64,000 nt of DNA from Planctomycetota bacterium (GTDB lineage Bacteria > Planctomycetota > Phycisphaerae > Phycisphaerales > UBA5793). The position numbers were made by a program, and so were the translations under genes. This document shows, one piece after another, positions 1-64,000 of this stretch. Location of the stretch: assembly GCA_013112555.1 (NCBI GenBank), contig JABFGK010000001.1, forward strand, positions 1,958,581 through 2,022,580, read 5' to 3'. The stretch's first letter is position 1, and the number at the start of each line of letters is the position of its first letter. The notes below the pieces were generated by a model. The model saw only the letters and a program-made list of their open reading frames with translations, did no database searches and had not been told where the DNA came from.

Positions 1-154
1 ACCCACGTATGATACACCCCATGGTCCCGCCCTGCATCTTGTCGGGAACCCCCCTAATGGCAAGTCAACCCTGCGTTTCCTATTGTCCTGCCCCACCCCG
101 ACCGGGGGTGTGCCATGCACCCGGATTCACCCTGGCCACCACGGGATACAGCCC

Positions 155-1531
155 ATGAACTACACACAGATCACACCGCTCGAACGCGAGGAAATGCTCG
201 AAGCCATCGGCGTCGCCGGCGTGGATGAACTGTTCTCATCCATCCACCCTGATGACCGCCTGGCCGGCCCGCTGAACCTGCCGCCGGCTGCCTCGGAACT
301 CGAGCTCCAGAACGAACTCAATGCTCTGGCCGAGGAGAACTCCGGTGCCCATACGCATGCCTGTTTCATGGGTGCCGGCAGTTACGACCACTTCATCCCC
401 ACGCTGATCGACCAGGTTGTCGGCCGCGGCGAGTTCCTCACAGCCTACACCCCCTACCAGGCCGAAGCATCACAGGGCGCCCTCCAGGCGTTCTTCGAGT
501 TTCAGACCCAGGTCGCCGGGCTTGCTGCGCTCGATGTCGCCAACGCAAGCCTCTATGACGGTGCCACTGCCGTGGCGGAAGCCGCCATGCTGGCTGTCAA
601 TGTCAACGGCCGACGTCGAGTCCTCGTTGCCTCGACCGTCCACCCCGACTCCCGGGCCGTCCTCCGAACCTACTTCGAAGAACTTCCCGTGACGGTCGTC
701 GAGATCCCGGCCGGTCCCGACGGCATCATCGATCCCGAGGCACTCGCGCAGGCCATTGACAATGACACGGCCTGCGTCATCGTCCAGTCCCCGAATTTCC
801 ACGGCTTGATCGAGGATTGGAATGCCTGTTTCGAGGCTGCGCACAGCATTCCGAAAACACTCGGCATTGCCGTCTTCAATCCCATTGCCTGCGGCCTTCT
901 GAATCGGCCCGGAGAATGCGGGGCCGACGTCGCCGTAGCCGAAGGACAACCACTCGGAACGCCCCTCCAGTTCGGCGGGCCGTACCTCGGTCTCTTTGCT
1001 GCCAAGAACGCCTTTGTCCGCAAAATGCCCGGCCGACTTGTGGGTGAAACCGTCGATACCGACGGCCGGCGGGCCTTCTGCCTCACGCTCCAGACCCGCG
1101 AACAACACATTCGGCGTGAGAAGGCGACCAGCAATATCTGTACGAATCAGGGGTTGCTGGCACTGCGGGCCACCGTCTTCCTGAACACACTCGGGCCACA
1201 GGGGCTCGCTGAGATGGCTGAGCAGTCCTACCACAAGGCACACTACCTGGCCACCCGGATTGCCGAGATCACCGGTTTCGCGCTCAAGTACCCGGACACG
1301 CGATTCTTCAATGAGTTCGTCGTGACGTGCCCGGCCCCCGCTGCTGCCATCATTGAGGCCGCAGTCCACGAGGGCTTTCTGCTCGGCCCACCCCTCGATA
1401 CGCCGGCCACCGGTGCCCAGGGCAGTCCGAACGACCTGCTCATCTGTGCGACGGAGAAACGGTCACGGGCCGAACTCGATTCACTCGTCGAGTTCCTGGC
1501 TCGTGAGTATGGGCTGCAGACCAGCGATTGA
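155..1531 (+). CDS. gcvPA: Glycine dehydrogenase (decarboxylating) subunit 1
   Basis: N-terminal half of the split P-protein of the glycine cleavage system. With subunit 2 it decarboxylates glycine and passes the aminomethyl group to lipoyl-GcvH. The 458-residue product matches the family length (about 440-450) and opens with the family-typical MNYTQITPLEREEML. It also has the TPYQAEASQG and FGGPYLGLFA signatures of GcvPA. I chose the ATG at 155 because the extra 24 codons upstream look non-coding and homology starts here. The ribosome site is weak. The gene lies 26 nt before gcvPB on the same strand, so the two probably share a transcript. GcvT and GcvH are not in the window. Confidence 0.95.
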   Translation: MNYTQITPLEREEMLEAIGVAGVDELFSSIHPDDRLAGPLNLPPAASELELQNELNALAEENSGAHTHACFMGAGSYDHFIPTLIDQVVGRGEFLTAYTPYQAEASQGALQAFFEFQTQVAGLAALDVANASLYDGATAVAEAAMLAVNVNGRRRVLVASTVHPDSRAVLRTYFEELPVTVVEIPAGPDGIIDPEALAQAIDNDTACVIVQSPNFHGLIEDWNACFEAAHSIPKTLGIAVFNPIACGLLNRPGECGADVAVAEGQPLGTPLQFGGPYLGLFAAKNAFVRKMPGRLVGETVDTDGRRAFCLTLQTREQHIRREKATSNICTNQGLLALRATVFLNTLGPQGLAEMAEQSYHKAHYLATRIAEITGFALKYPDTRFFNEFVVTCPAPAAAIIEAAVHEGFLLGPPLDTPATGAQGSPNDLLICATEKRSRAELDSLVEFLAREYGLQTSD

Positions 1532-1557
1532 TGATGATGGGAAGGGGAATCCGGATC

Positions 1558-3138
1558 ATGAAATCAACCCACGCAGACGCGTTGACGCGGCCGGAGATAC
1601 ACACGATGGGAACAGACAAGGACGCCAACGTCACCACGGAAAACATCGTGACTGCGACGCCGCGAGGAGATCGCCCCGTTGAGCCGCTCGTCTTCGAGAA
1701 GTCGATCCCGGGACAACGAGCCGTTACGCTGCCACCGTTGGACGTACCTGAAACCGCGTTGCCTTCCGAGATCGTCGGGGGTGGATTCCCGGGTGCCGAG
1801 ATCGGCCAACTCGATCTCATGCGGCATTACACGCATCTGGCGCAACGTAACTTCTCGGTTGACGGCCAGTTTTACCCGCTCGGCTCGTGCACGATGAAGT
1901 ACAACCCCCGCATCAACGAATGGGCAGCATCACTGCCGGGATTCACCGGACTCCACCCTCTCCAGGCCGAGACCGAAACCCAGGGCCTGCTGCGCCTCCT
2001 GTTTGAACTGCGCGGCTTTCTCGAGGAAATCGCCGGGCTCGACGAAGTGTGCCTCCAGCCGGCCGCCGGCGCCCACGGGGAATACACCGCCCTGAAAGTC
2101 ATCCGGGCCTTCTACCACGATCACGGCCAGTCACAGCGCAATAAGGTCCTTGCCCCCGACACGGCCCACGGCACGAACCCCGCCTCCTGTGCCATGTGCG
2201 GTGCCAATGTCATTACCGTCCCCTCTGCCTCCGGCTACACCGATGTCGATGCACTCAAAGAGGTCATCGACCGTGAAGGCGCCGACACGATCGCTGCCTT
2301 CATGATCACGAACCCGAACACGGCCGGCCTCTTTGATTCCAAGATCACCGAGATCGCAGGGATCATGCACGAAGCCGGCGGCATGGTCTATCTCGATGGT
2401 GCCAATATGAACGCCATCCTCGGCAAGGCACGACCCGGCGACTTCGGCGTCGATGCCATGCACTACAACACCCACAAAACCTTCAGCACCCCACACGGCT
2501 GCGGCGGGCCGGGCTCCGGGCCGATTGCCGTCACCACGAAACTCGCGCCGTATCTGCCGGTCCCGCAAGTCGAGTACGATGATGTTCGGTCCATGTTCTC
2601 CCTGAACTACAACCGGCCGAAATCCATCGGCAAAGTCCGTTCCTTCTTCGGGCAGATTGGCGTTCTGATTCGATGCTGGGCCTACATCAGGTCCTGCGGG
2701 CCTGACGGGCTGCGCGATGTGGCCGAGATGTCCGTGCTCAATGCGAACTACCTCGCCTCACAACTGCACGCACGGTATGAGACGCCCTACTTCGAGCCGG
2801 GGAAGGGCAAGTGGTGCGCTCACGAGTTCATCACCGTGCCGAAGTCACTTCTGGCCCATGGGGTGACGCTGCTGGACATTGCCAAGCGCCTCATCGACTA
2901 CGGCATCCACCCGCCGACCATGCATTGGCCGGTCCATGACTGCCTCATGGTCGAGCCGACCGAAACCGAGTCGAAGCGCACGCTCGATACGTTTATTGAC
3001 GCGATGAGCCGCATCGCCGATGAGATCGAATCCCATGACGATGCGATGCACGATGCTCCTGCCGATGCACCCGTTCGCCGACTCGATGAAGTGGCCGCCA
3101 GCCGCAAACCGCGCCTGACATTCACCGACTCGCAATAA
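1558..3138 (+). CDS. gcvPB: Glycine dehydrogenase (decarboxylating) subunit 2
   Basis: C-terminal, PLP-binding half of the split glycine dehydrogenase. The motif NTHKTFSTPHGCGGPGSGP contains the lysine that forms the internal aldimine with PLP. FYPLGSCTMKYNP near residue 110 is also diagnostic. The start is uncertain: ATG 1558 follows GGAAGGGG by 10 nt, while ATG 1606 follows GGAG by 9 nt and would remove 16 non-conserved residues. An ATG cluster at 1528 overlaps the end of gcvPA. The product is 526 residues from 1558, slightly longer than the usual 480-510. A strong hairpin follows within 20 nt of the stop. Confidence 0.94.
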   Translation: MKSTHADALTRPEIHTMGTDKDANVTTENIVTATPRGDRPVEPLVFEKSIPGQRAVTLPPLDVPETALPSEIVGGGFPGAEIGQLDLMRHYTHLAQRNFSVDGQFYPLGSCTMKYNPRINEWAASLPGFTGLHPLQAETETQGLLRLLFELRGFLEEIAGLDEVCLQPAAGAHGEYTALKVIRAFYHDHGQSQRNKVLAPDTAHGTNPASCAMCGANVITVPSASGYTDVDALKEVIDREGADTIAAFMITNPNTAGLFDSKITEIAGIMHEAGGMVYLDGANMNAILGKARPGDFGVDAMHYNTHKTFSTPHGCGGPGSGPIAVTTKLAPYLPVPQVEYDDVRSMFSLNYNRPKSIGKVRSFFGQIGVLIRCWAYIRSCGPDGLRDVAEMSVLNANYLASQLHARYETPYFEPGKGKWCAHEFITVPKSLLAHGVTLLDIAKRLIDYGIHPPTMHWPVHDCLMVEPTETESKRTLDTFIDAMSRIADEIESHDDAMHDAPADAPVRRLDEVAASRKPRLTFTDSQ

Positions 3139-3155
3139 CAACCGCACGCGCAAAA

Positions 3156-3183
3156 AAGCCCACGGATCCGACTCCGTGGGCTT
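3156..3183 (-). terminator. Intrinsic terminator of the acyl-CoA dehydrogenase gene (bidirectional hairpin)
   Basis: An 11-bp perfect stem (AAGCCCACGGA / TCCGTGGGCTT) closes a 6-nt loop between two convergent genes. On the minus strand the stem runs into a six-T tract, so it is a canonical terminator for the acyl-CoA dehydrogenase. It can also end gcvPB transcription. Related CCCACGGA...TCCGTGGG hairpins occur at 53313 and 61282. Confidence 0.8.
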
Positions 3184-3218
3184 GATCTCACGATTGACGT
3201 GGGCGCTTGGCCTCAAAC

Positions 3219-5147
3219 TCACTTCAGGTCATCAAGCGACGTATACCCCGACCCGAACTGCTTGATGAAGTCCTGCGGCAACTCGCGACCGGTTCCCTGT
3301 GCATTCGGGGACTTCTCGTGGATGGCGTACTTCTCGCTCGGCAGCGAATCAATATAGCCTCGGACGACACCGATTGCCTCGCGCATCACTTCATCCACGT
3401 TATCCTTCAGACCCCGAATCTCCTCACGGGACTTGGAGTTCGCGTACTTGATGTAATACGTGCCGACCTTCATCTCATAGTCCAACTCTGCCCCGCTCAC
3501 GCCACGACGCAGTGACCGATCAAGCCGGCCCAGTGTCGCAGCCATGCCGAACAGCCAGATCGTGCACCAACTGAGTCGACGCTGAATCGTCTGCCGGGTG
3601 ATGATCTTGTCCTGATTATCCTTGAGCGCCACCTTCAGTGCATGACTAAAGTCGCGCACGAGTTCTTCGAAGATCGTCTGCAGTTCGATCAACTGCGGGC
3701 TGAGCCGGGTCACATGCGGGGCCGATGCCTTCATGCCAAGGAACATTTCAGCCCCGAGTTTCAGCCCCTTGCCCCAGAACTTCGGGTTCGCAGCCTTGTC
3801 CTTCACGTTCATCAGGTGCTCACCCAACTGCTTCGAGCCGTAGGCAAACACGAACGAATGCATGACCTCCGTCGCCCCCTCAGCGATGCGATTGATGCGG
3901 CTGTCACGCCACCCTCGCTCCAACTCGTTCTCGGTACACTGGCCGTCGCCGCCCATGATCTGGGTGGCATCGTCCATCACCATCCACCCGATCTCCGAGC
4001 AGAACAACTTGCACAGCGCCGTCTCCAGCATGATGTCCTCGTCGTTGCGGTCCATCATGCCCGTCGTCAGATACAGCACGGCCTCGGTGGCATACGTGAA
4101 GGCTGCCATCTTGACCATGTAGTCCTGGATCATCTCAAAGTCAGCGAGCGGGCGATCAAACTGGTAGCGTGTCTGGCCCCACTTGCCTGCCTGCTCGTAG
4201 GCACGCTTCGCGGCACCGAGCATCCCGGCCGACAGCGTGCAGCGCCCGTAGTTCAGGCAACTTAGCGCCAGGGCCAACCCCTTGCCTTCCTTGTGCAGCA
4301 GGTTTGCCCGCGGGACCTTGCAGTTCGTAAACCGAATGCGTGCCTGCCACGTGCCACGAATACCGACCTTCGAACGGTTGCGGCTGAAGATGTCCACACC
4401 GTCCATGTCGGGCGTGACGATCACGGCCGTCACCTTCTCGACTTCCTTGTTCTTCCGCTTGTCGAACATCTTCTGCTTCGTCATTACGGTGAACATGCCG
4501 GAATAGCAGCCTGACGTCGCCCACTTCTTCTCGCCGTTGAGAATGTAATACTCGCCGTCTTCAGAGACTTCGAGCGTTGTCTCCTGGCCGCCGGCATCGG
4601 AACCGACGTTCGGCTCGGAGAGGCAGAACGCCGATACCATCTCGGTCGCCAACTTCGGCAGCCATGCCTGCTTCTGTTCGTCCGTGCCAAAGAGGAACAG
4701 CGCGCGACAGCCGATGGACTGGTGGGCTGAAACGAGGACAGCCGTCGAGCCGCAATGCCGGCCGATCTGCTCAAGGGCTCGATTGTAACTCGTGATGCCG
4801 AACCCACCGCCGCCGTATTCCTGCGGGATGGTCATCCCCATGATGCCGAGTTCAAACAGGCGCTTGATCGCCCAGCCGGGGATGATCTCCTCCTGATCAA
4901 TCTGGACCGATGGATGCTCGTTCTCAAGATAATGAACGAGTTTGGCCAGCACTTCGTCGCATCGGGCCGTCTCTGCAGGGTCACTCTCCGGGTACGGGAA
5001 AATCAGATCCTCGCGGATATTGCCCCAGTACATGTTCTTGGCCAACCCCATCGTCTCCGGGTCCGGCCCAAGCATCTCCTGTGCCTTTTCAATCTGCTTC
5101 CGGTCAGCCTCTGAAATGCCCTTCATTTTGTCAATCGCGCTCGACAT
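3219..5147 (-). CDS. Acyl-CoA dehydrogenase (long, VLCAD/ACAD9-like architecture)
   Basis: FAD-dependent acyl-CoA dehydrogenase catalysing the first step of beta-oxidation. At 642 residues it is much longer than single-domain enzymes (about 380) and has the extra C-terminal helical region (residues about 450-640) seen in very-long-chain types. Seen in sequence: the FAD/substrate segment around AFCLSEPNVGSDAGG (residues 173-187), GLALALSCLNYGR, and RINRIAEGATEV, whose Glu423 matches the catalytic base position of VLCAD-type enzymes. The start has an excellent AAGGAG 7 nt upstream. It is followed upstream on the same strand by FadJ-like and hydratase genes, consistent with a fatty-acid oxidation group. 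Exact chain-length specificity cannot be read. Confidence 0.9.
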   Translation of the reverse strand: MSSAIDKMKGISEADRKQIEKAQEMLGPDPETMGLAKNMYWGNIREDLIFPYPESDPAETARCDEVLAKLVHYLENEHPSVQIDQEEIIPGWAIKRLFELGIMGMTIPQEYGGGGFGITSYNRALEQIGRHCGSTAVLVSAHQSIGCRALFLFGTDEQKQAWLPKLATEMVSAFCLSEPNVGSDAGGQETTLEVSEDGEYYILNGEKKWATSGCYSGMFTVMTKQKMFDKRKNKEVEKVTAVIVTPDMDGVDIFSRNRSKVGIRGTWQARIRFTNCKVPRANLLHKEGKGLALALSCLNYGRCTLSAGMLGAAKRAYEQAGKWGQTRYQFDRPLADFEMIQDYMVKMAAFTYATEAVLYLTTGMMDRNDEDIMLETALCKLFCSEIGWMVMDDATQIMGGDGQCTENELERGWRDSRINRIAEGATEVMHSFVFAYGSKQLGEHLMNVKDKAANPKFWGKGLKLGAEMFLGMKASAPHVTRLSPQLIELQTIFEELVRDFSHALKVALKDNQDKIITRQTIQRRLSWCTIWLFGMAATLGRLDRSLRRGVSGAELDYEMKVGTYYIKYANSKSREEIRGLKDNVDEVMREAIGVVRGYIDSLPSEKYAIHEKSPNAQGTGRELPQDFIKQFGSGYTSLDDLK

Positions 5148-5257
5148 CCGTCGCTCCTTACATCACATCATTCATCGGTTCGGCACAGAGAGGCCGGTTG
5201 TATCTCTGCGTATCAGTTCCCGGTGAATGCTGCACCGGGGGCCGTGTTCGTTACACA

Positions 5258-7081
5258 CTACATTCGCTTCAACGTTTCGCTTAGCAAGGCGTCTTTCAGC
5301 CACGCCCCCATACTCAGGCCGAACGTCGCAACCAGCCATACGGGCTCAAGGTTCTCCATCGTCGGCGATTGCTGACAATCGGCTCCAAACACCCCATCGC
5401 GCACTGCCTCGGCAGCCCCGTCTGCCAACGCTCCCAGCAACTGCATCTCCACCTCATCCCATGTGACCGATTCATTCCCTTGTCCTGAAGCCTGTGCCAA
5501 CGCATCACTCGCTGCCGAACTCGTTGCATCGGCAAACACCTGCTCAATACCACCGAAAAGTGCCTGGCCGTCATCATCAAACAGTGATGCCACTCGGCTG
5601 AGCCCGATCCGTTCGATCGCACGCAACGGGCCACCTGGGAATCCCAGTGCCACCGCACATCGATCAACGCGCCCCGGATCACCGGACGCAATCGCCAACT
5701 CCCATGCCTGCCCGACCAGACCTCGGAACATCCGCACCATTGCCGACGGGCCACCGCCGTACTCAACGACCGGCACCCCACCAACTGCCTTGCATAATGC
5801 CACGGCGGTACCGACGGCCGAATCACTCGTTTCTGTCCCCCGAATCACTTCGCAGCCGGGGCTCTTACCCAACGGCCATCCAGGTACGAACCCGTAGAGG
5901 CGCTCGGGATTGGTCACACTCTCGGCAATATCGCCGATCCCAAGCACCGGCGAGCACGTCACGATCACTGCATTATCCGGTGCCATCGCACTGACGGACC
6001 GCAGCAGGCTTAACTGCTCCTGCCGTACCACGCCGGCAGCCGCGATGTACATCTGCCCGTCCGTCTTCGTCTCCCCCTCACCCAGTACCGTCACGTCAGC
6101 CTTCCTCCCCAACCGCTTGGCCAGGTACTTGGCTGTCATCGAGTTGCCGGTAACCACAATCTTTTCACAGGGGGCCGGCGTCGCATCGCCAAGCGACTTG
6201 GCAAACTTCTTGAGTTGCCCGGTCCGGGCAAAGAACGCACCGAGCATCCCCTGGCACTCTGCACTCGAACGCAGATCGACCAGCGCCTGGCGCTCCTCGG
6301 TCAACCCGGCATCAAGACCGCTCTGGATCCCTGTCTCCACCGACTTGATCACACGGTCGGCTGCCGGCAGCCGTCGCATTGGTCGTGTCCGACAGCGCTT
6401 GGCCCAGACCAGACTCTTTTGTACCGCCTCGGCATTCTGTTGGATGGTGCGAGGCCGAAACGGCTTCGGGTTCTGTTCAATCAATCGGCAGGCCCGCTCA
6501 TGCAACTGCTCACCCGGCACGACCGCCTCGACCAGCCCATAGCGCAATGCGATCGCCGGCCCAAACGTCCGACCCGTTGAAATCCGCCCCAGCGCGTGCC
6601 CCGGTGCAATCACGGCTGCCAACCGCTGCGTCCCACCCCACCCCGGCAAAATACCCAGCCCGCATTCGGGCAATCCCATCGGGTACGGCCGGGCTGCCTC
6701 GGCTGCCAGTCGATATTGGCAGGCCAGGGCAATCTCCATCCCACCGCCCAATGCTGCCCCGTTGATACACGCCACCGATGGGCATGGCAGGGCTTCTATC
6801 CGGTTCAGTATCTGCTGTCCCTGGGCCAGGTAGGCATCAAGTTCCGTGTCACCCAGCCCTTGAATCTCATTCAGATCAGCGCCGGCAATAAACACGCGAT
6901 CCGAGGCCGACATGAGGACGAAGCCGGTCACCGGTTCCGTCTCTGCGTCCAGCCGATCAAGCGCCAGATCAATCTGACTCAGCAGCCAGCGGTCCATGAC
7001 GACCACCGGCATTTTGGGTTGATTTACCCACAGCGTCACTATGCCATTCGAGTCGTGTTCATACCGGAGTTCGAGTTCCAT
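5258..7081 (-). CDS. FadJ/FadB-like fusion: enoyl-CoA hydratase with degenerate 3-hydroxyacyl-CoA dehydrogenase half
   Basis: A 607-residue protein with an N-terminal crotonase domain (residues about 1-200) and a C-terminal region resembling the 3-hydroxyacyl-CoA dehydrogenase fold. The hydratase half keeps both catalytic glutamates (GGGMEIAL and LPECGLGILPG). The dehydrogenase half has lost the GxGxMG dinucleotide motif (it reads VVTGNSMTAKYL) and the catalytic HFFNP motif (it reads YGFVPGWPL). I infer an active hydratase and an inactive or structural second half. It is shorter than FadB/FadJ (about 715). ATG 7081 was chosen because it follows GGGGA and begins at the domain boundary. The upstream 40 codons show no homology. 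It lies between the acyl-CoA dehydrogenase and a second hydratase gene. A separate intact dehydrogenase lies at 14276. Confidence 0.82.
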   Translation of the reverse strand: MELELRYEHDSNGIVTLWVNQPKMPVVVMDRWLLSQIDLALDRLDAETEPVTGFVLMSASDRVFIAGADLNEIQGLGDTELDAYLAQGQQILNRIEALPCPSVACINGAALGGGMEIALACQYRLAAEAARPYPMGLPECGLGILPGWGGTQRLAAVIAPGHALGRISTGRTFGPAIALRYGLVEAVVPGEQLHERACRLIEQNPKPFRPRTIQQNAEAVQKSLVWAKRCRTRPMRRLPAADRVIKSVETGIQSGLDAGLTEERQALVDLRSSAECQGMLGAFFARTGQLKKFAKSLGDATPAPCEKIVVTGNSMTAKYLAKRLGRKADVTVLGEGETKTDGQMYIAAAGVVRQEQLSLLRSVSAMAPDNAVIVTCSPVLGIGDIAESVTNPERLYGFVPGWPLGKSPGCEVIRGTETSDSAVGTAVALCKAVGGVPVVEYGGGPSAMVRMFRGLVGQAWELAIASGDPGRVDRCAVALGFPGGPLRAIERIGLSRVASLFDDDGQALFGGIEQVFADATSSAASDALAQASGQGNESVTWDEVEMQLLGALADGAAEAVRDGVFGADCQQSPTMENLEPVWLVATFGLSMGAWLKDALLSETLKRM

Positions 7082-7528
7082 GTCGTGATTCCCCAATGGC
7101 GCAACAGCAGCGTGCCAGACCTGCCTCTGCCTGCCGTGCAGATGGTTATCTTCACGCTCATGGTACCGACGACCGGTATCCCCCCACAAACGGGCAAACA
7201 CCCCAAACTGCCTTCAGTTTGATTTGCCTGTGGTGAATCCGAGGATCATGCATGAGCGCGGCGTTGATACGGAATGTCCCGTCAGGGTGCAGGAGAATGA
7301 GTGTCAACTGAGTGATACCTACACCCCCCCCGAGGGTGGCGCGGATTGCCCGAGCGCAGCGAGGGAAACCCGTGTATCGTCCCTCCTCCACCGTCATCCC
7401 AGAGTTGGGGCCTGCTTACACCGCCACCACCGGTGGCGGCTTTACCAGCCCGTGGCATTCACACCCCCGGCTTGATCATCGAACGAGGCATCATCCGCAA
7501 ACAGTTCGCGGGGGATATCCGACGCAAC
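7082..7528. other. Intergenic region with hairpins, no gene seen
   Basis: About 450 nt without a convincing coding frame. It contains an eight-C run near 7323, a text shared with other intergenic regions (GCGCAGCGAGGGAAACCCGTG near 7355), and a perfect 8-bp hairpin CCGCCACC/GGTGGCGG at 7421-7439 downstream of the hydratase gene, without a clear T tract on the minus strand. Confidence 0.5.
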
Positions 7529-8285
7529 TCACTTCTTCCCAAACATTGCTGCCAAGCGCGATTGCGCTTCCTCATCCTGCACGATCCGGGCCGACAACTC
7601 TGCTGCATCATCCAGGACTTGATCGTTGAGAGAACCCTCCAACTCATTGAGCCATCGCTTCGTTGCTGCCATTGCCGTCGGTCCCCCCTCGTGCCAAGCG
7701 ACGCGCGCAGGCCATCGCGCCCGGGCAGACATCATCCATATCAACCAGATGCGTCACCAGCCCGTACTCATACATCTCCTCGCCCCGCAAAGTCCCGCCG
7801 GCCAGCAACAACTGCCGCGCTTTCCCGCTCCCGATTCGCCACACGAGCCACGGGGCCACGACTGCCGGGCAGATGCCCAGGTCCACTTCCGGGTACCCGA
7901 TTTTCGAGTCCGGGTGTGTAAACGAGAAGTCGCACACACACATCAACCCGCACCCGCCGCCGATTGCAGCCCCTTGCACACGGGCAATAAACGGCTGCGG
8001 GGCCCGACGAATCTCGCGCATCAGCAGACTCAAGGTCTTGAGCAGGCTCCCCATCTGCTCCGGCTGCGTTCGGACTGCCTGCAAGTCCATGCCGGCACAA
8101 AATGAGCGACCCTCACCACCCAGAACCACGACGCGCACATCTTGGCGCGATGTCACTTCTTTCACCGTCGCGCGCATCTCATCAAGCAACTCCTGATTCA
8201 GCGCGTTGCGCTTGTCTGCCCGATTCAGCAGGATCTCAGCGATCGCACCATCATCATGTTCCACCACTCGTGTCAAATCACTCAT
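7529..8285 (-). CDS. Enoyl-CoA hydratase/isomerase family protein, frameshifted in this sequence
   Basis: Crotonase-fold enzyme that hydrates or isomerises enoyl-CoA. The first frame (8285 to about 7684) carries IAEILLNRADKRNALN, GEGRSFCAGMDL, the oxyanion-hole segment GAAIGGGCGL and a GYPEVDLGICPAVVAPW segment. It then runs into non-homologous residues and stops at 7644. The missing C-terminus (PTAMAATKRWLNELEG to AAMFGKK) is found in another frame ending at 7529. Deleting one G from the six-G run (complement of 7683-7688) joins them into a 251-residue protein of normal family length. A homopolymer error is the simplest explanation. A recent mutation or +1 slippage cannot be excluded. Same-strand neighbour of the FadJ-like gene. 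Confidence 0.85.
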
Positions 8286-8382
8286 TATGTATCATCACTT
8301 TCATTTCAATCAAGCCGGCTGTGGCAATCACATGCATCGCAATCGGCAGGGCGGGATCACCGCACAAGCCACCTACACTCCC

Positions 8383-10200
8383 TCACGATCCCATGAGCCC
8401 ACGCTGCTCATACGCCTCCACCGCCCCTCCCAATCCTTCGCGCAATCGCCCCAGATACTCCTCAAAGTGCCGCCACCGCTCCACCGAACTGCGATAAATC
8501 GGGCGTCGGACCTGATCTTCGCTGGCCGTCCCCACGACCCGTTTGGCTTCATGAAAACGCAGACAGGCATCGTCCCACTCCAGCCCGACATACTCGATGA
8601 TCCGCCGTGCATGCGTTTCCAGATCGTCCACCATGTCCTCGTACCGAATCGACAGGATCGGTATCTGCGTCACATCCTGCCAATGCTCCATCAGACGATC
8701 ATATTCGCAGTACGCGACCGCCAGGTCACGTTGATCATTCGCATACGCATACAACGGGCTTAGCTGCGTCGCGTAGATCGAGAAGCAGGTGTCCATCGGG
8801 TGTCGTCGACAGTGAATGATCCGTGCTTTCGGCAAGACGAGATTGATCAGCCCGACGTGCCAGTAGTTCGTCGGTAACTTGTCGGTGGCCCGGACGGCAT
8901 CAGGGCCGGCCACGTCGCGCAACCGCCCCACATACGAGGTCCCCATCGAGGTCAGCGCCTCGGCCGACATCGCACCGATGCACGCCGGGTATGCCTGCTC
9001 TTCAGGCAACCCAGCCCGGATTTCACTGAGTATCTCATGCAGAAATGTCAACTCGCCACACCCGACGGCCTGCGGATGGCTCGCGATCACCTGCTCCACG
9101 AGACTCGTTCCCGAACGCGGCATCCCGAGAACAAACACCGGGCACGCATCATCACACCCACTCTGCTCCCAGCGTTTCTCCATGAGATCACGCCCGAACG
9201 ACTCAATCAGTCGATCGGTGCTGCGAACATGCTCCTGACGGTTGAAGCGGCGCGGGTACAGATCATTGGCAGCACGATACCTCCGAAAGGCATGCTCGTA
9301 CTCCTGCTGCGCTTCATGCAGGGCGCCGGCAGCAAACTGTAGCATCAGCCGCTGCTGTGGTCCGACCCCCTGCTTCTGATCAAGACACTCCCCAACAATC
9401 TGCACCCCCTGCTCGTACTCCTTTGCCCATTGACACCACCGTGCAAATGCAAGTACGACTCCCGGATGACGACTCCCGCCGTCCGTTGCCTGCCTGAGTA
9501 ATGCGTGGGCAGCCTCGTACTCGCGCTGTGACTGCAGCACCTCGGCCAGCCCGCCGATGGCGTCCTGGCACATCGGATCGACGGCCAGTGCCTGTGCAAA
9601 CTGTCGGCGTGCTTCGTCGAGCCGTTCCTCCATCCGCAGCGCGTGCCCGAGCAGGCACACCGACTCAAGATCGTCCGGATTCAGCGCAACCGCATGCTCC
9701 AGCGCCTCCACCGCTTCCCCGGCGCTCCCTGCATTGAGTGCTGCCGATCCCAGCGCCATCCAACATCGGGCGTTGCCGGGATCCACTGCTGCAGCCCGCT
9801 GCAACATCGCCAGCGAACCCGCATGATTCCCGCGCAACCCAAGCACCATCGACCACTCCACCAGCACATCGCCCAGCCCGTCTGTGACGTTTACCTCAGC
9901 CTGACGAAACACCTGCTCAGCAGCGTCCGAGCGGCCGGCTCGTGCATAGGCCCGTGCCATCTCGATGTAGCCCGCCCCATCGGCCGGGTACAGCTCGATG
10001 ACTCGGGCAGCCGTCCGTACTGCCTCATCACCCCGTCGCGTCTGGGCCAGGATCGAAGCCAACAGGCACAAGCCCACCCGATCGCGCGGCCGCTGGCGAA
10101 GCACACGGCGACACACCCGCTCGGCTGCTTCAAGATCACCTTGCGCGACGTGCTGTCGGGCCGTGTCGAGTTGCTGATTGTGTCGTCCGCTGTGATCCAT
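8383..10200 (-). CDS. TPR-repeat sulfotransferase family protein
   Basis: A roughly 605-residue fusion. Residues 1-340 are tandem TPR-like helical repeats (for example AVALNPDD, QALAVDP). Residues about 355-600 are a PAPS-dependent sulfotransferase domain. The 5'-phosphosulfate loop is GMPRSGTSLVEQVIASHP (near 360), and a 3'-phosphate binding segment follows at IIHCRRHPMDTCFSIY. This architecture is common in planctomycetes and some proteobacteria and resembles TPST-type enzymes. The acceptor is unknown and could be a protein tyrosine or a glycan. No signal peptide or membrane segment is seen. The start is ATG 10200, with a GTG codon immediately before it. The gene is divergent from the secreted M64 peptidase. 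Confidence 0.88.
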   Translation of the reverse strand: MDHSGRHNQQLDTARQHVAQGDLEAAERVCRRVLRQRPRDRVGLCLLASILAQTRRGDEAVRTAARVIELYPADGAGYIEMARAYARAGRSDAAEQVFRQAEVNVTDGLGDVLVEWSMVLGLRGNHAGSLAMLQRAAAVDPGNARCWMALGSAALNAGSAGEAVEALEHAVALNPDDLESVCLLGHALRMEERLDEARRQFAQALAVDPMCQDAIGGLAEVLQSQREYEAAHALLRQATDGGSRHPGVVLAFARWCQWAKEYEQGVQIVGECLDQKQGVGPQQRLMLQFAAGALHEAQQEYEHAFRRYRAANDLYPRRFNRQEHVRSTDRLIESFGRDLMEKRWEQSGCDDACPVFVLGMPRSGTSLVEQVIASHPQAVGCGELTFLHEILSEIRAGLPEEQAYPACIGAMSAEALTSMGTSYVGRLRDVAGPDAVRATDKLPTNYWHVGLINLVLPKARIIHCRRHPMDTCFSIYATQLSPLYAYANDQRDLAVAYCEYDRLMEHWQDVTQIPILSIRYEDMVDDLETHARRIIEYVGLEWDDACLRFHEAKRVVGTASEDQVRRPIYRSSVERWRHFEEYLGRLREGLGGAVEAYEQRGLMGS

Positions 10201-10376
10201 CACACCTATTCGCCATCTGATGATGAAAACGAGTCTGGTTACCGGGCGTCGGGCTGCTTCACGATGCTAAACCGATGCCGCACTTGGGACAAACCGTGCA
10301 ACAGCAATCCCAACTGGGGAATACAATGCCTGCCGTGCCGGTGATATCCACAGATCACGAGATGGGAGCGAGTCTG

Positions 10377-12020
10377 ATGAAGTATGTGCCAGCGTCCGTC
10401 ACCAATCCCTCAGCCGCCGTGTCATTGGTGGCTGCAGCACTCGGTCTAGCCACCCTGGCCGGCCCGGCCCTTGCCCAGAGTCAGGAGGAACAGCGGTACG
10501 TTCTCGATCGCGTCTACTTTGACGAGCCCCGCCCCGACGGGACGCTGACCGGCGGCGTCACACAGATCCTCGTCCCGGCCGATCGCTCACTCCTGCCCAC
10601 CTATCCGGCTGAATCCGAACTCGTCTGGCCCAGTGGTGACCCGGCCAACCGCATCGACCTCGTCTTTGTCGGGGACGGCTACACCGCCGACGAAATGACG
10701 TTGTATGCCGATGAAGTCGACGTGCTCGCGCTCGAGTACTTCAACGAGGAACCTTTTATCACCTACGCACCGTACTACAACGTCCATCGTGTCGATGTCA
10801 TCTCGGCAGAGTCCGGCGTTGACAACGACCCGACCTTCGGGATCTACAGGAACACCGCACTCGATATGGAATTCTGGTGCGGCGGGACTGAACGCCTGCT
10901 CTGTGTCAATGTCAGCAAGGCTTACTCCTACGCCAACAACGCGCCCGACGTTGACCTCGTTGCGGCAATCGCAAACTCTTCGAAGTACGGCGGCGGCGGC
11001 TACAGCGGCTCCGATCTCGGCACGACCTCCTCACGCAACGCCCTCTCCACCGAAGTCATCCTCCACGAGTTCGGGCACGCACTCGGCAACCTGGCCGATG
11101 AATACGATTACGACGGCGGCACTTATTACAACGGGTGGGAACCCTCAGAGCCGAATGTCTCGACGCTGATCGAGAGTGAGATGGCCCAGCAGGGCAAGAA
11201 ATGGGCAGCGTGGCTCGGCGAGAACGACCCGCTCTATGACGGCCTCGTGTCAACCTACGAGGGGGCCAAGTACTACCAGTACGGCATCTACCGACCCACG
11301 TACAACTCGATGATGCGCAGTCTCAACCGACCCTTCAATCTGCCTTCCATCGAGGCGATCCTCATCGAAATGTACAAGGTCATCGACCCCATTGACGACT
11401 CCGCCGACACCAATATCACCTACAACGGCACTGAAACAGTCTGGGTCCTCCCGATGCAGCCCATCGGGCATTCGCTCGACATTCAGTGGTTCCTCAATGA
11501 TGAGCCGATCCCTGGTGCCACCGGGACCGACCTTGATCTGTCCACGCTGGACTTCTCGCCCGGACAGCATCTGGTCCACGCACTCGTCGTCGACAATACC
11601 TGGTGGGTCCGCGATGAATCGGCCCGAAATCAGTACATGTCACGTACCCGCGCTTTTCATGTCGAAACCCCGACGTGTCTCGATCTGCGCGTTGACAATC
11701 TGGTCGCCGATCAGGATGCCGTCTTTACCGTCGCAGAAGGAATACCGGGGCGCGAAGTAGCCATCCTCTGGAGCAGGACTTCAGGCAATCACGCGATCAA
11801 CAAGGGCAACTGGTGTGCTCAGTTTCAACTGAATTTGCCGACTGGGCTCGAAACGACCCGCCTCGTTGCCCTGGGCACATTTGACAATGCCGGCCAATTC
11901 TCAGCGATTGCGCACGTCCCGGCCTCGGCCCAGGGTGTGGGGGTCCATTTCCAGGCAGCGATGGCCGATACCTGCCCGGACTCATGCATGTCGAACGTGT
12001 GGCAAGGCGTGGTCGAGTAG
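10377..12020 (+). CDS. Secreted M64-family (IgA peptidase-like) zinc metalloprotease
   Basis: 547-residue exported protease. A signal peptide covers residues 1-33 (hydrophobic core VSLVAAALGLATLAGPALA, cleavage after ALA). The N-terminal M64 region has NRIDLVFVGDGYTADEM, and the zinc site is HEFGHALGNLADEY with His230, Glu231 and His234. The C-terminal part (about 430-547) contains a beta-rich, cysteine-containing module that also ends the proteins at 15446, 42286 and 58433. The start at ATG 10377 follows GGGAG with good spacing. The upstream in-frame ATGs would bury the signal peptide. It probably degrades extracellular protein or peptidoglycan-linked peptide, but the substrate is unknown. 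Confidence 0.88.
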   Translation: MKYVPASVTNPSAAVSLVAAALGLATLAGPALAQSQEEQRYVLDRVYFDEPRPDGTLTGGVTQILVPADRSLLPTYPAESELVWPSGDPANRIDLVFVGDGYTADEMTLYADEVDVLALEYFNEEPFITYAPYYNVHRVDVISAESGVDNDPTFGIYRNTALDMEFWCGGTERLLCVNVSKAYSYANNAPDVDLVAAIANSSKYGGGGYSGSDLGTTSSRNALSTEVILHEFGHALGNLADEYDYDGGTYYNGWEPSEPNVSTLIESEMAQQGKKWAAWLGENDPLYDGLVSTYEGAKYYQYGIYRPTYNSMMRSLNRPFNLPSIEAILIEMYKVIDPIDDSADTNITYNGTETVWVLPMQPIGHSLDIQWFLNDEPIPGATGTDLDLSTLDFSPGQHLVHALVVDNTWWVRDESARNQYMSRTRAFHVETPTCLDLRVDNLVADQDAVFTVAEGIPGREVAILWSRTSGNHAINKGNWCAQFQLNLPTGLETTRLVALGTFDNAGQFSAIAHVPASAQGVGVHFQAAMADTCPDSCMSNVWQGVVE

Positions 12021-12585
12021 GCACAAGCCGGACAAGCACGCCGTGGCGCGGGCGTCTCGCCCGTCCATCATCGGGCCGCAGACCCGAATCATACGAGCCG
12101 CGACCGTGAGGGAGCGGTCCTCCCCATCGGTAGGGGCACATTGCATGTGCCCCCTCTTTCGTTATTCCGGCGTAGCCATCCCTCACCGCGACGCGGTGCG
12201 CGTTTGTAGCCGGGGGTGAAGCGAGTCAGAGATGAGCGCCACCCCCGAAAGAGAATGCTCATAATGAATCGTTCTCACCCCGAAGGGGTGGTCGTGGCAT
12301 CCTCCGACAAGCCGCGACCGTGAGGGAGCGGGCTGTTGATGCAGTAGGAATGAACTCCTACTGCCTGACAAGACATGAAGTAGTAGGTCAGGACGAGGCA
12401 CGAGTCCTGACACGGTGCTGGTGGGGATCATCGGGGGGAGGGGCACATGCAATGTGCCCCTACGAGACTCGCTCACTCAAACGTCTGCACGACCAGGTTG
12501 CTGATCTCGCAGGAGCCGGGAACCACAGCCTGGAAGATGACCTCGCGCCCCTTCATCTTGGACGGCACAGTCCCGATTCGCACTC
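12021..12585. repeat. Palindromic repeat island 1 (REP-like mosaic)
   Basis: 565 nt without a credible gene, built from dispersed palindromic modules. There are two copies of the GGGGCACAT...ATGTGCCCC element (12133-12153 and 12440-12460, in opposite orientations). There is CACCGCGACGCGGTG at about 12183 and its variant CACCCCGAAGGGGTG at about 12275. A GCAGTAGGAATG palindrome lies near 12340 and a TCAGGAC/GTCCTGA hairpin at 12388-12410. The same modules recur in the islands at 13.5 and 51 kb. No transposase or RAYT gene is visible nearby. Confidence 0.75.
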
Positions 12586-13413
12586 CTACCCGCTCACTCC
12601 TCCTGTTGCCGTCCTATACGCCGCAATGATGGCGAGCACGCCCCACACGAGATCAAACAGACCAAACGATGCAAGGAAAGCGATTACCAGAATGACTCCC
12701 TCCATGGCTTCCTGTGACTTCGCTTCCTGGCCCACCACATAAGCAACGTATTGGTCTTGCTCACCCGTTGACCAGGCATCCCACCTATCGGCAGCCTCGG
12801 CCCAGATATCGGCCGGATAGTCAGCCTCGTGACTGTAATCCATCTGCTCCGGACCGCCGGGCCATTCGGTCACTTCGCCCGCCTCCTCTCGCTCTGCGGC
12901 AATCTCATCAGCAATGTAACTCAGAACATACTCAGCGTTCGCCAGACGCGGGCACGTGAACAACATCGCACGCTCGTCCTCGGTCAAGGCTTGCCAGCGC
13001 CTATCCGCTTCATTCCAAACCTTCGTTGGATACTCCTCACGATCGGTCGGGGGCAGATCGCCGAGGTCTACTGGCCAGCGAATCTGCTCTCCACGACTCT
13101 CCATCTCATACACCACTTCGTCTGCAATATACGAAATGACAAGTTCCTCATTGTTCTCACTGAGCCCCGACACCATGAAAGCAACCCACAGGAACTTACC
13201 GAAAACGACCGACAGAACGGCGATGATCGCAGCCACTACGCCCAACGTCGATCCGATCTCCTCGCCCTTGCCATAGCGCATCGCAATGCCAACCAGAAAG
13301 CCAACGAGGACAGCCAGCCATCCAATCTCCCAATTAAGAGCAATGCCGATGCCGGCCCAGACCAGTGCCCCAACCAGTCCGCCTGCTGCACCAAACAGGA
13401 TCGCTTTTGCCAC
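12586..13413 (-). CDS. Hypothetical membrane protein with an internally duplicated soluble domain
   Basis: 275 residues starting at GTG with GAGG 7 nt upstream. I do not recognise the family. Hydrophobic segments lie at about 5-27, 31-45 and 56-82 and a last pair near 238-268, so the protein is anchored at both ends. Between them are two copies of a roughly 60-residue acidic module. Each starts with (S)YIADE and continues through W-P-x-x-x-x-x, a YP-(T/A)-(K/D)-(V/I)-W-x-E-A motif and an RW-A motif. The modules start near residues 90 and 163. The regular WPxxx...YPxxIWxEAxxRW pattern suggests a structured repeat. The gene sits alone between two palindromic repeat islands. Confidence 0.7.
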   Translation of the reverse strand: MAKAILFGAAGGLVGALVWAGIGIALNWEIGWLAVLVGFLVGIAMRYGKGEEIGSTLGVVAAIIAVLSVVFGKFLWVAFMVSGLSENNEELVISYIADEVVYEMESRGEQIRWPVDLGDLPPTDREEYPTKVWNEADRRWQALTEDERAMLFTCPRLANAEYVLSYIADEIAAEREEAGEVTEWPGGPEQMDYSHEADYPADIWAEAADRWDAWSTGEQDQYVAYVVGQEAKSQEAMEGVILVIAFLASFGLFDLVWGVLAIIAAYRTATGGVSG

Positions 13414-14275
13414 GGTAACACCTCGCTTAGTTAATGAGTGGTCCTATTGAACACATGTGAGATCTCCTCGTCTGAACGACTGGGCGAAGAGCGACAATGA
13501 TATCCATATTACCAACAAGCACGATCGGTGTCGATACCTTGCTCAACATTGATTGTGGACTGGCGTAGGAGTGCAGTAGGCCGGCTCACACCCGACGCAA
13601 GGAGGGCACAGAGCCGACGTGTAGTAGTAGGTCAGGACGAGGCACGAGTCCTGACACGATATGGAGTCAGTAACTGCTTGCAGGTGGGATGCGCTCCGAA
13701 ACCGTCGCTTATCCCACCCTACGGATTCGGGGCACATGCAATGTGCCCCTACCTTTCGATGAGCCGCGCGCGTGTATGCAAGCGGGCCCCGGTTAGCCCC
13801 CGGCTCTGCCGGGGGGGGGATGATGATGATGATGATGATGCGCAAGCATCATGCAATGCCCGGGAGGGTGCTTCACCGCGACGCGGTGCTCGTGTGTAGC
13901 CGGGTGTGAAGCGAGTCGGAGACGAGCGCCACGCCCGGAAGGCGGTGCCTCCTCAGGCGTCATTCCTGCGAACGCAGGAATCCAGGGAGATTCAGCAGGA
14001 GCATTTCTGAGTCGAGCTGGGCATGGGAGCCCTGCACACGCAGGGTCGTTCTCCCTGGATGCCCGCGTGCGCGAGCATGACGAAAGCGTGGTAGGCCAGG
14101 ACGAGGTCCGCCGAGTCCTGGCAGATGATCCATCGGAAAACAGTAAGAACCCGCTTACTCACGTGCGCGGCTCGTCGGAGTCAGCCGTTGCTGGTGGGAT
14201 GCGCGCCGAAGCCATCGCTTATCCCACCCTACGGCCGTTGCCCGTTCAATGATGCGCGCGCGGCTGGGTCGATCC
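13414..14275. repeat. Palindromic repeat island 2 with a paired inverted element and an ATG microsatellite
   Basis: 862 nt without a gene. Modules seen: TCAGGAC/GTCCTGA hairpin (13632-13654) and a variant CCAGGAC/GTCCTGG (14096-14121), the GGGGCACAT palindrome (13729-13749), a GATGCGCTCCGAA...CGTCGCTTATCCCACCCTACGG box twice (from about 13689 and 14200), CACCGCGACGCGGTG (about 13875), a (GAT)n microsatellite of about seven units (about 13819-13840), and the common ATTCCTGCG-x-CGCAGGAAT element. The last occurs as an inverted pair (13959-13990 and 14050-14082). Confidence 0.75.
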
Positions 14276-15145
14276 TTACTTCTTCCCATACTCAAACACA
14301 CCCTGCCCGCTCTTATCACCAAGCCGACCTGCCGTCACCAGCTGGCGCAGTTTCGGGCACGGGAAGAACTTCGGGTCACCCAACTCACGATGCAGTACCA
14401 TCATGATGTCGTGACAGACGTCCAAGCCGATGAAGTCAGCCAGCCGCAGCGGCCCCATCGGGAAGTTACATCCGAGTTTCATAATTGAATCAATATCCGC
14501 CGGCTCGGCAACGCCTTCCATCCAGGCATAGAACGCCTCGTTGATCATCGGCATCAACACCCGGTTCGACACGAACCCTGCCCGGTCATTGGCCGGTACG
14601 GGAACCTTGCCCATCCGTTCAGCCAGCGCGATCGTCCGGGCCGTCGTCTCCTCGCTTGTCGCCAGCCCCTTGATCACCTCGACGAGTTTCATCACCGGCA
14701 CGGGGTTGAAAAAGTGCATGCCGATCACGCGCGGTGCATCGGCATCCCCGACGGCTGTTGCCACATCCGTAATCGAGATCGAAGATGTATTGCTGGCCAG
14801 CACGATGTCATCGCGGAACGTCGCCTGCATCTCCTTGAAAATGCCCTTCTTCAACTCGGCATTCTCAAACACAGCCTCAACAGCCCAGTCCACATCTTTG
14901 GCATCAGTCATGCTCGTCGTATACGTCAGCAGCCCCGCAGCCGCCTCGGCCTGCTCGGCAGTCATCCTCCCCTTCTCGACGTTGCGCCCCATGATCTTCG
15001 TGTGGCCGGCCTTGCTCCGCTCCAACTGGGCATCCGAAACGTCCACTTGGTACGTCTTGATGCCGGTCATGGCTGACACGAGCGCGATCCCGGACCCCAT
15101 CGTCCCGGCCCCGATGACGGCAATCGACTTCACCTCTGTTGACAT
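14276..15145 (-). CDS. hbd: 3-hydroxyacyl-CoA (3-hydroxybutyryl-CoA) dehydrogenase
   Basis: 289-residue stand-alone NAD-dependent dehydrogenase of beta-oxidation or the butanoyl-CoA pathway. The nucleotide motif is IGAGTMGSGIA and the active site is GMHFFNPVPVMKLVEVI, with the catalytic His. The substrate-site SNTSS is present, and the C-terminal domain ends GRLGDKSGQGVFEYGK. ATG 15145 was chosen because AAGGGG lies 8 nt upstream. A GTG/ATG seven codons further upstream lacks support. It is intact in exactly the motifs that the FadJ-like protein at 5258 has lost, so it may supply the missing activity. Confidence 0.94.
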   Translation of the reverse strand: MSTEVKSIAVIGAGTMGSGIALVSAMTGIKTYQVDVSDAQLERSKAGHTKIMGRNVEKGRMTAEQAEAAAGLLTYTTSMTDAKDVDWAVEAVFENAELKKGIFKEMQATFRDDIVLASNTSSISITDVATAVGDADAPRVIGMHFFNPVPVMKLVEVIKGLATSEETTARTIALAERMGKVPVPANDRAGFVSNRVLMPMINEAFYAWMEGVAEPADIDSIMKLGCNFPMGPLRLADFIGLDVCHDIMMVLHRELGDPKFFPCPKLRQLVTAGRLGDKSGQGVFEYGKK

Positions 15146-15341
15146 GGCAGATACCCCTTCGTGCAATGATTCAATGGCACGGTGTGTGACAGGTTCAAAA
15201 TCATCAATTTCAACAACAAACCACCCTAGCCCGCTGTGCCATCATCACCAATAAGCAGAAACCCCCGGTTCACTGACATTCGGGGCAATGCCTGACACCC
15301 GACCCACACTCCTCGACCCACACTGCCCGGCACAAAATAAC

Positions 15342-15379
15342 AACACCCGAACCGGTCGTCGCAGGCCGGTTCGGGTGTT
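15342..15379 (-). terminator. Intrinsic terminator downstream of the reprolysin-like gene
   Basis: A 14-bp perfect stem (AACACCCGAACCGG / CCGGTTCGGGTGTT) with a 10-nt loop. On the minus strand it is followed by TGTTATTTTG, a U-rich tail. It is placed about 65 nt after the stop of the protease gene at 15446. Confidence 0.85.
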
Positions 15380-15445
15380 TCGGTGTCATTTCATCACCGG
15401 GCCACAGCCCGGGTCAATCAGACCATCCGGGTCAATCAGTCGGCA

Positions 15446-16976
15446 TCAGTTGATCTGGGCCGTCACTTCGTTGCTGGTCGCCTGGAACATGCCGGCATGA
15501 ATCCAGATGACTCTCGGCGTCTTCACATTCGGGATCCGAGTGGTCCAGTGAGCATCACCGTTGCTGTCAGTCACACCGGTCAGCCCCTCTTTGCAGCGAT
15601 CCAGGTTCAGCGTCACATCGAGGTTGGCCACATAGCAGTTGCCCGTGCCGAACACGCTGTAGTACACGGCCACGCTTGAGTTCGGGGCCCCGGCACTGAT
15701 GTCAAAATCAGCATTCTGGCCGGCAAACAGCGGGCTCACATCGAGCCGGAAGTCATACGCCTCCTCGAGACAGTTGCGAGAATCGCGATGGCGGGTGATG
15801 CTGTTGATTGCCTGCGTGCCGAAGTAGTCCAGGTGCCGCCCACACCCACCCAGCGATGGGCACATGATGTAGCACGAGCTGCCGCTGCAGTGGCCGGCAC
15901 TCCAGTTGTGACCCAACTCGTGAGCGGTCAGGCCGGCTCGCTGATACATGCTCGACGAGAAGCGAGATTCCGAAAGCCCATACCCGGTCGAGCCGCTGCA
16001 AATGACGCTCAGGTATGCAATGCCGATGACGCTGCCGGACAGGTTCCTGCCGGTCATCATGTGGGCAATGTCACGCTGCACGCCACGCTGATTGTTGTTC
16101 CACTCGTTTCTGAACTGGGTCAACAGGCCCTCGGGATCACTCGTCGTATACGGGTCGTTCGAACTGCTGCGCACGATGATTTCGGTGATCTCATACACCA
16201 CGTCCACATCGGCATCGTAGATCGCATCAACGTCATTCAGAACGGCCTCGATGTCAGCCACCGTATTCGGGACTGAGTTGCCGTTCTTGCCATAGAACTC
16301 GTAGTCTGCATCGAAAGCGATTTCGCAGAGCATGTTGGGGTCTGCTGTCGGGTCCTGGTATGAGTCGCCGATGTTCGAGGCGAGATGCGGGTCAGCAAAC
16401 TCGCCCTCGCCACCCATGGCAAAGTCATCGTTCCCGCAACGCCAATCACCCTCGACCACGTTTTCTGCGGTGTACACGACGTGCAGGTCCGGCGCTGCCT
16501 CAGGATCAACCTTGCTCAACGGCTCAACAAAGATCATCTGACCGTCGGCCATCCGAATCTGTGCCTGAATCCCGCCGGGAACCAGTGACACTGCGGCCTG
16601 CGAGCCCTGGTGATCCAGGACCAACCCGCGATACGTCTGAGGGGCAGGAACCTCGACCTCGCGCAACTTGCCATCCTCACCCTGCACGCGGACCCGGAAG
16701 TCCGGCGAGCGGAGCGAATGCTGACGCAGCACGAGCAAATAGTCGTCGCCTGCATAATCAAATGCTGCCACCATATCTGCGCCGACGTCCATCGGCAGGT
16801 CAACAACGGTCAACTCGGCGTCGTACAGGTTCATCGCCGACAAAAGACTCTCGTCCACCTGGCCGAGACCGGGGGGTCTGCGCCAGTGAGCCGGTCGCCG
16901 TCGCAGCCACCAGGCCGGCTGCGGCGGCCCACACCAGCCCCTTCGATTCCCGACGTTGCAAGTTCTTAGTAGTCAT
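15446..16976 (-). CDS. Secreted reprolysin-like (M12B) zinc metalloprotease, frameshifted near the signal peptide
   Basis: The main frame (from about 16858) encodes a prodomain-like N-terminal region, then a metallopeptidase domain with zinc motif HELGHNWSAGHC (15900s) followed by a CYIMCPS segment, then a C-terminal beta-rich module. Upstream in another frame, ATG 16976 begins MTTKNLQRRESKG and then a hydrophobic AAAAGLVAATATGSLAQ, a typical signal peptide. Deleting one base from the six-G run on the plus strand (about 16871-16876) joins both into one 509-residue exported protease. I therefore treat the gene as whole, with a probable homopolymer error. The C-terminal module resembles those at 10377, 42286 and 58433. 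Confidence 0.83.
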
Positions 16977-17248
16977 AGAGATACGCGCCTTTCTGATTCA
17001 GAATCGTATGTACCACGGTCGCAAGACATGATCAGGGCTCGTTCCTGGATCAATAAATCAGACCTATCAATCCGCGAACAAAACCCGGCCCCACATAGGG
17101 TCCTTCCACTAAACAATGACAGTCGGACATCCTTTATTCCTGTACTCGTGGCTCATTAGCGCACGCAGTCCATGACGTGGGCAGGGCGCGCGCGACGGCA
17201 TCCCCCCAAATCAAACACAGGCATCAAATGGAAAGTGAATTTGCCAAG

Positions 17249-17821
17249 TCAGGTCAGGCCGACGGTGATCCGGGCCGGCTGCTCCCCGACTTCGTGCGTC
17301 GGCTCGAGTGCAATCTGAAGCGGGCGGCGTTTGCCGTTGGGGCCTTTTGGAGGAAGTCGATCCTGATCGATGATCTTCTGGATGGCCATCACACCCTCTA
17401 GCAGCATTTCAGGCCGTGGCGGGCACCCGGGAACATAGACGTCCACCGGGATGAACTGGTCGATCCCCTGGATCACTGCATACGTGTCAAAAACGCCACC
17501 GGTGGATGCACACGCCCCCATGGAAACGACCCACTTCGGCTCGGTGATCTGGGCATAGACGCGCTGAACGACCGGCATCATCTTCGTCGTCACGCGGCCG
17601 GCCACGACCAGCACATCAGACTGTCGTGGGCTGAACCGCATCACCTCGGCCCCAAAACGGGCCAGGTCATACCGGCTTGAGGCTGTTGCCATGACCTCGA
17701 TGCCACAACAGGCGGTCGCAAATGGCATCGGCCACAGCGAACTGCGGCGACCCCAGTTGATCAGCGACTGCAGCCGACTCGTGAAAAACCCGTCCGTCGA
17801 AAGTGCTTCTTCAATCCCCAT
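17249..17821 (-). CDS. nuoB: NADH-quinone oxidoreductase subunit B
   Basis: Complex I peripheral-arm subunit that carries iron-sulfur cluster N2. The four cluster cysteines are visible: the adjacent pair in ATACCGIEVM, one in MGACASTGG and one in VPGCPPRPE. The length is 190 residues from ATG 17821, which has GGAG 10 nt upstream. A longer frame to 17935 adds a Cys-rich stretch (GAGCPGCGAATRS) without known counterpart, so I left it out. No other nuo gene lies in the window, so this is an isolated subunit gene on this segment. Confidence 0.92.
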   Translation of the reverse strand: MGIEEALSTDGFFTSRLQSLINWGRRSSLWPMPFATACCGIEVMATASSRYDLARFGAEVMRFSPRQSDVLVVAGRVTTKMMPVVQRVYAQITEPKWVVSMGACASTGGVFDTYAVIQGIDQFIPVDVYVPGCPPRPEMLLEGVMAIQKIIDQDRLPPKGPNGKRRPLQIALEPTHEVGEQPARITVGLT

Positions 17822-17983
17822 GCGTCCACGACTCCATTCCGTCGTTTCCGAACGTGTTGCTGCACCACAGCCGGGACAGCCTGCCCCTCGGAACAAGGCA
17901 ACACCCGGCAGCGACCGCATCATATCCATCGGCATCGAGTCAAAGCCACCAATTCGGCCCTCAATCGCCTATGATCGCCCCAC

Positions 17984-18598
17984 ATGGGAGTAATACCTCA
18001 GGAAAACACGACGTCCATCCGCATTGCCGTCTATTGCTCGGCCAGTACCCGGATTGCCGATTCGTACCGTGACGCGGCACGATGCCTCGGCACGGCTATC
18101 GCCTCGGCCGGGCATGAACTGGTGTACGGCGGGGGCTCCGTCGGTCTCATGGGAGAGGTCGCCGAGGCCGTCTCGGCTGCCGGAGGACGCGTCCACGGCG
18201 TCATTACCGAAACCCTCGTGGCGCTCGAACAGGCTCGCCAAACCTGCGATGAACTCGAAGTCGTCCAGACCATGCGGCAGCGCAAACACCTGATCGCCGA
18301 ACGGGCCGAGGCGTTCATTGCCCTGCCCGGCGGACTCGGGACCTACGAGGAACTCCTCGAGACCCTCGTCTCCCGTATCGTCCAGGAACACAGCAAACCC
18401 ATCGTTTTGGTCAACGTCGACCGGTACTTCGACCCACTGCTTGCCATGCTGCAAAACGGCGTCGAGCAGCGCTTCATCAGATCCAAGACACTGTCCTTGC
18501 TTCAGGTTGTCACTGATCCTGCACAGGCCGTCGAACTGATCGAACGCGAACCAAGCGGAACCCATCTCGACTTCAACGACGTCATTCCAAGCCGCTGA
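17984..18598 (+). CDS. LOG family protein (TIGR00730, Rossmann-fold nucleotide phosphoribohydrolase-like)
   Basis: 204 residues. It has the family motif LPGGLGTYEEL (the PGGxGTxxE active-site loop), preceded by the RQRKHLI segment and by YGGGSVGLMG. Members hydrolyse cytokinin or nucleoside monophosphates to free base and ribose 5-phosphate. In bacteria without cytokinin signalling the physiological role is often nucleotide salvage. The gene is divergent from nuoB and 5 nt upstream of lpxI, which suggests cotranscription with lpxI. No clear ribosome site precedes ATG 17984. Confidence 0.88.
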   Translation: MGVIPQENTTSIRIAVYCSASTRIADSYRDAARCLGTAIASAGHELVYGGGSVGLMGEVAEAVSAAGGRVHGVITETLVALEQARQTCDELEVVQTMRQRKHLIAERAEAFIALPGGLGTYEELLETLVSRIVQEHSKPIVLVNVDRYFDPLLAMLQNGVEQRFIRSKTLSLLQVVTDPAQAVELIEREPSGTHLDFNDVIPSR

Positions 18599-18603
18599 CA
18601 CGC

Positions 18604-19542
18604 ATGTGCCCCTCAGATGCTCCCAACCCGCCAACTCCCACGGGTCACCAATCTCCCGATTGGCAGGCTTCCTCCCTCCCTCGCGCTGCGGGTGAGGGCT
18701 CTTGTTCTCCCTCGGCCAATCAGCCCATCGGCCTGATCGCAGGCAATGGGACACTGCCCCTGCTGGTTGCCGATGGAATCCTCCACGCCGGAAACCAACT
18801 CTGCTGCATCGGTTTGGCAGACCAGTACGATCGGACACTGCCGGCACGGTGCAGCCACTTCCAGCAGGTTGGTATCGCCCGGCTCGGCAAGTGGATTCGA
18901 TCGCTCAGGAAGTGGAACGTGACCACGGCCGTCATGGTCGGCGGCGTCGAGCATCATCGCAAGTACCGCCGCTTCCAGTTCCTCCACTATCTCCCCGACC
19001 TCCGGGCAGCACGACTCTGGTACCGGACACTGTCACGCGACCGGCGGACCGGTACCATGTTGACAGCCCTGGCCGATGAACTCCAACGCAACGGAATCAC
19101 ACTCATCGACAACCGCACCTACATCCCGGACCACCTGGCGACCCCCGGCCTGATGACGCAAACTCAGCCGCCGGCCGGCGTGACCGCTGATATCGACTTC
19201 GGCTGGCCGCTGTTCAATGACGCGGTCCAACTCGGCATCGGCCAGTCGATGGCCGTCCGCTGTCGCGATGTCATTGCATTCGAGGCATCGGAGGGAACCG
19301 ATGCGATGATCGCCCGCGCCGGCGATTTGTGTAGCCGCCGCCCGTGGGTCTTCTTCAAGACGTGTTCCATCGATCATGACATGCGAGCCGATGTGCCGAC
19401 CATTGGCGTCCAGACCATTCAGAACATACACGAAGCCGGCGGCAAGGTCATCGTCCTCGGCTCCGGCCGAGTCATCATGCTCGACAAACCGGATGTTCTC
19501 CGGGCCGCCGAACAACTCGGCATCGCAATCCTGGGTATGTGA
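18604..19542 (+). CDS. lpxI: UDP-2,3-diacylglucosamine pyrophosphatase LpxI
   Basis: DUF1009/LpxI family hydrolase that makes lipid X in lipid A biosynthesis, replacing LpxH. The family start IGLIAGNGTLPLLVA appears at residue 42, followed by VMVGGVEH and the C-terminal SVGQ-type segment GIGQSMAVRCRDVIAFEASEGTDAMI. The first about 40 residues are proline- and serine-rich, lack homology and overlap a GC-rich intergenic-like text, so the true start may be later or noncanonical. No ATG, GTG or TTG lies nearer to the domain. Paired functionally with lpxB at 28270, this argues for an LPS-type outer membrane. Confidence 0.9.
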   Translation: MCPSDAPNPPTPTGHQSPDWQASSLPRAAGEGSCSPSANQPIGLIAGNGTLPLLVADGILHAGNQLCCIGLADQYDRTLPARCSHFQQVGIARLGKWIRSLRKWNVTTAVMVGGVEHHRKYRRFQFLHYLPDLRAARLWYRTLSRDRRTGTMLTALADELQRNGITLIDNRTYIPDHLATPGLMTQTQPPAGVTADIDFGWPLFNDAVQLGIGQSMAVRCRDVIAFEASEGTDAMIARAGDLCSRRPWVFFKTCSIDHDMRADVPTIGVQTIQNIHEAGGKVIVLGSGRVIMLDKPDVLRAAEQLGIAILGM

Positions 19543-19581
19543 CACGAAAGCCGAGACCGTCGGTCGCGGCGTAGAACTCGC

Positions 19582-20964
19582 CTACGTCACCAGCCCCTCC
19601 ACGACGGCCGTCTTGGCCACCGTCTCCTCATACTCCGCAGCCGGCACCGAATCGGCCACGATCCCGCCGCCGGCAGCGTATTCAGCGCGGTCCCCGTCAA
19701 TCACCAGCGTCCGAATCGAGACATTGAACGAAAACCCACCGTCCGGCATCACGACACCGACCGAGCCGAAGAACGGCCCGCGTGCCTGCCCCTCCAACTC
19801 ACGAATGATCTGCATGGCCCGAATCTTCGGCGCCCCTGTGATGGAGCCGGCCGGGAACGTCGCTGCCAACACCTCCGGCAATCCCACGCCGGCCCGCAAC
19901 CGCCCCTGCACGGTGGCCACCCCGTGATGCACCGTCGGGTGCGATTCAATCGTGCGGCCACCTGCAACGCGCACCGACCCGTACTCGCACACCCGGCCCA
20001 GATCGTTGCGCATCAGATCGACAATCATGTTCAACTCGGCTGCGTCCTTCTCACTGGCAGCCAGCGCCCGCGCATCCTGGTTGCCCGGCAACGTCCCTTT
20101 GATCGGCCGGGATGTGATGCGTCGTTTCGACGGGTCGAATGACAGGAACAACTCAGGCGACAATGAGATCAGTGTCCGATTATCGCGAAGTTCCAGATAG
20201 GCTGCATACCACGGCTCACTCTGCTCCATGGCCCGTACAAACAGCGCGCGAGGCGATCCGGAGAAGTCGGCCGTCAGCCGCCTCGTCAGGTTGGCCTGGA
20301 AGATGTCGCCGGCCCGGATGTACTCGACCACTCGTGCCACGGCGTCCTCATACCACCGGCGACTTTGAACACCCTGCCAGTTGCCCAGGTCATAGGTGCT
20401 CCCGCTCGACGGATCCCCGGAGGTCATCCGGTCGGTGAACGCCTGCACAAAGTCGCTGCTCGTTCCTGCCACTGCCTGCCAGCGACGGCTCACGTGGTCA
20501 TAGACGATCACATCCGGGCAGGAGTGCCATTCGTAGATCGGCATTGAACTCGATGTCCGCTGCGCGGTACTCACGGCCGGCTCGATGAGCATCCCGAGGT
20601 CATACGACAGGCTGCCAATCCACAGCCCTCCCTGCTGCCCAAGCCGGGTCAGGTCCTCCACGGCCCCATGCGTCAATGCCACGGACGCCTGGATGGCTTG
20701 CCCATCAAACCGTTCCCATGTCGAGATTCCCCCTGCATGGACGAGTCTTGCCGCCGGCCGGGCCAGAATTGTCCAGCGGGCCCATTGCCGATGGAACCGT
20801 CCTGAGTGCAGCACGGCCAGAGGCCAATGACTCGGCCAGCGTTTGACCGCCTCCAATGGCGTACACTGTACCGCCAACACCGGACCGGCCCCGAGCCCAA
20901 CCTGCACCGCGCCCCCCCGGTTGTCCAATAGCGCTGCCCCATCTTGGCCGATATCAGTGAACAT
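19582..20964 (-). CDS. pabB: Aminodeoxychorismate synthase component I
   Basis: 460-residue chorismate-binding enzyme. The motif RPIKGTLPG has the lysine typical of PabB (TrpE usually has alanine there). Other conserved blocks are ELNMIVDLMRNDLGRVC, FPAGSITGAPKIRAM, and the C-terminal AGGGIVADSVPAAEYEET. It makes 4-amino-4-deoxychorismate for folate. The start ATG 20964 has AAGGA 5 nt upstream. It is convergent with lpxI, with 39 nt between stops. The PabA and PabC partners are not in the window. Confidence 0.92.
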   Translation of the reverse strand: MFTDIGQDGAALLDNRGGAVQVGLGAGPVLAVQCTPLEAVKRWPSHWPLAVLHSGRFHRQWARWTILARPAARLVHAGGISTWERFDGQAIQASVALTHGAVEDLTRLGQQGGLWIGSLSYDLGMLIEPAVSTAQRTSSSMPIYEWHSCPDVIVYDHVSRRWQAVAGTSSDFVQAFTDRMTSGDPSSGSTYDLGNWQGVQSRRWYEDAVARVVEYIRAGDIFQANLTRRLTADFSGSPRALFVRAMEQSEPWYAAYLELRDNRTLISLSPELFLSFDPSKRRITSRPIKGTLPGNQDARALAASEKDAAELNMIVDLMRNDLGRVCEYGSVRVAGGRTIESHPTVHHGVATVQGRLRAGVGLPEVLAATFPAGSITGAPKIRAMQIIRELEGQARGPFFGSVGVVMPDGGFSFNVSIRTLVIDGDRAEYAAGGGIVADSVPAAEYEETVAKTAVVEGLVT

Positions 20965-21188
20965 GCAGTCCTTTTTCCGTATTGAAGGATGATGCGGCCG
21001 GGCGTAGGATGCCGTTCGGCTGCCGGGAAGTCGTTTTTATGGGTCAGTCCTGCTGATTCTGATGCCAAAAAGCACGGTGGGCTCCCGGCGGAACTCGATA
21101 CAACGAAGCACACACATGGGGTACCGGCATGGCCTCGCCATGCCCCAGCGGCCCCAACACTGCCTCCAGAACTCCAGAGGAGCATGAT

Positions 21189-23900
21189 ATGTCAGGGACC
21201 CAGCAGTCATCCGTTGCAACTTCTTCCGGATGCAACGACTCGACCACACCGGGACACGCCGATCAGATGGTGTACCTGTTCGGCCGATCTCGCACCGACG
21301 GCAGCGCTGCCCTCAAGCACCTGCTCGGCGGCAAAGGCGCCAACCTGGCCGAGATGACCAGTATCGGGCTGCCCGTCCCGACCGGCTTCACGATCACCAC
21401 CGAGGCCTGTCACGCCTACATCACATGCAATAACACCATGCCGGCCGGGCTCATGGACCAGGTCCGCGAAGGCATCGACTTCCTCCAGCAGGAGACCAGT
21501 AAACGATTCGGCGACGACAGCAATCCATTGCTCGTCTCCGTCCGCTCCGGCGCTGCGGTTTCCATGCCGGGGATGATGGACACGATCCTGAATCTCGGAC
21601 TCAACGATATCTCCGTCAAAGGGCTGGCCAACGCGACCGGCAACCCGCGATTCGCATACGACGCCTACCGCCGACTCATCAACATGTTCGGCGATGTGGT
21701 GATGGGCGTCGACCATTCACACTTCGAAGCAGCCTTCGATGAAGTCAAGCAGAAGTATGAGGCCGTCATGGATACTGAGGTGCCCGAGAAGGGCATCATC
21801 GAACTGTGTGACGCCTACAAAGCCGTCTACAAGGCTGCGACCGGCGACAGTTTCCCGCAGGATCCGTATGCACAGCTCGAGGCCGCCATCGAGGCCGTCT
21901 TCAGTTCATGGAATAAGCACACGGCCATCACCTTCCGTCAGAAGGAAGGCATTACCGGCCTGCTCGGCACCGGCGTCAACGTCCAGACGATGGTCTTCGG
22001 GAATATGGGTGATGACTCCGGCACCGGGGTTGCCTTCACACGCAACCCATCCACCGGTGAAAACGACTTCTTCGGCGAGTTCCTCGTCAATGCCCAGGGC
22101 GAAGACGTCGTGGCCGGCATCCGAACGCCACTGCCCGTCTCCGACATGAGCAAGTGGCAGCCTGAACTCTATCAGCAACTACTTGAGATCCGCTCCAAGC
22201 TCGAAGTGCACTACAAGGACATGCAGGATCTCGAATTCACCACTGAGAGAGGCACGCTGTACATCCTCCAGACTCGCAATGGCAAGCGCACCGGCGCTGC
22301 AGCCGTTCGCATGGCCTGTGAGATGGTCAGCGAGGGGCTCATCACTCAGGATGAAGCACTGTGCCGTGTGCCGGCCAATGATCTGACGCAACTGCTGCTG
22401 CCGAGTTTCGATCTCGAAGCCAAGAAGAAGGCCGACCCGATTGCCAAAGGCCTGCCTGCTTCGCCTGGTGCTGCCGTCGGCCGCCTCGCGTTTACTGCTG
22501 AGGAAACCGTCCAGCGCACCACTGCCGGCGAGTCCGTCATTCTGGTCCGCAAGGAAACGAGCCCCGAGGACGTGGCCGGGATGCACTCGGCTGCCGGTAT
22601 TCTCACGAGCACCGGTGGTATGACGAGCCACGCAGCCGTCGTCGCTCGCGGGTGGGGCAAGTGCTGCGTTGCCGGAGCGAGTGATGTCCAGATCGACGCC
22701 AAGAACCAGACTGCCACCATCAAGGGGCAGGTCTTCGGGCCGAATGACACGCTCTCGATTGACGGCAATACCGGCGAGGTCTATCCCGGCGAACTCGCTC
22801 GCGTCAGCCCGTCGCTGTCAGGCGATCTCGAAACACTGATGGCCTGGGCCGACGAGACCCGATCGCTCGGCATCCGCACGAACGCCGACAATCCCGAAGA
22901 TGCCAGCCGGGCTCGGGGCTTCGGGGCCGAGGGCATCGGCCTCTGCCGCACTGAACACATGTTCTTCGACAAGGACCGAATCGGCTGGATCCGCAAGATG
23001 ATCATGGCCGAGTCCGTCGAGCAGCGTGAGGAATGCCTCAGCAAACTCCTCCCCTTCCAGCGTGAGGACTTCGTCGGGATCTTCACGGCCATGGCCGGCC
23101 TGCCCGTCACCATTCGACTGCTCGACCCGCCGCTCCATGAGTTCCTGCCGCAGGATGACAAGGCGCAAAACGAACTGGCCGAACAGTTCGGGCTTGATGT
23201 TGCGTTTATCAAACGGCGCGTCGCTGATCTGCACGAGGCGAATCCGATGCTCGGCCACAGGGGGTGCCGTCTGGCCGTTACCTATCCCGAAGTCCTCGTC
23301 ATGCAGGTGACTGCCATCGTTGAGGCGGCCATCGAGTGCCGACGCAATAACATCGTCGCGATGCCTGAGATCATGGTCCCACTCATCGGCACCGCAGCCG
23401 AACTCAGCAAACTCCGGGCCTTGATCGAGAAGACCATCAACGAGGTCAAGCAAACCCAGCAGTTTGACGACGTCCTCGGGATCCCAATCGGCACCATGAT
23501 CGAGATCCCCCGCGCGGCCATCACGGCCGACGAGGTCGCGCGACACGCCGACTTCTTCTCATTCGGCACCAATGACCTGACGCAGATGACCTTCGGTTTC
23601 AGCCGCGATGACATCAACTCGTTCCTGCCTGATTATCTGGATCATGAACTGCTTCCCTGTGATCCATTCCAGACGCTCGACCGCGTCGGCGTTGGGCCGC
23701 TGGTCAAGATGGCCTGCGAGAAAGGCCGGGAAGTCAAGGACAAGATCAAACTCGGGATCTGCGGCGAGCATGGCGGTGACCCGAACTCCGTCGAGTTCTG
23801 CCACGAGGTCGGGCTCGATTATGTGAGTTGCTCCCCCTTCCGCGTCCCGATCGCACGACTCGCAGCGGCCCAGGCCGCCGTCAATGCCAAGAACGCGTGA
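21189..23900 (+). CDS. ppdK: Pyruvate, phosphate dikinase
   Basis: 903-residue PPDK, which interconverts pyruvate + ATP + Pi and PEP + AMP + PPi. The N-terminal ATP-grasp region begins GGKGANLAEM. The swivelling phosphohistidine domain has GGMTSHAAVVARGWGK, with the catalytic His. The C-terminal PEP/pyruvate barrel ends GICGEHGGDPNSVEFC. ATG 21189 has GAGGAG 6 nt upstream. The 20 codons before it are unsupported. The gene stands alone and is followed by a hairpin. Confidence 0.96.
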   Translation: MSGTQQSSVATSSGCNDSTTPGHADQMVYLFGRSRTDGSAALKHLLGGKGANLAEMTSIGLPVPTGFTITTEACHAYITCNNTMPAGLMDQVREGIDFLQQETSKRFGDDSNPLLVSVRSGAAVSMPGMMDTILNLGLNDISVKGLANATGNPRFAYDAYRRLINMFGDVVMGVDHSHFEAAFDEVKQKYEAVMDTEVPEKGIIELCDAYKAVYKAATGDSFPQDPYAQLEAAIEAVFSSWNKHTAITFRQKEGITGLLGTGVNVQTMVFGNMGDDSGTGVAFTRNPSTGENDFFGEFLVNAQGEDVVAGIRTPLPVSDMSKWQPELYQQLLEIRSKLEVHYKDMQDLEFTTERGTLYILQTRNGKRTGAAAVRMACEMVSEGLITQDEALCRVPANDLTQLLLPSFDLEAKKKADPIAKGLPASPGAAVGRLAFTAEETVQRTTAGESVILVRKETSPEDVAGMHSAAGILTSTGGMTSHAAVVARGWGKCCVAGASDVQIDAKNQTATIKGQVFGPNDTLSIDGNTGEVYPGELARVSPSLSGDLETLMAWADETRSLGIRTNADNPEDASRARGFGAEGIGLCRTEHMFFDKDRIGWIRKMIMAESVEQREECLSKLLPFQREDFVGIFTAMAGLPVTIRLLDPPLHEFLPQDDKAQNELAEQFGLDVAFIKRRVADLHEANPMLGHRGCRLAVTYPEVLVMQVTAIVEAAIECRRNNIVAMPEIMVPLIGTAAELSKLRALIEKTINEVKQTQQFDDVLGIPIGTMIEIPRAAITADEVARHADFFSFGTNDLTQMTFGFSRDDINSFLPDYLDHELLPCDPFQTLDRVGVGPLVKMACEKGREVKDKIKLGICGEHGGDPNSVEFCHEVGLDYVSCSPFRVPIARLAAAQAAVNAKNA

Positions 23901-23933
23901 TCGCGTCCGCATGACCCGCCAGAAGCAAAGAAA

Positions 23934-23968
23934 ACCCCGTGATTCGTCACTTCGACGTATCACGGGGT
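23934..23968 (-). terminator. Bidirectional hairpin terminator between ppdK and a lipoprotein gene
   Basis: The stem ACCCCGTGAT / ATCACGGGGT has an inner CGTC/GACG extension. On the minus strand it continues into TTTTCTTTG, fitting a terminator for the lipoprotein gene ending at 24084. It is also correctly placed to end ppdK. It shares the CCCCGYGAT...ATCACGGGG outer stem with the terminators at 36057 and 53233. Confidence 0.75.
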
Positions 23969-24083
23969 AATCAATTGTGAATCAATACCAATCCACCTTG
24001 AAGCCAAGCCCCGCTCATCTCACGAGGTGGGCCGTGAGGGCCTCTGCGCAGAGCGCCAGGCGCACGCTCTGATTCCTCAGCCC

Positions 24084-24920
24084 CTATTGATCCCCACCAT
24101 CGCCATCCTCCGCTTGGTTCTCCGCTTCCTTCGGCCTGGCTTTCACTGCTCGATCATACAGCGACCACTGCATGAACAGCGTCGGGGCCACCATCTCGAA
24201 CGCCTCCTGCCCCACATCCTTCAATGACTCGGCCTCGCCCGAGTCGATCGACTCCTCAATCCACGAGACGCTGTTGGCGACCGACTTCAGCATGGCCCCG
24301 ATGATCTTCCACTCTGCCTCCGTCTGCGGCATCTGCTGATTGACCATCGGAATGCTCGTCGGCAACTCGAAGTACCAGTTCGGATCGTCGCCGTCCCCCT
24401 TGCGGATCACCAACCCCACCCCGAAGGCCGGCATGCCGTCAACTGTCACAGCCGACCGCAGATCATCAACCTCAACGACTTCCACCCGGGCCATCTGTTT
24501 GTCGAGCATCCCGAACGGATCGGACAGGAAGCCGGCCACCCACTCCTGCCAGACGTTGTCGTTGCCGCGACGTCGATCTTGCTCCTGGGCAACCTCCTGG
24601 GCCTTCTCGATTCCCTCATCCTTCAACTCAGCCACTTCCTCCGGAAACTCCTCTCGGATACGCTCGGACAGCCGGTACATCCGGTCCAGCAAGTACCCAC
24701 ACTTGTCATACATCGCCCGCTCGCGCTCCGTGCGCGCATAGATCAACTTGGGCAACTGGGCCACCTGCCCGTCCTCGACCATGGCCCGGGCCGATTCCAT
24801 GACGGCCTCGGCACTGCTCTGGTCATAGGTCCGACGGCAGCCCGTCGTCACGGCCAGCAGCCCGGCCATCACCAGGAGCATCATGCTCCGAACTCGCGTA
24901 GCGCTTTTTGTTTGGCTCAT
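24084..24920 (-). CDS. Predicted lipoprotein, unknown function
   Basis: 278 residues. The N-terminus MSQTKSATRVRSMMLLVMAGLLAVTTGC is a lipoprotein signal with a TTGC-type lipobox, so the mature protein would be anchored by Cys28. The rest is acidic and largely helical (EEFPEEVAELKDEGIEKAQEVAQEQD), with a beta-rich middle (VDGMPAFGVGLVIRKG) and an acidic tail. I do not recognise a domain. ATG 24920 was chosen because GGGA lies 9 nt upstream and the signal fits. ATG 24935 and GTG 24953 are alternatives. Divergent from the small membrane gene at 24984. Confidence 0.75.
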   Translation of the reverse strand: MSQTKSATRVRSMMLLVMAGLLAVTTGCRRTYDQSSAEAVMESARAMVEDGQVAQLPKLIYARTERERAMYDKCGYLLDRMYRLSERIREEFPEEVAELKDEGIEKAQEVAQEQDRRRGNDNVWQEWVAGFLSDPFGMLDKQMARVEVVEVDDLRSAVTVDGMPAFGVGLVIRKGDGDDPNWYFELPTSIPMVNQQMPQTEAEWKIIGAMLKSVANSVSWIEESIDSGEAESLKDVGQEAFEMVAPTLFMQWSLYDRAVKARPKEAENQAEDGDGGDQ

Positions 24921-24983
24921 ATCCTGACATCCCATGCTCTCTCGGTCGCTCACTCACACACCATTCTCTATGATCGGCCTGTG

Positions 24984-25406
24984 ATGTCGAGCGAAGCAGT
25001 CAGATTGACGATCCAGGTCGTACTCTCAGTTACCTTTATTCTTGGGGTTCTCTGGGTCATGTTTCGCGTTCGCGGCGAACCCGTCACCGATCACCCGGCA
25101 GCCCCGCTGTTGGCCTTTGCCTCGATCTGGCTCGGCGTGTCGGCCATCGGGCTCGGCATCTTCCTCTGGTTTACCACCAATCCGGACCCCTGGGTCGTCA
25201 CCACTGTCCTGGCCTATGCTGCAGCCATCTCGACCGGAACCCTCTCACTCTGGGTGTACCGCAATACCCCCCCTGAGATGACATCAGAACCGATCCAGAT
25301 GCAAAAACAGCAGGCCCGGATCGGGATTGCCCTCGGGCTGACCTCGGTGGCACTCTGGTACACCTTCATTCTGACGCACAAACCAATTCTCACGCCGACC
25401 GGCTAA
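24984..25406 (+). CDS. Small four-helix membrane protein, unknown function
   Basis: 140 residues with four predicted transmembrane helices (about 8-28, 42-63, 69-90 and 112-130). The loops are short and lack obvious catalytic residues. It ends 11 nt before thiS on the same strand, so it could be the first gene of a thiS-thiG transcript. No family recognised. The longer open frame extending upstream to 24579 overlaps the lipoprotein gene and is not supported. Confidence 0.7.
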   Translation: MSSEAVRLTIQVVLSVTFILGVLWVMFRVRGEPVTDHPAAPLLAFASIWLGVSAIGLGIFLWFTTNPDPWVVTTVLAYAAAISTGTLSLWVYRNTPPEMTSEPIQMQKQQARIGIALGLTSVALWYTFILTHKPILTPTG

Positions 25407-25417
25407 CATACCCTGCC

Positions 25418-25618
25418 ATGAAGATCACCGTCAACAATACCGAACACGACGTGCCCGAAACCTGCACCGTTGCCGAACTGGTACAACGACTCGGGCTCGC
25501 TCAAAAACCCGTGGCCGTCGAGGTCAACCGGACCTTGATCACGCGATCGAAGCACACCGAGCACACCCTGTCAGACGGGGATGCCGTCGAAGTCGTCACG
25601 CTGGTCGGCGGCGGGTAA
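25418..25618 (+). CDS. thiS: Sulfur carrier protein ThiS
   Basis: 66-residue ubiquitin-fold sulfur carrier for the thiazole half of thiamine. It starts MKITVNNTEHDV and ends VVTLVGGG. The C-terminal Gly-Gly is adenylated by ThiF and converted to a thiocarboxylate. thiG follows after 60 nt, a standard arrangement. No strong ribosome site is visible. Confidence 0.93.
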   Translation: MKITVNNTEHDVPETCTVAELVQRLGLAQKPVAVEVNRTLITRSKHTEHTLSDGDAVEVVTLVGGG

Positions 25619-25678
25619 AGACGAGTCATTTCGTGAAGTCATTTCATTCAGCGCCTTTGAATTACAGGAACTACGCCA

Positions 25679-26500
25679 GTGAGCGATTCATTCCAGATCG
25701 GAACCATCCACCTGCAATCCCGCCTCATCGTCGGGACCGGCAAGTACGAAACATATGAGATCATGCAGAATGCCCTCGATGCTGCCGGGGCCGAGGTCAT
25801 CACCGTCGCGGTGCGGCGTGAACGGCTCATTGATGCCGAGGGTCGATCTCTGCTCGACTACATTGACCTGGATCGCTACACGATCCTGCCGAACACGGCC
25901 GGCTGTTTCAGCGCCGACGATGCCGTCCGTGTTGCCCGACTCGGCCGCGAAATCCTCGAACAGATGAACAACCCCGGTCAGCACTGGGTGAAACTCGAGG
26001 TTCTCGGCGACAAGAAGACCCTGCTGCCTGACCCCGTCGGCACGCTTGAGGCGACGCGCGAACTCATTGCTGACGGCTTCCAGGTTCTGTGTTACTCCTC
26101 CGATGACCCGATCATGGCCGTCCGCCTCAAAGAGGCCGGTGCCACGAGCGTCATGCCGGCCGGTTCGCCGATCGGCTCCGGCCGCGGCATCGCCAACAAG
26201 CCGGCGATCAGTATCATCCGCGAACTCCTGAAGGAGGGCGACCCCGACTATCCGGTCATCGTCGATGCCGGCGTCGGCACAGCCTCCGATGTGACCCAGG
26301 CGATGGAACTCGGTGCTGACGGCGTCCTGCTCAACACCGGCATCGCTCACGCACAAAACGCCGTCCAGATGGCCCGTGCCATGCGACTGGCCTGCGAATC
26401 CGGTCGCCTGGCCTACCAGTCCGGCCGCATTGCCAAGAAACTCTACGCCACCGCCTCGAGCCCCTGGGAAGGCGTCGTCACAGCCATCCCCGGAGAGTAA
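25679..26500 (+). CDS. thiG: Thiazole synthase
   Basis: 273-residue TIM-barrel enzyme that assembles the thiazole phosphate from deoxyxylulose phosphate, ThiS thiocarboxylate and an imine. The substrate-binding lysine is in WVKLEVLGD, and the phosphate-binding parts are [13 protein letters not shown] and [10 protein letters not shown]. It starts at GTG 25679 with AGGA 10 nt upstream. ThiS and ThiG are the only thiamine genes here. Confidence 0.95.
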
Positions 26501-26548
26501 CCCCGAAAGCCCACCGTTTCCGATCCTTGAGTAGCCCGGAGCATACTG

Positions 26549-27043
26549 CTGACTGCATTCTCAGAAACACTCACCTACGCCGGCCCCGCCCTCGCCGATG
26601 CAACCGCATGCGAAACCGTCCTCCGCGCACTCCCGGAGTGGTTCGGCATCGATGAGGCAATTGTCCAGTATTCGCAGGACATCGCCCGCCGCCCGACGCT
26701 CACCGCACACCTTGATGCTCCCGACGGTGAGCCAACGCTCGTCGGCTTCCTGACGCTCACGCGCCACTTCACGTATTCTGCTGAGATCCATGTCATGGGT
26801 GTCCTCCCTGCCTATCACGCTCGGGGGATCGGTCGCGCCATGCTTGAGCACGCTGAGAGATGGCTCATCGAGCGCGGCGTCCGGTATCTGCTGGTCAAGA
26901 CGCTCAGCGCGCGAAGAGACTGCCCGAAGTATGCGCTGACGCGCCGGTTTTACCGGTCGGTCGGCTTCGTCGATCTTGAGGAATTCCCCACGCTCTGGGA
27001 TCCGAGAAACCCCTGCCTCCAACTGATCAAGACACTCGGGTAA
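26549..27043 (+). CDS. GNAT family N-acetyltransferase, probable noncanonical (CTG) start
   Basis: The frame encodes a complete GNAT fold. Starting at CTG 26549, with GGAG 7 nt upstream, it gives a 164-residue protein with the sequence ALPEWFGIDEAI, GFLTLTRHFTYSAEIHVMGV, the acetyl-CoA loop YHARGIGRAML, and a TRRFYRSVGF...PRNPCLQLIK end. The only ATG in frame (26795) would remove the first half of the fold. No ATG, GTG or TTG lies between the upstream stop (26528) and 26795. Either a CTG/ATA start is used or a base error hides the start. Substrate unknown. It is 48 nt downstream of thiG. Confidence 0.8.
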   Translation: MTAFSETLTYAGPALADATACETVLRALPEWFGIDEAIVQYSQDIARRPTLTAHLDAPDGEPTLVGFLTLTRHFTYSAEIHVMGVLPAYHARGIGRAMLEHAERWLIERGVRYLLVKTLSARRDCPKYALTRRFYRSVGFVDLEEFPTLWDPRNPCLQLIKTLG

Positions 27044-27046
27044 GCC

Positions 27047-28183
27047 TCACTTCCCGCTGATCTCCTCAAACGCTTCCTGCCACACCGTCTCCGCCGCCTT
27101 CCCCTTCACTCCGTACCCATACCGTGTTCCGCCACCCACTTCCCACTCGTAGCAGAAGAAGCCGGCTGCCATCACATCATCCGTATCAGCCCACGCACTG
27201 AAAAACGCCTCAAACCCGAGAACCTGCACGGCTTCGTCCGGCATCTCTACGCCATCGCCATCCTTCACAATGTAGTTCCACGGGTCGCGCAAACCCCACG
27301 GCAGGCTCGGGTACCCGATCTCCGTGATCAACAGCGGGCGCCCCTGCGACTCGGCAAAGCCAAGCAGTTGATCACGAATCCGCTCCCATGCACGGGCCAC
27401 GGGGTCGCCTTCGCCGACGTCGTCGGCGCGCGGATTGGCAGCATACTTCCCCTCCGGCGAAACGTCATACCACGCACTCACACCGATGACGTCCAGTGCC
27501 TCCCAATACCCAACTTTCTGATACCGGTCCCAATTGGCCGAGTATGACAGCGCCCCGCCGAAACGGCGCCGAACTGCAGCGATTGCAGCCTCCCAACGAT
27601 CCGTCATCCGCTCCGTCGAGTTCAACTCACTCCCGACAAAGAACAGGTCAACCCCGGCCGATTCAGCCAACTTGGCAAATGACACGATCTGCGCGGTATA
27701 CGACTCCCACCACTGATCCCAGTCACCTGGGGCTATCTTCCCACGCCACTCATTGCTCCGCGGCTTCTCCAGAAGGACGATCGGCATCAGTGCCGTTTGC
27801 AGACCGTGTCGTTCACCGGCGTATTGCAGCAAACCCTCCAGCACGTCCGGAGCCGGGCACCGTGATCGGCTCCGCCCGATTTCGGATGACGAGCCGTCCA
27901 ACTGATACATGGGTGTCACAATCAGCAGGCTGTCTGCCCCGAGCCCTGCAATCTCATCGATCGCATTACGGAACGGGCGGGCATCCGTTACCCGGTGCAC
28001 ATTCAGTGCCACCCCGTGCAGCCCTGAGATGGCTGAACGCCGCGCGCTGACTGCTGCCACGGATGACGACATGCCTGTTTTCGGGACGCTCTGGCACTCC
28101 GGAACACTCAACAGAGCCAGCCCGACCGTTCCCAGCCACAGCGACAGGCTGCCGTAATGCAGCCAACTCCAACGACTCACCAT
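27047..28183 (-). CDS. Glycoside hydrolase-like (GH113-type TIM barrel) exported protein
   Basis: 378 residues. A hydrophobic N-terminus (HYGSLSLWLGTVGLALLS, then ECQS) looks like a secretion signal. The barrel-like core begins GLHGVALNVHRV. Two glutamates sit in places fitting the acid/base and nucleophile of GH113-like mannanases: FFVGSELNS and LLITEIGYPS. The sequence ...GFFCYEWEVGGG near the end also fits. Assignment to GH113 is by motif memory and not by alignment. ATG 28183 was chosen for GAGGA 6-7 nt upstream. Divergent from lpxB and convergent with the GNAT gene (3 nt apart). Confidence 0.72.
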   Translation of the reverse strand: MVSRWSWLHYGSLSLWLGTVGLALLSVPECQSVPKTGMSSSVAAVSARRSAISGLHGVALNVHRVTDARPFRNAIDEIAGLGADSLLIVTPMYQLDGSSSEIGRSRSRCPAPDVLEGLLQYAGERHGLQTALMPIVLLEKPRSNEWRGKIAPGDWDQWWESYTAQIVSFAKLAESAGVDLFFVGSELNSTERMTDRWEAAIAAVRRRFGGALSYSANWDRYQKVGYWEALDVIGVSAWYDVSPEGKYAANPRADDVGEGDPVARAWERIRDQLLGFAESQGRPLLITEIGYPSLPWGLRDPWNYIVKDGDGVEMPDEAVQVLGFEAFFSAWADTDDVMAAGFFCYEWEVGGGTRYGYGVKGKAAETVWQEAFEEISGK

Positions 28184-28269
28184 GGACGATCCTCGCTTCA
28201 TACCCAAGTACACCCCTCATGTCGCTCCCGATTTGACTCGCCCGCCCGCTGTGCCTGTGATCACGCCAC

Positions 28270-29475
28270 GTGAATGACCAATCGACTCAAGCCGGCTCGG
28301 CACCGCAGCGTGCCATTCTGTTCACCGCCTTCGAACCGAGCGGTGATTCCCATGCATCCTCCGTCATCGCAGCCATTCGCCAACAGGCACCGGACATACC
28401 AGTCTACGCATGGGGAGGCCCGGCGATGGAGCAGGCCGGTGCCACCATCATCCAGCAGACTTCCACCGACGGGGCCATGGGAGCCGGGGGGCTGTCCAAG
28501 ATTCTCGAACATATCAGAATCACCCGTGATCTGAAGACATGGCTTCGCAGCCATCCTGAAGTGGCCGTCCACGTCCCGGTGGATTCGCCGGCTGCCAATT
28601 TCCCGATCTGCAAGGCCACCAAACCGGCCGGCTGTCGTGTCGTGCATCTGGTCGCGCCCCAACTCTGGGCCTGGGCGCCGTGGCGTATCGGCAAGCTCCG
28701 TCGGCTGACGGATCTCGTTCTCTGCCTGCTCCCTTTTGAGGAGCCGTACTTCCTCAACCGAAACGTGCCTGCCAAGTTCATCGGCCACCCCGTCATCGCC
28801 GAACATATCAAGGTACTGGCACAGGACGACGTGACCGCGACTCGCCACCCGCTGCCGGAAACCGCCGGGCCGAAGATCGCCCTGCTGCCCGGATCACGTT
28901 CAGGCGAAATCAACCGGCACGCACGCGACATGGCTGCCGTCGCTCAGCGACTCGCGCTCACCCATCCCCAGACATCGGCTGTCTTTGCCGCTGCCAATGA
29001 GCACGCAGCAACACGAATTGAATCGCAGATCGAATCGATCAAGAGCAATCGCGATGGTCAGGCCGTTGACTTCACCGTTACGACCGGCTCTCTCTCTTCG
29101 GTCCTGCGCTGGGCCGACCTGGTGCTGGTCTGTTCCGGCACTGCCACCCTCGACGTGGCCTGTCATGGCGTCCCGATGGTGGTCATGTACAAACTGAACC
29201 CGCTGTCGTGGAATCTGGTCGGCCGCTGGCTGCTGACGACCCGGCACATTGCCCTGCCCAACATCATTGCCGATCGCCGCATCGTCCCCGAGATCATCCC
29301 GTACTATCAGTCACTCGACCGCATCACGCACGAGGCAGCCCAACTGCTCGACAACCCTGACCTGGCCGAAGCCCAGCTCGAGAATCTGACCGAGATCGTC
29401 AAACTCTTCCGAGACAGCGATCCCGGCCAACTCGCAGCCGGGCACATCCTGGATCAGATGCAGCGCCGCCGGTAG
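28270..29475 (+). CDS. lpxB: Lipid-A-disaccharide synthase
   Basis: 401-residue GT19 glycosyltransferase joining UDP-diacylglucosamine and lipid X. It has FTAFEPSGDSHA near the N-terminus, APQLWAWAPWRIGKLRR, LPFEEPYF, FIGHPV, LLPGSRSGEI and the C-terminal GTATLDVACHGVPMVVMYK. It uses a GTG start at 28270. With lpxI (18604) it gives two consecutive steps of lipid A synthesis in one window, supporting an outer membrane with lipid A or a related glycolipid. Confidence 0.94.
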   Translation: MNDQSTQAGSAPQRAILFTAFEPSGDSHASSVIAAIRQQAPDIPVYAWGGPAMEQAGATIIQQTSTDGAMGAGGLSKILEHIRITRDLKTWLRSHPEVAVHVPVDSPAANFPICKATKPAGCRVVHLVAPQLWAWAPWRIGKLRRLTDLVLCLLPFEEPYFLNRNVPAKFIGHPVIAEHIKVLAQDDVTATRHPLPETAGPKIALLPGSRSGEINRHARDMAAVAQRLALTHPQTSAVFAAANEHAATRIESQIESIKSNRDGQAVDFTVTTGSLSSVLRWADLVLVCSGTATLDVACHGVPMVVMYKLNPLSWNLVGRWLLTTRHIALPNIIADRRIVPEIIPYYQSLDRITHEAAQLLDNPDLAEAQLENLTEIVKLFRDSDPGQLAAGHILDQMQRRR

Positions 29476-29543
29476 CGGGAAACCCCCAGACCCAAAAAAC
29501 AAGCCGGACCTGGCGTCATCCACGACGGCACGCCTCTTCTGTA

Positions 29544-29563
29544 GGGGCACATTACATGTGCCC
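29544..29563 (-). repeat. Single GGGGCACAT...ATGTGCCC palindrome
   Basis: An isolated copy of the palindrome found in the three repeat islands, here in the reverse orientation (its flanking CTAC lies on the left as GTAG). It sits in the short gap between lpxB and the thioredoxin-fold gene, next to an ACCCGTG text also seen near 7368. Confidence 0.7.
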
Positions 29564-29667
29564 TCCCTCTTCCGTCATTCCTCATTCAGATTCAAGGGGG
29601 GCACGGAATGTCCAAAGCGCGCAGCGAGAGCAACCCGTGCGTCCTCTCGATTCACAATCGCATGACC

Positions 29668-30885
29668 TTATCCACCCTCGCCCTCGGCTGCTTCCTCTGC
29701 TTCCTCCGCTTCCTCATCAGCCTCCTTCGGCAGCGGCTCCAGCCCGAACAACTCGCGCACGATATTCTCCAGATCGTCGGCTGGGTTCACCGTGTGGAGC
29801 CGGCCCTTCTGGTCAACCACAAACGACCAGGGCACTGCATCAATCCCCCATGATGCCGAGTACGCAGCATTCCACGCACCCCCCTGGTAGTACTGCGGCC
29901 AGGGAATCTCATTGTCCTTAACAAACTTCTGCAACTGCTCCAGTCCCCGCTTGGCCTCAGACTGATCGAGGCTTACGCCAAGCACCTGGAACCCGTTCTC
30001 TGCATACCGGTCGATCATTTCCATCAGCACCTTCTCGACGTCAAGCACGCTCGGCCACCACGACGCCCAGAAGTGCACGATCACCACCTTGCCTTTGTAG
30101 TCCGCAATATCAACCGGCTCACCCGTCAGTGCATCGTCAAACTTCAACTCGAATGGTGTGCCGACCGAATCGACCTGTCGCAACTTGCCGCCGGCCCGCT
30201 TCCCAACGGCGGTATCCGGGTGCGCCTTCACAATCTGGCGGAACAGCGCCAACTGCTCGTCCGAGTACGGTTCCAGATCACGCGCAGCAAGGTACAGGAA
30301 GAGCGAGGCGTTTTCATCCTCCGGGTAATTCGCGGCGTACTCCTTGGCCTTCTTCATTTTCAGGGCCGGATCAGTCCCGGTGTACTTGAACAGCGGCTCG
30401 ATGGCAAACAGATCCTGCCACCTCTGTGCAGAGCGGCATATCGGGCGACCTGCATCATACTTGGTCAGTATCTCGGCCGTCTCATTCCGCACGGCTCCAT
30501 ACCGTTTGCCCTCATACAGCAGGCTCCAGCGGCGCTCCATGAGTTCGTCCAGTCGCTCGTGATCCGGGTAGTTCGTGTACAACTCGTGAACGAGCGTACA
30601 GATCAGGATGGCGGCCTCGGTTCTGGCCTGGTAGTATCGCTCCATGTACGACTGATCCTCGGCCCGAGACTGATCCAGTTCAGGTAACTTCACCGTCTCC
30701 AACTGGGCCAGTACCTCTTGTGCAGGCCTGATCACCGCATCAGCCGGCGGCGTCTGTCCTTGCTGCTGAGGCGAGGCCACACACACACCACCCGCGCCTG
30801 CCACCCAGATGACGGCACCAGCGGCGAGCAACGCCGCAGCCGACCTCAATGTTGTGCTGCCTGTCTTACGACGAATACCGAACAT
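29668..30885 (-). CDS. Exported thioredoxin-fold (TlpA/AhpC-TSA-like) protein lacking the CxxC motif
   Basis: 405 residues. An N-terminal signal-like segment (AAALLAAGAVIWVAGAGGVCVA) precedes a helical region (about 60-230) and a redoxin domain (about 235-390) with the TlpA-type lead-in DIADYKGKVVIVHFWASW. The active-site WCxxC is replaced: positions 277 and 280 are Trp and Val (FWASWWPSV), so thiol redox chemistry is not possible at this site. The cis-Pro region VPWSFVVDQKG is kept. The C-terminus is a run of Glu and Ala. AGAGG precedes the start. Role unknown. It may be a binding or scaffold version of the fold. Confidence 0.83.
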   Translation of the reverse strand: MFGIRRKTGSTTLRSAAALLAAGAVIWVAGAGGVCVASPQQQGQTPPADAVIRPAQEVLAQLETVKLPELDQSRAEDQSYMERYYQARTEAAILICTLVHELYTNYPDHERLDELMERRWSLLYEGKRYGAVRNETAEILTKYDAGRPICRSAQRWQDLFAIEPLFKYTGTDPALKMKKAKEYAANYPEDENASLFLYLAARDLEPYSDEQLALFRQIVKAHPDTAVGKRAGGKLRQVDSVGTPFELKFDDALTGEPVDIADYKGKVVIVHFWASWWPSVLDVEKVLMEMIDRYAENGFQVLGVSLDQSEAKRGLEQLQKFVKDNEIPWPQYYQGGAWNAAYSASWGIDAVPWSFVVDQKGRLHTVNPADDLENIVRELFGLEPLPKEADEEAEEAEEAAEGEGG

Positions 30886-31073
30886 GACACACCTCTCACT
30901 GAATCTGACTTCGTGTCGTCTTCATCAACACTTCAAGCGCTCTCAGCAGAGCGCACCTGTCACTCATCCCGCTCCCAGTAGGGAGACAACGCACCGGCCC
31001 GTGCATTCCCGGCTCTTGGTCTCAATCGACTCGATCAGCCTCACAATCCGCAACATCCCCCGATCGTTCCATC

Positions 31074-31733
31074 CTATTCCACGACGGCAGTTCTGATAAC
31101 CGGATAGACGGCAATGCCGACCCACAGGTGCCCTATTCGATCGCCAATCGATACCCATCGTAGGCTCGGCACGCCGATCGGCAGACCTCGCTCACTGCAT
31201 GACCGTTCCCACACCTGCAGATCGTGGGAGGCAACCATTTGATCCGAGACGTACATCATCACGAGCAGGCCGGCATGACGAATCGCCCGGTCGCGAACCA
31301 ACTTGGCCACATCCGACCTCAGCCGGGTACTCAACTCGGCCGAATAGGCCGGGTTCGGCCCTTCCGCCGTAAACTGGCGTACCGTCTTGACTTCCAGCCA
31401 GAATGCCTCGTCAGGAGGCACGGCATCCAGCTCGGCAAAGAGGGTATCGGCTGCACCGGGGTCGGCCAGCTGCCCACTGTCGGCCGTCAGGACGACGTCA
31501 CACCGATCACCTTCCGAGCGTTTGCGCCGGCCGGCATCCTTCGGGTACCGCTCCTCGGGGTACACGCCGAAACCGCCCTGCCGCAACCCGGCCTGGATGA
31601 TCACATGGTGTGCCAACTCATCCAGCGAATCCAAGCCGCGCACTGACTGCTCTTGCTCATACATCTCCGATCGCCGCGCAAACTCCTTGTACACAGCATC
31701 GGCAATCTCACCAATGTACCAGCGGGTGGCCAT
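31074..31733 (-). CDS. Hypothetical protein, possible PD-(D/E)XK nuclease-like fold
   Basis: 219 residues starting MATRWYIGEIADAVYKEFARR. A segment CDVVLTADSG followed, after a spacer, by AFWLEVKTVRQF has the D...ExK arrangement of PD-(D/E)XK nucleases, including a preceding helix with a conserved-looking ELAHHVI. That is a motif impression only. It begins 45 nt after the AGCS symporter stop on the same strand, so the two may be cotranscribed. The longer open frame to 32147 overlaps the symporter gene and is rejected as the coding start. Confidence 0.6.
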   Translation of the reverse strand: MATRWYIGEIADAVYKEFARRSEMYEQEQSVRGLDSLDELAHHVIIQAGLRQGGFGVYPEERYPKDAGRRKRSEGDRCDVVLTADSGQLADPGAADTLFAELDAVPPDEAFWLEVKTVRQFTAEGPNPAYSAELSTRLRSDVAKLVRDRAIRHAGLLVMMYVSDQMVASHDLQVWERSCSERGLPIGVPSLRWVSIGDRIGHLWVGIAVYPVIRTAVVE

Positions 31734-31777
31734 GCTCGCTCTGATGCCGGCATCAACCGGCCGTTGTTGCCTCGCGA

Positions 31778-33871
31778 TCAATCCTTCTTCTCGACATCGT
31801 GGCCATCCATGACATCGGTCATCGTCGGTGCCTTGTGAGGCACGAACTCGCCGGCCTTCAGGCGACGGTCGTAGATCTTCAGGCACTTGATCGACAGGAA
31901 CCCGCAACCGAGCACAATCGGGATGTTCGACCACAACATGGCCCCGGTCCCGAGATCGATGATCGCCTCCATGTCGCCCGTGTCCGTAATCGCGACCGCA
32001 GCCACAATGACCAGCAGCAGGTACACCAGTTTGTACGGCAACACACTCCGCTGACCAAGCATGTAGATCATCCCCTGCTCGCCGTAGTACGACCACGAAA
32101 TCATCGTGGACAAAGCAAACAGCCAGGCCGCAAACGTCACCAGCCACTTGCCCAATCCAGGGAACTGACGGTCAAACGCATGGGCCGTCAACTCAGCACC
32201 GGCGTAGTTGCGGTACATTCCCGTCCCGCCAGCCAGTTGCGGCTCAATGTCTGAGGTGATCGGCTCCCACTCGACCGTCACCGAGTCAAGGCCCTCGCCC
32301 TGTGTCCGATGCGCCAGGCCCTTCAATTGCCAGCGGCGGAATCGTTCTTTCTCGGTCCCGCGGGCAAACGAGTTCGTGTCTTCATTGGGATCCGCCTCCA
32401 CCACGGTAAACACATCGCGAATGTTCTCCCAGAGGTACTCGTTTTCTTCACTGACGACCACCTGCTGAGGCGCCGTCACGAGTCCGTAGGCCGACTCGAT
32501 CTGTGTGCCAGTGGGCATGGCTGCGATCGTCCCCACCGTCAACTCCTCCTGCGTATCTTTGGAGTGCCATTTCACATCCAGACTGGCAGCAACAGGCACC
32601 TCGTACGCGTTGTAGTTCTTCCATGCAATCTGCAGGCCGCTGCTCCCGCCCTTGCCCAGCACACCCCAGAGTCGCGTCGATGGGGCCGGACCGTTTTCGA
32701 CCAATGGCTGCCCCGGTTCCAACGTAATGTACACCGATTCGCCCGATTCGGCTGATTCGGTTGCCCCGATCAGGTCTGACGTGACAAACTCGAACGAGGG
32801 CGTCACGACCGGGTCCAGGGCAAAGTTCATCAGCGGATCACGATTCCATGCTCCCTTGCCGCCGGTGCCGCCCGGGCACAGAATCACGAGTGCCGTCAGC
32901 GTACAGATGCAGATCGTATCAATGAACGGCCCAATGCCGCCCACGATCCCCTCGCGGGCCGGCTCATCCGTCTTAGCCGCAGCGTGTGCAATCGGGGCCG
33001 AACCCTGACCGGCTTCATTCGAGAACAAGGCCCGTCGCAATCCCTGACTAAAGGCAAAGCCGATCGACCCACCCAGGAACGGACCGACCGGGTCTGACGG
33101 GTTGAATGCACTGCTAAAGATCAGCGCAAACAGACGTGGGATCTCGTCGATGTTCTTGGCCAGTACTGCCAGGCCGCACAAGACGTACAACACACACATG
33201 AACGGGACCAACTTACCGGCCACCGTGCCGATGCGCTTGATGCCGCCCACAATGACTGCACCGACCAACAGGGCCAGAATAATCCCTGAGGCCACCTTCG
33301 GCACATCGAAGTAGGTGCTCGTCATGTTGGCCACGTTCCATGACTGGAACATGTTGCCGCCCGTGATCGCTGAGATGATCAACGTAATGCAGAAGAAGAC
33401 TCCGATGGTCTTGGCGATCGACTTCCATGCCCCGCCGCGCCCCCCGAGCGCCTTGTCAATGACCCACATCGCCCCGCCGTGCGGGTTGTCCGGATCGTCC
33501 GTATTGCGGTATATCATGGCAAGCGTGATCTCAACCGTCTTCAAGGCCATCCCAAAAAAGCCGATGATCCACATCCAGACGAGCGCCCCGGGGCCGCCGG
33601 CCGCAATCGCGAGTGCGACCCCGCCGATGTTGCCCAATCCCACGGTGGCTGACAACGCAGCAGAGAGTGCCTGAAAGTGATTGATCGCGCCCGGGTCGTC
33701 CGGATCGTCATACAGGCCGCGCACGACGGCAATGCCGTGCGTCATCGCGCGGTACTGACTGAATCTCGACCAGATCGTAAACAGGATCCCGGCCCCCATC
33801 AGGACAAAGAAGGTCCACGGTCCCCAGAGGATGCCCGTAATCTCACCGATCCACTCGAATACTTGATCCAT
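31778..33871 (-). CDS. Sodium:alanine/glycine symporter (AGCS family) with a large inserted loop
   Basis: 697-residue inner-membrane amino acid:Na+ symporter, against about 450-480 for typical members. The N-terminal half has family blocks LSATVGLGNIGGVALAI, GGAMWVIDKALG and RRALFSNEAGQGSAPIAHAAAKTDEP. The C-terminal part has LFALSTMISWSYYGEQG. Between CTLTALVIL (about 331) and the segment NYAGAELTAHAF (about 555) lies a roughly 220-residue hydrophilic insert in place of a short loop. The insert is rich in charged residues and has predicted beta character (QIAWKNYNAYEVPVAASLDVKW). Its function is unknown. The AGGG ribosome site is 9 nt upstream of ATG 33871. Confidence 0.88.
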   Translation of the reverse strand: MDQVFEWIGEITGILWGPWTFFVLMGAGILFTIWSRFSQYRAMTHGIAVVRGLYDDPDDPGAINHFQALSAALSATVGLGNIGGVALAIAAGGPGALVWMWIIGFFGMALKTVEITLAMIYRNTDDPDNPHGGAMWVIDKALGGRGGAWKSIAKTIGVFFCITLIISAITGGNMFQSWNVANMTSTYFDVPKVASGIILALLVGAVIVGGIKRIGTVAGKLVPFMCVLYVLCGLAVLAKNIDEIPRLFALIFSSAFNPSDPVGPFLGGSIGFAFSQGLRRALFSNEAGQGSAPIAHAAAKTDEPAREGIVGGIGPFIDTICICTLTALVILCPGGTGGKGAWNRDPLMNFALDPVVTPSFEFVTSDLIGATESAESGESVYITLEPGQPLVENGPAPSTRLWGVLGKGGSSGLQIAWKNYNAYEVPVAASLDVKWHSKDTQEELTVGTIAAMPTGTQIESAYGLVTAPQQVVVSEENEYLWENIRDVFTVVEADPNEDTNSFARGTEKERFRRWQLKGLAHRTQGEGLDSVTVEWEPITSDIEPQLAGGTGMYRNYAGAELTAHAFDRQFPGLGKWLVTFAAWLFALSTMISWSYYGEQGMIYMLGQRSVLPYKLVYLLLVIVAAVAITDTGDMEAIIDLGTGAMLWSNIPIVLGCGFLSIKCLKIYDRRLKAGEFVPHKAPTMTDVMDGHDVEKKD

Positions 33872-34242
33872 GATGTTGACCCTGTCTCAATGTGCCACTT
33901 GCGAGGTGTTTGCCACGACGTCACCGTCCAACAACCCGCGACGGGCAGTCGGACCGTGTAGATTCAGGGGGTACCATACCCGGCAAATCGCCCCCGTGCA
34001 TCTTTCCAGGTCAGGATTTGCGTTGCACCGGCCTGCCCCGGTATGATTGTTCGCGGTGCCCATCCGGGGAGGATGGCTCCATCATGTCGACTTCATGAAG
34101 ACGATCAGCATTGCTGCAGTCTCGCATGACACGCAACGACGAACTGCAGTCGCCACCGATTCCGGATGTGAACCAACCGGCTCAGAATGAGCCGAATCAG
34201 ACCCGACAACAATGACGCGACCTTCCTCAGGAGGACCACTTG
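33872..34242. other. Divergent intergenic region between two symporter genes
   Basis: 371 nt between the AGCS and NSS symporter genes. No coding frame of interest. It contains a plausible plus-strand promoter (34018-34047) about 195 nt upstream of the NSS start, so that gene may have a long leader. No riboswitch structure was recognised by eye. Confidence 0.5.
34018..34047 (+). promoter_or_regulatory. Candidate sigma-70-type promoter for the NSS symporter
   Basis: TTGCGT (34018-34023), an 18-nt spacer, then TATGAT (34042-34047), with good -10 match. Inferred from pattern only. Confidence 0.4.
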
Positions 34243-36018
34243 ATGGCCAGTGAACGTGGACAATGGGCAACTCGGGGAGGCTTTATTCTGGCAGCGGCCG
34301 GCTCGGCCGTCGGACTCGGGAACATCTGGAAATTCCCGTATATCACCGGTGAGAACGGCGGCGGCCTCTTCGTCATCATCTACCTCGTCTGCATCGCCCT
34401 GGTCGGCATCCCGATCATGATGGCCGAAATCATGATTGGCCGGGCCGCGCAAAAACAGCCGGTTGTCGCCTTTGAACACCTCTCCGGCAAAAAGACCGCC
34501 TGGGCTGCCGTCGGCTGGCTCGGCGTGCTGGCCGGATTCATCATCCTCTCGTACTACATCGTCGTCGCCGGTTGGGCCATGGACTTCACACTCAAGAGCG
34601 TGTGCAACTTCACCGGACCGATCCATGACTCGGCCGAACTGCAGGCAACCGAGTATCGAGTGTCGGAGTCAGTCACCGAGATGCGCGCCTCGCTGGCGGA
34701 GACAATGGCTCAACGCGAACAGAAGGATGCCGTCGAACTCGAGAAGCGATCCATCAAGCCCTCAGTCTGGGACGATTACGAACGCTATCGAACCGTGCTC
34801 GATGAGCGCAGCGGGCCCGAGCGTGAAACGGCCATGGCACTCCTCCTTGAGGACGCGGAACTTGCCGTTGCCGTCGATGCCGTCGAAGCTACCTTTGAGC
34901 GCATTGAGGGAATCAAGGCCGAGTACCTTGCCCAAGCCACCGCGCACTACGAAGCCATGACCGAATCGGAAGTCCGAGACGAAGCCGTGTCTGCGAAACG
35001 ACGGCAAGTCATCTTTGATGAAGTGCAAACCGCCTTTGTTGATGTTGCTTCAGACGGCTGGACCTCCACCTTCTGGTCGGCACTGTTCATGCTCATCACC
35101 ATCCTCGTCGTCGCCGGGGGGGTCAGCGGCGGCATCGAACGAACCTGCAAGTTCCTCATGCCGACACTCTTTGTCCTCATCCTCATCATGGTTTTCTATG
35201 GTGCCACCCAGCGCGGCTTCGGCGAAGCACTGTCGTTTGTCTTCAAACCCGACCCGCACAAGCTCAAGGCCAGCGGGGTCCTCGAAGCGCTCGGCCATGC
35301 CTTCTTCACGCTGTCGCTCGGCATGGGTGCCATGATCACCTACGGCTCCTACCAGAAGGAACGGACCGGCCTCACGAGCCAGTCCATCACGATCGCATGT
35401 CTCGATACGGGGATTGCCCTGCTCGCCTGCCTCATGATCTTCCCGATCACGTTCACCTACAACCAGGAACCGTCTGCGGGCCCAGGCCTCGTCTTCATGA
35501 GCATGCCACTCGCATTTGCAGAAATCGGCAAGGCCGGTATGCTGCTGGCCATCCTCTTCTTCGGCCTGGTCGTCTTCGCAGCACTGACCTCAGCCATCTC
35601 ATTGCTCGAAGTCGTCGCATCCTACTTCATCGACCAGCGCAACTGGGGGCGCACCAAGGCAGCCTGGATCTTCGGACTCATCATCCTGGCCTTCGGCCTG
35701 CCCTCAGCCTTTGCGATGGATCCTGATTTCATCATGACCGGCTGGGAGGACAGTTTCGGCATCAACTTCTTCGACACGATGGACTATCTGGCCAGCAACT
35801 GGCTGTTACCGCTGGGCGGACTGTTCATTGCCATCTACGCCGGCTGGTTCATGCCTCGGAAGATGCGCAATGCACAACTCGAAGGGGCCGGTGCCATCGT
35901 CGTGGGCGGCTGGCTGGTCCTCATCAAGGTGCTCGCCCCCTTGCTCGTCATCGTCGTCCTGTGCCAGAAGGTTGGCATCCTCGACGCCGACGAACTGATC
36001 CTCGGCTGGTTCGGGTAA
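34243..36018 (+). CDS. Sodium-dependent transporter (NSS/SNF family) with an extended loop after TM3
   Basis: 591-residue Na+-coupled symporter of the LeuT fold. TM1 has GGFILAAAGSAVGLGNIWKFPYITGENGG, containing the Na+-binding unwound segment. TM6 and later helices are recognisable (GVSGGIERTCKFLMP, FTLSLGMGAMITYGSY). After TM3 (SYYIVVAGWAMDF) there is a strongly charged helical insert at about 121-270, much longer than the usual second extracellular loop. AGGAGGA lies 7 nt before ATG 34243. The substrate is probably an amino acid or amine. Divergent from the AGCS symporter, which also carries a loop insert. Confidence 0.9.
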   Translation: MASERGQWATRGGFILAAAGSAVGLGNIWKFPYITGENGGGLFVIIYLVCIALVGIPIMMAEIMIGRAAQKQPVVAFEHLSGKKTAWAAVGWLGVLAGFIILSYYIVVAGWAMDFTLKSVCNFTGPIHDSAELQATEYRVSESVTEMRASLAETMAQREQKDAVELEKRSIKPSVWDDYERYRTVLDERSGPERETAMALLLEDAELAVAVDAVEATFERIEGIKAEYLAQATAHYEAMTESEVRDEAVSAKRRQVIFDEVQTAFVDVASDGWTSTFWSALFMLITILVVAGGVSGGIERTCKFLMPTLFVLILIMVFYGATQRGFGEALSFVFKPDPHKLKASGVLEALGHAFFTLSLGMGAMITYGSYQKERTGLTSQSITIACLDTGIALLACLMIFPITFTYNQEPSAGPGLVFMSMPLAFAEIGKAGMLLAILFFGLVVFAALTSAISLLEVVASYFIDQRNWGRTKAAWIFGLIILAFGLPSAFAMDPDFIMTGWEDSFGINFFDTMDYLASNWLLPLGGLFIAIYAGWFMPRKMRNAQLEGAGAIVVGGWLVLIKVLAPLLVIVVLCQKVGILDADELILGWFG

Positions 36019-36056
36019 GCACCACTCGCATTCAGTTGGTTGCCATATCAAAGAAA

Positions 36057-36098
36057 CCCCGCGATGTGCTCAAAGCAGCACATCACGGGGCTTTTTTT
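36057..36098 (+). terminator. Intrinsic terminator of the NSS symporter gene
   Basis: Long stem with CCCCG outer and GATGTGCT/AGCACATC inner segments, a CAAAGC loop, then CTTTTTTT. The same hairpin with one loop/stem change occurs at 53233-53274 after prpC. It also lies downstream of pruA on the minus strand, where A-rich sequence could serve as the tail. Confidence 0.92.
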
Positions 36099-36135
36099 GT
36101 AGGGTTCAGATCGGGGCACCCGGCGGCGTACCCGG

Positions 36136-37776
36136 TTACGCTTCGTTCAGGAATCCATAGCGGTAATCACGCGGCGGATTGAAGTTCTCCTTGATCGTCC
36201 GCGGCGTGACCCACCGCAACAGATTCAAGTAACTCCCGGCCTTGTCATTCGTCCCGCTGGCACGACCGCCGCCAAACGGCTGCTGCCCAACCACGGCGCC
36301 CGTCGGCTTGTCGTTGATATAGAAGTTGCCGGCTGAGTACCGCAGTACATCCATTGCTTCCAGCACGGCTGCCCGGTCATTCGAGAAGATCGCACCGGTC
36401 AGGGCGTACTCGGATGTCTGATCGCACACGTGCAGCGTGTCGCTGAAGTCGGCATCGTCGTACACATAGATCGTCAGGATCGGGGCAAAGATCTCCTCGA
36501 CCATGCTCTCATACTTCGGGTTCGTCGTCAGGATCACGGTCGGCTGCACGAAGAAGCCCTTCGAGTCATCACACTCGCCGCCGACAATGACCTCGGCTTC
36601 CGATGATTCCTTAGCCCGGCCGATGAAGCCGCGACACTTGTCCAGCGAGTTCTGATGAATCACCGAACCCATGAAGTTCGAGAAGTCACACACATCGCCC
36701 ATCGTGATCGACTGGACCTCCGCAACGAGTTCGTCTTTGATCGCGTCCCACACGGACCTGGCAATGTAGGCCCGCGATGCGGCCGAGCACTTCTGCCCCT
36801 GGTACTCAAAGGCACCGCGAACCAGTGCGGCCACGAGCGCCTTGCGGTCACTTGAGGGATGGGCCACGATGTAATCCTTGCCGCCGGTCTCGCCAACAAT
36901 GCGCGGGTAATCCTTCAACTTCGGCATGTTCTGGCCGATCGTCTTCCAGATGTCCCGGAACACCGAGGTCGACCCTGTGTAATGCACGCCGCCGAAGTGA
37001 TAGTCGGCAAACAACTGCTCGCTCATCACGGCACTCGGCCCGCACACCATGTTCAGCACCCCGTCCGGGACGCCGGCCTCTTCGAACATCTTCATCAGCA
37101 GATACGCGCTGTATTGGGCGCTGTGCGACGGCTTCCAGATCGACGTCGTCCCCATCAGCGCAGGAGCCGTCGGCAGATTCCCGGCAATGCTCGTGAAGTT
37201 GAACGGCGTGATTGAATATACGAACCCTTCCAGCGGCCGGAACTCGACCCGATTCCACAGGCCGGTCGGGCTGATCGGCGGCTGGCCTTGTTCATAAATC
37301 TGGGTCATGTACCACGCATTGAACCGGAAGAAGTCGATCAACTCGCAGGCAGCGTCGATTTCTGCCTGGTGGCAGGTCTTGGACTGGTTCAGCATTGTGG
37401 CTGCATTGATCCGCGCCCGCCAGGGGCCGGCCAGCAACTCGGCTGCCCGAAGGAAGATGCCGGCTCGATCCTGGTAGGGCATCCGCGACCACTCCCCATG
37501 GGCCTTCATGCAGGCATCAACGGCTGCTTTCACCTCGCCCTCGCCGGCCAGGTGGACCGTCCCGAGCACATGCCCGTGATCATGCGGGATGACCGCATCC
37601 TTCGTTTTGCCCGTCCGAATCTCTTTTCCGTTGATAATCAGCGGGATGTCGATCTTCTCGCCCAGCTGCCGCTTCAGCTCGGCTTTCAACTCAGCCCGCT
37701 CGGGAGAACCCGGCAGATACCCGTGAACCGGCTCATTTGCAGGGGTAGGAATGCTGTTGATGGCATTGAGTGACAT
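36136..37776 (-). CDS. pruA: L-glutamate gamma-semialdehyde (1-pyrroline-5-carboxylate) dehydrogenase
   Basis: 546-residue ALDH that oxidises glutamate semialdehyde to glutamate, the second step of proline degradation. The catalytic Cys is in GQKCSAASRAY and the general-base Glu in IVGETGGKDYIV. The sequence resembles the eukaryote-like PruA group (TIGR01236-type): it has TGLWNRVEFRPLEGFVYSITPFNFTSIAGNLPTAP in two conserved blocks and GAVVGQQPFGGGRASGTNDKAG. ATG 37776 was chosen for GAGG 8 nt upstream. The 15 codons before it are not supported. Proline dehydrogenase (putA/prodh) is not in the window. Confidence 0.94.
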   Translation of the reverse strand: MSLNAINSIPTPANEPVHGYLPGSPERAELKAELKRQLGEKIDIPLIINGKEIRTGKTKDAVIPHDHGHVLGTVHLAGEGEVKAAVDACMKAHGEWSRMPYQDRAGIFLRAAELLAGPWRARINAATMLNQSKTCHQAEIDAACELIDFFRFNAWYMTQIYEQGQPPISPTGLWNRVEFRPLEGFVYSITPFNFTSIAGNLPTAPALMGTTSIWKPSHSAQYSAYLLMKMFEEAGVPDGVLNMVCGPSAVMSEQLFADYHFGGVHYTGSTSVFRDIWKTIGQNMPKLKDYPRIVGETGGKDYIVAHPSSDRKALVAALVRGAFEYQGQKCSAASRAYIARSVWDAIKDELVAEVQSITMGDVCDFSNFMGSVIHQNSLDKCRGFIGRAKESSEAEVIVGGECDDSKGFFVQPTVILTTNPKYESMVEEIFAPILTIYVYDDADFSDTLHVCDQTSEYALTGAIFSNDRAAVLEAMDVLRYSAGNFYINDKPTGAVVGQQPFGGGRASGTNDKAGSYLNLLRWVTPRTIKENFNPPRDYRYGFLNEA

Positions 37777-37902
37777 GCTCAAAACCTCGACTTTCTGGCT
37801 CTGTCGGTGGATAAACGGCATAAAAGCGGGCCGATCGCAGCCGGCCCCACGCCCGCTATTCTACCCCAGGTCGCTCCGCCGGTTCGTCCGGCCCACCCCC
37901 TA

Positions 37903-37932
37903 TTGACGCCCCCACCACGAACCCCCTACCAT
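37903..37932 (+). promoter_or_regulatory. Candidate promoter of tRNA-Val
   Basis: TTGACG (37903-37908), 18-nt spacer, TACCAT (37927-37932), 44 nt upstream of the mature tRNA. The -35 box is close to consensus, the -10 box moderate. Confidence 0.45.
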
Positions 37933-37976
37933 GTGCCGCAATCGGACGCCGCTCCCCTGTGGGTTCGGCTCCTGTC

Positions 37977-38050
37977 GGGCGATTAGTTCAGTTGGCTAGA
38001 ACGCACGGATCACACCCGTGAGGTCACAGGTTCGAGTCCTGTATCGCCCA
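37977..38050 (+). tRNA. tRNA-Val (anticodon CAC)
   Basis: 74-nt cloverleaf. The acceptor stem is GGGCGAT/ATCGCCC with A73. The D stem is GTTC/GAAC. The anticodon stem CACGG/CCGTG closes the loop ATCACAC with CAC at 34-36. The variable loop is AGGTC. The T stem ACAGG/CCTGT closes TTCGAGT. The CCA end is not encoded. The reverse complement gives the spurious reading frame ending GLEPVTSRV, a common artefact of tRNA T arms. Confidence 0.95.
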
Positions 38051-38312
38051 TTGATCGTGACTTTTCACGACTGCAGGCCATGGAGTCTCCGTGCAGGTGC
38101 CGGTACGAGTGGCTTGTTTCTTTTTCACGCCTCTTGGCGGCCGTGTCACACTGCGTTTCTGCAGGGTAGTTGGCAGCCAACCCGATTCCTGCTCGAAGTG
38201 CTAATCGATGACTTGCAGGTCGTGCTTCATGGCCAGCGCCTGCAGGCAGGCGTTCGAGATATACGATCACTGATTGCCGTGCGAGGCGCTCGTATCCTCA
38301 AGAGGACCAGCC

Positions 38313-41306
38313 ATGACACAATGCCACGATGATCTCGTCCGGGCCATTTTCGACGCTGCCAGACAGGCTCCGCGCAAAAAGCGCGATGAAATCGTCCGTG
38401 CTCAGTGCGGCGGCGATGACACACTCTACGCCGAAGTCCAGGCGCTTCTCGACCGGACCGATGATATTGAGCAACAGCAAACCATCACCGGTTTCGCCAC
38501 GCCAGACGAGTCCGGCCGGGACCAGGAGCCGGTCAATCGCGACGACGGCACTGATGCCACTGTCCTGGCGAATCAGGAAACGGCCCGCGGTGGACTGCCC
38601 ATGAGAGGACTCCCAGGCCGGATCGGACGCTACGCGATCAAGAAGCGCATCGGATCCGGAGGCATGGGTGAGGTCTATCTGGCCGTTCAGGAGCAGCCCC
38701 ATCGGACCGTCGCGCTGAAAGTCATGAAACAGGGCGTGGCTTCGCGCTCCACGCTGCGCCGCTTCGAATACGAAGCCCAGATTCTGGCCCGCCTGCGCCA
38801 TCCCGGAATCTGCCAGATCTATGAAGCCGGTGTGCATCACGAAGAGAGCGTGCGCGATTCAGAAGGGGCCGGAGTCCCCTACTTCGCGCTGGAATACATC
38901 CCCAACGCCAAACCGATCACGGAGTATGTCCGGCAGAAGCAAATGAGCACGCATGAGCGCCTTGAACTCTTCATGAAGGTCTGCGATGCCGTGCACCATG
39001 GTCATCAGAAGGGCATCATCCATCGCGATCTCAAGCCGGCCAATATCCTGGTGGATTCCACCGGTCAGCCGAAGGTGATCGACTTCGGTATTGCCCGTGC
39101 CACCGACTCTGACATGGCCGTCACCACACTCCAGACGGATGTGGGGCAACTCATCGGGACAATTCAGTACATGTCACCCGAGCAGTGCGAGGCCGATCCA
39201 CATGATCTCGACACGCGTTCTGATGTGTACGCACTGGGGATCGTGCTATACGAGATGCTGTGTGAAGCACTGCCCTATGACGTCTCACGGACCGTCGTGT
39301 ACGAGGCTGCCCGCATTGTCCGCGAATCAGCGCCGGCCAAGCCGAGTACCGTCAACCGAGCGCTCCGGGGCGATGTCGAGACCATGACGCTCAAAGCCAT
39401 TGAGAAGGATCGCGATCGACGCTACCAGTCCGCCAGCGATCTGGCCCAGGACATCGGGCGCTATTTGCGACAGGAACCGATCGAGGCCCACCCCCCGAGC
39501 ATCACTTATCGACTCTCAACATTTGCCCGGCGCAATAAGGCCGCGTTTGTGGCCTTGTCAACGATCGTCCTCGCAGTCCCGGTACTGGCCATTGCCACGG
39601 GTTTTGCCATCAATGCGGCCGGCCGGGCACGGACGGCCGAGGCAACCGCGCAGGAGTCAGCGCAGAGCGCCCGTGCTGCGGCAGAACAATTGGAAATTGA
39701 GAAGGCAGCCGCTGAAGAGGCACGCGAGGTGGCCGTCAAACGAGCCGACGAATTGGAACTCGTCTCGCAGTTCCAGTCAGACCAGTTGTCCGGCATCGAC
39801 GCTGCCAGGATGAGCCAGGGCCTGAGCCGGGACATCATCGACAGCATCCGCGCGACGCTGGAGCAACAGGGCGAACCCGACGACGCGATCGAATCCACGC
39901 TGGCCGACATCGAATCAAAACTGGCGATGGCCAACCTGACGGGAGTGTCCACCCGCCTGATCGATGCCAACGTGCTCGAGCCGGCGCTGCATGTGCTTGA
40001 TGAGCGCTTCGGCGATCAGCCGCTGGTACGGGCCCGGCTGCTGCAATCCATCGGCCAAACGCGATACTTTCTCGGATTGTTGAAAGAAGCAGAGGCGCCC
40101 CTGGCAGACGCCCTGGCAATCCGGCGGGAACTGCTCGGTCCTGACCATCACGACACCCTGACCTCGCTCTCATGGACGGGCGCGCTGCTGAAGTCGCAGG
40201 GCAAACTGGCCGAGGCTGTGCCGTACTACCAAGAATCCATGGGAAGCGCACGCCGCACGCTTGGTGATGATCATGTTGATACACTCCAGGCGATCAATAA
40301 TCTAGGGGCGCTGCTCCTATCGCTCGGTCGGAATGAAGAAGCCGAGGCCTCTTTCCGCAAAGCGCTGGATGGCCGGCGCCGCGTGCTCGGCGCCGATGAT
40401 CCCGACACACTCGAGTCGATCAACAACATGGGATTCCTGCTGTATTCGCAGGGCAGGTTCGCCGAGGCCGAGCCGTACTACCTGGAAGCCCTGGAATGCA
40501 GACGGCGCCAGTTCGGCACTGAGCATCCAGAGACCGTGCAATCGATCGGGAACCTGGGGGTACTGCTCAAGGCGCAGGGCAAGCCGCACGAGGCTGAGCC
40601 GTACTACCGGGAAGCCGTGGAAATCTGCCGCCGCCTGAACGGGAATGAACATCCCGTCACATTGCAGTGGATCGGGAATCTGGGCGTCCTGTTATATTCG
40701 CAGGGGAGACTTGACGAAGCCGAGGCCTGCTATCGCGAAGCCCTGGATGGCCAGCGCCGTGTGCTCGGTGATGCACACCCTCGTACCTTTTTATCGCTCA
40801 GCAATATGGGCGTGCTGTTGCGAGAACAGGGGAGACTGGATGAGGCTGAGCCATACTCGCGTCAAGCACTGGAAGGCGCTCGTGGCATTCTCGGTAACGA
40901 TCATCCCCGCACGTTGCTCTATGTGCGCTGCATGGCCGTGCTGATGCAAAGACAGGAACGACTGGACGAAGCCTTGTCCTACTCCCGGGAAGCCTTGGAC
41001 ACAGTCCGCCGGGTACGCGGTGATGATCATGCTGATACGCGGGACAGTCTGCGAATCCGGGCCGATATCCTGATCGATGCCGGCCGTTTCACCGATGCCG
41101 AGCCGCTCGCCCTCGAGTGTGAACAAGGCTGTCGCGAACACGACGGCGAGACAGCGTCGAAAGCGAGAGACGCCGTTGAATTACTCGTCAAACTCTACGA
41201 TGCCTGGCACGAAGCCGAACCGGGGGCGGGATATGACGCCCAAGCAGTCACCTGGCGGGCACGACTGAGTGCCGATGAAAACGATAAAGATGAGGACGGC
41301 CCGTGA
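38313..41306 (+). CDS. Membrane Ser/Thr protein kinase (Hanks-type) with C-terminal tandem TPRs
   Basis: 997 residues in three parts. The kinase domain (about 107-390) has glycine loop GSGGMG (114-119), Lys136, HRDLKPAN with Asp239, and DFG at 257-259. The C-lobe MSPEQCE...DVYALGIVLYEML is present. A single transmembrane helix at about 410-432 is followed by an Ala/Glu-rich coiled coil (440-490). From about 590 to 960 there are eight or so 42-residue repeats of kinesin-light-chain TPR type (GRLDEAEPYSRQALE...LGDDHPRTL). An N-terminal segment (1-60) resembles the helical region preceding many planctomycete kinases. AGAGGA precedes ATG 38313. The repeats probably form an extracytoplasmic or sensory scaffold. 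Confidence 0.93.
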   Translation: MTQCHDDLVRAIFDAARQAPRKKRDEIVRAQCGGDDTLYAEVQALLDRTDDIEQQQTITGFATPDESGRDQEPVNRDDGTDATVLANQETARGGLPMRGLPGRIGRYAIKKRIGSGGMGEVYLAVQEQPHRTVALKVMKQGVASRSTLRRFEYEAQILARLRHPGICQIYEAGVHHEESVRDSEGAGVPYFALEYIPNAKPITEYVRQKQMSTHERLELFMKVCDAVHHGHQKGIIHRDLKPANILVDSTGQPKVIDFGIARATDSDMAVTTLQTDVGQLIGTIQYMSPEQCEADPHDLDTRSDVYALGIVLYEMLCEALPYDVSRTVVYEAARIVRESAPAKPSTVNRALRGDVETMTLKAIEKDRDRRYQSASDLAQDIGRYLRQEPIEAHPPSITYRLSTFARRNKAAFVALSTIVLAVPVLAIATGFAINAAGRARTAEATAQESAQSARAAAEQLEIEKAAAEEAREVAVKRADELELVSQFQSDQLSGIDAARMSQGLSRDIIDSIRATLEQQGEPDDAIESTLADIESKLAMANLTGVSTRLIDANVLEPALHVLDERFGDQPLVRARLLQSIGQTRYFLGLLKEAEAPLADALAIRRELLGPDHHDTLTSLSWTGALLKSQGKLAEAVPYYQESMGSARRTLGDDHVDTLQAINNLGALLLSLGRNEEAEASFRKALDGRRRVLGADDPDTLESINNMGFLLYSQGRFAEAEPYYLEALECRRRQFGTEHPETVQSIGNLGVLLKAQGKPHEAEPYYREAVEICRRLNGNEHPVTLQWIGNLGVLLYSQGRLDEAEACYREALDGQRRVLGDAHPRTFLSLSNMGVLLREQGRLDEAEPYSRQALEGARGILGNDHPRTLLYVRCMAVLMQRQERLDEALSYSREALDTVRRVRGDDHADTRDSLRIRADILIDAGRFTDAEPLALECEQGCREHDGETASKARDAVELLVKLYDAWHEAEPGAGYDAQAVTWRARLSADENDKDEDGP

Positions 41307-41369
41307 TGTATCGCTCTGGCTCGTCCGGCGTATCACCCCCCAACGCGAAGTCTGCTTTGCCGGGTATCT

Positions 41370-41570
41370 CTAACCGATATCATCACTCCCCAATCGCGAC
41401 ACCACCGTGAGATACAGTCCGTCTGACCCACACTCAACCCGCCATTTCAACTTCGGATTGCGCAGTCCCGGCAAATCAACCTGATCAAACACACCAACCA
41501 CGGATTCCCATCCCATCCTATGGAACTGATCACCTTGCGCCGGCACGAATCCATCCACCAGCTCCACCAC
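41370..41570 (-). CDS. Possible small hypothetical protein or gene remnant
   Basis: 66 codons beginning GTG (VELVDGFVPAQGDQFHRMGW), with protein-like composition and a plausible amphipathic pattern. The preceding frame (41571-41700 end) ends LLLAEAAVLANPVRRAARTL...AKAEC and abuts it, so the pair may be a broken gene. No family recognised. Low confidence that it is expressed. Confidence 0.3.
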   Translation of the reverse strand: MVELVDGFVPAQGDQFHRMGWESVVGVFDQVDLPGLRNPKLKWRVECGSDGLYLTVVSRLGSDDIG

Positions 41571-41764
41571 CTAGCATTCCGCCTTCGCCGCATCCCGGAT
41601 ATATGAAGTCAGGTTTGCCATATCGAGCGTTCTCGCCGCACGGCGCACCGGATTAGCAAGCACTGCCGCCTCTGCCAACAACAGATTTCCACAACCAACT
41701 CGCTTCCCTCTCCGACCCTCACGACGGCCGACAAACAAAAAAGTAGGCAGGCCACTCTCTTGGC

Positions 41765-41792
41765 TTGACGGCACAGAATGCTGTGTCATAAT
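41765..41792 (+). promoter_or_regulatory. Candidate promoter with an inverted repeat in the spacer
   Basis: TTGACG (41765-41770), 16-nt spacer, CATAAT (41787-41792). The spacer holds CACAGAATGCTGTG, a 5-bp dyad overlapping the position where a repressor could bind, and another CACAG lies just after the -10 box. The nearest plus-strand gene starts at 42286. Confidence 0.4.
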
Positions 41793-42285
41793 CACAGTTG
41801 GCAGTGTGCAAGGAAGCCGACTCTCAGAGCACCCAGTGTGCATCATCTGTGTTCGGCCTCTCGGTGTACTCTGAGATACGAATAGTTCGAGATTGAATCC
41901 GTGTTGTGAGGGATTGGCCTTGGAGACGTGCCCGTACTTGGGGTATGTTCGACGGCTGCAAGTCCCTGGTTCGGACCTCGCTACGTGTGACTCGCAGTCT
42001 CCAATGCGTGCATGAAGCGCCTGCACTCATCAAGTATGGGCCTGGTACGTGCGCTGGCTCGCCCAACTGATCGATGAACATCTGACTTGACATGCCTGAT
42101 GCATCGTGCCCCTGCGGTGGGAGCGCATACTGCTTTGTATGCGCCGACGCATCGTGCACTACTGGATCAGACACCCAACAGAGCGCCGCCAACAGATGCG
42201 CGCAGGGTGTCCTGCGCGCCGGACTGAGTACTGCACCCAAGCACATGCACATGCCCACGCACAAACAACCGGAAAGGGAACCAGC

Positions 42286-43230
42286 ATGATCCGAACAAAA
42301 GTAACAACGCTGTCTATGGCCGCGCTCATCGCAGGGGTCACTCAGATGGCGTCCGCCGCGGACGTCACATTCCACCTCAATAGTACCGAGCGTGTGCCAG
42401 AGCAAGGGTGGCTCCGGATCTACGGTACAATTGACTGTCAGATTCAGGATCCACCCCTCTATGACGACTGGGTCTACCACTGCGAGCCGGTTACTGTCGA
42501 AATCCCTGATTGGGCCAACGACGTCCTTGTCAAGTTCGATTGGGACTGGTGGTGCCAGAATCAGGATGACACGAAGGAAGCCTCACCAAACTGGAATGGC
42601 ACCCAATGGGAACTCGAGATTATCCAGGACTGGATTGATCGCAATGCACCCTGGCCGTTTGATATCCCGGTGATCGGCGATCCGACCGGCCAGTTCCGGC
42701 ACATCTACGACATCTGCGATCTGCCGGTCTGGCTGGACAGCGGTGCCGAGATCTACGACGAATACTTCATACTCGATGGCACTTCACCGGAACTCCCCGG
42801 GTACATCGTCGGCCTGACTCCAATTCAGTTCGACCCGACTGCCGACTATCCCTTCTGGACTGACACGCCCATGACAGGCATGCTGTTTCGCCATGCCACG
42901 ATCACTTTCACGCCAACCAACTTCGATCGGCTTCGTCTGGAAGTCACCGGCCAGTGTCCCGGGGTCATGGAGGCCTGTGCATACAATGCCAACTCCGGCG
43001 ACCAGATCATCATCATCTACGGCTTTGCACCCGGCTCAGCCGGCCCGGTCCCCGGCTGCCCCGGCCTCTATGTCGACATTGCGAACCCAACCGTCGCTGC
43101 CATCGGACTGGCTGATGCCAGCGGCACCTATTGCACCAGCGGCTATGTCCCCGCAGGTGCCTGCGGCAGAACACTCGTCCAAGCAATCAACCGCACCACC
43201 TGTGAGGTCTCGCCCGTTGTTGGCATCTAG
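42286..43230 (+). CDS. Secreted protein of unknown function with shared C-terminal module
   Basis: 314 residues with a clear signal peptide (MIRTKVTTLSMAALIAGVTQMASAAD, cleavage after ASA). The body is beta-rich and Trp-rich (VKFDWDWWCQNQDD), and a PEP-CTERM-like anchor is absent. The last about 75 residues (CPGLYVDIANPTVAAIG...TTCEVSPVVGI) resemble the terminal modules of the proteins at 10377, 15446 and 58433: a cysteine near the start, an ADASGT turn, a VPAGA strand and a final VS/SN-V strand. AAGGGA precedes ATG 42286. Function unknown. Confidence 0.72.
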   Translation: MIRTKVTTLSMAALIAGVTQMASAADVTFHLNSTERVPEQGWLRIYGTIDCQIQDPPLYDDWVYHCEPVTVEIPDWANDVLVKFDWDWWCQNQDDTKEASPNWNGTQWELEIIQDWIDRNAPWPFDIPVIGDPTGQFRHIYDICDLPVWLDSGAEIYDEYFILDGTSPELPGYIVGLTPIQFDPTADYPFWTDTPMTGMLFRHATITFTPTNFDRLRLEVTGQCPGVMEACAYNANSGDQIIIIYGFAPGSAGPVPGCPGLYVDIANPTVAAIGLADASGTYCTSGYVPAGACGRTLVQAINRTTCEVSPVVGI

Positions 43231-43284
43231 TAGTCACAGACACATGCACGTGAGCACTCGATCCTGAGCCACTCACGTTCCGCG

Positions 43285-43324
43285 CCGGGCCACCCAGTCC
43301 CAATGCCAGGGGGCCCGGTGTTTT
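43285..43324 (+). terminator. Intrinsic terminator after the secreted-protein gene
   Basis: CCGGGCC (43285-43291) pairs with GGCCCGG (43312-43318), followed by TGTTTTCATT. It lies about 55 nt after the stop at 43230. Confidence 0.65.
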
Positions 43325-43519
43325 CATTGCTGGCAGGCCGCCCCTGTTCGGTTGCGTCTGTCGCATAGAACTCTCACACATGCCCTCGAATCCGGAATCC
43401 GAGGGGCATTCCCTGCCCTCCCACGGCTCCCCCACCCTCCCGCATTCTCCCCTCTATACTTGCACGGCCGACATTTGCAGCGTTCCCCCTTCCTACTTCA
43501 TCCGAAAGGACGCTCACCC

Positions 43520-44644
43520 ATGGCATTCTGGGACAAACTCCGCGGTGAACTGATCGATATCATCGAGTACACCGATGACTCCGGCGACACGATCGTTCAC
43601 CGTTTCGAGCGCTACGGCAATGAAATCAAGACCGGGGCCAAACTCACCGTCCGTGAAGGCCAGGCAGCAGTCTTTGTCAGCGAAGGTCGTATCGCCGATG
43701 TATTCGAACCCGGCATGTACACGCTGTCCACCAGCAACATGCCGATCCTCTCCACCCTGCTGGGCTGGGCACACGGGTTCGAAAGCCCGTTCAAGGCTGA
43801 AGTCTACTTTGTCGCCACCCGACGATTCACCGACATGAAGTGGGGTACCAAGAACCCGATCATGCTCCGTGATCCTGAGTTCGGGCCCGTTCGGCTCCGT
43901 GCCTTCGGCTCCTATACGATCCGCGTCAACAAGCCCGGCACGTTTATCAAGGAAGTCGTCGGGACCGAAAGTGAATTCACAACCGACGAGATCACTGATC
44001 AACTCCGCAATCTTGTCGTAGCCAGGTTCTCCGACCTCCTGGGAGAAAGTAAGATACCCGTCCTTGATCTCGCTGCCAACTACGATGAACTTGGTGACTT
44101 CTCCACCCAGCGACTCGGCACGGCCTTCGGGGACTACGGCCTCGAAGTCCTCCAATTGACGGTCGAGAATATCTCGCTGCCGCCGGCTGTCGAGGAAGCG
44201 CTCGACAAGCGAAGCAGCATGGGCATCATCGGCAACATGCAGCAGTACATGCAATACCAGGCAGCCGAGGCCATTGAGGACGCTGCCAACAACGAAGGAG
44301 GCGGCTCCGGTCTTGCCGCCGGCGGGCTTGGGGCCGGCCTCGGAATCGCCTTCGGTCAGCAGATGGCCAACTCGATGGGGCCGGCGCAACCGGGGGCGTC
44401 CCCGACCGGGTCACCTCCACCGATCCCAGGGGCTGCGGCACCAGCCTTCTTCGTTGCAGTCAACGGCCAGCAGACCGGCCCCTTCGATATGACCACACTC
44501 AAGACCCAGGTGCAGGCCGGCCGGGTCACCCGTGAAACGCTCGTCTGGAAAGCCGGCATGGCCCAATGGACTGCTGCCGGATCCGTCGCCGAACTCGCGC
44601 CCTTATTCGAGAGTGTCCCCCCACCACTGCCGCCGCAACCATAA
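43520..44644 (+). CDS. SPFH-domain protein with C-terminal GYF-like domain (YdjI-like)
   Basis: 374 residues. The N-terminal part (about 1-250) has the SPFH/virion-core type: MAFWDKLRGELIDIIEYTDDSGDTIVHRF, VREGQAAVFVSEGRIADVFEPGMYTLST, and VLQLTVENISLP. A Gly-rich linker (GGGSGLAAGGLGAGLGIAFGQQM) and proline stretch lead to a GYF_2-like domain at about 310-365 (NGQQTGPFDMTTLKTQVQAGRVTRETLVWKAGMAQW). In Bacillus subtilis a similar protein, YdjI, works with the zinc-ribbon protein YdjG in membrane-stress PspA recruitment. A zinc-ribbon gene follows here. AAAGGA lies upstream of ATG 43520. Confidence 0.87.
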   Translation: MAFWDKLRGELIDIIEYTDDSGDTIVHRFERYGNEIKTGAKLTVREGQAAVFVSEGRIADVFEPGMYTLSTSNMPILSTLLGWAHGFESPFKAEVYFVATRRFTDMKWGTKNPIMLRDPEFGPVRLRAFGSYTIRVNKPGTFIKEVVGTESEFTTDEITDQLRNLVVARFSDLLGESKIPVLDLAANYDELGDFSTQRLGTAFGDYGLEVLQLTVENISLPPAVEEALDKRSSMGIIGNMQQYMQYQAAEAIEDAANNEGGGSGLAAGGLGAGLGIAFGQQMANSMGPAQPGASPTGSPPPIPGAAAPAFFVAVNGQQTGPFDMTTLKTQVQAGRVTRETLVWKAGMAQWTAAGSVAELAPLFESVPPPLPPQP

Positions 44645-44660
44645 TTGGCGTAGGTGTAGG

Positions 44661-44686
44661 TCGGGACGAGGTTCGACGAGTCCTGA
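44661..44686 (+). repeat. TCGGGAC/GTCCTGA palindromic element
   Basis: An isolated copy of the hairpin element seen in islands 1 and 2 (12388, 13632, 14096), with the same GTAGGT lead-in. It lies between the SPFH and zinc-ribbon genes. Confidence 0.65.
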
Positions 44687-44740
44687 CAGATTAATCTGCC
44701 CGACTTCAGACGCTCATGACAATGTGGGAACTCACATGCA

Positions 44741-45884
44741 ATGAACTCTGAATCATCAACAACATCCTCTGCCCCACCGGCCCCACCGGCCCCACCCCCA
44801 CCGACCGCCAATCCCCTGCGCCCAATGCGGGGCCATGCTTAACTTCGCAGCCGGCGCCATGTCCCTTGAATGTGAATACTGCGGCCACACGACACCGGTC
44901 CCACAGTCTGATGAGGACATCAGGGAACTTGATTACTCGCAGCATCTTCGGAACCTCGCCGACCGGGAACCGACAGACGAAGTAAAGGCCGTCACCTGCA
45001 ACGGCTGCGGTGCCGTCCTCGTCAAACCCGACGGGCTTGATGCGTTTGCCTGCCCCTACTGCGATCAGAACATCGTTGCAACAGCCATCAGCAAGCGGCC
45101 GCTCAGACCGAAGTCCCTGCTGCCCTTCAAGATCCCGCGCAACAGCGCTCAGGAGGCCTTCAAACAATGGATCGCCTCGCGCTGGTTTGCGCCGAGCGGC
45201 CTGAAGAAGTATGCCCGCTCCTCATCGAAACTCATCGGCATGTACATGCCGCACTGGACCTACGACTGTCGCACGACCACCTACTACACGGGCGAGCGCG
45301 GCGAGCATTACTGGGAGGACGAGGAATACACGACCACCGAAAACGGCAAGACCGTCACCAAGACCCGGCGTGTACAGAAGACGGCGTGGTACCCGTGCAG
45401 CGGCGTCGTCGGACGCGCCTTTGACGATGTACTCGTCTCCGCGTCCCGCTCATTGCCCGACGATCTCGTGATTGAACTCGAACCCTGGGATCTGAAATCG
45501 CTGACGCCATACAAGGATGAATACCTCACCGGATTCCAATCAGAGAGTTATCAGATTGATCTTGATTCCGGATTCGAGACTGCCAAAGACATCATGGAGC
45601 CGCGTATCCGACAGGATATTCGCTCCGACATCGGCGGCGATGAGCAGCAGATTCACACGATGAAGACCTCATACGCGCATGTCACGTTCAAACTCATTTT
45701 GCTCCCGGTGTGGATCAGCAGTTACCGCTACCGTGACAAGGTCTACCGCTTCCTCGTCAACGCACGAACCGGCGAAGTGATCGGCGAACGCCCCTGGAGT
45801 TGGATCAAGATCATCGCCGCCTGTGTTGTCGGCGCTGCGGCTGTTGCAACCATCGCCTTCTTGTACATTCAGTACAACGGCTGA
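44741..45884 (+). CDS. Zinc-ribbon membrane-associated protein (YdjG-like), frameshifted near the N-terminus
   Basis: The main frame contains CEYCGH, then a second ribbon with CNGCG and CPYCDQN, then a beta-rich body (HWTYDCRTTTYYTGERGEHYW), and a C-terminal transmembrane helix (WIKIIAACVVGAAAVATIAFL). The main frame lacks the first CxxC. ATG 44741 in another frame starts MNSESSTTSSAPPAPPAP. Deleting one C from the CCCC run at 44813-44816 fuses them to give PCAQCGAMLNF and completes the first ribbon, a 380-residue protein. It pairs with the SPFH gene 97 nt upstream. Probably a homopolymer error. Confidence 0.82.
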
Positions 45885-45944
45885 TCGCGATTCCAAAGCC
45901 GACGAATTCCAACCCAAGGGAGCGCCGTATACACCCCACTCCCC

Positions 45945-46820
45945 CTACAACCCCGCTTCCTTCCATTCCGGTTCAGCAAACGCCTCTGCCGGCAACGAAT
46001 CGTACACCGCAATGTTTGTCAACTGACGACCCTCCCCACGGTCACCGCTCAGCAGGATGTACCCGCGCCGCTCCCACAGCCGCCACTTCGACGTGAACGC
46101 CGGCTCCTCATCGGCTACGTTTGCATAATACGACCACTGATACACCAATCCGGTCGGGCGATCGACATACACATCATACTTATTGTCAGGGGTCACACCG
46201 ACCCCTGCAAACGTCAACTGCAGAATGTCCGCATCCGTCTGCCTCGGCATCACGCCGAACTCGGTCGGCTCTTCTGACACGTGCGTGGTTTCACCCTTGT
46301 ACGTCAGCGTCGCGCCGGTATCTTTCAACTTGTACGGCATGATCAACCAGTACGAATCGTTCACCCACCACTTGTACCCCTGGTCAAGCCAAGTGCTGAT
46401 CTCATCACGATCCTCCAGCGCCACGCCGTCCTTCCACACTTGGCCCTTGTCCTGCCGATTCGTGTTGCTCACCAGAACATACGAGGCCCCGCCATCCTCC
46501 TCGCTGGCCGTCCAGTCGATTCGATAGTCGCCGGTCGTCTTGTTCCAGATGTGCCGTCGGCCCGCGAAGAACGTCCAGGCCAGGATATTGGTCCGATCCC
46601 AGCCGGACCGCCCGCCCATGGCTCTCATGACACGGTCGGCCACTTCGATCGCCTGGGCATCACTCCCCTCGAAGTCGAATCCCCGTGCCGCCGGATTGAC
46701 AGACCCGGCATCGGGCGCATTCGGGTCGGGGCCGGTCGCCGTTTCCGTCGTGCTGCACCCGATCATCCCGATGCACCATCCCACGATCAGTAGATGCAGC
46801 CAGTATTGCCTGACGGCCAT
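45945..46820 (-). CDS. Predicted lipoprotein, unknown function
   Basis: 291 residues. A lipobox signal MAVRQYWLHLLIVGWCIGMIGC anchors the mature protein at the Cys. The body (TNILAWTFFAGRRHIWNKTTGDYRIDW and later EFGVMPRQTDADILQLTFAGVGVTPDNKYDVYVDRPTGLVYQW) looks like a beta-rich LolA/LppX-like or carrier-type fold, an impression only. AAAGGAG 6 nt upstream fixes ATG 46820. Convergent with the zinc-ribbon gene, 60 nt apart. Confidence 0.78.
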   Translation of the reverse strand: MAVRQYWLHLLIVGWCIGMIGCSTTETATGPDPNAPDAGSVNPAARGFDFEGSDAQAIEVADRVMRAMGGRSGWDRTNILAWTFFAGRRHIWNKTTGDYRIDWTASEEDGGASYVLVSNTNRQDKGQVWKDGVALEDRDEISTWLDQGYKWWVNDSYWLIMPYKLKDTGATLTYKGETTHVSEEPTEFGVMPRQTDADILQLTFAGVGVTPDNKYDVYVDRPTGLVYQWSYYANVADEEPAFTSKWRLWERRGYILLSGDRGEGRQLTNIAVYDSLPAEAFAEPEWKEAGL

Positions 46821-46931
46821 GTCACACTCCTTTGTATTGTCAATGCCAAAGCATACGGGCATGGGCCGACCGGATCGACAAACAAGCCGGTTGAGGCGAA
46901 CGAACGAAGTGAGATCGGCTCGGCCGGATGT

Positions 46932-48113
46932 TTACGCCCGCTCCACGCACATGGCCACAGCGTTCCCACCTCCCAGGCACAGACTCACCACACCCTTCGT
47001 GCCGCCGGTGCGCTGCAGTTGATGCACCAGCGTCACGAGCACGCGCGAGCCGGATGCACCGATCGGGTGCCCCAGCGCGATCCCGCCGCCGCAGATATTC
47101 ACCTTGTCCTCGGGAATCTCCAACTGCTTGATGCCGGCGACCGTCTGCGAGGCAAACGCTTCGTTTAATTCGAACAGATCCACATCGCCCAACGACCAGC
47201 CGGCCTTCTCCACGCTCCCCTTCACGGCCCCCACCGGCGCGATGAACAATTCCTTCGGCTCGACCCCGTGGGTGTGGTAACTGACGATCCGTGCCAGGGG
47301 CTTCAGGCCCAGCGCATCCGCTTTGGCCTGCGTCATGACGACCAGCGCAGCAGCCCCATCGGAAATCTGGCTCGCGTTCGCGGCCGTCACGGTGCCGTCC
47401 TTGGTGAACGCAGGTCGCAACTTACCAATCCCCTCGGCCGTCGTCTCAGCCCGGATGCCCTCGTCACGAGTCACATCGGCCTTCTGCTTGATCTCGCCGG
47501 CTTCGAGCCCGAACACTTCCGCGTCATACCAGCCGTTGTCCCACGCTGCCGCAGCCCGTTGATGTGACTGTGCCGACCAGCGATCCTGATCCTCTCGCGA
47601 CACGCCCCACTTGTCAGCCGTGTACTCAGCATGGATCCCCATCGCGACATGCTCAAACGGGCAGGTCAACCCATCGTTTGCCATATGGTCAGCCAACTGA
47701 CCCGGGCCGAACTTCAGACCGTTGCGCACATACACATAGTGTGGTGCCTGCGACATGCTCTCCATCCCGCCGGCAATGACACATTCGCAATCGCCGGCCT
47801 TGATGGACTGGGCTGCCAGCATCACCGCCTTGAGGGAACTGCCGCATACCTTGTTGACGGCATAGGCAATCAGATCGTTCCCGAGCCCACCCTTCAGGCC
47901 GGCCTGCCGACCCGGGTTCTGCCCGATTCCGGCGGTCAGCACGATGCCAAAGACAACTTCATCGACCTGATCCTTGACAGCCGGCACATCGGCCAGCACT
48001 TGCCGCACGGCAAAGCCGCCCAGGTCCGTAGCGCCGATGCGCGACAGTCCGCCTAGAAATCGGCCGATCGGGGTACGCTTTGCTGCCACGATAACGGGAG
48101 TGTTGTCTGCCAT
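46932..48113 (-). CDS. Acetyl-CoA acetyltransferase (thiolase)
   Basis: 393-residue thiolase catalysing acetoacetyl-CoA formation or beta-ketothiolysis. The nucleophilic Cys90 is in NKVCGSSLKAVMLA, the histidine in GGGIALGHPIGASGSR and the second cysteine in SLCLGGGNAVAM. The motif ELNEAFASQ is typical. Best matches by memory are AtoB/PhaA-type enzymes. Divergent from prpD with 316 nt between. Confidence 0.93.
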   Translation of the reverse strand: MADNTPVIVAAKRTPIGRFLGGLSRIGATDLGGFAVRQVLADVPAVKDQVDEVVFGIVLTAGIGQNPGRQAGLKGGLGNDLIAYAVNKVCGSSLKAVMLAAQSIKAGDCECVIAGGMESMSQAPHYVYVRNGLKFGPGQLADHMANDGLTCPFEHVAMGIHAEYTADKWGVSREDQDRWSAQSHQRAAAAWDNGWYDAEVFGLEAGEIKQKADVTRDEGIRAETTAEGIGKLRPAFTKDGTVTAANASQISDGAAALVVMTQAKADALGLKPLARIVSYHTHGVEPKELFIAPVGAVKGSVEKAGWSLGDVDLFELNEAFASQTVAGIKQLEIPEDKVNICGGGIALGHPIGASGSRVLVTLVHQLQRTGGTKGVVSLCLGGGNAVAMCVERA

Positions 48114-48429
48114 CGCCCTGCTCTCACTTTCATCAAGTATTCAGCCGCCCGGCGCGCGCTGACATGCCGGGAATCACTTTCAAAGGAAAAACGTGCGCAC
48201 GGTGTCCCAAAGCGTACCACCCACAGCCCCCCGTACCTCGATCCCGCAGCCTCAATCCTCAAATATCAGGGTGATCCCGGTAATCCTGCCACGCAGCCCG
48301 AAACGAGCCGGGTCAGGCAGTCAGTTTGGCTGGCACGCCCGGATCTCATCATACAGGATTGACCAACCCCATCCCTTGCCAGACAATGCCGCCTACGCAT
48401 TTGTCCACCAGAAAACCAGGATTACGCCA
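48114..48429. other. Divergent intergenic region between thiolase and prpD
   Basis: 316 nt with no coding frame I trust. It must hold the promoters of both genes, but I did not find a convincing -35/-10 pair or operator. Confidence 0.4.
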
Positions 48430-50007
48430 ATGACGCTCACCGACCGGATAGATCACGCTACCCACACACTGCTGCCTGCCGACTCGAACCAGGCCCGCGG
48501 ACTGGCCGAGTTTGCCATCGACTTCATGTCCGGCCACATTGGTCAACCCGATCGTGCGGTCGTCGATCGCGTCAATCTCCTGTTCACCGATTCGGTGTTC
48601 TGCGGCCTGTCTGCCATCGCCCTGCAGACCAACGCCCCCACCGTACTCCGGGCCGAGGCAGCCGACTATCCCGACCCCAACGGGGCCATGATCTTCGGCT
48701 CAACCATGAAGGTAAAGGCTGAAAAAGCGATCGTGGCCAACTGCTCTGCTGTCCGCGAGTGGGACTCAAACGGCACGAACTTCGGCTACAACCCGGCGCT
48801 TGGCCATACTGCCGGTGAGTTCGGGCATAACGACTTCTATCCCGTCGTCGTGGCTGGCTGTCAGCAGCGCGGCCTCGATGGGAACACCGCACTGCGCGGC
48901 ATGATCCTGCTTGATGAGATACGCGGTCGCCTCGCCGAAGTGTTCTCATTGAAGTCATATAAGATTGACCATGTCGTACATGGTGCCATTGCATCGGCAG
49001 TCGTGTACGGGGCCATCATGGGGGCCACGGCCGAGCAGATCGAGTCTGCCATCGGTATGGCCGTCGCACATTACATTCCGTACCGAGCCATCCGGGCCGG
49101 CAAGCAACTCAGTGACTCGAAGGGCGCGTCTGCGGCCATCAGCACCGAGGCTGCCATCCTCTCGGTGCAACGGGCGATGCGCGGCTTCGTCGGGCCGGCC
49201 GACATCTTCCGAAACCCGGAAGCCGTATTCAGACTCAATGAGCCGACCGACGGCGATCGGGCCCCGTTTGATCTCGTGCCGGCTCACTCAGGATCCGACT
49301 TTGCATTAATGGGCATGCACTTCAAACTCGGCCTGTATGAACACCAATCGGCAGGTGGCCTGCAAGGGTTGATTGATCTGCTCGAACGTACCCCCTCACT
49401 GCTGGCCGACCCATCCGGTGCGGCCGTGGCATCCATCCTGATCAAGGCCTACCAGCCGGCCTTCGGCATCATCGGTGACCCGGCCAAGCGCGACCCGCGA
49501 ACGCGGCAGTCAGCCGACCACTCAATGGTCTACATCATTGCCACGAAACTGCGCAAAGCACTCGATCTGGCACAGCAGGACGGGATCGCTGCCCCCGCCG
49601 ACACGAATGACGGCTGGTGGCAGGCGCTGATGCTCACCCCGTATGACTACTCGCATGAAGCACTGTTCCATCCCGTGACCCGCGCGCTGATGGACCGGAT
49701 CACATTTGAGCACGGCGGCCCCGACTACGATGCAAACTATCCGGACGGAATCCCGACTTCCATCGTGATCACCGACAACACCGGGACCGCCCACGACTCC
49801 GGACTCGTCATGTACCCGTCCGGTCACGCTCGGAATACGACGGCCGATCTGCCGGCTATTTTGTCTCACAAGTTCGAGTTGCTTGGGAATATTGCAGTGA
49901 ACGACCCGGCGGACATTATTAACCGCTTCGCCCTGACCGACTGCACGCCGTCAGATGTCGCATCGTTGTATGACTTCGAGATTAACACGCATGACGGCTA
50001 CGAATGA
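48430..50007 (+). CDS. prpD: MmgE/PrpD family 2-methylcitrate dehydratase
   Basis: 525-residue dehydratase of the methylcitrate cycle (2-methylcitrate to methylaconitate or cis-aconitate-type products). Typical segments are EWDSNGTNFG, GHNDFYPVVVAG, SLKSYKIDHVVHGAIASA, and a basic GPxDIFR-type block (FVGPADIFRNPEA). A long C-terminal domain of PrpD type has TITFEHGGPDYDANYPDGIPTSI-like sequence. AGGAT lies 9 nt before ATG 48430. Followed by prpB after 27 nt, so this is an operon by spacing. Confidence 0.88.
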   Translation: MTLTDRIDHATHTLLPADSNQARGLAEFAIDFMSGHIGQPDRAVVDRVNLLFTDSVFCGLSAIALQTNAPTVLRAEAADYPDPNGAMIFGSTMKVKAEKAIVANCSAVREWDSNGTNFGYNPALGHTAGEFGHNDFYPVVVAGCQQRGLDGNTALRGMILLDEIRGRLAEVFSLKSYKIDHVVHGAIASAVVYGAIMGATAEQIESAIGMAVAHYIPYRAIRAGKQLSDSKGASAAISTEAAILSVQRAMRGFVGPADIFRNPEAVFRLNEPTDGDRAPFDLVPAHSGSDFALMGMHFKLGLYEHQSAGGLQGLIDLLERTPSLLADPSGAAVASILIKAYQPAFGIIGDPAKRDPRTRQSADHSMVYIIATKLRKALDLAQQDGIAAPADTNDGWWQALMLTPYDYSHEALFHPVTRALMDRITFEHGGPDYDANYPDGIPTSIVITDNTGTAHDSGLVMYPSGHARNTTADLPAILSHKFELLGNIAVNDPADIINRFALTDCTPSDVASLYDFEINTHDGYE

Positions 50008-50034
50008 TCCTGCGGGAATATGAATGAGGATGCC

Positions 50035-50931
50035 ATGACCACTCCTTCGCCTGCACCACCGAGTCACCCGCACCCTGGGAGGGTGCTGCGCGATCGCTTT
50101 GCGAACCAGCCTGATCGGATCGTGATGGCCCCCGGTGCCCACAACGCGCTCGTCGCTCGGGCCGTCGCACAGGCAGGCTTCGAAGCGTGCTATATTTCCG
50201 GTGGTGCCACGGCCAACGTGGCCGGCTATCCCGATATCGGATTGATTACGCTGAGCGAAATGTGCCGCACGATTCGCGAAACGACCCAGGCCGGCCGCTT
50301 GCCGACCATTGTCGATGCCGACACCGGCTATGGTGAGGTTGAGTCTGTGATCCGGACGGTCGTCGAGTATGACCGCCACGGCGCAGCAGGCTGCCATATT
50401 GAGGACCAGGTGTTTCCGAAGCGGTGCGGACACCTCGATGGCAAGACGCTGATCTCAACCGAAGCGATGTGCGACAAGATCGCTGCGGCCGCATCCAACC
50501 GGCCGAATCCTGATTTCATCATTGTGGCACGGACCGATGCGAACAGCGTGGACGGGTTTGAGGCTGCTGTGGAACGGGCCAATGCCTATCGTGCTGCCGG
50601 CGCTGACATGATCTTTCCGGAGGGATTGACGGGTGAGGAGCAGTTCGGCGAAATGGCTCAGCGCTCGCCGGGCCTGTTGCTTGCCAATATGACCGAGTTC
50701 GGCAAGACGCCGTATATTAATGCCGACCGATTCGGCGAACTTGGGTATTCGATCGTCATCTTCCCGTTGAGCATGGTGCGCCTGGCAATGGGTCACATCT
50801 CACGGTGTCTCGATATTCTACGATCCGAAGGATCTGTCGAGCCGTTTCTTGATCAGATGCAGACCCGCGCTGAACTGTACAGTTTGCTCGATTACACGCC
50901 CGGTCAGCAGTGGGATTACCCGGCGACTTGA
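50035..50931 (+). CDS. prpB: Methylisocitrate lyase
   Basis: 298-residue isocitrate lyase/PEP mutase-superfamily lyase splitting methylisocitrate to succinate and pyruvate. The sequence has IVDADTGYGE, the catalytic PKRCGH (Cys131; usually KKCGH), IIVARTDAN, and the C-terminal FPLSMVRLA. ATG 50035 has GAGG 6 nt upstream. ATG 50020 is five codons earlier with poorer spacing. A 1.1-kb repeat island separates it from prpC. Confidence 0.93.
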   Translation: MTTPSPAPPSHPHPGRVLRDRFANQPDRIVMAPGAHNALVARAVAQAGFEACYISGGATANVAGYPDIGLITLSEMCRTIRETTQAGRLPTIVDADTGYGEVESVIRTVVEYDRHGAAGCHIEDQVFPKRCGHLDGKTLISTEAMCDKIAAAASNRPNPDFIIVARTDANSVDGFEAAVERANAYRAAGADMIFPEGLTGEEQFGEMAQRSPGLLLANMTEFGKTPYINADRFGELGYSIVIFPLSMVRLAMGHISRCLDILRSEGSVEPFLDQMQTRAELYSLLDYTPGQQWDYPAT

Positions 50932-52069
50932 TGTGTTGCCGGCGGGGATACGTCGCAGACCCTACGGCCCATCTTTCCGGTGCTGCCATCCCTCACCGCG
51001 AAGCGGTGATCGTGGCGCACTCCGACAAGCCGCGACCGTGACGGAGCGGGCTCTTCTCCTCCAACGCCCGTCAGCGCACGAACGCAGCCGGCGGCTTCAG
51101 CCGCCGGACAGGGACGCGCCACGAGCGTCACACCGCCCGGAGGGCGGATGAAGTGTAACAAAGGATTTGTATCCATCCACAACGGGGCACGACGCATCGT
51201 GCCCCTACGGCCATCATCCCGGCGTTGGCTGGATCCCTCACCGCGAAGCGGTGATCGTGGCGCACTCCGACAAGCCGCGCGAGTGAGCCCCCGGCTCTGC
51301 CGGGGGGATGATGATCATGCGCACGCATCATGCCATGCCTCCTCACTCGTCATTCCCGCGCACGCGGGAATCCATCCTCTCTCCACTCCCTCGCCCGTCA
51401 GGGCGCACGAACGTAGCCGGCGGCTTCAGCCGCCGGACAGGGACGCCACGAGCGCACACCGCCCGGAGGGCGGATGAAGTGTAACATAGGATCTGTACCC
51501 ACAACGGGGCACATGCAATGTGCCCCTACGGCCCATCTTTCCGGTGCTGCCATCCCTCGCCGCGAAGCGGTGATCGTGGCGCACTCCGACAAGCCGCGAC
51601 CGTGAGGGAGCGGGCTCTTCTCCTCCAACGCCCGTCAGGGCGCACGAACGTAGCCGGCGGCTTCAGCCGCCGGACAGGGACGCGCCACGAGCGCACACCG
51701 CCCGGAGGGCGGACGAAGTGCGTTCTGTACGATCCTCGCGAGGTAAGCGAGCGGGCCGCTGATGCAGTAGGAATGAATTCCTACTGCCTGATAAGACATG
51801 GGGGGCCGCATCCGCTTACCCCGGTGGGACGCGTCGCAAACCGTGAGCCGAGTCGAAGGGCGTCGCTTATCCCACCCGATGCCCTGGATACCGGCCTGGG
51901 CCGGCATGACGAGGATCCCACAGTGTATGGAAATTGGGGGAAGGACTGATTTGAGTAATTACCCTTGCCGCTATGGCTTGTGCAGTGCTGGTACGATGTC
52001 ATGCCAGCATATCACCGTGTGCGGGCACAGCCTGGAGTCACTGAAAGAACGAAGGAAGCGAGCAGCACC
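50932..52069. repeat. Palindromic repeat island 3: three partial tandem copies of a 190-320 bp unit
   Basis: 1138 nt without a credible gene, between prpB and prpC. A unit starting CTACGGCCCATCTTTCCGG, then CACCGCGAAGCGGTGATCGTGGCGCACTCCGACAAGCCGCG, then CCGGCGGCTTCAGCCGCCGG, then CACCGCCCGGAGGGCGGA, begins near 50962 and 51526. A diverged middle copy spans about 51206-51500. The GGGGCAC palindrome occurs at 51184-51205 and 51506-51526. The ATTCCCGCG-x-CGCGGGAAT element lies near 51352 and GCAGTAGGAAT...ATTCCTACTGC near 51762. Most modules also occur in islands 1 and 2. Confidence 0.8.
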
Positions 52070-53197
52070 ATGAGTACACCGGATAGCACCAGCGGCGAGA
52101 ATCAGATCAAAAAGGGGCTTGCAGGAGCGATCGCTGGCACCACGAGCGTCGCGTCAGTCGAGCAGGGGCAGTTGCTCTATCGAGGGTACGAAATCCACGA
52201 TCTGGCCGAGAATGCCACATTCGAGGATGTCGCCCATGTCTTGCTGGTAGGGCACAAGCCCTCATCTAGCGAGTTGTCGGCGTTTCAAACCGAGTTGCAG
52301 GGCATGCGAGAGGTGCCGGGCTGGATCATCGACGTGATTCAAAGAGTGGCACCCAAGTCCCACCCAATGGACACTTTGCGGACCGGCATCAGTCTGCTGA
52401 GTCACACCGATGAAAAGACGGACGACATTTCTCCGGAAGATGAACTGCGGAAGTCAAAGAAACTGCTGGCATGTATCCCGACGATCATCGGGGCCGGCCA
52501 GCGAGCGATTGACGGCAAAGCGGTTGTCGAACCGGACGGCTCGCTGTCCCATGCGGCCAACCTGCTGTATTGCATGACCGGCGATCGGCCGAGCGACCTC
52601 ATGGCCAAGGTGGTCGATGTGTCGCTGATTCTGTATGCCGAGCACGAGTTCAACGCCTCGACCTTCACCGGCCGCGTGATTGCCGGGACGCTCTCGGACA
52701 TGTATTCTGCCATCTGCGGGGCCATCGGAGCCTTGAAGGGGCCGCTGCACGGCGGGGCGAACGAAGCGGCAATGGACATGCTCAAGGAAGTCGGGACACT
52801 GGACAATGTGCGGCCGTTCATGGACAACGCCTTTGCGACGAAGCGAAAGATCATGGGCTTCGGCCATCGGGTGTACAAGAACGGGGACCATCGAGCCCCG
52901 ATTCTGCATGCCTGGGGTCGCAAAGTGGCTGAGGAGCGACCCGAGTTCAAGAAGTGGTTCGAGATTGGCGAGGCCGTCCAGAAGATCATGAACGACGAGA
53001 AGGGGATCTTCCCGAATGTCGATTTCCCGTGCGGGATGGCGTATTTCGCACTCGGGATCCCGGTGCCGCAGTACACCCCGATTTTCGTGGCATCGCGTAT
53101 CACGGGCTGGTGCGCCCATGTGATGGAACAGCATGCCGACAACAAGTTGATTCGGCCGCTGTCGCAGTATACGGGCGAGCCCAAGCGGGCGTGGTGA
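52070..53197 (+). CDS. prpC: Citrate synthase-family 2-methylcitrate synthase
   Basis: 375-residue type II-like, short citrate synthase. The catalytic residues are the His in PLHGGANEAAMDML, the His in GFGHRVYKNGDHRA, and the Asp in NVDFPCGMAYFALGIP. Citrate synthases of this short bacterial class often act as methylcitrate synthases. The linkage to prpD and prpB supports that here, but pure citrate synthase activity is not excluded. ATG 52070 was chosen because the family starts there. AAGGA is 12 nt upstream. Followed by a strong terminator. Confidence 0.88.
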   Translation: MSTPDSTSGENQIKKGLAGAIAGTTSVASVEQGQLLYRGYEIHDLAENATFEDVAHVLLVGHKPSSSELSAFQTELQGMREVPGWIIDVIQRVAPKSHPMDTLRTGISLLSHTDEKTDDISPEDELRKSKKLLACIPTIIGAGQRAIDGKAVVEPDGSLSHAANLLYCMTGDRPSDLMAKVVDVSLILYAEHEFNASTFTGRVIAGTLSDMYSAICGAIGALKGPLHGGANEAAMDMLKEVGTLDNVRPFMDNAFATKRKIMGFGHRVYKNGDHRAPILHAWGRKVAEERPEFKKWFEIGEAVQKIMNDEKGIFPNVDFPCGMAYFALGIPVPQYTPIFVASRITGWCAHVMEQHADNKLIRPLSQYTGEPKRAW

Positions 53198-53232
53198 GGT
53201 GATTTGGGGGCGGATGGTTGCGTGAATGTATG

Positions 53233-53274
53233 CCCCGCGATGTGCTCAAAGCGGCACATCACGGGGCTTTTTTT
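53233..53274 (+). terminator. Intrinsic terminator of prpC
   Basis: Long hairpin CCCCG...GATGTGCT/GGCACATC...CGGGG with seven T residues after CTTTTTTT. Nearly identical to the one after the NSS symporter at 36057-36098, 17 kb away. Confidence 0.92.
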
Positions 53275-53312
53275 GTGCGAATGCTGCGTGGGTGGAAGGG
53301 CAAGGAGGAAAC

Positions 53313-53334
53313 CCCACGGATTGGAATCCGTGGG
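53313..53334. repeat. CCCACGGATT/AATCCGTGGG hairpin element
   Basis: Perfect 10-bp stem with a GG loop followed by CTTGGAT. The identical hairpin occurs at 61282-61303 and a variant forms the terminator at 3156. There is no clear T tract here. Confidence 0.6.
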
Positions 53335-53522
53335 CTTGGATCCAGTGCGATATGATCCAAACACGGAGTGTTGACTCGACGCGTGATGTCGTCGAGAGGG
53401 GATGGGGGAGCCTGCAAAGGTTGGGTGCGATACCCTATGTGTGCAGACGGGCGCGGGGCTGGAGGGGGCGGCACGCACAAGGGAATCACAAAAAGATGAA
53501 TCAGTACAGGAAGAACGAATCC

Positions 53523-55937
53523 ATGATTACGAAGTCATCGGTGCGAAGAAGTGAGTCAGGTCCAAGTGCACAGGCGGTTCTGCAGCGTGTGATGCTCGGC
53601 GTTGCTGCGTGCGGGCTGGTATTGGCAACGCTCGGGACTCGTGCCGGTTTCGGGCAAGCCGACACCAGCCCGGCCGAGCGCGACACACCGGCAGACGCAG
53701 CCTTTACCTATCGCGGCCAGCTGTTGCGCCATGGTTTGCCTTTGACCGATCTGGTTGACTTTGAATTCACCCTGTGGGATACGGCTGAGGGGGGGAATCA
53801 GATCGGTGATCCGGTATGGGTAATAGGGCACGCTGTGGTTGACGGCCTGTTTGCGGTGACGCTGGACTTCGGGCCTGATGCGTTCGGGCCGACTGCAAGA
53901 TGGCTTGAGATCACCGTCTTGTCATCGGTGGATCCGGAGCCCGTCACGCTCATCCCGCGTCAACGGATAGCAGCAGCACCGATGGCGTTGTACGCACTGC
54001 GCGCACCGGCAGCTGAGGTGCATGACGACATTGATGCCACCGACGCAGACGGTGCCAGCAGGAATGGCGAGCAACCGGGCTCGGGAGGAAGGGACCAACT
54101 GGGTGATTCAGGTGGCGGCGGCTCCTTTCGGGGTGGGCACGGGAGCGAGGGCATTCGGCAACCCGGCGATGGGGGCTGGGAGGACCCGGCAGCCGGCCCG
54201 TGGCAGGTGAATGGAAACGATATTTATTACGATGCCGGCAATGTGGGAATCGGGACCAGCACGCCGGGCAATCCGCTGCAGGTGGAGAACGCGAATCCGA
54301 ATGGGACGGCCATGGTCGGCTGGGCCCGGAGTTCGGGTTCGAATCTGGGGGTCTATGGGCTCGCCAACGGCGGTGAGGGTACGGGTGTGTTCGGATTGGC
54401 AAAGGCCGAGTCTGTCGGTACGAACTTCGGCGGCCGTTTCGAGAGTCGATCGACGGCAGGGCGGGGTGTGTACGGGATTGCATCTTCGCACACCGGCGGT
54501 CAGAGTTACGGTGGGTGGTTCCAGAGTAACTCGACGCAGGGGCGCGGGATTCAGGGGTATGCCAGCAGCGCGTCAGGGTTGACATATGGCGGCCTCTTTC
54601 AGTCGAATGGCGACGAAGGTCGGGCCGTGTACGGCTATGCGAGCAACACCGGCACGAAGGCAACGTTTGGCGGATACTTCCAGTCCAAGAGCCGCAAGGG
54701 GCGCGGGGTGTTCGGGTATGCCGACGCATCGGTCGGCGTGACCTTCGGCGTCCTGGGTCAGAGCAACAGCACGCGTGGGCGTGGCGTCCAGGGCATCGCG
54801 ACGGCTGACGTCGGCGGCAACTACGGGGTGTACGGTCAGAGTGACAGTGAAGAAGGGTACGGCGTGTATGGATATAACACGAACAGTACCGGCTATACGG
54901 TCGGAGTGTCGGGGCGATCCGACTCGCCTGACGGTTTGGGGGTGACCGGACTTGCATCGGACACCGGATCCGGGATGAACATGGGGGGCAGCTTTCAGAG
55001 TCGAGGATCAGCCGGGCGGGGGGTGATGGGGCTTGCGACGAGTTCGACCGGTTTCACTTCCGGCGTCTATGGACAATCAAATTCGACTACCGGTGCGGGT
55101 GTGCGTGCTTATGCATTCAGCGACTCAGGATCCAACAAGGCGGTGTGGGGATCGACCAATTCCGCTACCGGGTACGCCGCCTACTTTGAAGGCGGGCGGA
55201 ACTACTTCGAGGGGAAGGTCGGGATTGGGACGGAGAATCCGGCATCGGAAGTCACGGTGCTCGGCACGGTCTATGCTGAGGCTGCGGACCGCAACCCCTT
55301 CCAGGCACTGTACGGCGTCACGACCGAGGCGAGCGCGACTGCGGTGCTCGGCTATGCCGGCGGCGGGAATACAGGCACTCGGTACGCCTTGTACGGCTAC
55401 ACGGAATCCGCGTCCGGCGATTATGCCGTGTATGCAGACGGGAATTCCGGTGCGTTCGGCTTCAAGAAGTTCCACATTGATCACCCGGAGGACCCGGCAA
55501 ATCAGTATCTGGATCACTACTCGGCTGAGGGTCCTGAGCCGTATCTGATGTATCGCGGGAACGTGATGCTGGATGCTGACGGCCAGGCATGGGTGAGTCT
55601 GCCGGACTACTTCGAGGCAGTCAATCGCGACTTCCACTATCAACTGACGCCGGTGGGGGCACCGGGGCCTGGTCTGTATGTCGCTGACGAGATTGCCGGG
55701 AACCGGTTCCGGATTGCTGGAGGCACGCCGGGCGGAAAGGTATCGTGGACGGTGACCGGGGTTCGGAATGACCCGTGGGCGCAAACGCATCCAACGCGAG
55801 ATGCCTATCCGAAGCCGGCCGCTGAGCAGGGCACCTATATACGCCCTGAGTTGCACGGACAGCCCGCAGAGCGTGGTCTGTTTGCACGGTTTAAGAGTGA
55901 GCGAGTTCGGAAGGCATCTCTAAGCAATCAAAACTAG
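53523..55937 (+). CDS. Secreted repeat-fibre protein 1
   Basis: 804 residues. A signal peptide with twin-Arg-poor n-region and hydrophobic core VMLGVAACGLVLATLG ends near GFGQA. An N-terminal module follows (FTYRGQLLRHGLPLTDLVDFEFTLWD to PRQRIAAAPMALYALR), common to the three fibres. The central part has the motif GNVGIGTSTP and about ten 26-residue repeats of type xxGRGVxGYAssxxGxTyG-GxFQSNS. The C-terminal module begins FHIDHPEDPANQYL and ends PELHGQPAERGLFARF. ATG 53523 has AGGAAG 10 nt upstream. A second ATG is 27 nt earlier. Likely a cell-surface or matrix fibre. Function unknown. Confidence 0.83.
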   Translation: MITKSSVRRSESGPSAQAVLQRVMLGVAACGLVLATLGTRAGFGQADTSPAERDTPADAAFTYRGQLLRHGLPLTDLVDFEFTLWDTAEGGNQIGDPVWVIGHAVVDGLFAVTLDFGPDAFGPTARWLEITVLSSVDPEPVTLIPRQRIAAAPMALYALRAPAAEVHDDIDATDADGASRNGEQPGSGGRDQLGDSGGGGSFRGGHGSEGIRQPGDGGWEDPAAGPWQVNGNDIYYDAGNVGIGTSTPGNPLQVENANPNGTAMVGWARSSGSNLGVYGLANGGEGTGVFGLAKAESVGTNFGGRFESRSTAGRGVYGIASSHTGGQSYGGWFQSNSTQGRGIQGYASSASGLTYGGLFQSNGDEGRAVYGYASNTGTKATFGGYFQSKSRKGRGVFGYADASVGVTFGVLGQSNSTRGRGVQGIATADVGGNYGVYGQSDSEEGYGVYGYNTNSTGYTVGVSGRSDSPDGLGVTGLASDTGSGMNMGGSFQSRGSAGRGVMGLATSSTGFTSGVYGQSNSTTGAGVRAYAFSDSGSNKAVWGSTNSATGYAAYFEGGRNYFEGKVGIGTENPASEVTVLGTVYAEAADRNPFQALYGVTTEASATAVLGYAGGGNTGTRYALYGYTESASGDYAVYADGNSGAFGFKKFHIDHPEDPANQYLDHYSAEGPEPYLMYRGNVMLDADGQAWVSLPDYFEAVNRDFHYQLTPVGAPGPGLYVADEIAGNRFRIAGGTPGGKVSWTVTGVRNDPWAQTHPTRDAYPKPAAEQGTYIRPELHGQPAERGLFARFKSERVRKASLSNQN

Positions 55938-55977
55938 TACATCATTTACTTGCGCTTCACGCAACGCTTAATCGCCC

Positions 55978-56006
55978 TTGACAACACTGAGTGTCCTCGG
56001 TAGCAA
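55978..56006 (+). promoter_or_regulatory. Candidate promoter of fibre 2 with a dyad in the spacer
   Basis: TTGACA (55978-55983, consensus), 17-nt spacer containing the dyad ACACTGAGTGT, then TAGCAA (56001-56006). It sits between fibres 1 and 2, about 145 nt before ATG 56151. Confidence 0.4.
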
Positions 56007-56150
56007 GAGCCTTCAGGGAACTATCTTCGTTCCCCGCAGGATTTGTCTGCCGCCGGGACTGCGTTCTGTCGTTGGAACCTATGGGCAGGTTGTCTGTCTG
56101 TTCGATATCCTGTGCCCTGGCTGGTACTGACAACTCAAGGAGATATTACG

Positions 56151-58436
56151 ATGTTCTACTCTCATAAAACTGAGGGGTCTCAGCACGGAAGCACAAAGCG
56201 CTCGCAATGGGTACTCGGATTCGTTGCGGCGATTGCCGGCGCCGTTGCAGCAACGTGTGGAGGCAGCTTCTCTGCGGCCGGCGAACAGCTCCAGGAGATG
56301 TCCCGGGACCAACAACCGAATACGTCATTCACCTATCGCGGCCAGTTGCTCCGTCACGGGCTGCCGGTGACTGATTATGTCGATTTCGAAGTCACGTTGT
56401 GGGACGATGCTGAAGACGGGACGATGATCGGGCACCCACAATGGGTCATCGGTCACCCCGTCCTGGATGGCTTGTTTTCGCTCACACTGGATTTCGGCAT
56501 TGAGGCACACACCGCCGCGTCCCAACGATGGATAGAAATCGCCGTTCTGTCATCGCACGATACAGCGCCGGTCACCCTCGTACCGCGACAACGCATTACG
56601 AATTCACCTTCCAGTCCGTTTCCTACGCATCCCGGTGATGATGAACGTGCCTCAGTCTCTCTTGACGGTGCCAGCGCTCCCGATCACAGGGCACCGGATC
56701 AATCGGGCGCAGCACCGCAGGGAGACGATTCGGCGCTGGTTCAAACACACCACACTGTGCGCGGCATGGGTGGCGTGCCCGGCAGCGCCGGAGACGATGA
56801 CCAGCAGGATCCGATGGGCGACCCGCTCTGGAACGAGAGCGGAAGCGATATTTACTTTGATACCGGGAATGTCGGAATTGGAACGAGCACGCCAAGCAAC
56901 CCGTTGCAGGTGGAGAACTCGAATGCCAACGGGACGGCGATCGTCGGTTGGGCACGAAGTTCGGGCGAGAACCTGGGCGTCTACGGTCTGGCCAGTGGTG
57001 GTGAAGGCACCGGCGTGTTCGGTCTGGCAAAATCCGAGTCAAACAACATCACGTATGGCGGACGCTTTGAGAGCAAGTCGAATGTCGGTCGCGGAGTCTA
57101 TGGACTCGCCTCGGCCACATCGACCGATAGCACATACGGCGGTTGGTTCCAGAGCAACTCGTCCAAAGGGCGCGGGGTCCAGGGATATGCCAACAGTACC
57201 ACCGGAAAGACTTACGGCGGCTTGTTTCAGAGTGACAGCGAATCTGGGTACGGTGTGTATGCGTACGCATCGTCAAACAGCGGGACCAACTACGCCCTCT
57301 ATGCCAAGACAAACAGCAACAGCGGCTTTGCCGGGTACTTCACTGGTGGCAAGAGCTACTTCGGAGATGATGTCGGCATCGGAACGACCTCGCCGAGTTA
57401 TCCATTGGACGTCGATTCGGACGAGTTTCGTTCGATCGTGGCAACGACCAGCTCCAATTCGAGCGGTGCGACCGCCATTCGTGGCAAGGCCACGTCGACC
57501 TTAGGAACGACATACGGGCTGTATGGATTGAATAACAGCAAGAAAGGACGGGGCGTCTACGGATACGCGGATTCCGGCTCAGGCACGACGTATGGCGTGT
57601 ACGGTCTCAGCGACAGTGAGGACGGCCGCGGTGTCTATGGTGAAGCAAGCGCTTCCGTCGGTGATACCTTCGGCGTGTATGGTTACAGCGCCAGCACGGT
57701 CGGCATCGGAGTCTATGGGTACGGGGATGCCGACATCGGCCCGGTCTACGGCGTCATGGGCAAAAGCGACAGCGAGAGCGGCCGCGGCGTGTATGGATAC
57801 TGTACCAGCACCAGCGGAGTCACATCCGGGGTCTACGGCATGGTCGAAGGAGGAAGTGCCTACGGCCTCAACGGCTACGCCAAGGCCACCAGCGGCTACA
57901 ACTTCGGGGCCATGGGAATGACTGCCAGCACTCAGGGCACGGGCGTCAAAGGGTACGTCAATGCTTCGAGCGGCACGAACTACGGGGTGTACGGCATCAC
58001 AAACAGCACCAGCGGCTACGACTTCTACGCCGCCGGCGCCGGGGTCGACTACGGGACGACCTCGTCACGCCGTTGGAAGCGTCACATTACACCAATTGAC
58101 GATCCGCTGGCCAAACTCGAGCGGATCCGCGGCGTCTACTTCGACTGGGATGCTGAGCACGGTGGGCATCACGACGTGGGTATGATCGCTGAAGAGGTCG
58201 GCGAGGTCCTGCCTGAGATTGTGAACTACGAGGAAAACGGAATCGATGCCAGTGGCATGGACTACGGCAAAACCACCCCGCTGCTCGTCGAGGCCGTCAA
58301 AGCCCTGCGAGCTGAGAAGGATGCTGAAATTGAGGCTCAGCAACAAGAAATTTCAGACCTCCGGCAGCGAGTAGCCGACCTAGAGACTATGGTTCAACAG
58401 TTGGCGGCGACTTCATCTGAAGGAGGTTCACAATGA
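56151..58436 (+). CDS. Secreted repeat-fibre protein 2 with S74-type intramolecular chaperone
   Basis: 761 residues. A signal peptide (VLGFVAAIAGAVAATCGG) is followed by the shared N-terminal module (FTYRGQLLRHGLPVTDYVDFEVTLWDDAEDG), then 26-residue repeats (NVGIGTSTP, then YGVYGxSxSxxGRGVYG types). The C-terminus is a Peptidase S74-type chaperone: TSSRRWKRHITPIDDPLAKLERIRGVYFDW, with Ser638 and Lys643 in the Ser-x4-Lys spacing of known autoprocessing tail-spike chaperones, and a trailing coiled coil (AEIEAQQQEISDLRQRVADLETMV). This indicates trimerisation and possible autocleavage of a beta-helical or fibrous assembly. AAGGAG lies 8 nt before ATG 56151. It overlaps the next gene by 4 nt. Confidence 0.9.
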   Translation: MFYSHKTEGSQHGSTKRSQWVLGFVAAIAGAVAATCGGSFSAAGEQLQEMSRDQQPNTSFTYRGQLLRHGLPVTDYVDFEVTLWDDAEDGTMIGHPQWVIGHPVLDGLFSLTLDFGIEAHTAASQRWIEIAVLSSHDTAPVTLVPRQRITNSPSSPFPTHPGDDERASVSLDGASAPDHRAPDQSGAAPQGDDSALVQTHHTVRGMGGVPGSAGDDDQQDPMGDPLWNESGSDIYFDTGNVGIGTSTPSNPLQVENSNANGTAIVGWARSSGENLGVYGLASGGEGTGVFGLAKSESNNITYGGRFESKSNVGRGVYGLASATSTDSTYGGWFQSNSSKGRGVQGYANSTTGKTYGGLFQSDSESGYGVYAYASSNSGTNYALYAKTNSNSGFAGYFTGGKSYFGDDVGIGTTSPSYPLDVDSDEFRSIVATTSSNSSGATAIRGKATSTLGTTYGLYGLNNSKKGRGVYGYADSGSGTTYGVYGLSDSEDGRGVYGEASASVGDTFGVYGYSASTVGIGVYGYGDADIGPVYGVMGKSDSESGRGVYGYCTSTSGVTSGVYGMVEGGSAYGLNGYAKATSGYNFGAMGMTASTQGTGVKGYVNASSGTNYGVYGITNSTSGYDFYAAGAGVDYGTTSSRRWKRHITPIDDPLAKLERIRGVYFDWDAEHGGHHDVGMIAEEVGEVLPEIVNYEENGIDASGMDYGKTTPLLVEAVKALRAEKDAEIEAQQQEISDLRQRVADLETMVQQLAATSSEGGSQ

Positions 58437-59044
58437 ACCGAGTTTCGTTGACGCTGTGCACGTTCCTAGCCGCTGGCGCGACCGCCCTGGCCGGGATCAC
58501 GACCGGGACCCCACCAACCGACGGCCCGGCAGACCCAGAAGGCGTCTATCAACTGGGCTGGTCTGAGTTTTCTCCGGGTTCCGAAATGTGGTCTGAAGGC
58601 AGCGGGTATCTGATTGCCGGCGAGGTGGTCTGGTCCGACAGTGCGGTGATGACGGGCGGGTCCTACACCTTGCTGCCCGGATCCGGCACGTTTGCCATGA
58701 GCCCGCCGATCGAGATGTTGACAGGGAATCTCTATCTGCGCTCCCCCACAATGTCTCGTGTCGGTGCCCTGAGCACCTTGCTTGTTCACGGTGCGACGCC
58801 TGGTGATGAGGTTGTCTTTACATGTGACTTTCGCCGTGGGCTGACCGAGCTCAACGGGTGCGTCGGCGTCGCCGTCGAACTCAGCAACCCCCAGATCGTG
58901 GATACCGTGATCACTGACGAGGAAGGGATGGCCCGACTGTCCCTGGTGATCCCGCGTGATGCTGCTGACAAGCCGGTGATCTTCCAGGCGGTCGAGGCAA
59001 ACAGTTGCCGAGTGAGCAATCCGGTGGTGTGTACGTTCAACTGA
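58433..59044 (+). CDS. Small secreted protein coupled to fibre 2
   Basis: 203 residues with a signal peptide (MNRVSLTLCTFLAAGATALAG). The start ATGA overlaps the stop of fibre 2, with AGGAGGT 7 nt upstream, so translation is coupled. The middle (YLIAGEVVWSDSAVMTGGSYTLLPG) is a short beta-rich part. The last about 90 residues (LSTLLVHGATPGDEVVFTCDFRRG...SCRVSNPVVCTFN) match the shared C-terminal module of the two secreted proteases and the 42286 protein. It may be an anchor or cap for the fibre. Confidence 0.82.
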   Translation: MNRVSLTLCTFLAAGATALAGITTGTPPTDGPADPEGVYQLGWSEFSPGSEMWSEGSGYLIAGEVVWSDSAVMTGGSYTLLPGSGTFAMSPPIEMLTGNLYLRSPTMSRVGALSTLLVHGATPGDEVVFTCDFRRGLTELNGCVGVAVELSNPQIVDTVITDEEGMARLSLVIPRDAADKPVIFQAVEANSCRVSNPVVCTFN

Positions 59045-59071
59045 GTTGAGGTCAGGAACACTGGCTCATAC

Positions 59072-59110
59072 CCGGACAATCCTGCATTGCAGGCTTGTCC
59101 GGCTTGTTTT
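59072..59110 (+). terminator. Intrinsic terminator of the fibre 2 operon
   Basis: CCGGACAA-t-CCTGC stem with GCAGG-c-TTGTCCGG, then CTTGTTTT. It resembles the one at 61179 (CCGGACTTG...CAAGTCCGG). Confidence 0.85.
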
Positions 59111-59206
59111 GGGAGTGTGCGAAAAGGGAGTGAGAAAGAGACAACGAGAAACCCCAACGTGATCCCTCCCCGGCATCAACGGGGACGGGAGTCAGGAGAC
59201 TGCCCG

Positions 59207-61177
59207 ATGATGACGACCGAAACGAATGATCGGCATTTTCTTTCTCGGCTTCTACTGCTGACAGCGATCTGCCTGATGTACCGGGGGGAGGTATTCGGGC
59301 AGCAGGTCGTCGAGACGAAGGGAGAAGCCCCGTTTACGTATCGGGGGCAGTTGATGCGGCAAGGGAAGCCGGTGGGCGATCTTGTCGACTTCGAGTTTAC
59401 ATTGTGGGATGCTGCAGAGGGAGGGAGTCAGATCGGTCAGCCGCAATGGGTGATCGGCCAGGCAGTGGTCGAGGGCTTGTTTTCAGTCTCACTCGATTTC
59501 GGTGCGGATTCGTTTATTGGCAATACGACGGAGCGGTGGCTCGAGATTACCGTCCTCTCATCGCTGGACACAGAGCCGGTCACGCTGGTGCCGCGTCAAC
59601 GGATTGCTGTTGCGCCCGTTTGCGCTGTATGCCTTGAAGACGTTGCCCGACGACGGGGCAGGGCGCCGGGATCGGGCACAGCCACCCCGACTGACAGGGG
59701 CCCAGTCGCAGTGACGGGCGATGTTGGGCGTGACGGGCGAAACGGTCGCGATGGCTTGGGCAAGGATGGGGCAAACGGGCACGTTGGGGATACATTCGAG
59801 GATCCAATGGCCAGCCCGTGGCAGGTCAACGGGAGCGACATCTATTACACAACCGGCAATGTCGGGATTGGTACGTCCACGCCACAGAATGATTTGTATG
59901 TTGTGAACCCGACTGCGGCCGACAATGAGATTGCCATGGTCGGATGGGCCAATGGCGCGACCGGACGGACATTCGGCGGGTGGTTCCAGAGTCTGTCATC
60001 ACAGGGCCGCGGGATTCAGGGATATGCCAGCAGCACGACGGGGCTGACATTCGGCGGGCTCTTTCAAAGCGACGGCGATGAGGGCCGTGGTGTGTACGGC
60101 TTTGCCAAGAACACCGGGGACTCAGCCACATATGGCGGGTACTTCCAGGCCAAGAGCACGAAGGGGCGGGGAGTCTTCGGGTATGCTGATTCATCAACAG
60201 GGACAACATTCGGCGTGCTGGGGCAAGCCAGGAGCAGCCGGGGGCGTGGGGTGTATGGGCTGGCCAACTCGACGAGCGGTCTCAATTACGGCGTGTACGG
60301 GCAGAGTAACAGCACCGACGGTGTGGCCGTCATGGGGTGGGCGGATTCTGCTGAGGGGTCTCCGAAGGCAGTGTGGGGGCATACAGAAAACAGTGGTGGA
60401 TTTGCAGGCTATTTCACGGGCGGCAAGACATACTTCGAGAAACGGATCGGCGTGGGGACGACCTCCCCGGCTTATGAGATCGAGGTGGTGGGCACGATCT
60501 TTGCCGAAGCCACCGACGGCGTTTATGAGGCGATCCGTGGAGAGTCCGCAGCAAGCGGAACATATGCCGTGTCCGGTGTTGCGGTCGCTTCATCCGGCAC
60601 GCGATATGGCGGCTGGTTCGGTACGCTCGCTTCCTCCGGCAACTACGCAGTCTACGGCGACGGGAACACTGGCGCATCGGGAGTGAAGGCATTTCATATT
60701 GATCACCCAATGGATCCTGCGAATAAGTTTCTGAATCATTATTCGACGGAGAGTCCTGTGCCGTACCTGACGTATCGCGGGACGGTGGTGCTTGATGGGG
60801 CTGGCGAAGCGTGGGTGGACTTGCCTGACTACTTCGAGGCGATCAATCGAGACTATCACTATCAATTGACGGCCGTCGGGGCGCCGGGACCGAATCTGTA
60901 TATTGCAGACAAGATCAGTGGGAACCGCTTTCGGATTGCGGGCGGGACCCCGGGCGGAGAGGTTTCGTGGACTGTGACGGGTACGCGCGATGACCCGTGG
61001 GTGCGTGCGCACGAAACACCCGATGCATATGACAAGCCGGTTGAGCAGCGCGGGCTGTATATTCGGCCGGAGTTGTACGGCCGACCTCAGAGCGAGGGGA
61101 TTTTTGCGAGGTATAAGGATCGGAGCAAGCGGGCAGCGCAGGAGGGTGAAGCAGATTCGCAGAGGTCGCGGGATTGA
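59207..61177 (+). CDS. Secreted repeat-fibre protein 3 with short collagen-like stretch
   Basis: 656 residues. A hydrophobic N-terminus (FLSRLLLLTAICLMYRGEVFG) precedes the shared N-terminal module (FTYRGQLMRQGKPVGDLVDFEFTLWD). A compensated frame slip appears to cover about 59608-59700: the other frame reads PFALYALKTLPDDG, matching fibre 1, while the annotated frame reads PVCAVCLEDVARRRG. After it comes a Gly-x-y-like stretch (GDVGRDGRNGRDG), then GNVGIGTSTP, about seven 26-residue repeats, and the same C-terminal module as fibre 1 (FHIDHPMDPANKFL...PELYGRPQSEGIFARY). AGGAG precedes ATG 59207. Confidence 0.8.
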   Translation: MMTTETNDRHFLSRLLLLTAICLMYRGEVFGQQVVETKGEAPFTYRGQLMRQGKPVGDLVDFEFTLWDAAEGGSQIGQPQWVIGQAVVEGLFSVSLDFGADSFIGNTTERWLEITVLSSLDTEPVTLVPRQRIAVAPVCAVCLEDVARRRGRAPGSGTATPTDRGPVAVTGDVGRDGRNGRDGLGKDGANGHVGDTFEDPMASPWQVNGSDIYYTTGNVGIGTSTPQNDLYVVNPTAADNEIAMVGWANGATGRTFGGWFQSLSSQGRGIQGYASSTTGLTFGGLFQSDGDEGRGVYGFAKNTGDSATYGGYFQAKSTKGRGVFGYADSSTGTTFGVLGQARSSRGRGVYGLANSTSGLNYGVYGQSNSTDGVAVMGWADSAEGSPKAVWGHTENSGGFAGYFTGGKTYFEKRIGVGTTSPAYEIEVVGTIFAEATDGVYEAIRGESAASGTYAVSGVAVASSGTRYGGWFGTLASSGNYAVYGDGNTGASGVKAFHIDHPMDPANKFLNHYSTESPVPYLTYRGTVVLDGAGEAWVDLPDYFEAINRDYHYQLTAVGAPGPNLYIADKISGNRFRIAGGTPGGEVSWTVTGTRDDPWVRAHETPDAYDKPVEQRGLYIRPELYGRPQSEGIFARYKDRSKRAAQEGEADSQRSRD

Positions 61178-61178
61178 C

Positions 61179-61217
61179 CCGGACTTGCCGTCGAAGACTC
61201 CGTCAAGTCCGGCTTGT
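61179..61217 (+). terminator. Intrinsic terminator of fibre 3
   Basis: CCGGACTTG (61179-61187) pairs with CAAGTCCGG (61204-61212) and is followed by CTTGTTGC. Only a short T-rich tail. Confidence 0.6.
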
Positions 61218-61281
61218 TGCGAGTGTGACGCATGCGCCGGTGACGGTGGTGGAGAGTGAGGATTGACGGGGTGCGCAATAC

Positions 61282-61303
61282 CCCACGGATTGGAATCCGT
61301 GGG
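61282..61303. repeat. CCCACGGATT/AATCCGTGGG hairpin element
   Basis: Identical to the hairpin at 53313-53334, with the same CTTGG on its right, so the two bracket the fibre cluster. A GCGCTCCGAAGCCGTCGCTTATCCC box, as in islands 2 and 3, lies 45 nt further right. Confidence 0.6.
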
Positions 61304-61379
61304 CTTGGCTCGGGGGTATGGGTTTTGTGAGTCAAAGTAGCCGCGGGGGATGCGCTCCGAAGCCGTCGCTTATCCCCAT

Positions 61380-62572
61380 CTACGAAGTCATCGCCTGGTC
61401 GATCCAGCCCCCACACATGATGAACTCGTTTTCAGTATGATGTTCGTCGTCGTCAGGCGAGACATAGCAGACCACCGCCTGACCGGGCGCGACGGCCGGC
61501 TGGGGCTCGTCGAACTGCACTTTGATCGCCCGGCGGCTCTCGATGGCACGAACACGAGCAGGCACGGCTTTCGCGTTATAACGAATCTGAGCCCGGCAGC
61601 GAATCCACGTGCCTTGCAGCGCCAGCGTCTGATCAAACCAGTTGCAATCCCGGGCAATACAGCCGGATGCAAGCAGGTCCTCTTTGGAACCGACCCGGAT
61701 GGTATTCGCATCGGGATGGGCTCCGTCACATAGATCGGGTAGCCGAGTGCGACTCCGATCTTTCGACGTTGGCCGATCGTGAAATGCTGATGGCCCGGGT
61801 GCTTCCCGATGACGTTGCCGTCAGCGTCAAGAACATCACCCTCTGCGACCTCATCGGGCGTGCGTCTCTTGACCAGGCCGGCATAGTCATTATCCGGGAC
61901 AAAACAGATTTCCTGCGAGTCCGGCTTGTTTGACACGGGGAGATCAAGGTCGGAAGCGAGTTGTCTGATTTCGGATTTGTTATATGCACCGATGGGAAAG
62001 AGCATGTGTCTGAGTTGCACTTGCGGGATGCCGAAGAGGACGTAACTCTGATCTTTATCGACATCGACGCCGCGGAGCAGAACCGAGCGGTTTTCAATCG
62101 ACCCGGTGCGTGCATAGTGACCGGAGGCGACGGCATCGGCACCCATCTGCTGTGCATACTCGTGCAACTTGCCGAACTTGAGCCAGTCGTTGCAGCGGAT
62201 GCACGGGTTGGGCGTGCGGCCGGCGTTGTACTCGGCAACGAAGTAGTCGATGATGCGGCCGAAATCGCGTTTGAAGTTGCAGACGTAAAACGGGATGCCG
62301 AGTTTGGCAGCCACGAGCCGGGCGTCGGCAGCGTCATTGATCGAGCAGCATCCCTGATGGCCGATTTTGATTTTATCGGTGTCGCAGTCCGTCGTGAGTT
62401 CGTCCAGTTCATCACCGGGTGAGCCGAGCCGCATGAAGCAGCCGATCACCTCGTGCCCTGCCTCGAGCAGGAGAGCAGCAGCGACGGAGGAATCGACCCC
62501 GCCGGACATGGCCAGGAGGACTTTGCGGGGGGGATGGTCGGGGACGGGATGTCGCGCTTCGGAGGAACTCAT
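61380..62572 (-). CDS. mnmA: tRNA-specific 2-thiouridylase MnmA, frameshifted near the C-terminus
   Basis: Thiolates U34 of Lys, Glu and Gln tRNAs. The PP-loop is AMSGGVDSSVAAALL. The catalytic cysteines are in NPCIRCND and SQEICFVPD. The frame stays homologous through GYPIYVTE and then becomes nonsense to 61388. The correct C-terminus (NTIRVGSKEDLLASGC... to CGGWIDQAMTS) is in another frame ending at 61380. Adding one C to the three-C run (complement of 61718-61720) restores a 397-residue protein. As MnmA is highly conserved, a sequencing error is likelier than decay. ATG 62572 is the best start. Confidence 0.88.
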
Positions 62573-62677
62573 CGTCGTTCGATTGTATGGGAGCAGGTAT
62601 CCGATGCGAGGACGCATCGCCACGCGGCAGAGCAGTGGGCTAACCGGGCGGATTGACGGCCATAGGATGTGGGTGCG

Positions 62678-63748
62678 ATGTATGTGTATGCGGGAATCGA
62701 CGAAGCCGGGTATGGTCCGATGCTGGGGCCGCTGGTTGTGGCATGCACGTGTTTTATTGTGGAAGAGACGGGATCTTCCGGCCGAGGTGATGAGGATACC
62801 CGCTCCCTGACGGTCGCGGCTCGTCGGATGAAGCGGCCGTGCTTGTGGGAGATGCTGGAACCGGCGGTGAGCAGGGAAAGCAAGGGGAGCCGGGGGCGGC
62901 TGATCGTCAACGATTCAAAGAAGGTGAAGTTGCCGAATCCGAAGGCAGGGTCGAAGTCGGCAACGCGGCATCCACTGCTGAATCTGGAGCCGAGTGTGCT
63001 GGCATTCCTCGGTTCGCTGGAATCCACCGATGGGATCCCTGCGTCCGATGAGGCGTTGCTCGGCTTGATTGATCCGGAGTTATGCGCGCACCTGAAAACG
63101 ATCCCGTGGTATCAAGGTGAGCCATTGCGTTTGCCGCAGTCGGTGGAAAGGCATGATGACGGTTCGATCCGGATCGGGCTGAATGTCCTGAATCGCGCGA
63201 TGAAAAAGGCCGGCGTGCAGATCAGTCAGATGGCGTGTCATTCGCTGACGGCCGGTGCGTTCAATCAAATGACGAAGTCGATGCGGTCGAAATCTGCAGT
63301 GTCGATGACGCTGGTGGGTCGATTGCTGCAATCGGTCATTGATGCGCATGGCGCCGAGCGGCCGTTTGTCGCGATTGATCGGCAGGGCGGGACGACCCAC
63401 TACCGGAGGGCACTGCAGACACTGTTTCCGTCGGCCTCGATTCGGATTGTCGAGGAGGTACCGGCTGCGAGTACGTATGCACTCGATTTTGGTCGCGAGC
63501 GAGGTGCCACGGTGTCATTTATCAAGGGTGGGGATGGATTGCATCTGCCGACGGCACTCGCGTCGATGACGGCGAAGTATGTCCGTGAGTTGCTGATGAT
63601 CCGGTTCAATCGGTACTTCGCTGCCAGGCTGCCGGAGGTGAAGCCGACTGCCGGGTATGTGCAGGACGGGCGTCGGTTTCTGGAGGAGGTCGGCACCGTG
63701 ATCCGGGATCAGCAGTTGAGCCGGGACAATCTGGTTCGTTTTTGTTAG
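62678..63748 (+). CDS. RNase HII-like superfamily protein
   Basis: 356 residues. The N-terminus reads AGIDEAGYGPMLGPLVVACT, matching the DEAGRGPxxGP active-site start of RNase HII with Asp8 and Glu9. A second site VNDSKKV (Asp79) and a later FVAIDRQGGTTHYRR also fit the two-metal RNase H fold. It is longer than RNase HII (about 200-260) with an extra acidic/basic region at about 30-75. ATG 62678 has AGGA 9-10 nt upstream. A GTG nine nt earlier is less likely. Divergent from mnmA. Confidence 0.78.
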   Translation: MYVYAGIDEAGYGPMLGPLVVACTCFIVEETGSSGRGDEDTRSLTVAARRMKRPCLWEMLEPAVSRESKGSRGRLIVNDSKKVKLPNPKAGSKSATRHPLLNLEPSVLAFLGSLESTDGIPASDEALLGLIDPELCAHLKTIPWYQGEPLRLPQSVERHDDGSIRIGLNVLNRAMKKAGVQISQMACHSLTAGAFNQMTKSMRSKSAVSMTLVGRLLQSVIDAHGAERPFVAIDRQGGTTHYRRALQTLFPSASIRIVEEVPAASTYALDFGRERGATVSFIKGGDGLHLPTALASMTAKYVRELLMIRFNRYFAARLPEVKPTAGYVQDGRRFLEEVGTVIRDQQLSRDNLVRFC

Positions 63749-63779
63749 TGGGTTGCGCACGCGGGGGCGGGCAGGTGTA

Positions 63780-64000
63780 TCAGTCGAGATTCTGATTCCG
63801 GCCGTAGCGTTCGATGGTTTTGACGACGGTTCGATGCACCTCAAAGGACTTCGCCACAGACAGCCAGATGGTGTCGTAGCGATCGCTGCCGGCAGTCGCG
63901 AAGGCAATGCTGCCGAGTGCCGTGAGCCGTTCGGGGACATTGCGCACGACGGCAAGGTGCTGGATGTTGCGGAGCGGTGCCTGATAGAAGGCTCGGCGGA
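63780..64000 (-). CDS. Partial gene at the window edge, unknown function
   Basis: Only the C-terminal 73 codons are in the window (RAFYQAPLRNIQHLAVVRNVPERLTALGS to YGRNQNLD). The coding reading is supported by a clean frame with typical codon use and a stop at 63780. The start lies beyond 64000. Family not recognised. Confidence 0.6.
   Translation of the reverse strand, partial: RRAFYQAPLRNIQHLAVVRNVPERLTALGSIAFATAGSDRYDTIWLSVAKSFEVHRTVVKTIERYGRNQNLD

Follow-up and report, generated by a model that had tools for sequence, protein, structure and literature searches.

The stretch of DNA analysed here (the window) is 64,000 nucleotides long, and its open reading frame list places four genes in a row on the forward strand between positions 53523 and 61177. 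These are the fibre gene F1 (53523..55937, 804 aa, with a FHIDHP tip), the fibre gene F2 (56151..58436, 761 aa, with an S74 end), a small gene for a predicted secreted protein that we call the partner (58433..59044, 203 aa) and the fibre gene F3 (59207..61177, 656 aa, with a FHIDHP tip). F2 starts at an ATG at 56151 preceded by AAGGAGAT; given this start, a longer F2 reading frame opening at a TTG is unnecessary. The F2 stop and the partner start overlap by 4 nt in an ATGA at 58433..58436, as had been described for a small gene behind the S74 fibre. In each fibre a hydrophobic N-terminal segment is followed by a common N-terminal module (N-module), which profile A2, an alignment of 30 N-modules (five from the window's genome and 25 others), matches on the forward strand at 53703..53996 in F1 (E 6e-29), 56328..56612 in F2 (E 3e-25) and 59333..59623 in F3, bearing out the preliminary description of three paralogous repeat proteins. 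Compared with the database protein P0001, some 15 codons at the end of the F3 N-module are read in the wrong frame, probably as a result of assembly indels; F2 likewise deviates from the family at the end of its N-module, and there no frame restores the match. A Pfam scan of the four window proteins returned S74 in F2 as the sole match over the cut-off, NCBIfam returned none over the cut-off for the same four, and Pfam contains no dedicated family for either the N-module or the FHIDHP module.

The stems consist of repeats of 26 residues, spanning aa 241-629 of F1 (54243..55409), aa 241-622 of F2 (56871..58016) and aa 219-475 of F3 (59861..60631), all on the forward strand. Autocorrelation at 26 residues was 0.39 for F1, 0.90 for F2 and 0.56 for F3, with a top value of -0.06 in 200 shuffles of each, so that the period of about 26 residues reported earlier is real in all three fibres. 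A monomeric globular fold of the repeats, which the preliminary description had named as evidence against fibres, did not appear with confidence in a model of the monomer, a prediction for the single chain, where the repeat blocks reached a pLDDT of about 33-66 and both end modules were mostly above 90. The three-gene cluster holds within the window and is not the full extent of the family, as seven genes of the genome, together mosaic in their tips, match the N-module profile, three in the window and four on a second contig (loci L019 to L022). Four of the seven end in S74 and three in FHIDHP, giving FHIDHP, 26-residue-stem S74 and beta-roll S74 kinds. The stems of L019 and L022 have a period of 15 residues, and the L019 protein contains Pfam matches to UspA1 and beta-roll repeats. 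This paralogue recalls the trimeric autotransporter adhesins YadA and UspA1, from which the fibre family differs in that its conserved end is the N-terminal one; a YadA-type C-terminal membrane anchor is absent from the Pfam matches of the four window proteins, L019 and L021.

Two kinds of end follow these stems in the window, FHIDHP in F1 and F3 and S74 with a heptad tail in F2, as reported earlier. The FHIDHP tip lies at 55422..55880 in F1 (E 1e-70) and at 60644..61105 in F3 (E 1e-72; modelled mostly above pLDDT 90), both on the forward strand, and among the three window fibres profile A1 finds it in these two only. A1 aligns 23 of 24 selected modules (one was dropped and the first replaced by a longer stretch) drawn from 128 module-bearing proteins; a further alignment, A3, holds 60 of the 79 proteins bearing both the N-module and FHIDHP. 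The predicted FHIDHP core superposes, with middling scores, on the jelly-roll receptor-binding tips of R-pyocins and tailspikes (6CT8, 7EEA, 4MTM; PMC6363177), from which it differs in lacking a credible sequence match to them and in sitting on a predicted exported bacterial stem rather than on a tail. The S74 intramolecular chaperone domain of F2 (PF13884, 58062..58223, forward strand) scores E 1e-12 to 1e-13 and 48.6 bits against a curated cut-off of 22, with Ser638 and Lys643 in the motif SSRRWK, and is followed at 58287..58433 by a coiled-coil-like heptad tail with I/V at a and L at d as read from the sequence. As in peptidase S74 of endosialidase and MYRF, the Ser-Lys spacing is kept in F2, L019 and L022; unlike the SDxxxK form, F2 lacks the Asp. 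Across the four N-module S74 genes the motif reads SDRNRK in two, SSRRWK in F2 and CDRNQK in L021 (3899-6385), a natural variant with Cys at the catalytic Ser position. Five genes in this genome score above the curated cut-off for PF13884. The fifth, at L028 3378-5123, encodes a protein with a heptad tail and repeats like those of phage fibres, and it gave no N-module match.

Profile comparison shows homology between the N-module and the beta-rich domain conserved at the N-terminus of the mosaic adhesive trimer (MAT) fibres involved in prey recognition by Bdellovibrio. Aligned with hhalign against ten Bdellovibrio N-domains, the N-module matched at 97.5% (E 5.4e-12, 95 columns) in an alignment closing with a common P(Y/F)A..A stretch, and FHIDHP, run as a control against either N-terminal profile, gave 0.44% and 0.10%. 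The N-module profile alone finds the N-domains of B. bacteriovorus (best E 1.8e-5) and matches Bdellovibrio sp. qaytius weakly (best E 0.0099). Among ten open reading frames in loci fetched by a Bdellovibrio query, five reach E 0.01 with the N-module profile, each directly behind a signal-peptide-like start, and the other five fall short of it; the seven from loci fetched by the N-module profile itself match as well, a count that is circular. The likeness to the MATs of B. bacteriovorus (PMC10769870) extends to the signal peptide, the long stem with VGIG segments, the S74 ends of some members with other tips elsewhere, and a multigene family in which the N-terminal end is conserved and the tips are diverse. 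The authors of that study raise tip swapping as a possibility only and state that other bacteria may use further tips. The window fibres differ from the Bdellovibrio MATs in belonging to another lineage, in which predation is not known, in forming tandem clusters, and in having a translationally coupled partner that ends in a domain of that lineage; the FHIDHP tip was not found in three Bdellovibrio-type genomes. The preliminary description had proposed a cell-surface or biofilm fibre system by architectural resemblance, and a trimeric cell-surface system stands as the best reading because of the homology to characterised MATs rather than resemblance alone. We consider it probable that the three genes encode predicted exported fibres with a MAT-homologous N-module, likely homotrimeric and located at the cell surface, with exchangeable tips that would bind cells, glycans or surfaces.

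Comparison of the fibre genes within the genome points to exchange of these tips. L020 (FHIDHP) and L021 (S74) lie about 60 kb apart and have about 900 bp in common, comprising upstream DNA, signal peptide and N-module, before running into different tips. Counted per 100 columns they are 98-100% identical from about 4218 to 5118 of L020, and between 4360 and 5100 they differ by one substitution and three single-G differences, the latter being single-base indels. Upstream of the common stretch identity falls to 84% and then 65%; downstream it is about 80% for 300 bp before dropping to about 49%. L021 in turn matches L022 at 83% across a stretch of 1,127 bp in the 5' half and at 89% across 593 bp covering the S74 end, and F2 finds its longest in-family DNA match in the stem of the L019 gene (74% across 524 bp). 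Heads and tips therefore do not travel together. We infer that the common 5' half has undergone gene conversion or recombination, and the near-identical DNA before different tips in L020 and L021 suggests that tip exchange was recent. Dispersed repeats of about 90-170 bp occur around several of the fibre genes (L020 3680-3983 and 6760-6866, the flanks of L022) and, noted from the open reading frame texts only, at about 50849-51950 of the window; they may serve recombination.

Both modules recur in the order, and FHIDHP is widespread. In a survey of an even sample of 201 genomes the N-module was present in 57, in up to 18 copies, and FHIDHP in 30, all of them among the 57; both modules were absent from the five genomes of a sister genus in the same family. 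Among the matches listed, at least 14 of the other 56 genomes with the N-module have such genes on one strand no more than 3 kb apart, and genome G174 (L071) has four in a row with S74, S74, FHIDHP and FHIDHP ends and ATGA overlaps between genes 1 and 2 and genes 2 and 3. Protein searches gave 450 FHIDHP relatives and 75 N-module relatives, from sources that include Anaerolineae, Acidobacteria, Phycisphaerales, Bacteroidota, Armatimonadota and Verrucomicrobiae (for FHIDHP, among the 120 of 450 matches listed). Two N-module proteins of relatives have further kinds of end, with no S74 motif or FHIDHP match: L078 3887-5713, ending ...RGADITITYYPSGL, and L077 1750-3582, ending ...RGGDITVMYVPHSL. 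A citrate synthase II gene adjoins a FHIDHP fibre gene both in the window (51965-53197) and in one genome from another family of the order (L079 1444-2607), a neighbourhood that reflects either chance or old gene order.

A rival explanation takes the genes for phage tail fibres that have been domesticated or are decaying and that have no function of their own at the cell surface. Sequence matches lend this some weight: the S74 domain and stem of F2 match tail fibre PHROGs at up to E 9e-25, FHIDHP relatives match phrog_17490 (E 1e-10, 8 of 23) and phrog_6616, a tail protein (E 5e-4, 2 of 23), and the model of the F3 family matches a minor tail protein from an Arthrobacter phage at E 7e-10 and 35% identity. 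Frame breaks in F3 and L020 would also fit decay; the single-base indels in F3 against P0001, in L020 against L021 and in mnmA suggest assembly noise. Against a phage origin of this kind stand the signal-peptide-like starts of the fibres, the location of N-module genes at five places in the genome, the presence and copy number of the N-module across the order, and the flanks, where none of eight genes has a phage structural family in NCBIfam or PHROGs. NCBIfam identifies thiolase, citrate synthase II and mnmA over the cut-off and a prpD-like and a prpB-like gene below it, leaving three genes with no match, and in PHROGs only mnmA gave matches, which fall in auxiliary metabolic families and in one family whose function is unknown. 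The earlier remark that no phage genes are nearby thus agrees with these searches, with three of the eight flanking genes unnamed, and we regard the phage explanation as very unlikely. In mnmA itself (61388-62623) the 3' part is out of frame and continues in another frame, probably an assembly indel.

The partner begins behind an AAGGAGG, and its C-terminal domain of 104 positions (58730..59041, forward strand, profile A5) is covered by no Pfam or NCBIfam family. A protein database search with the partner returned two members, the partner itself and its L019 paralogue, which is overlapped by its own S74 fibre gene through an ATGA; the two partners are 57-58% identical, with the 4-nt overlap and ribosome-binding site kept in both. 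In the stretches around the L021 and L022 genes no partner-like gene lies downstream of either, and the sole A5-positive open reading frame in L022 is a larger protein on the opposite strand. With the partner as query, its C-terminal half was matched at 26 or more places per genome in all six members of the GTDB family, and the domain was found in none of 115 other genomes (121 in all). This restriction to a single family rests on the single-sequence query, and profile A5 was run over the window's 4.55 Mb genome, where all 150 candidates scored out of 270 match, many weaker ones only in part. Of 31 proteins with the domain, 30 have its end no more than 10 residues before the stop and all 31 no more than 14, and many of these proteins, as read from their sequences, start with a signal-peptide-like segment. 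Further copies lie at 42106-43230, 10275-12020 and 15446-16858 of the window and in L051-L070. No fibre open reading frame of the window, L019-L022 or L028 matches A5.

These features are consistent with a sorting or attachment domain, of which the partner may be a minimal carrier made together with the S74 fibre. As the fibres lack the domain, the partner may be their surface adaptor, the least certain step of our proposal and one we put forward tentatively. The partner may instead be unrelated to fibre function, its coupling being gene order inherited after duplication of an S74-fibre/partner pair, and we give this close to an even chance. Since the longest DNA match of F2 is to L019, one ancestral duplication explains both pairs, and the domain's occurrence at 150 or more places in the genome also counts for an unrelated partner, while the retention of overlap and ribosome-binding site at only 57-58% partner identity counts against it.

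A purely structural role in matrix or biofilm, for fibres that are released once S74 has cleaved and that lack specific recognition, would fit the long repeat stems and the many copies per genome in relatives, and S74 cleavage could release a part. Such cleavage, which is reported for Bd3182, however takes off the C-terminal chaperone and not the fibre from its N-terminal end (PMC3742443 and PMC10769870), and a common head before different tips suggests that tip identity matters; we consider a purely structural role unlikely. In a surface fibre with exchangeable tips, the N-module would lie at the cell surface and the repeats would form a three-stranded stem. FHIDHP would form a lectin-like, jelly-roll trimeric knob, and the S74 domain would register three chains, cleave itself at its serine and expose the last stem segment. 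Through recombination of the shared 5' half, one expression and anchoring unit would be able to present different tips, so that tip exchange would change what the cell sticks to, and the partner, translated with the S74 fibre, would act as the surface adaptor.

Taken as a whole, this would describe MAT-type recognition in a lineage other than Bdellovibrio, where gene conversion of the common head exchanges tips like cassettes and S74 fibres are displayed via a co-translated adaptor; the lineage's own C-terminal surface-sorting domain on this adaptor would have at least 150 member proteins in this genome and is described in neither Pfam nor NCBIfam. This full combination is speculative and rather doubtful. 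Through the N-module and FHIDHP, many bacterial repeat proteins so far absent from the catalogues are tied to a cell-recognition system that has been characterised, and tip exchange, which the MAT authors raised only as a possibility (PMC10769870), is here indicated at the DNA level. The use of such fibres by bacteria other than Bdellovibrio thereby becomes testable, and the undescribed C-terminal domain may be the mark of a route for surface sorting within one bacterial family.
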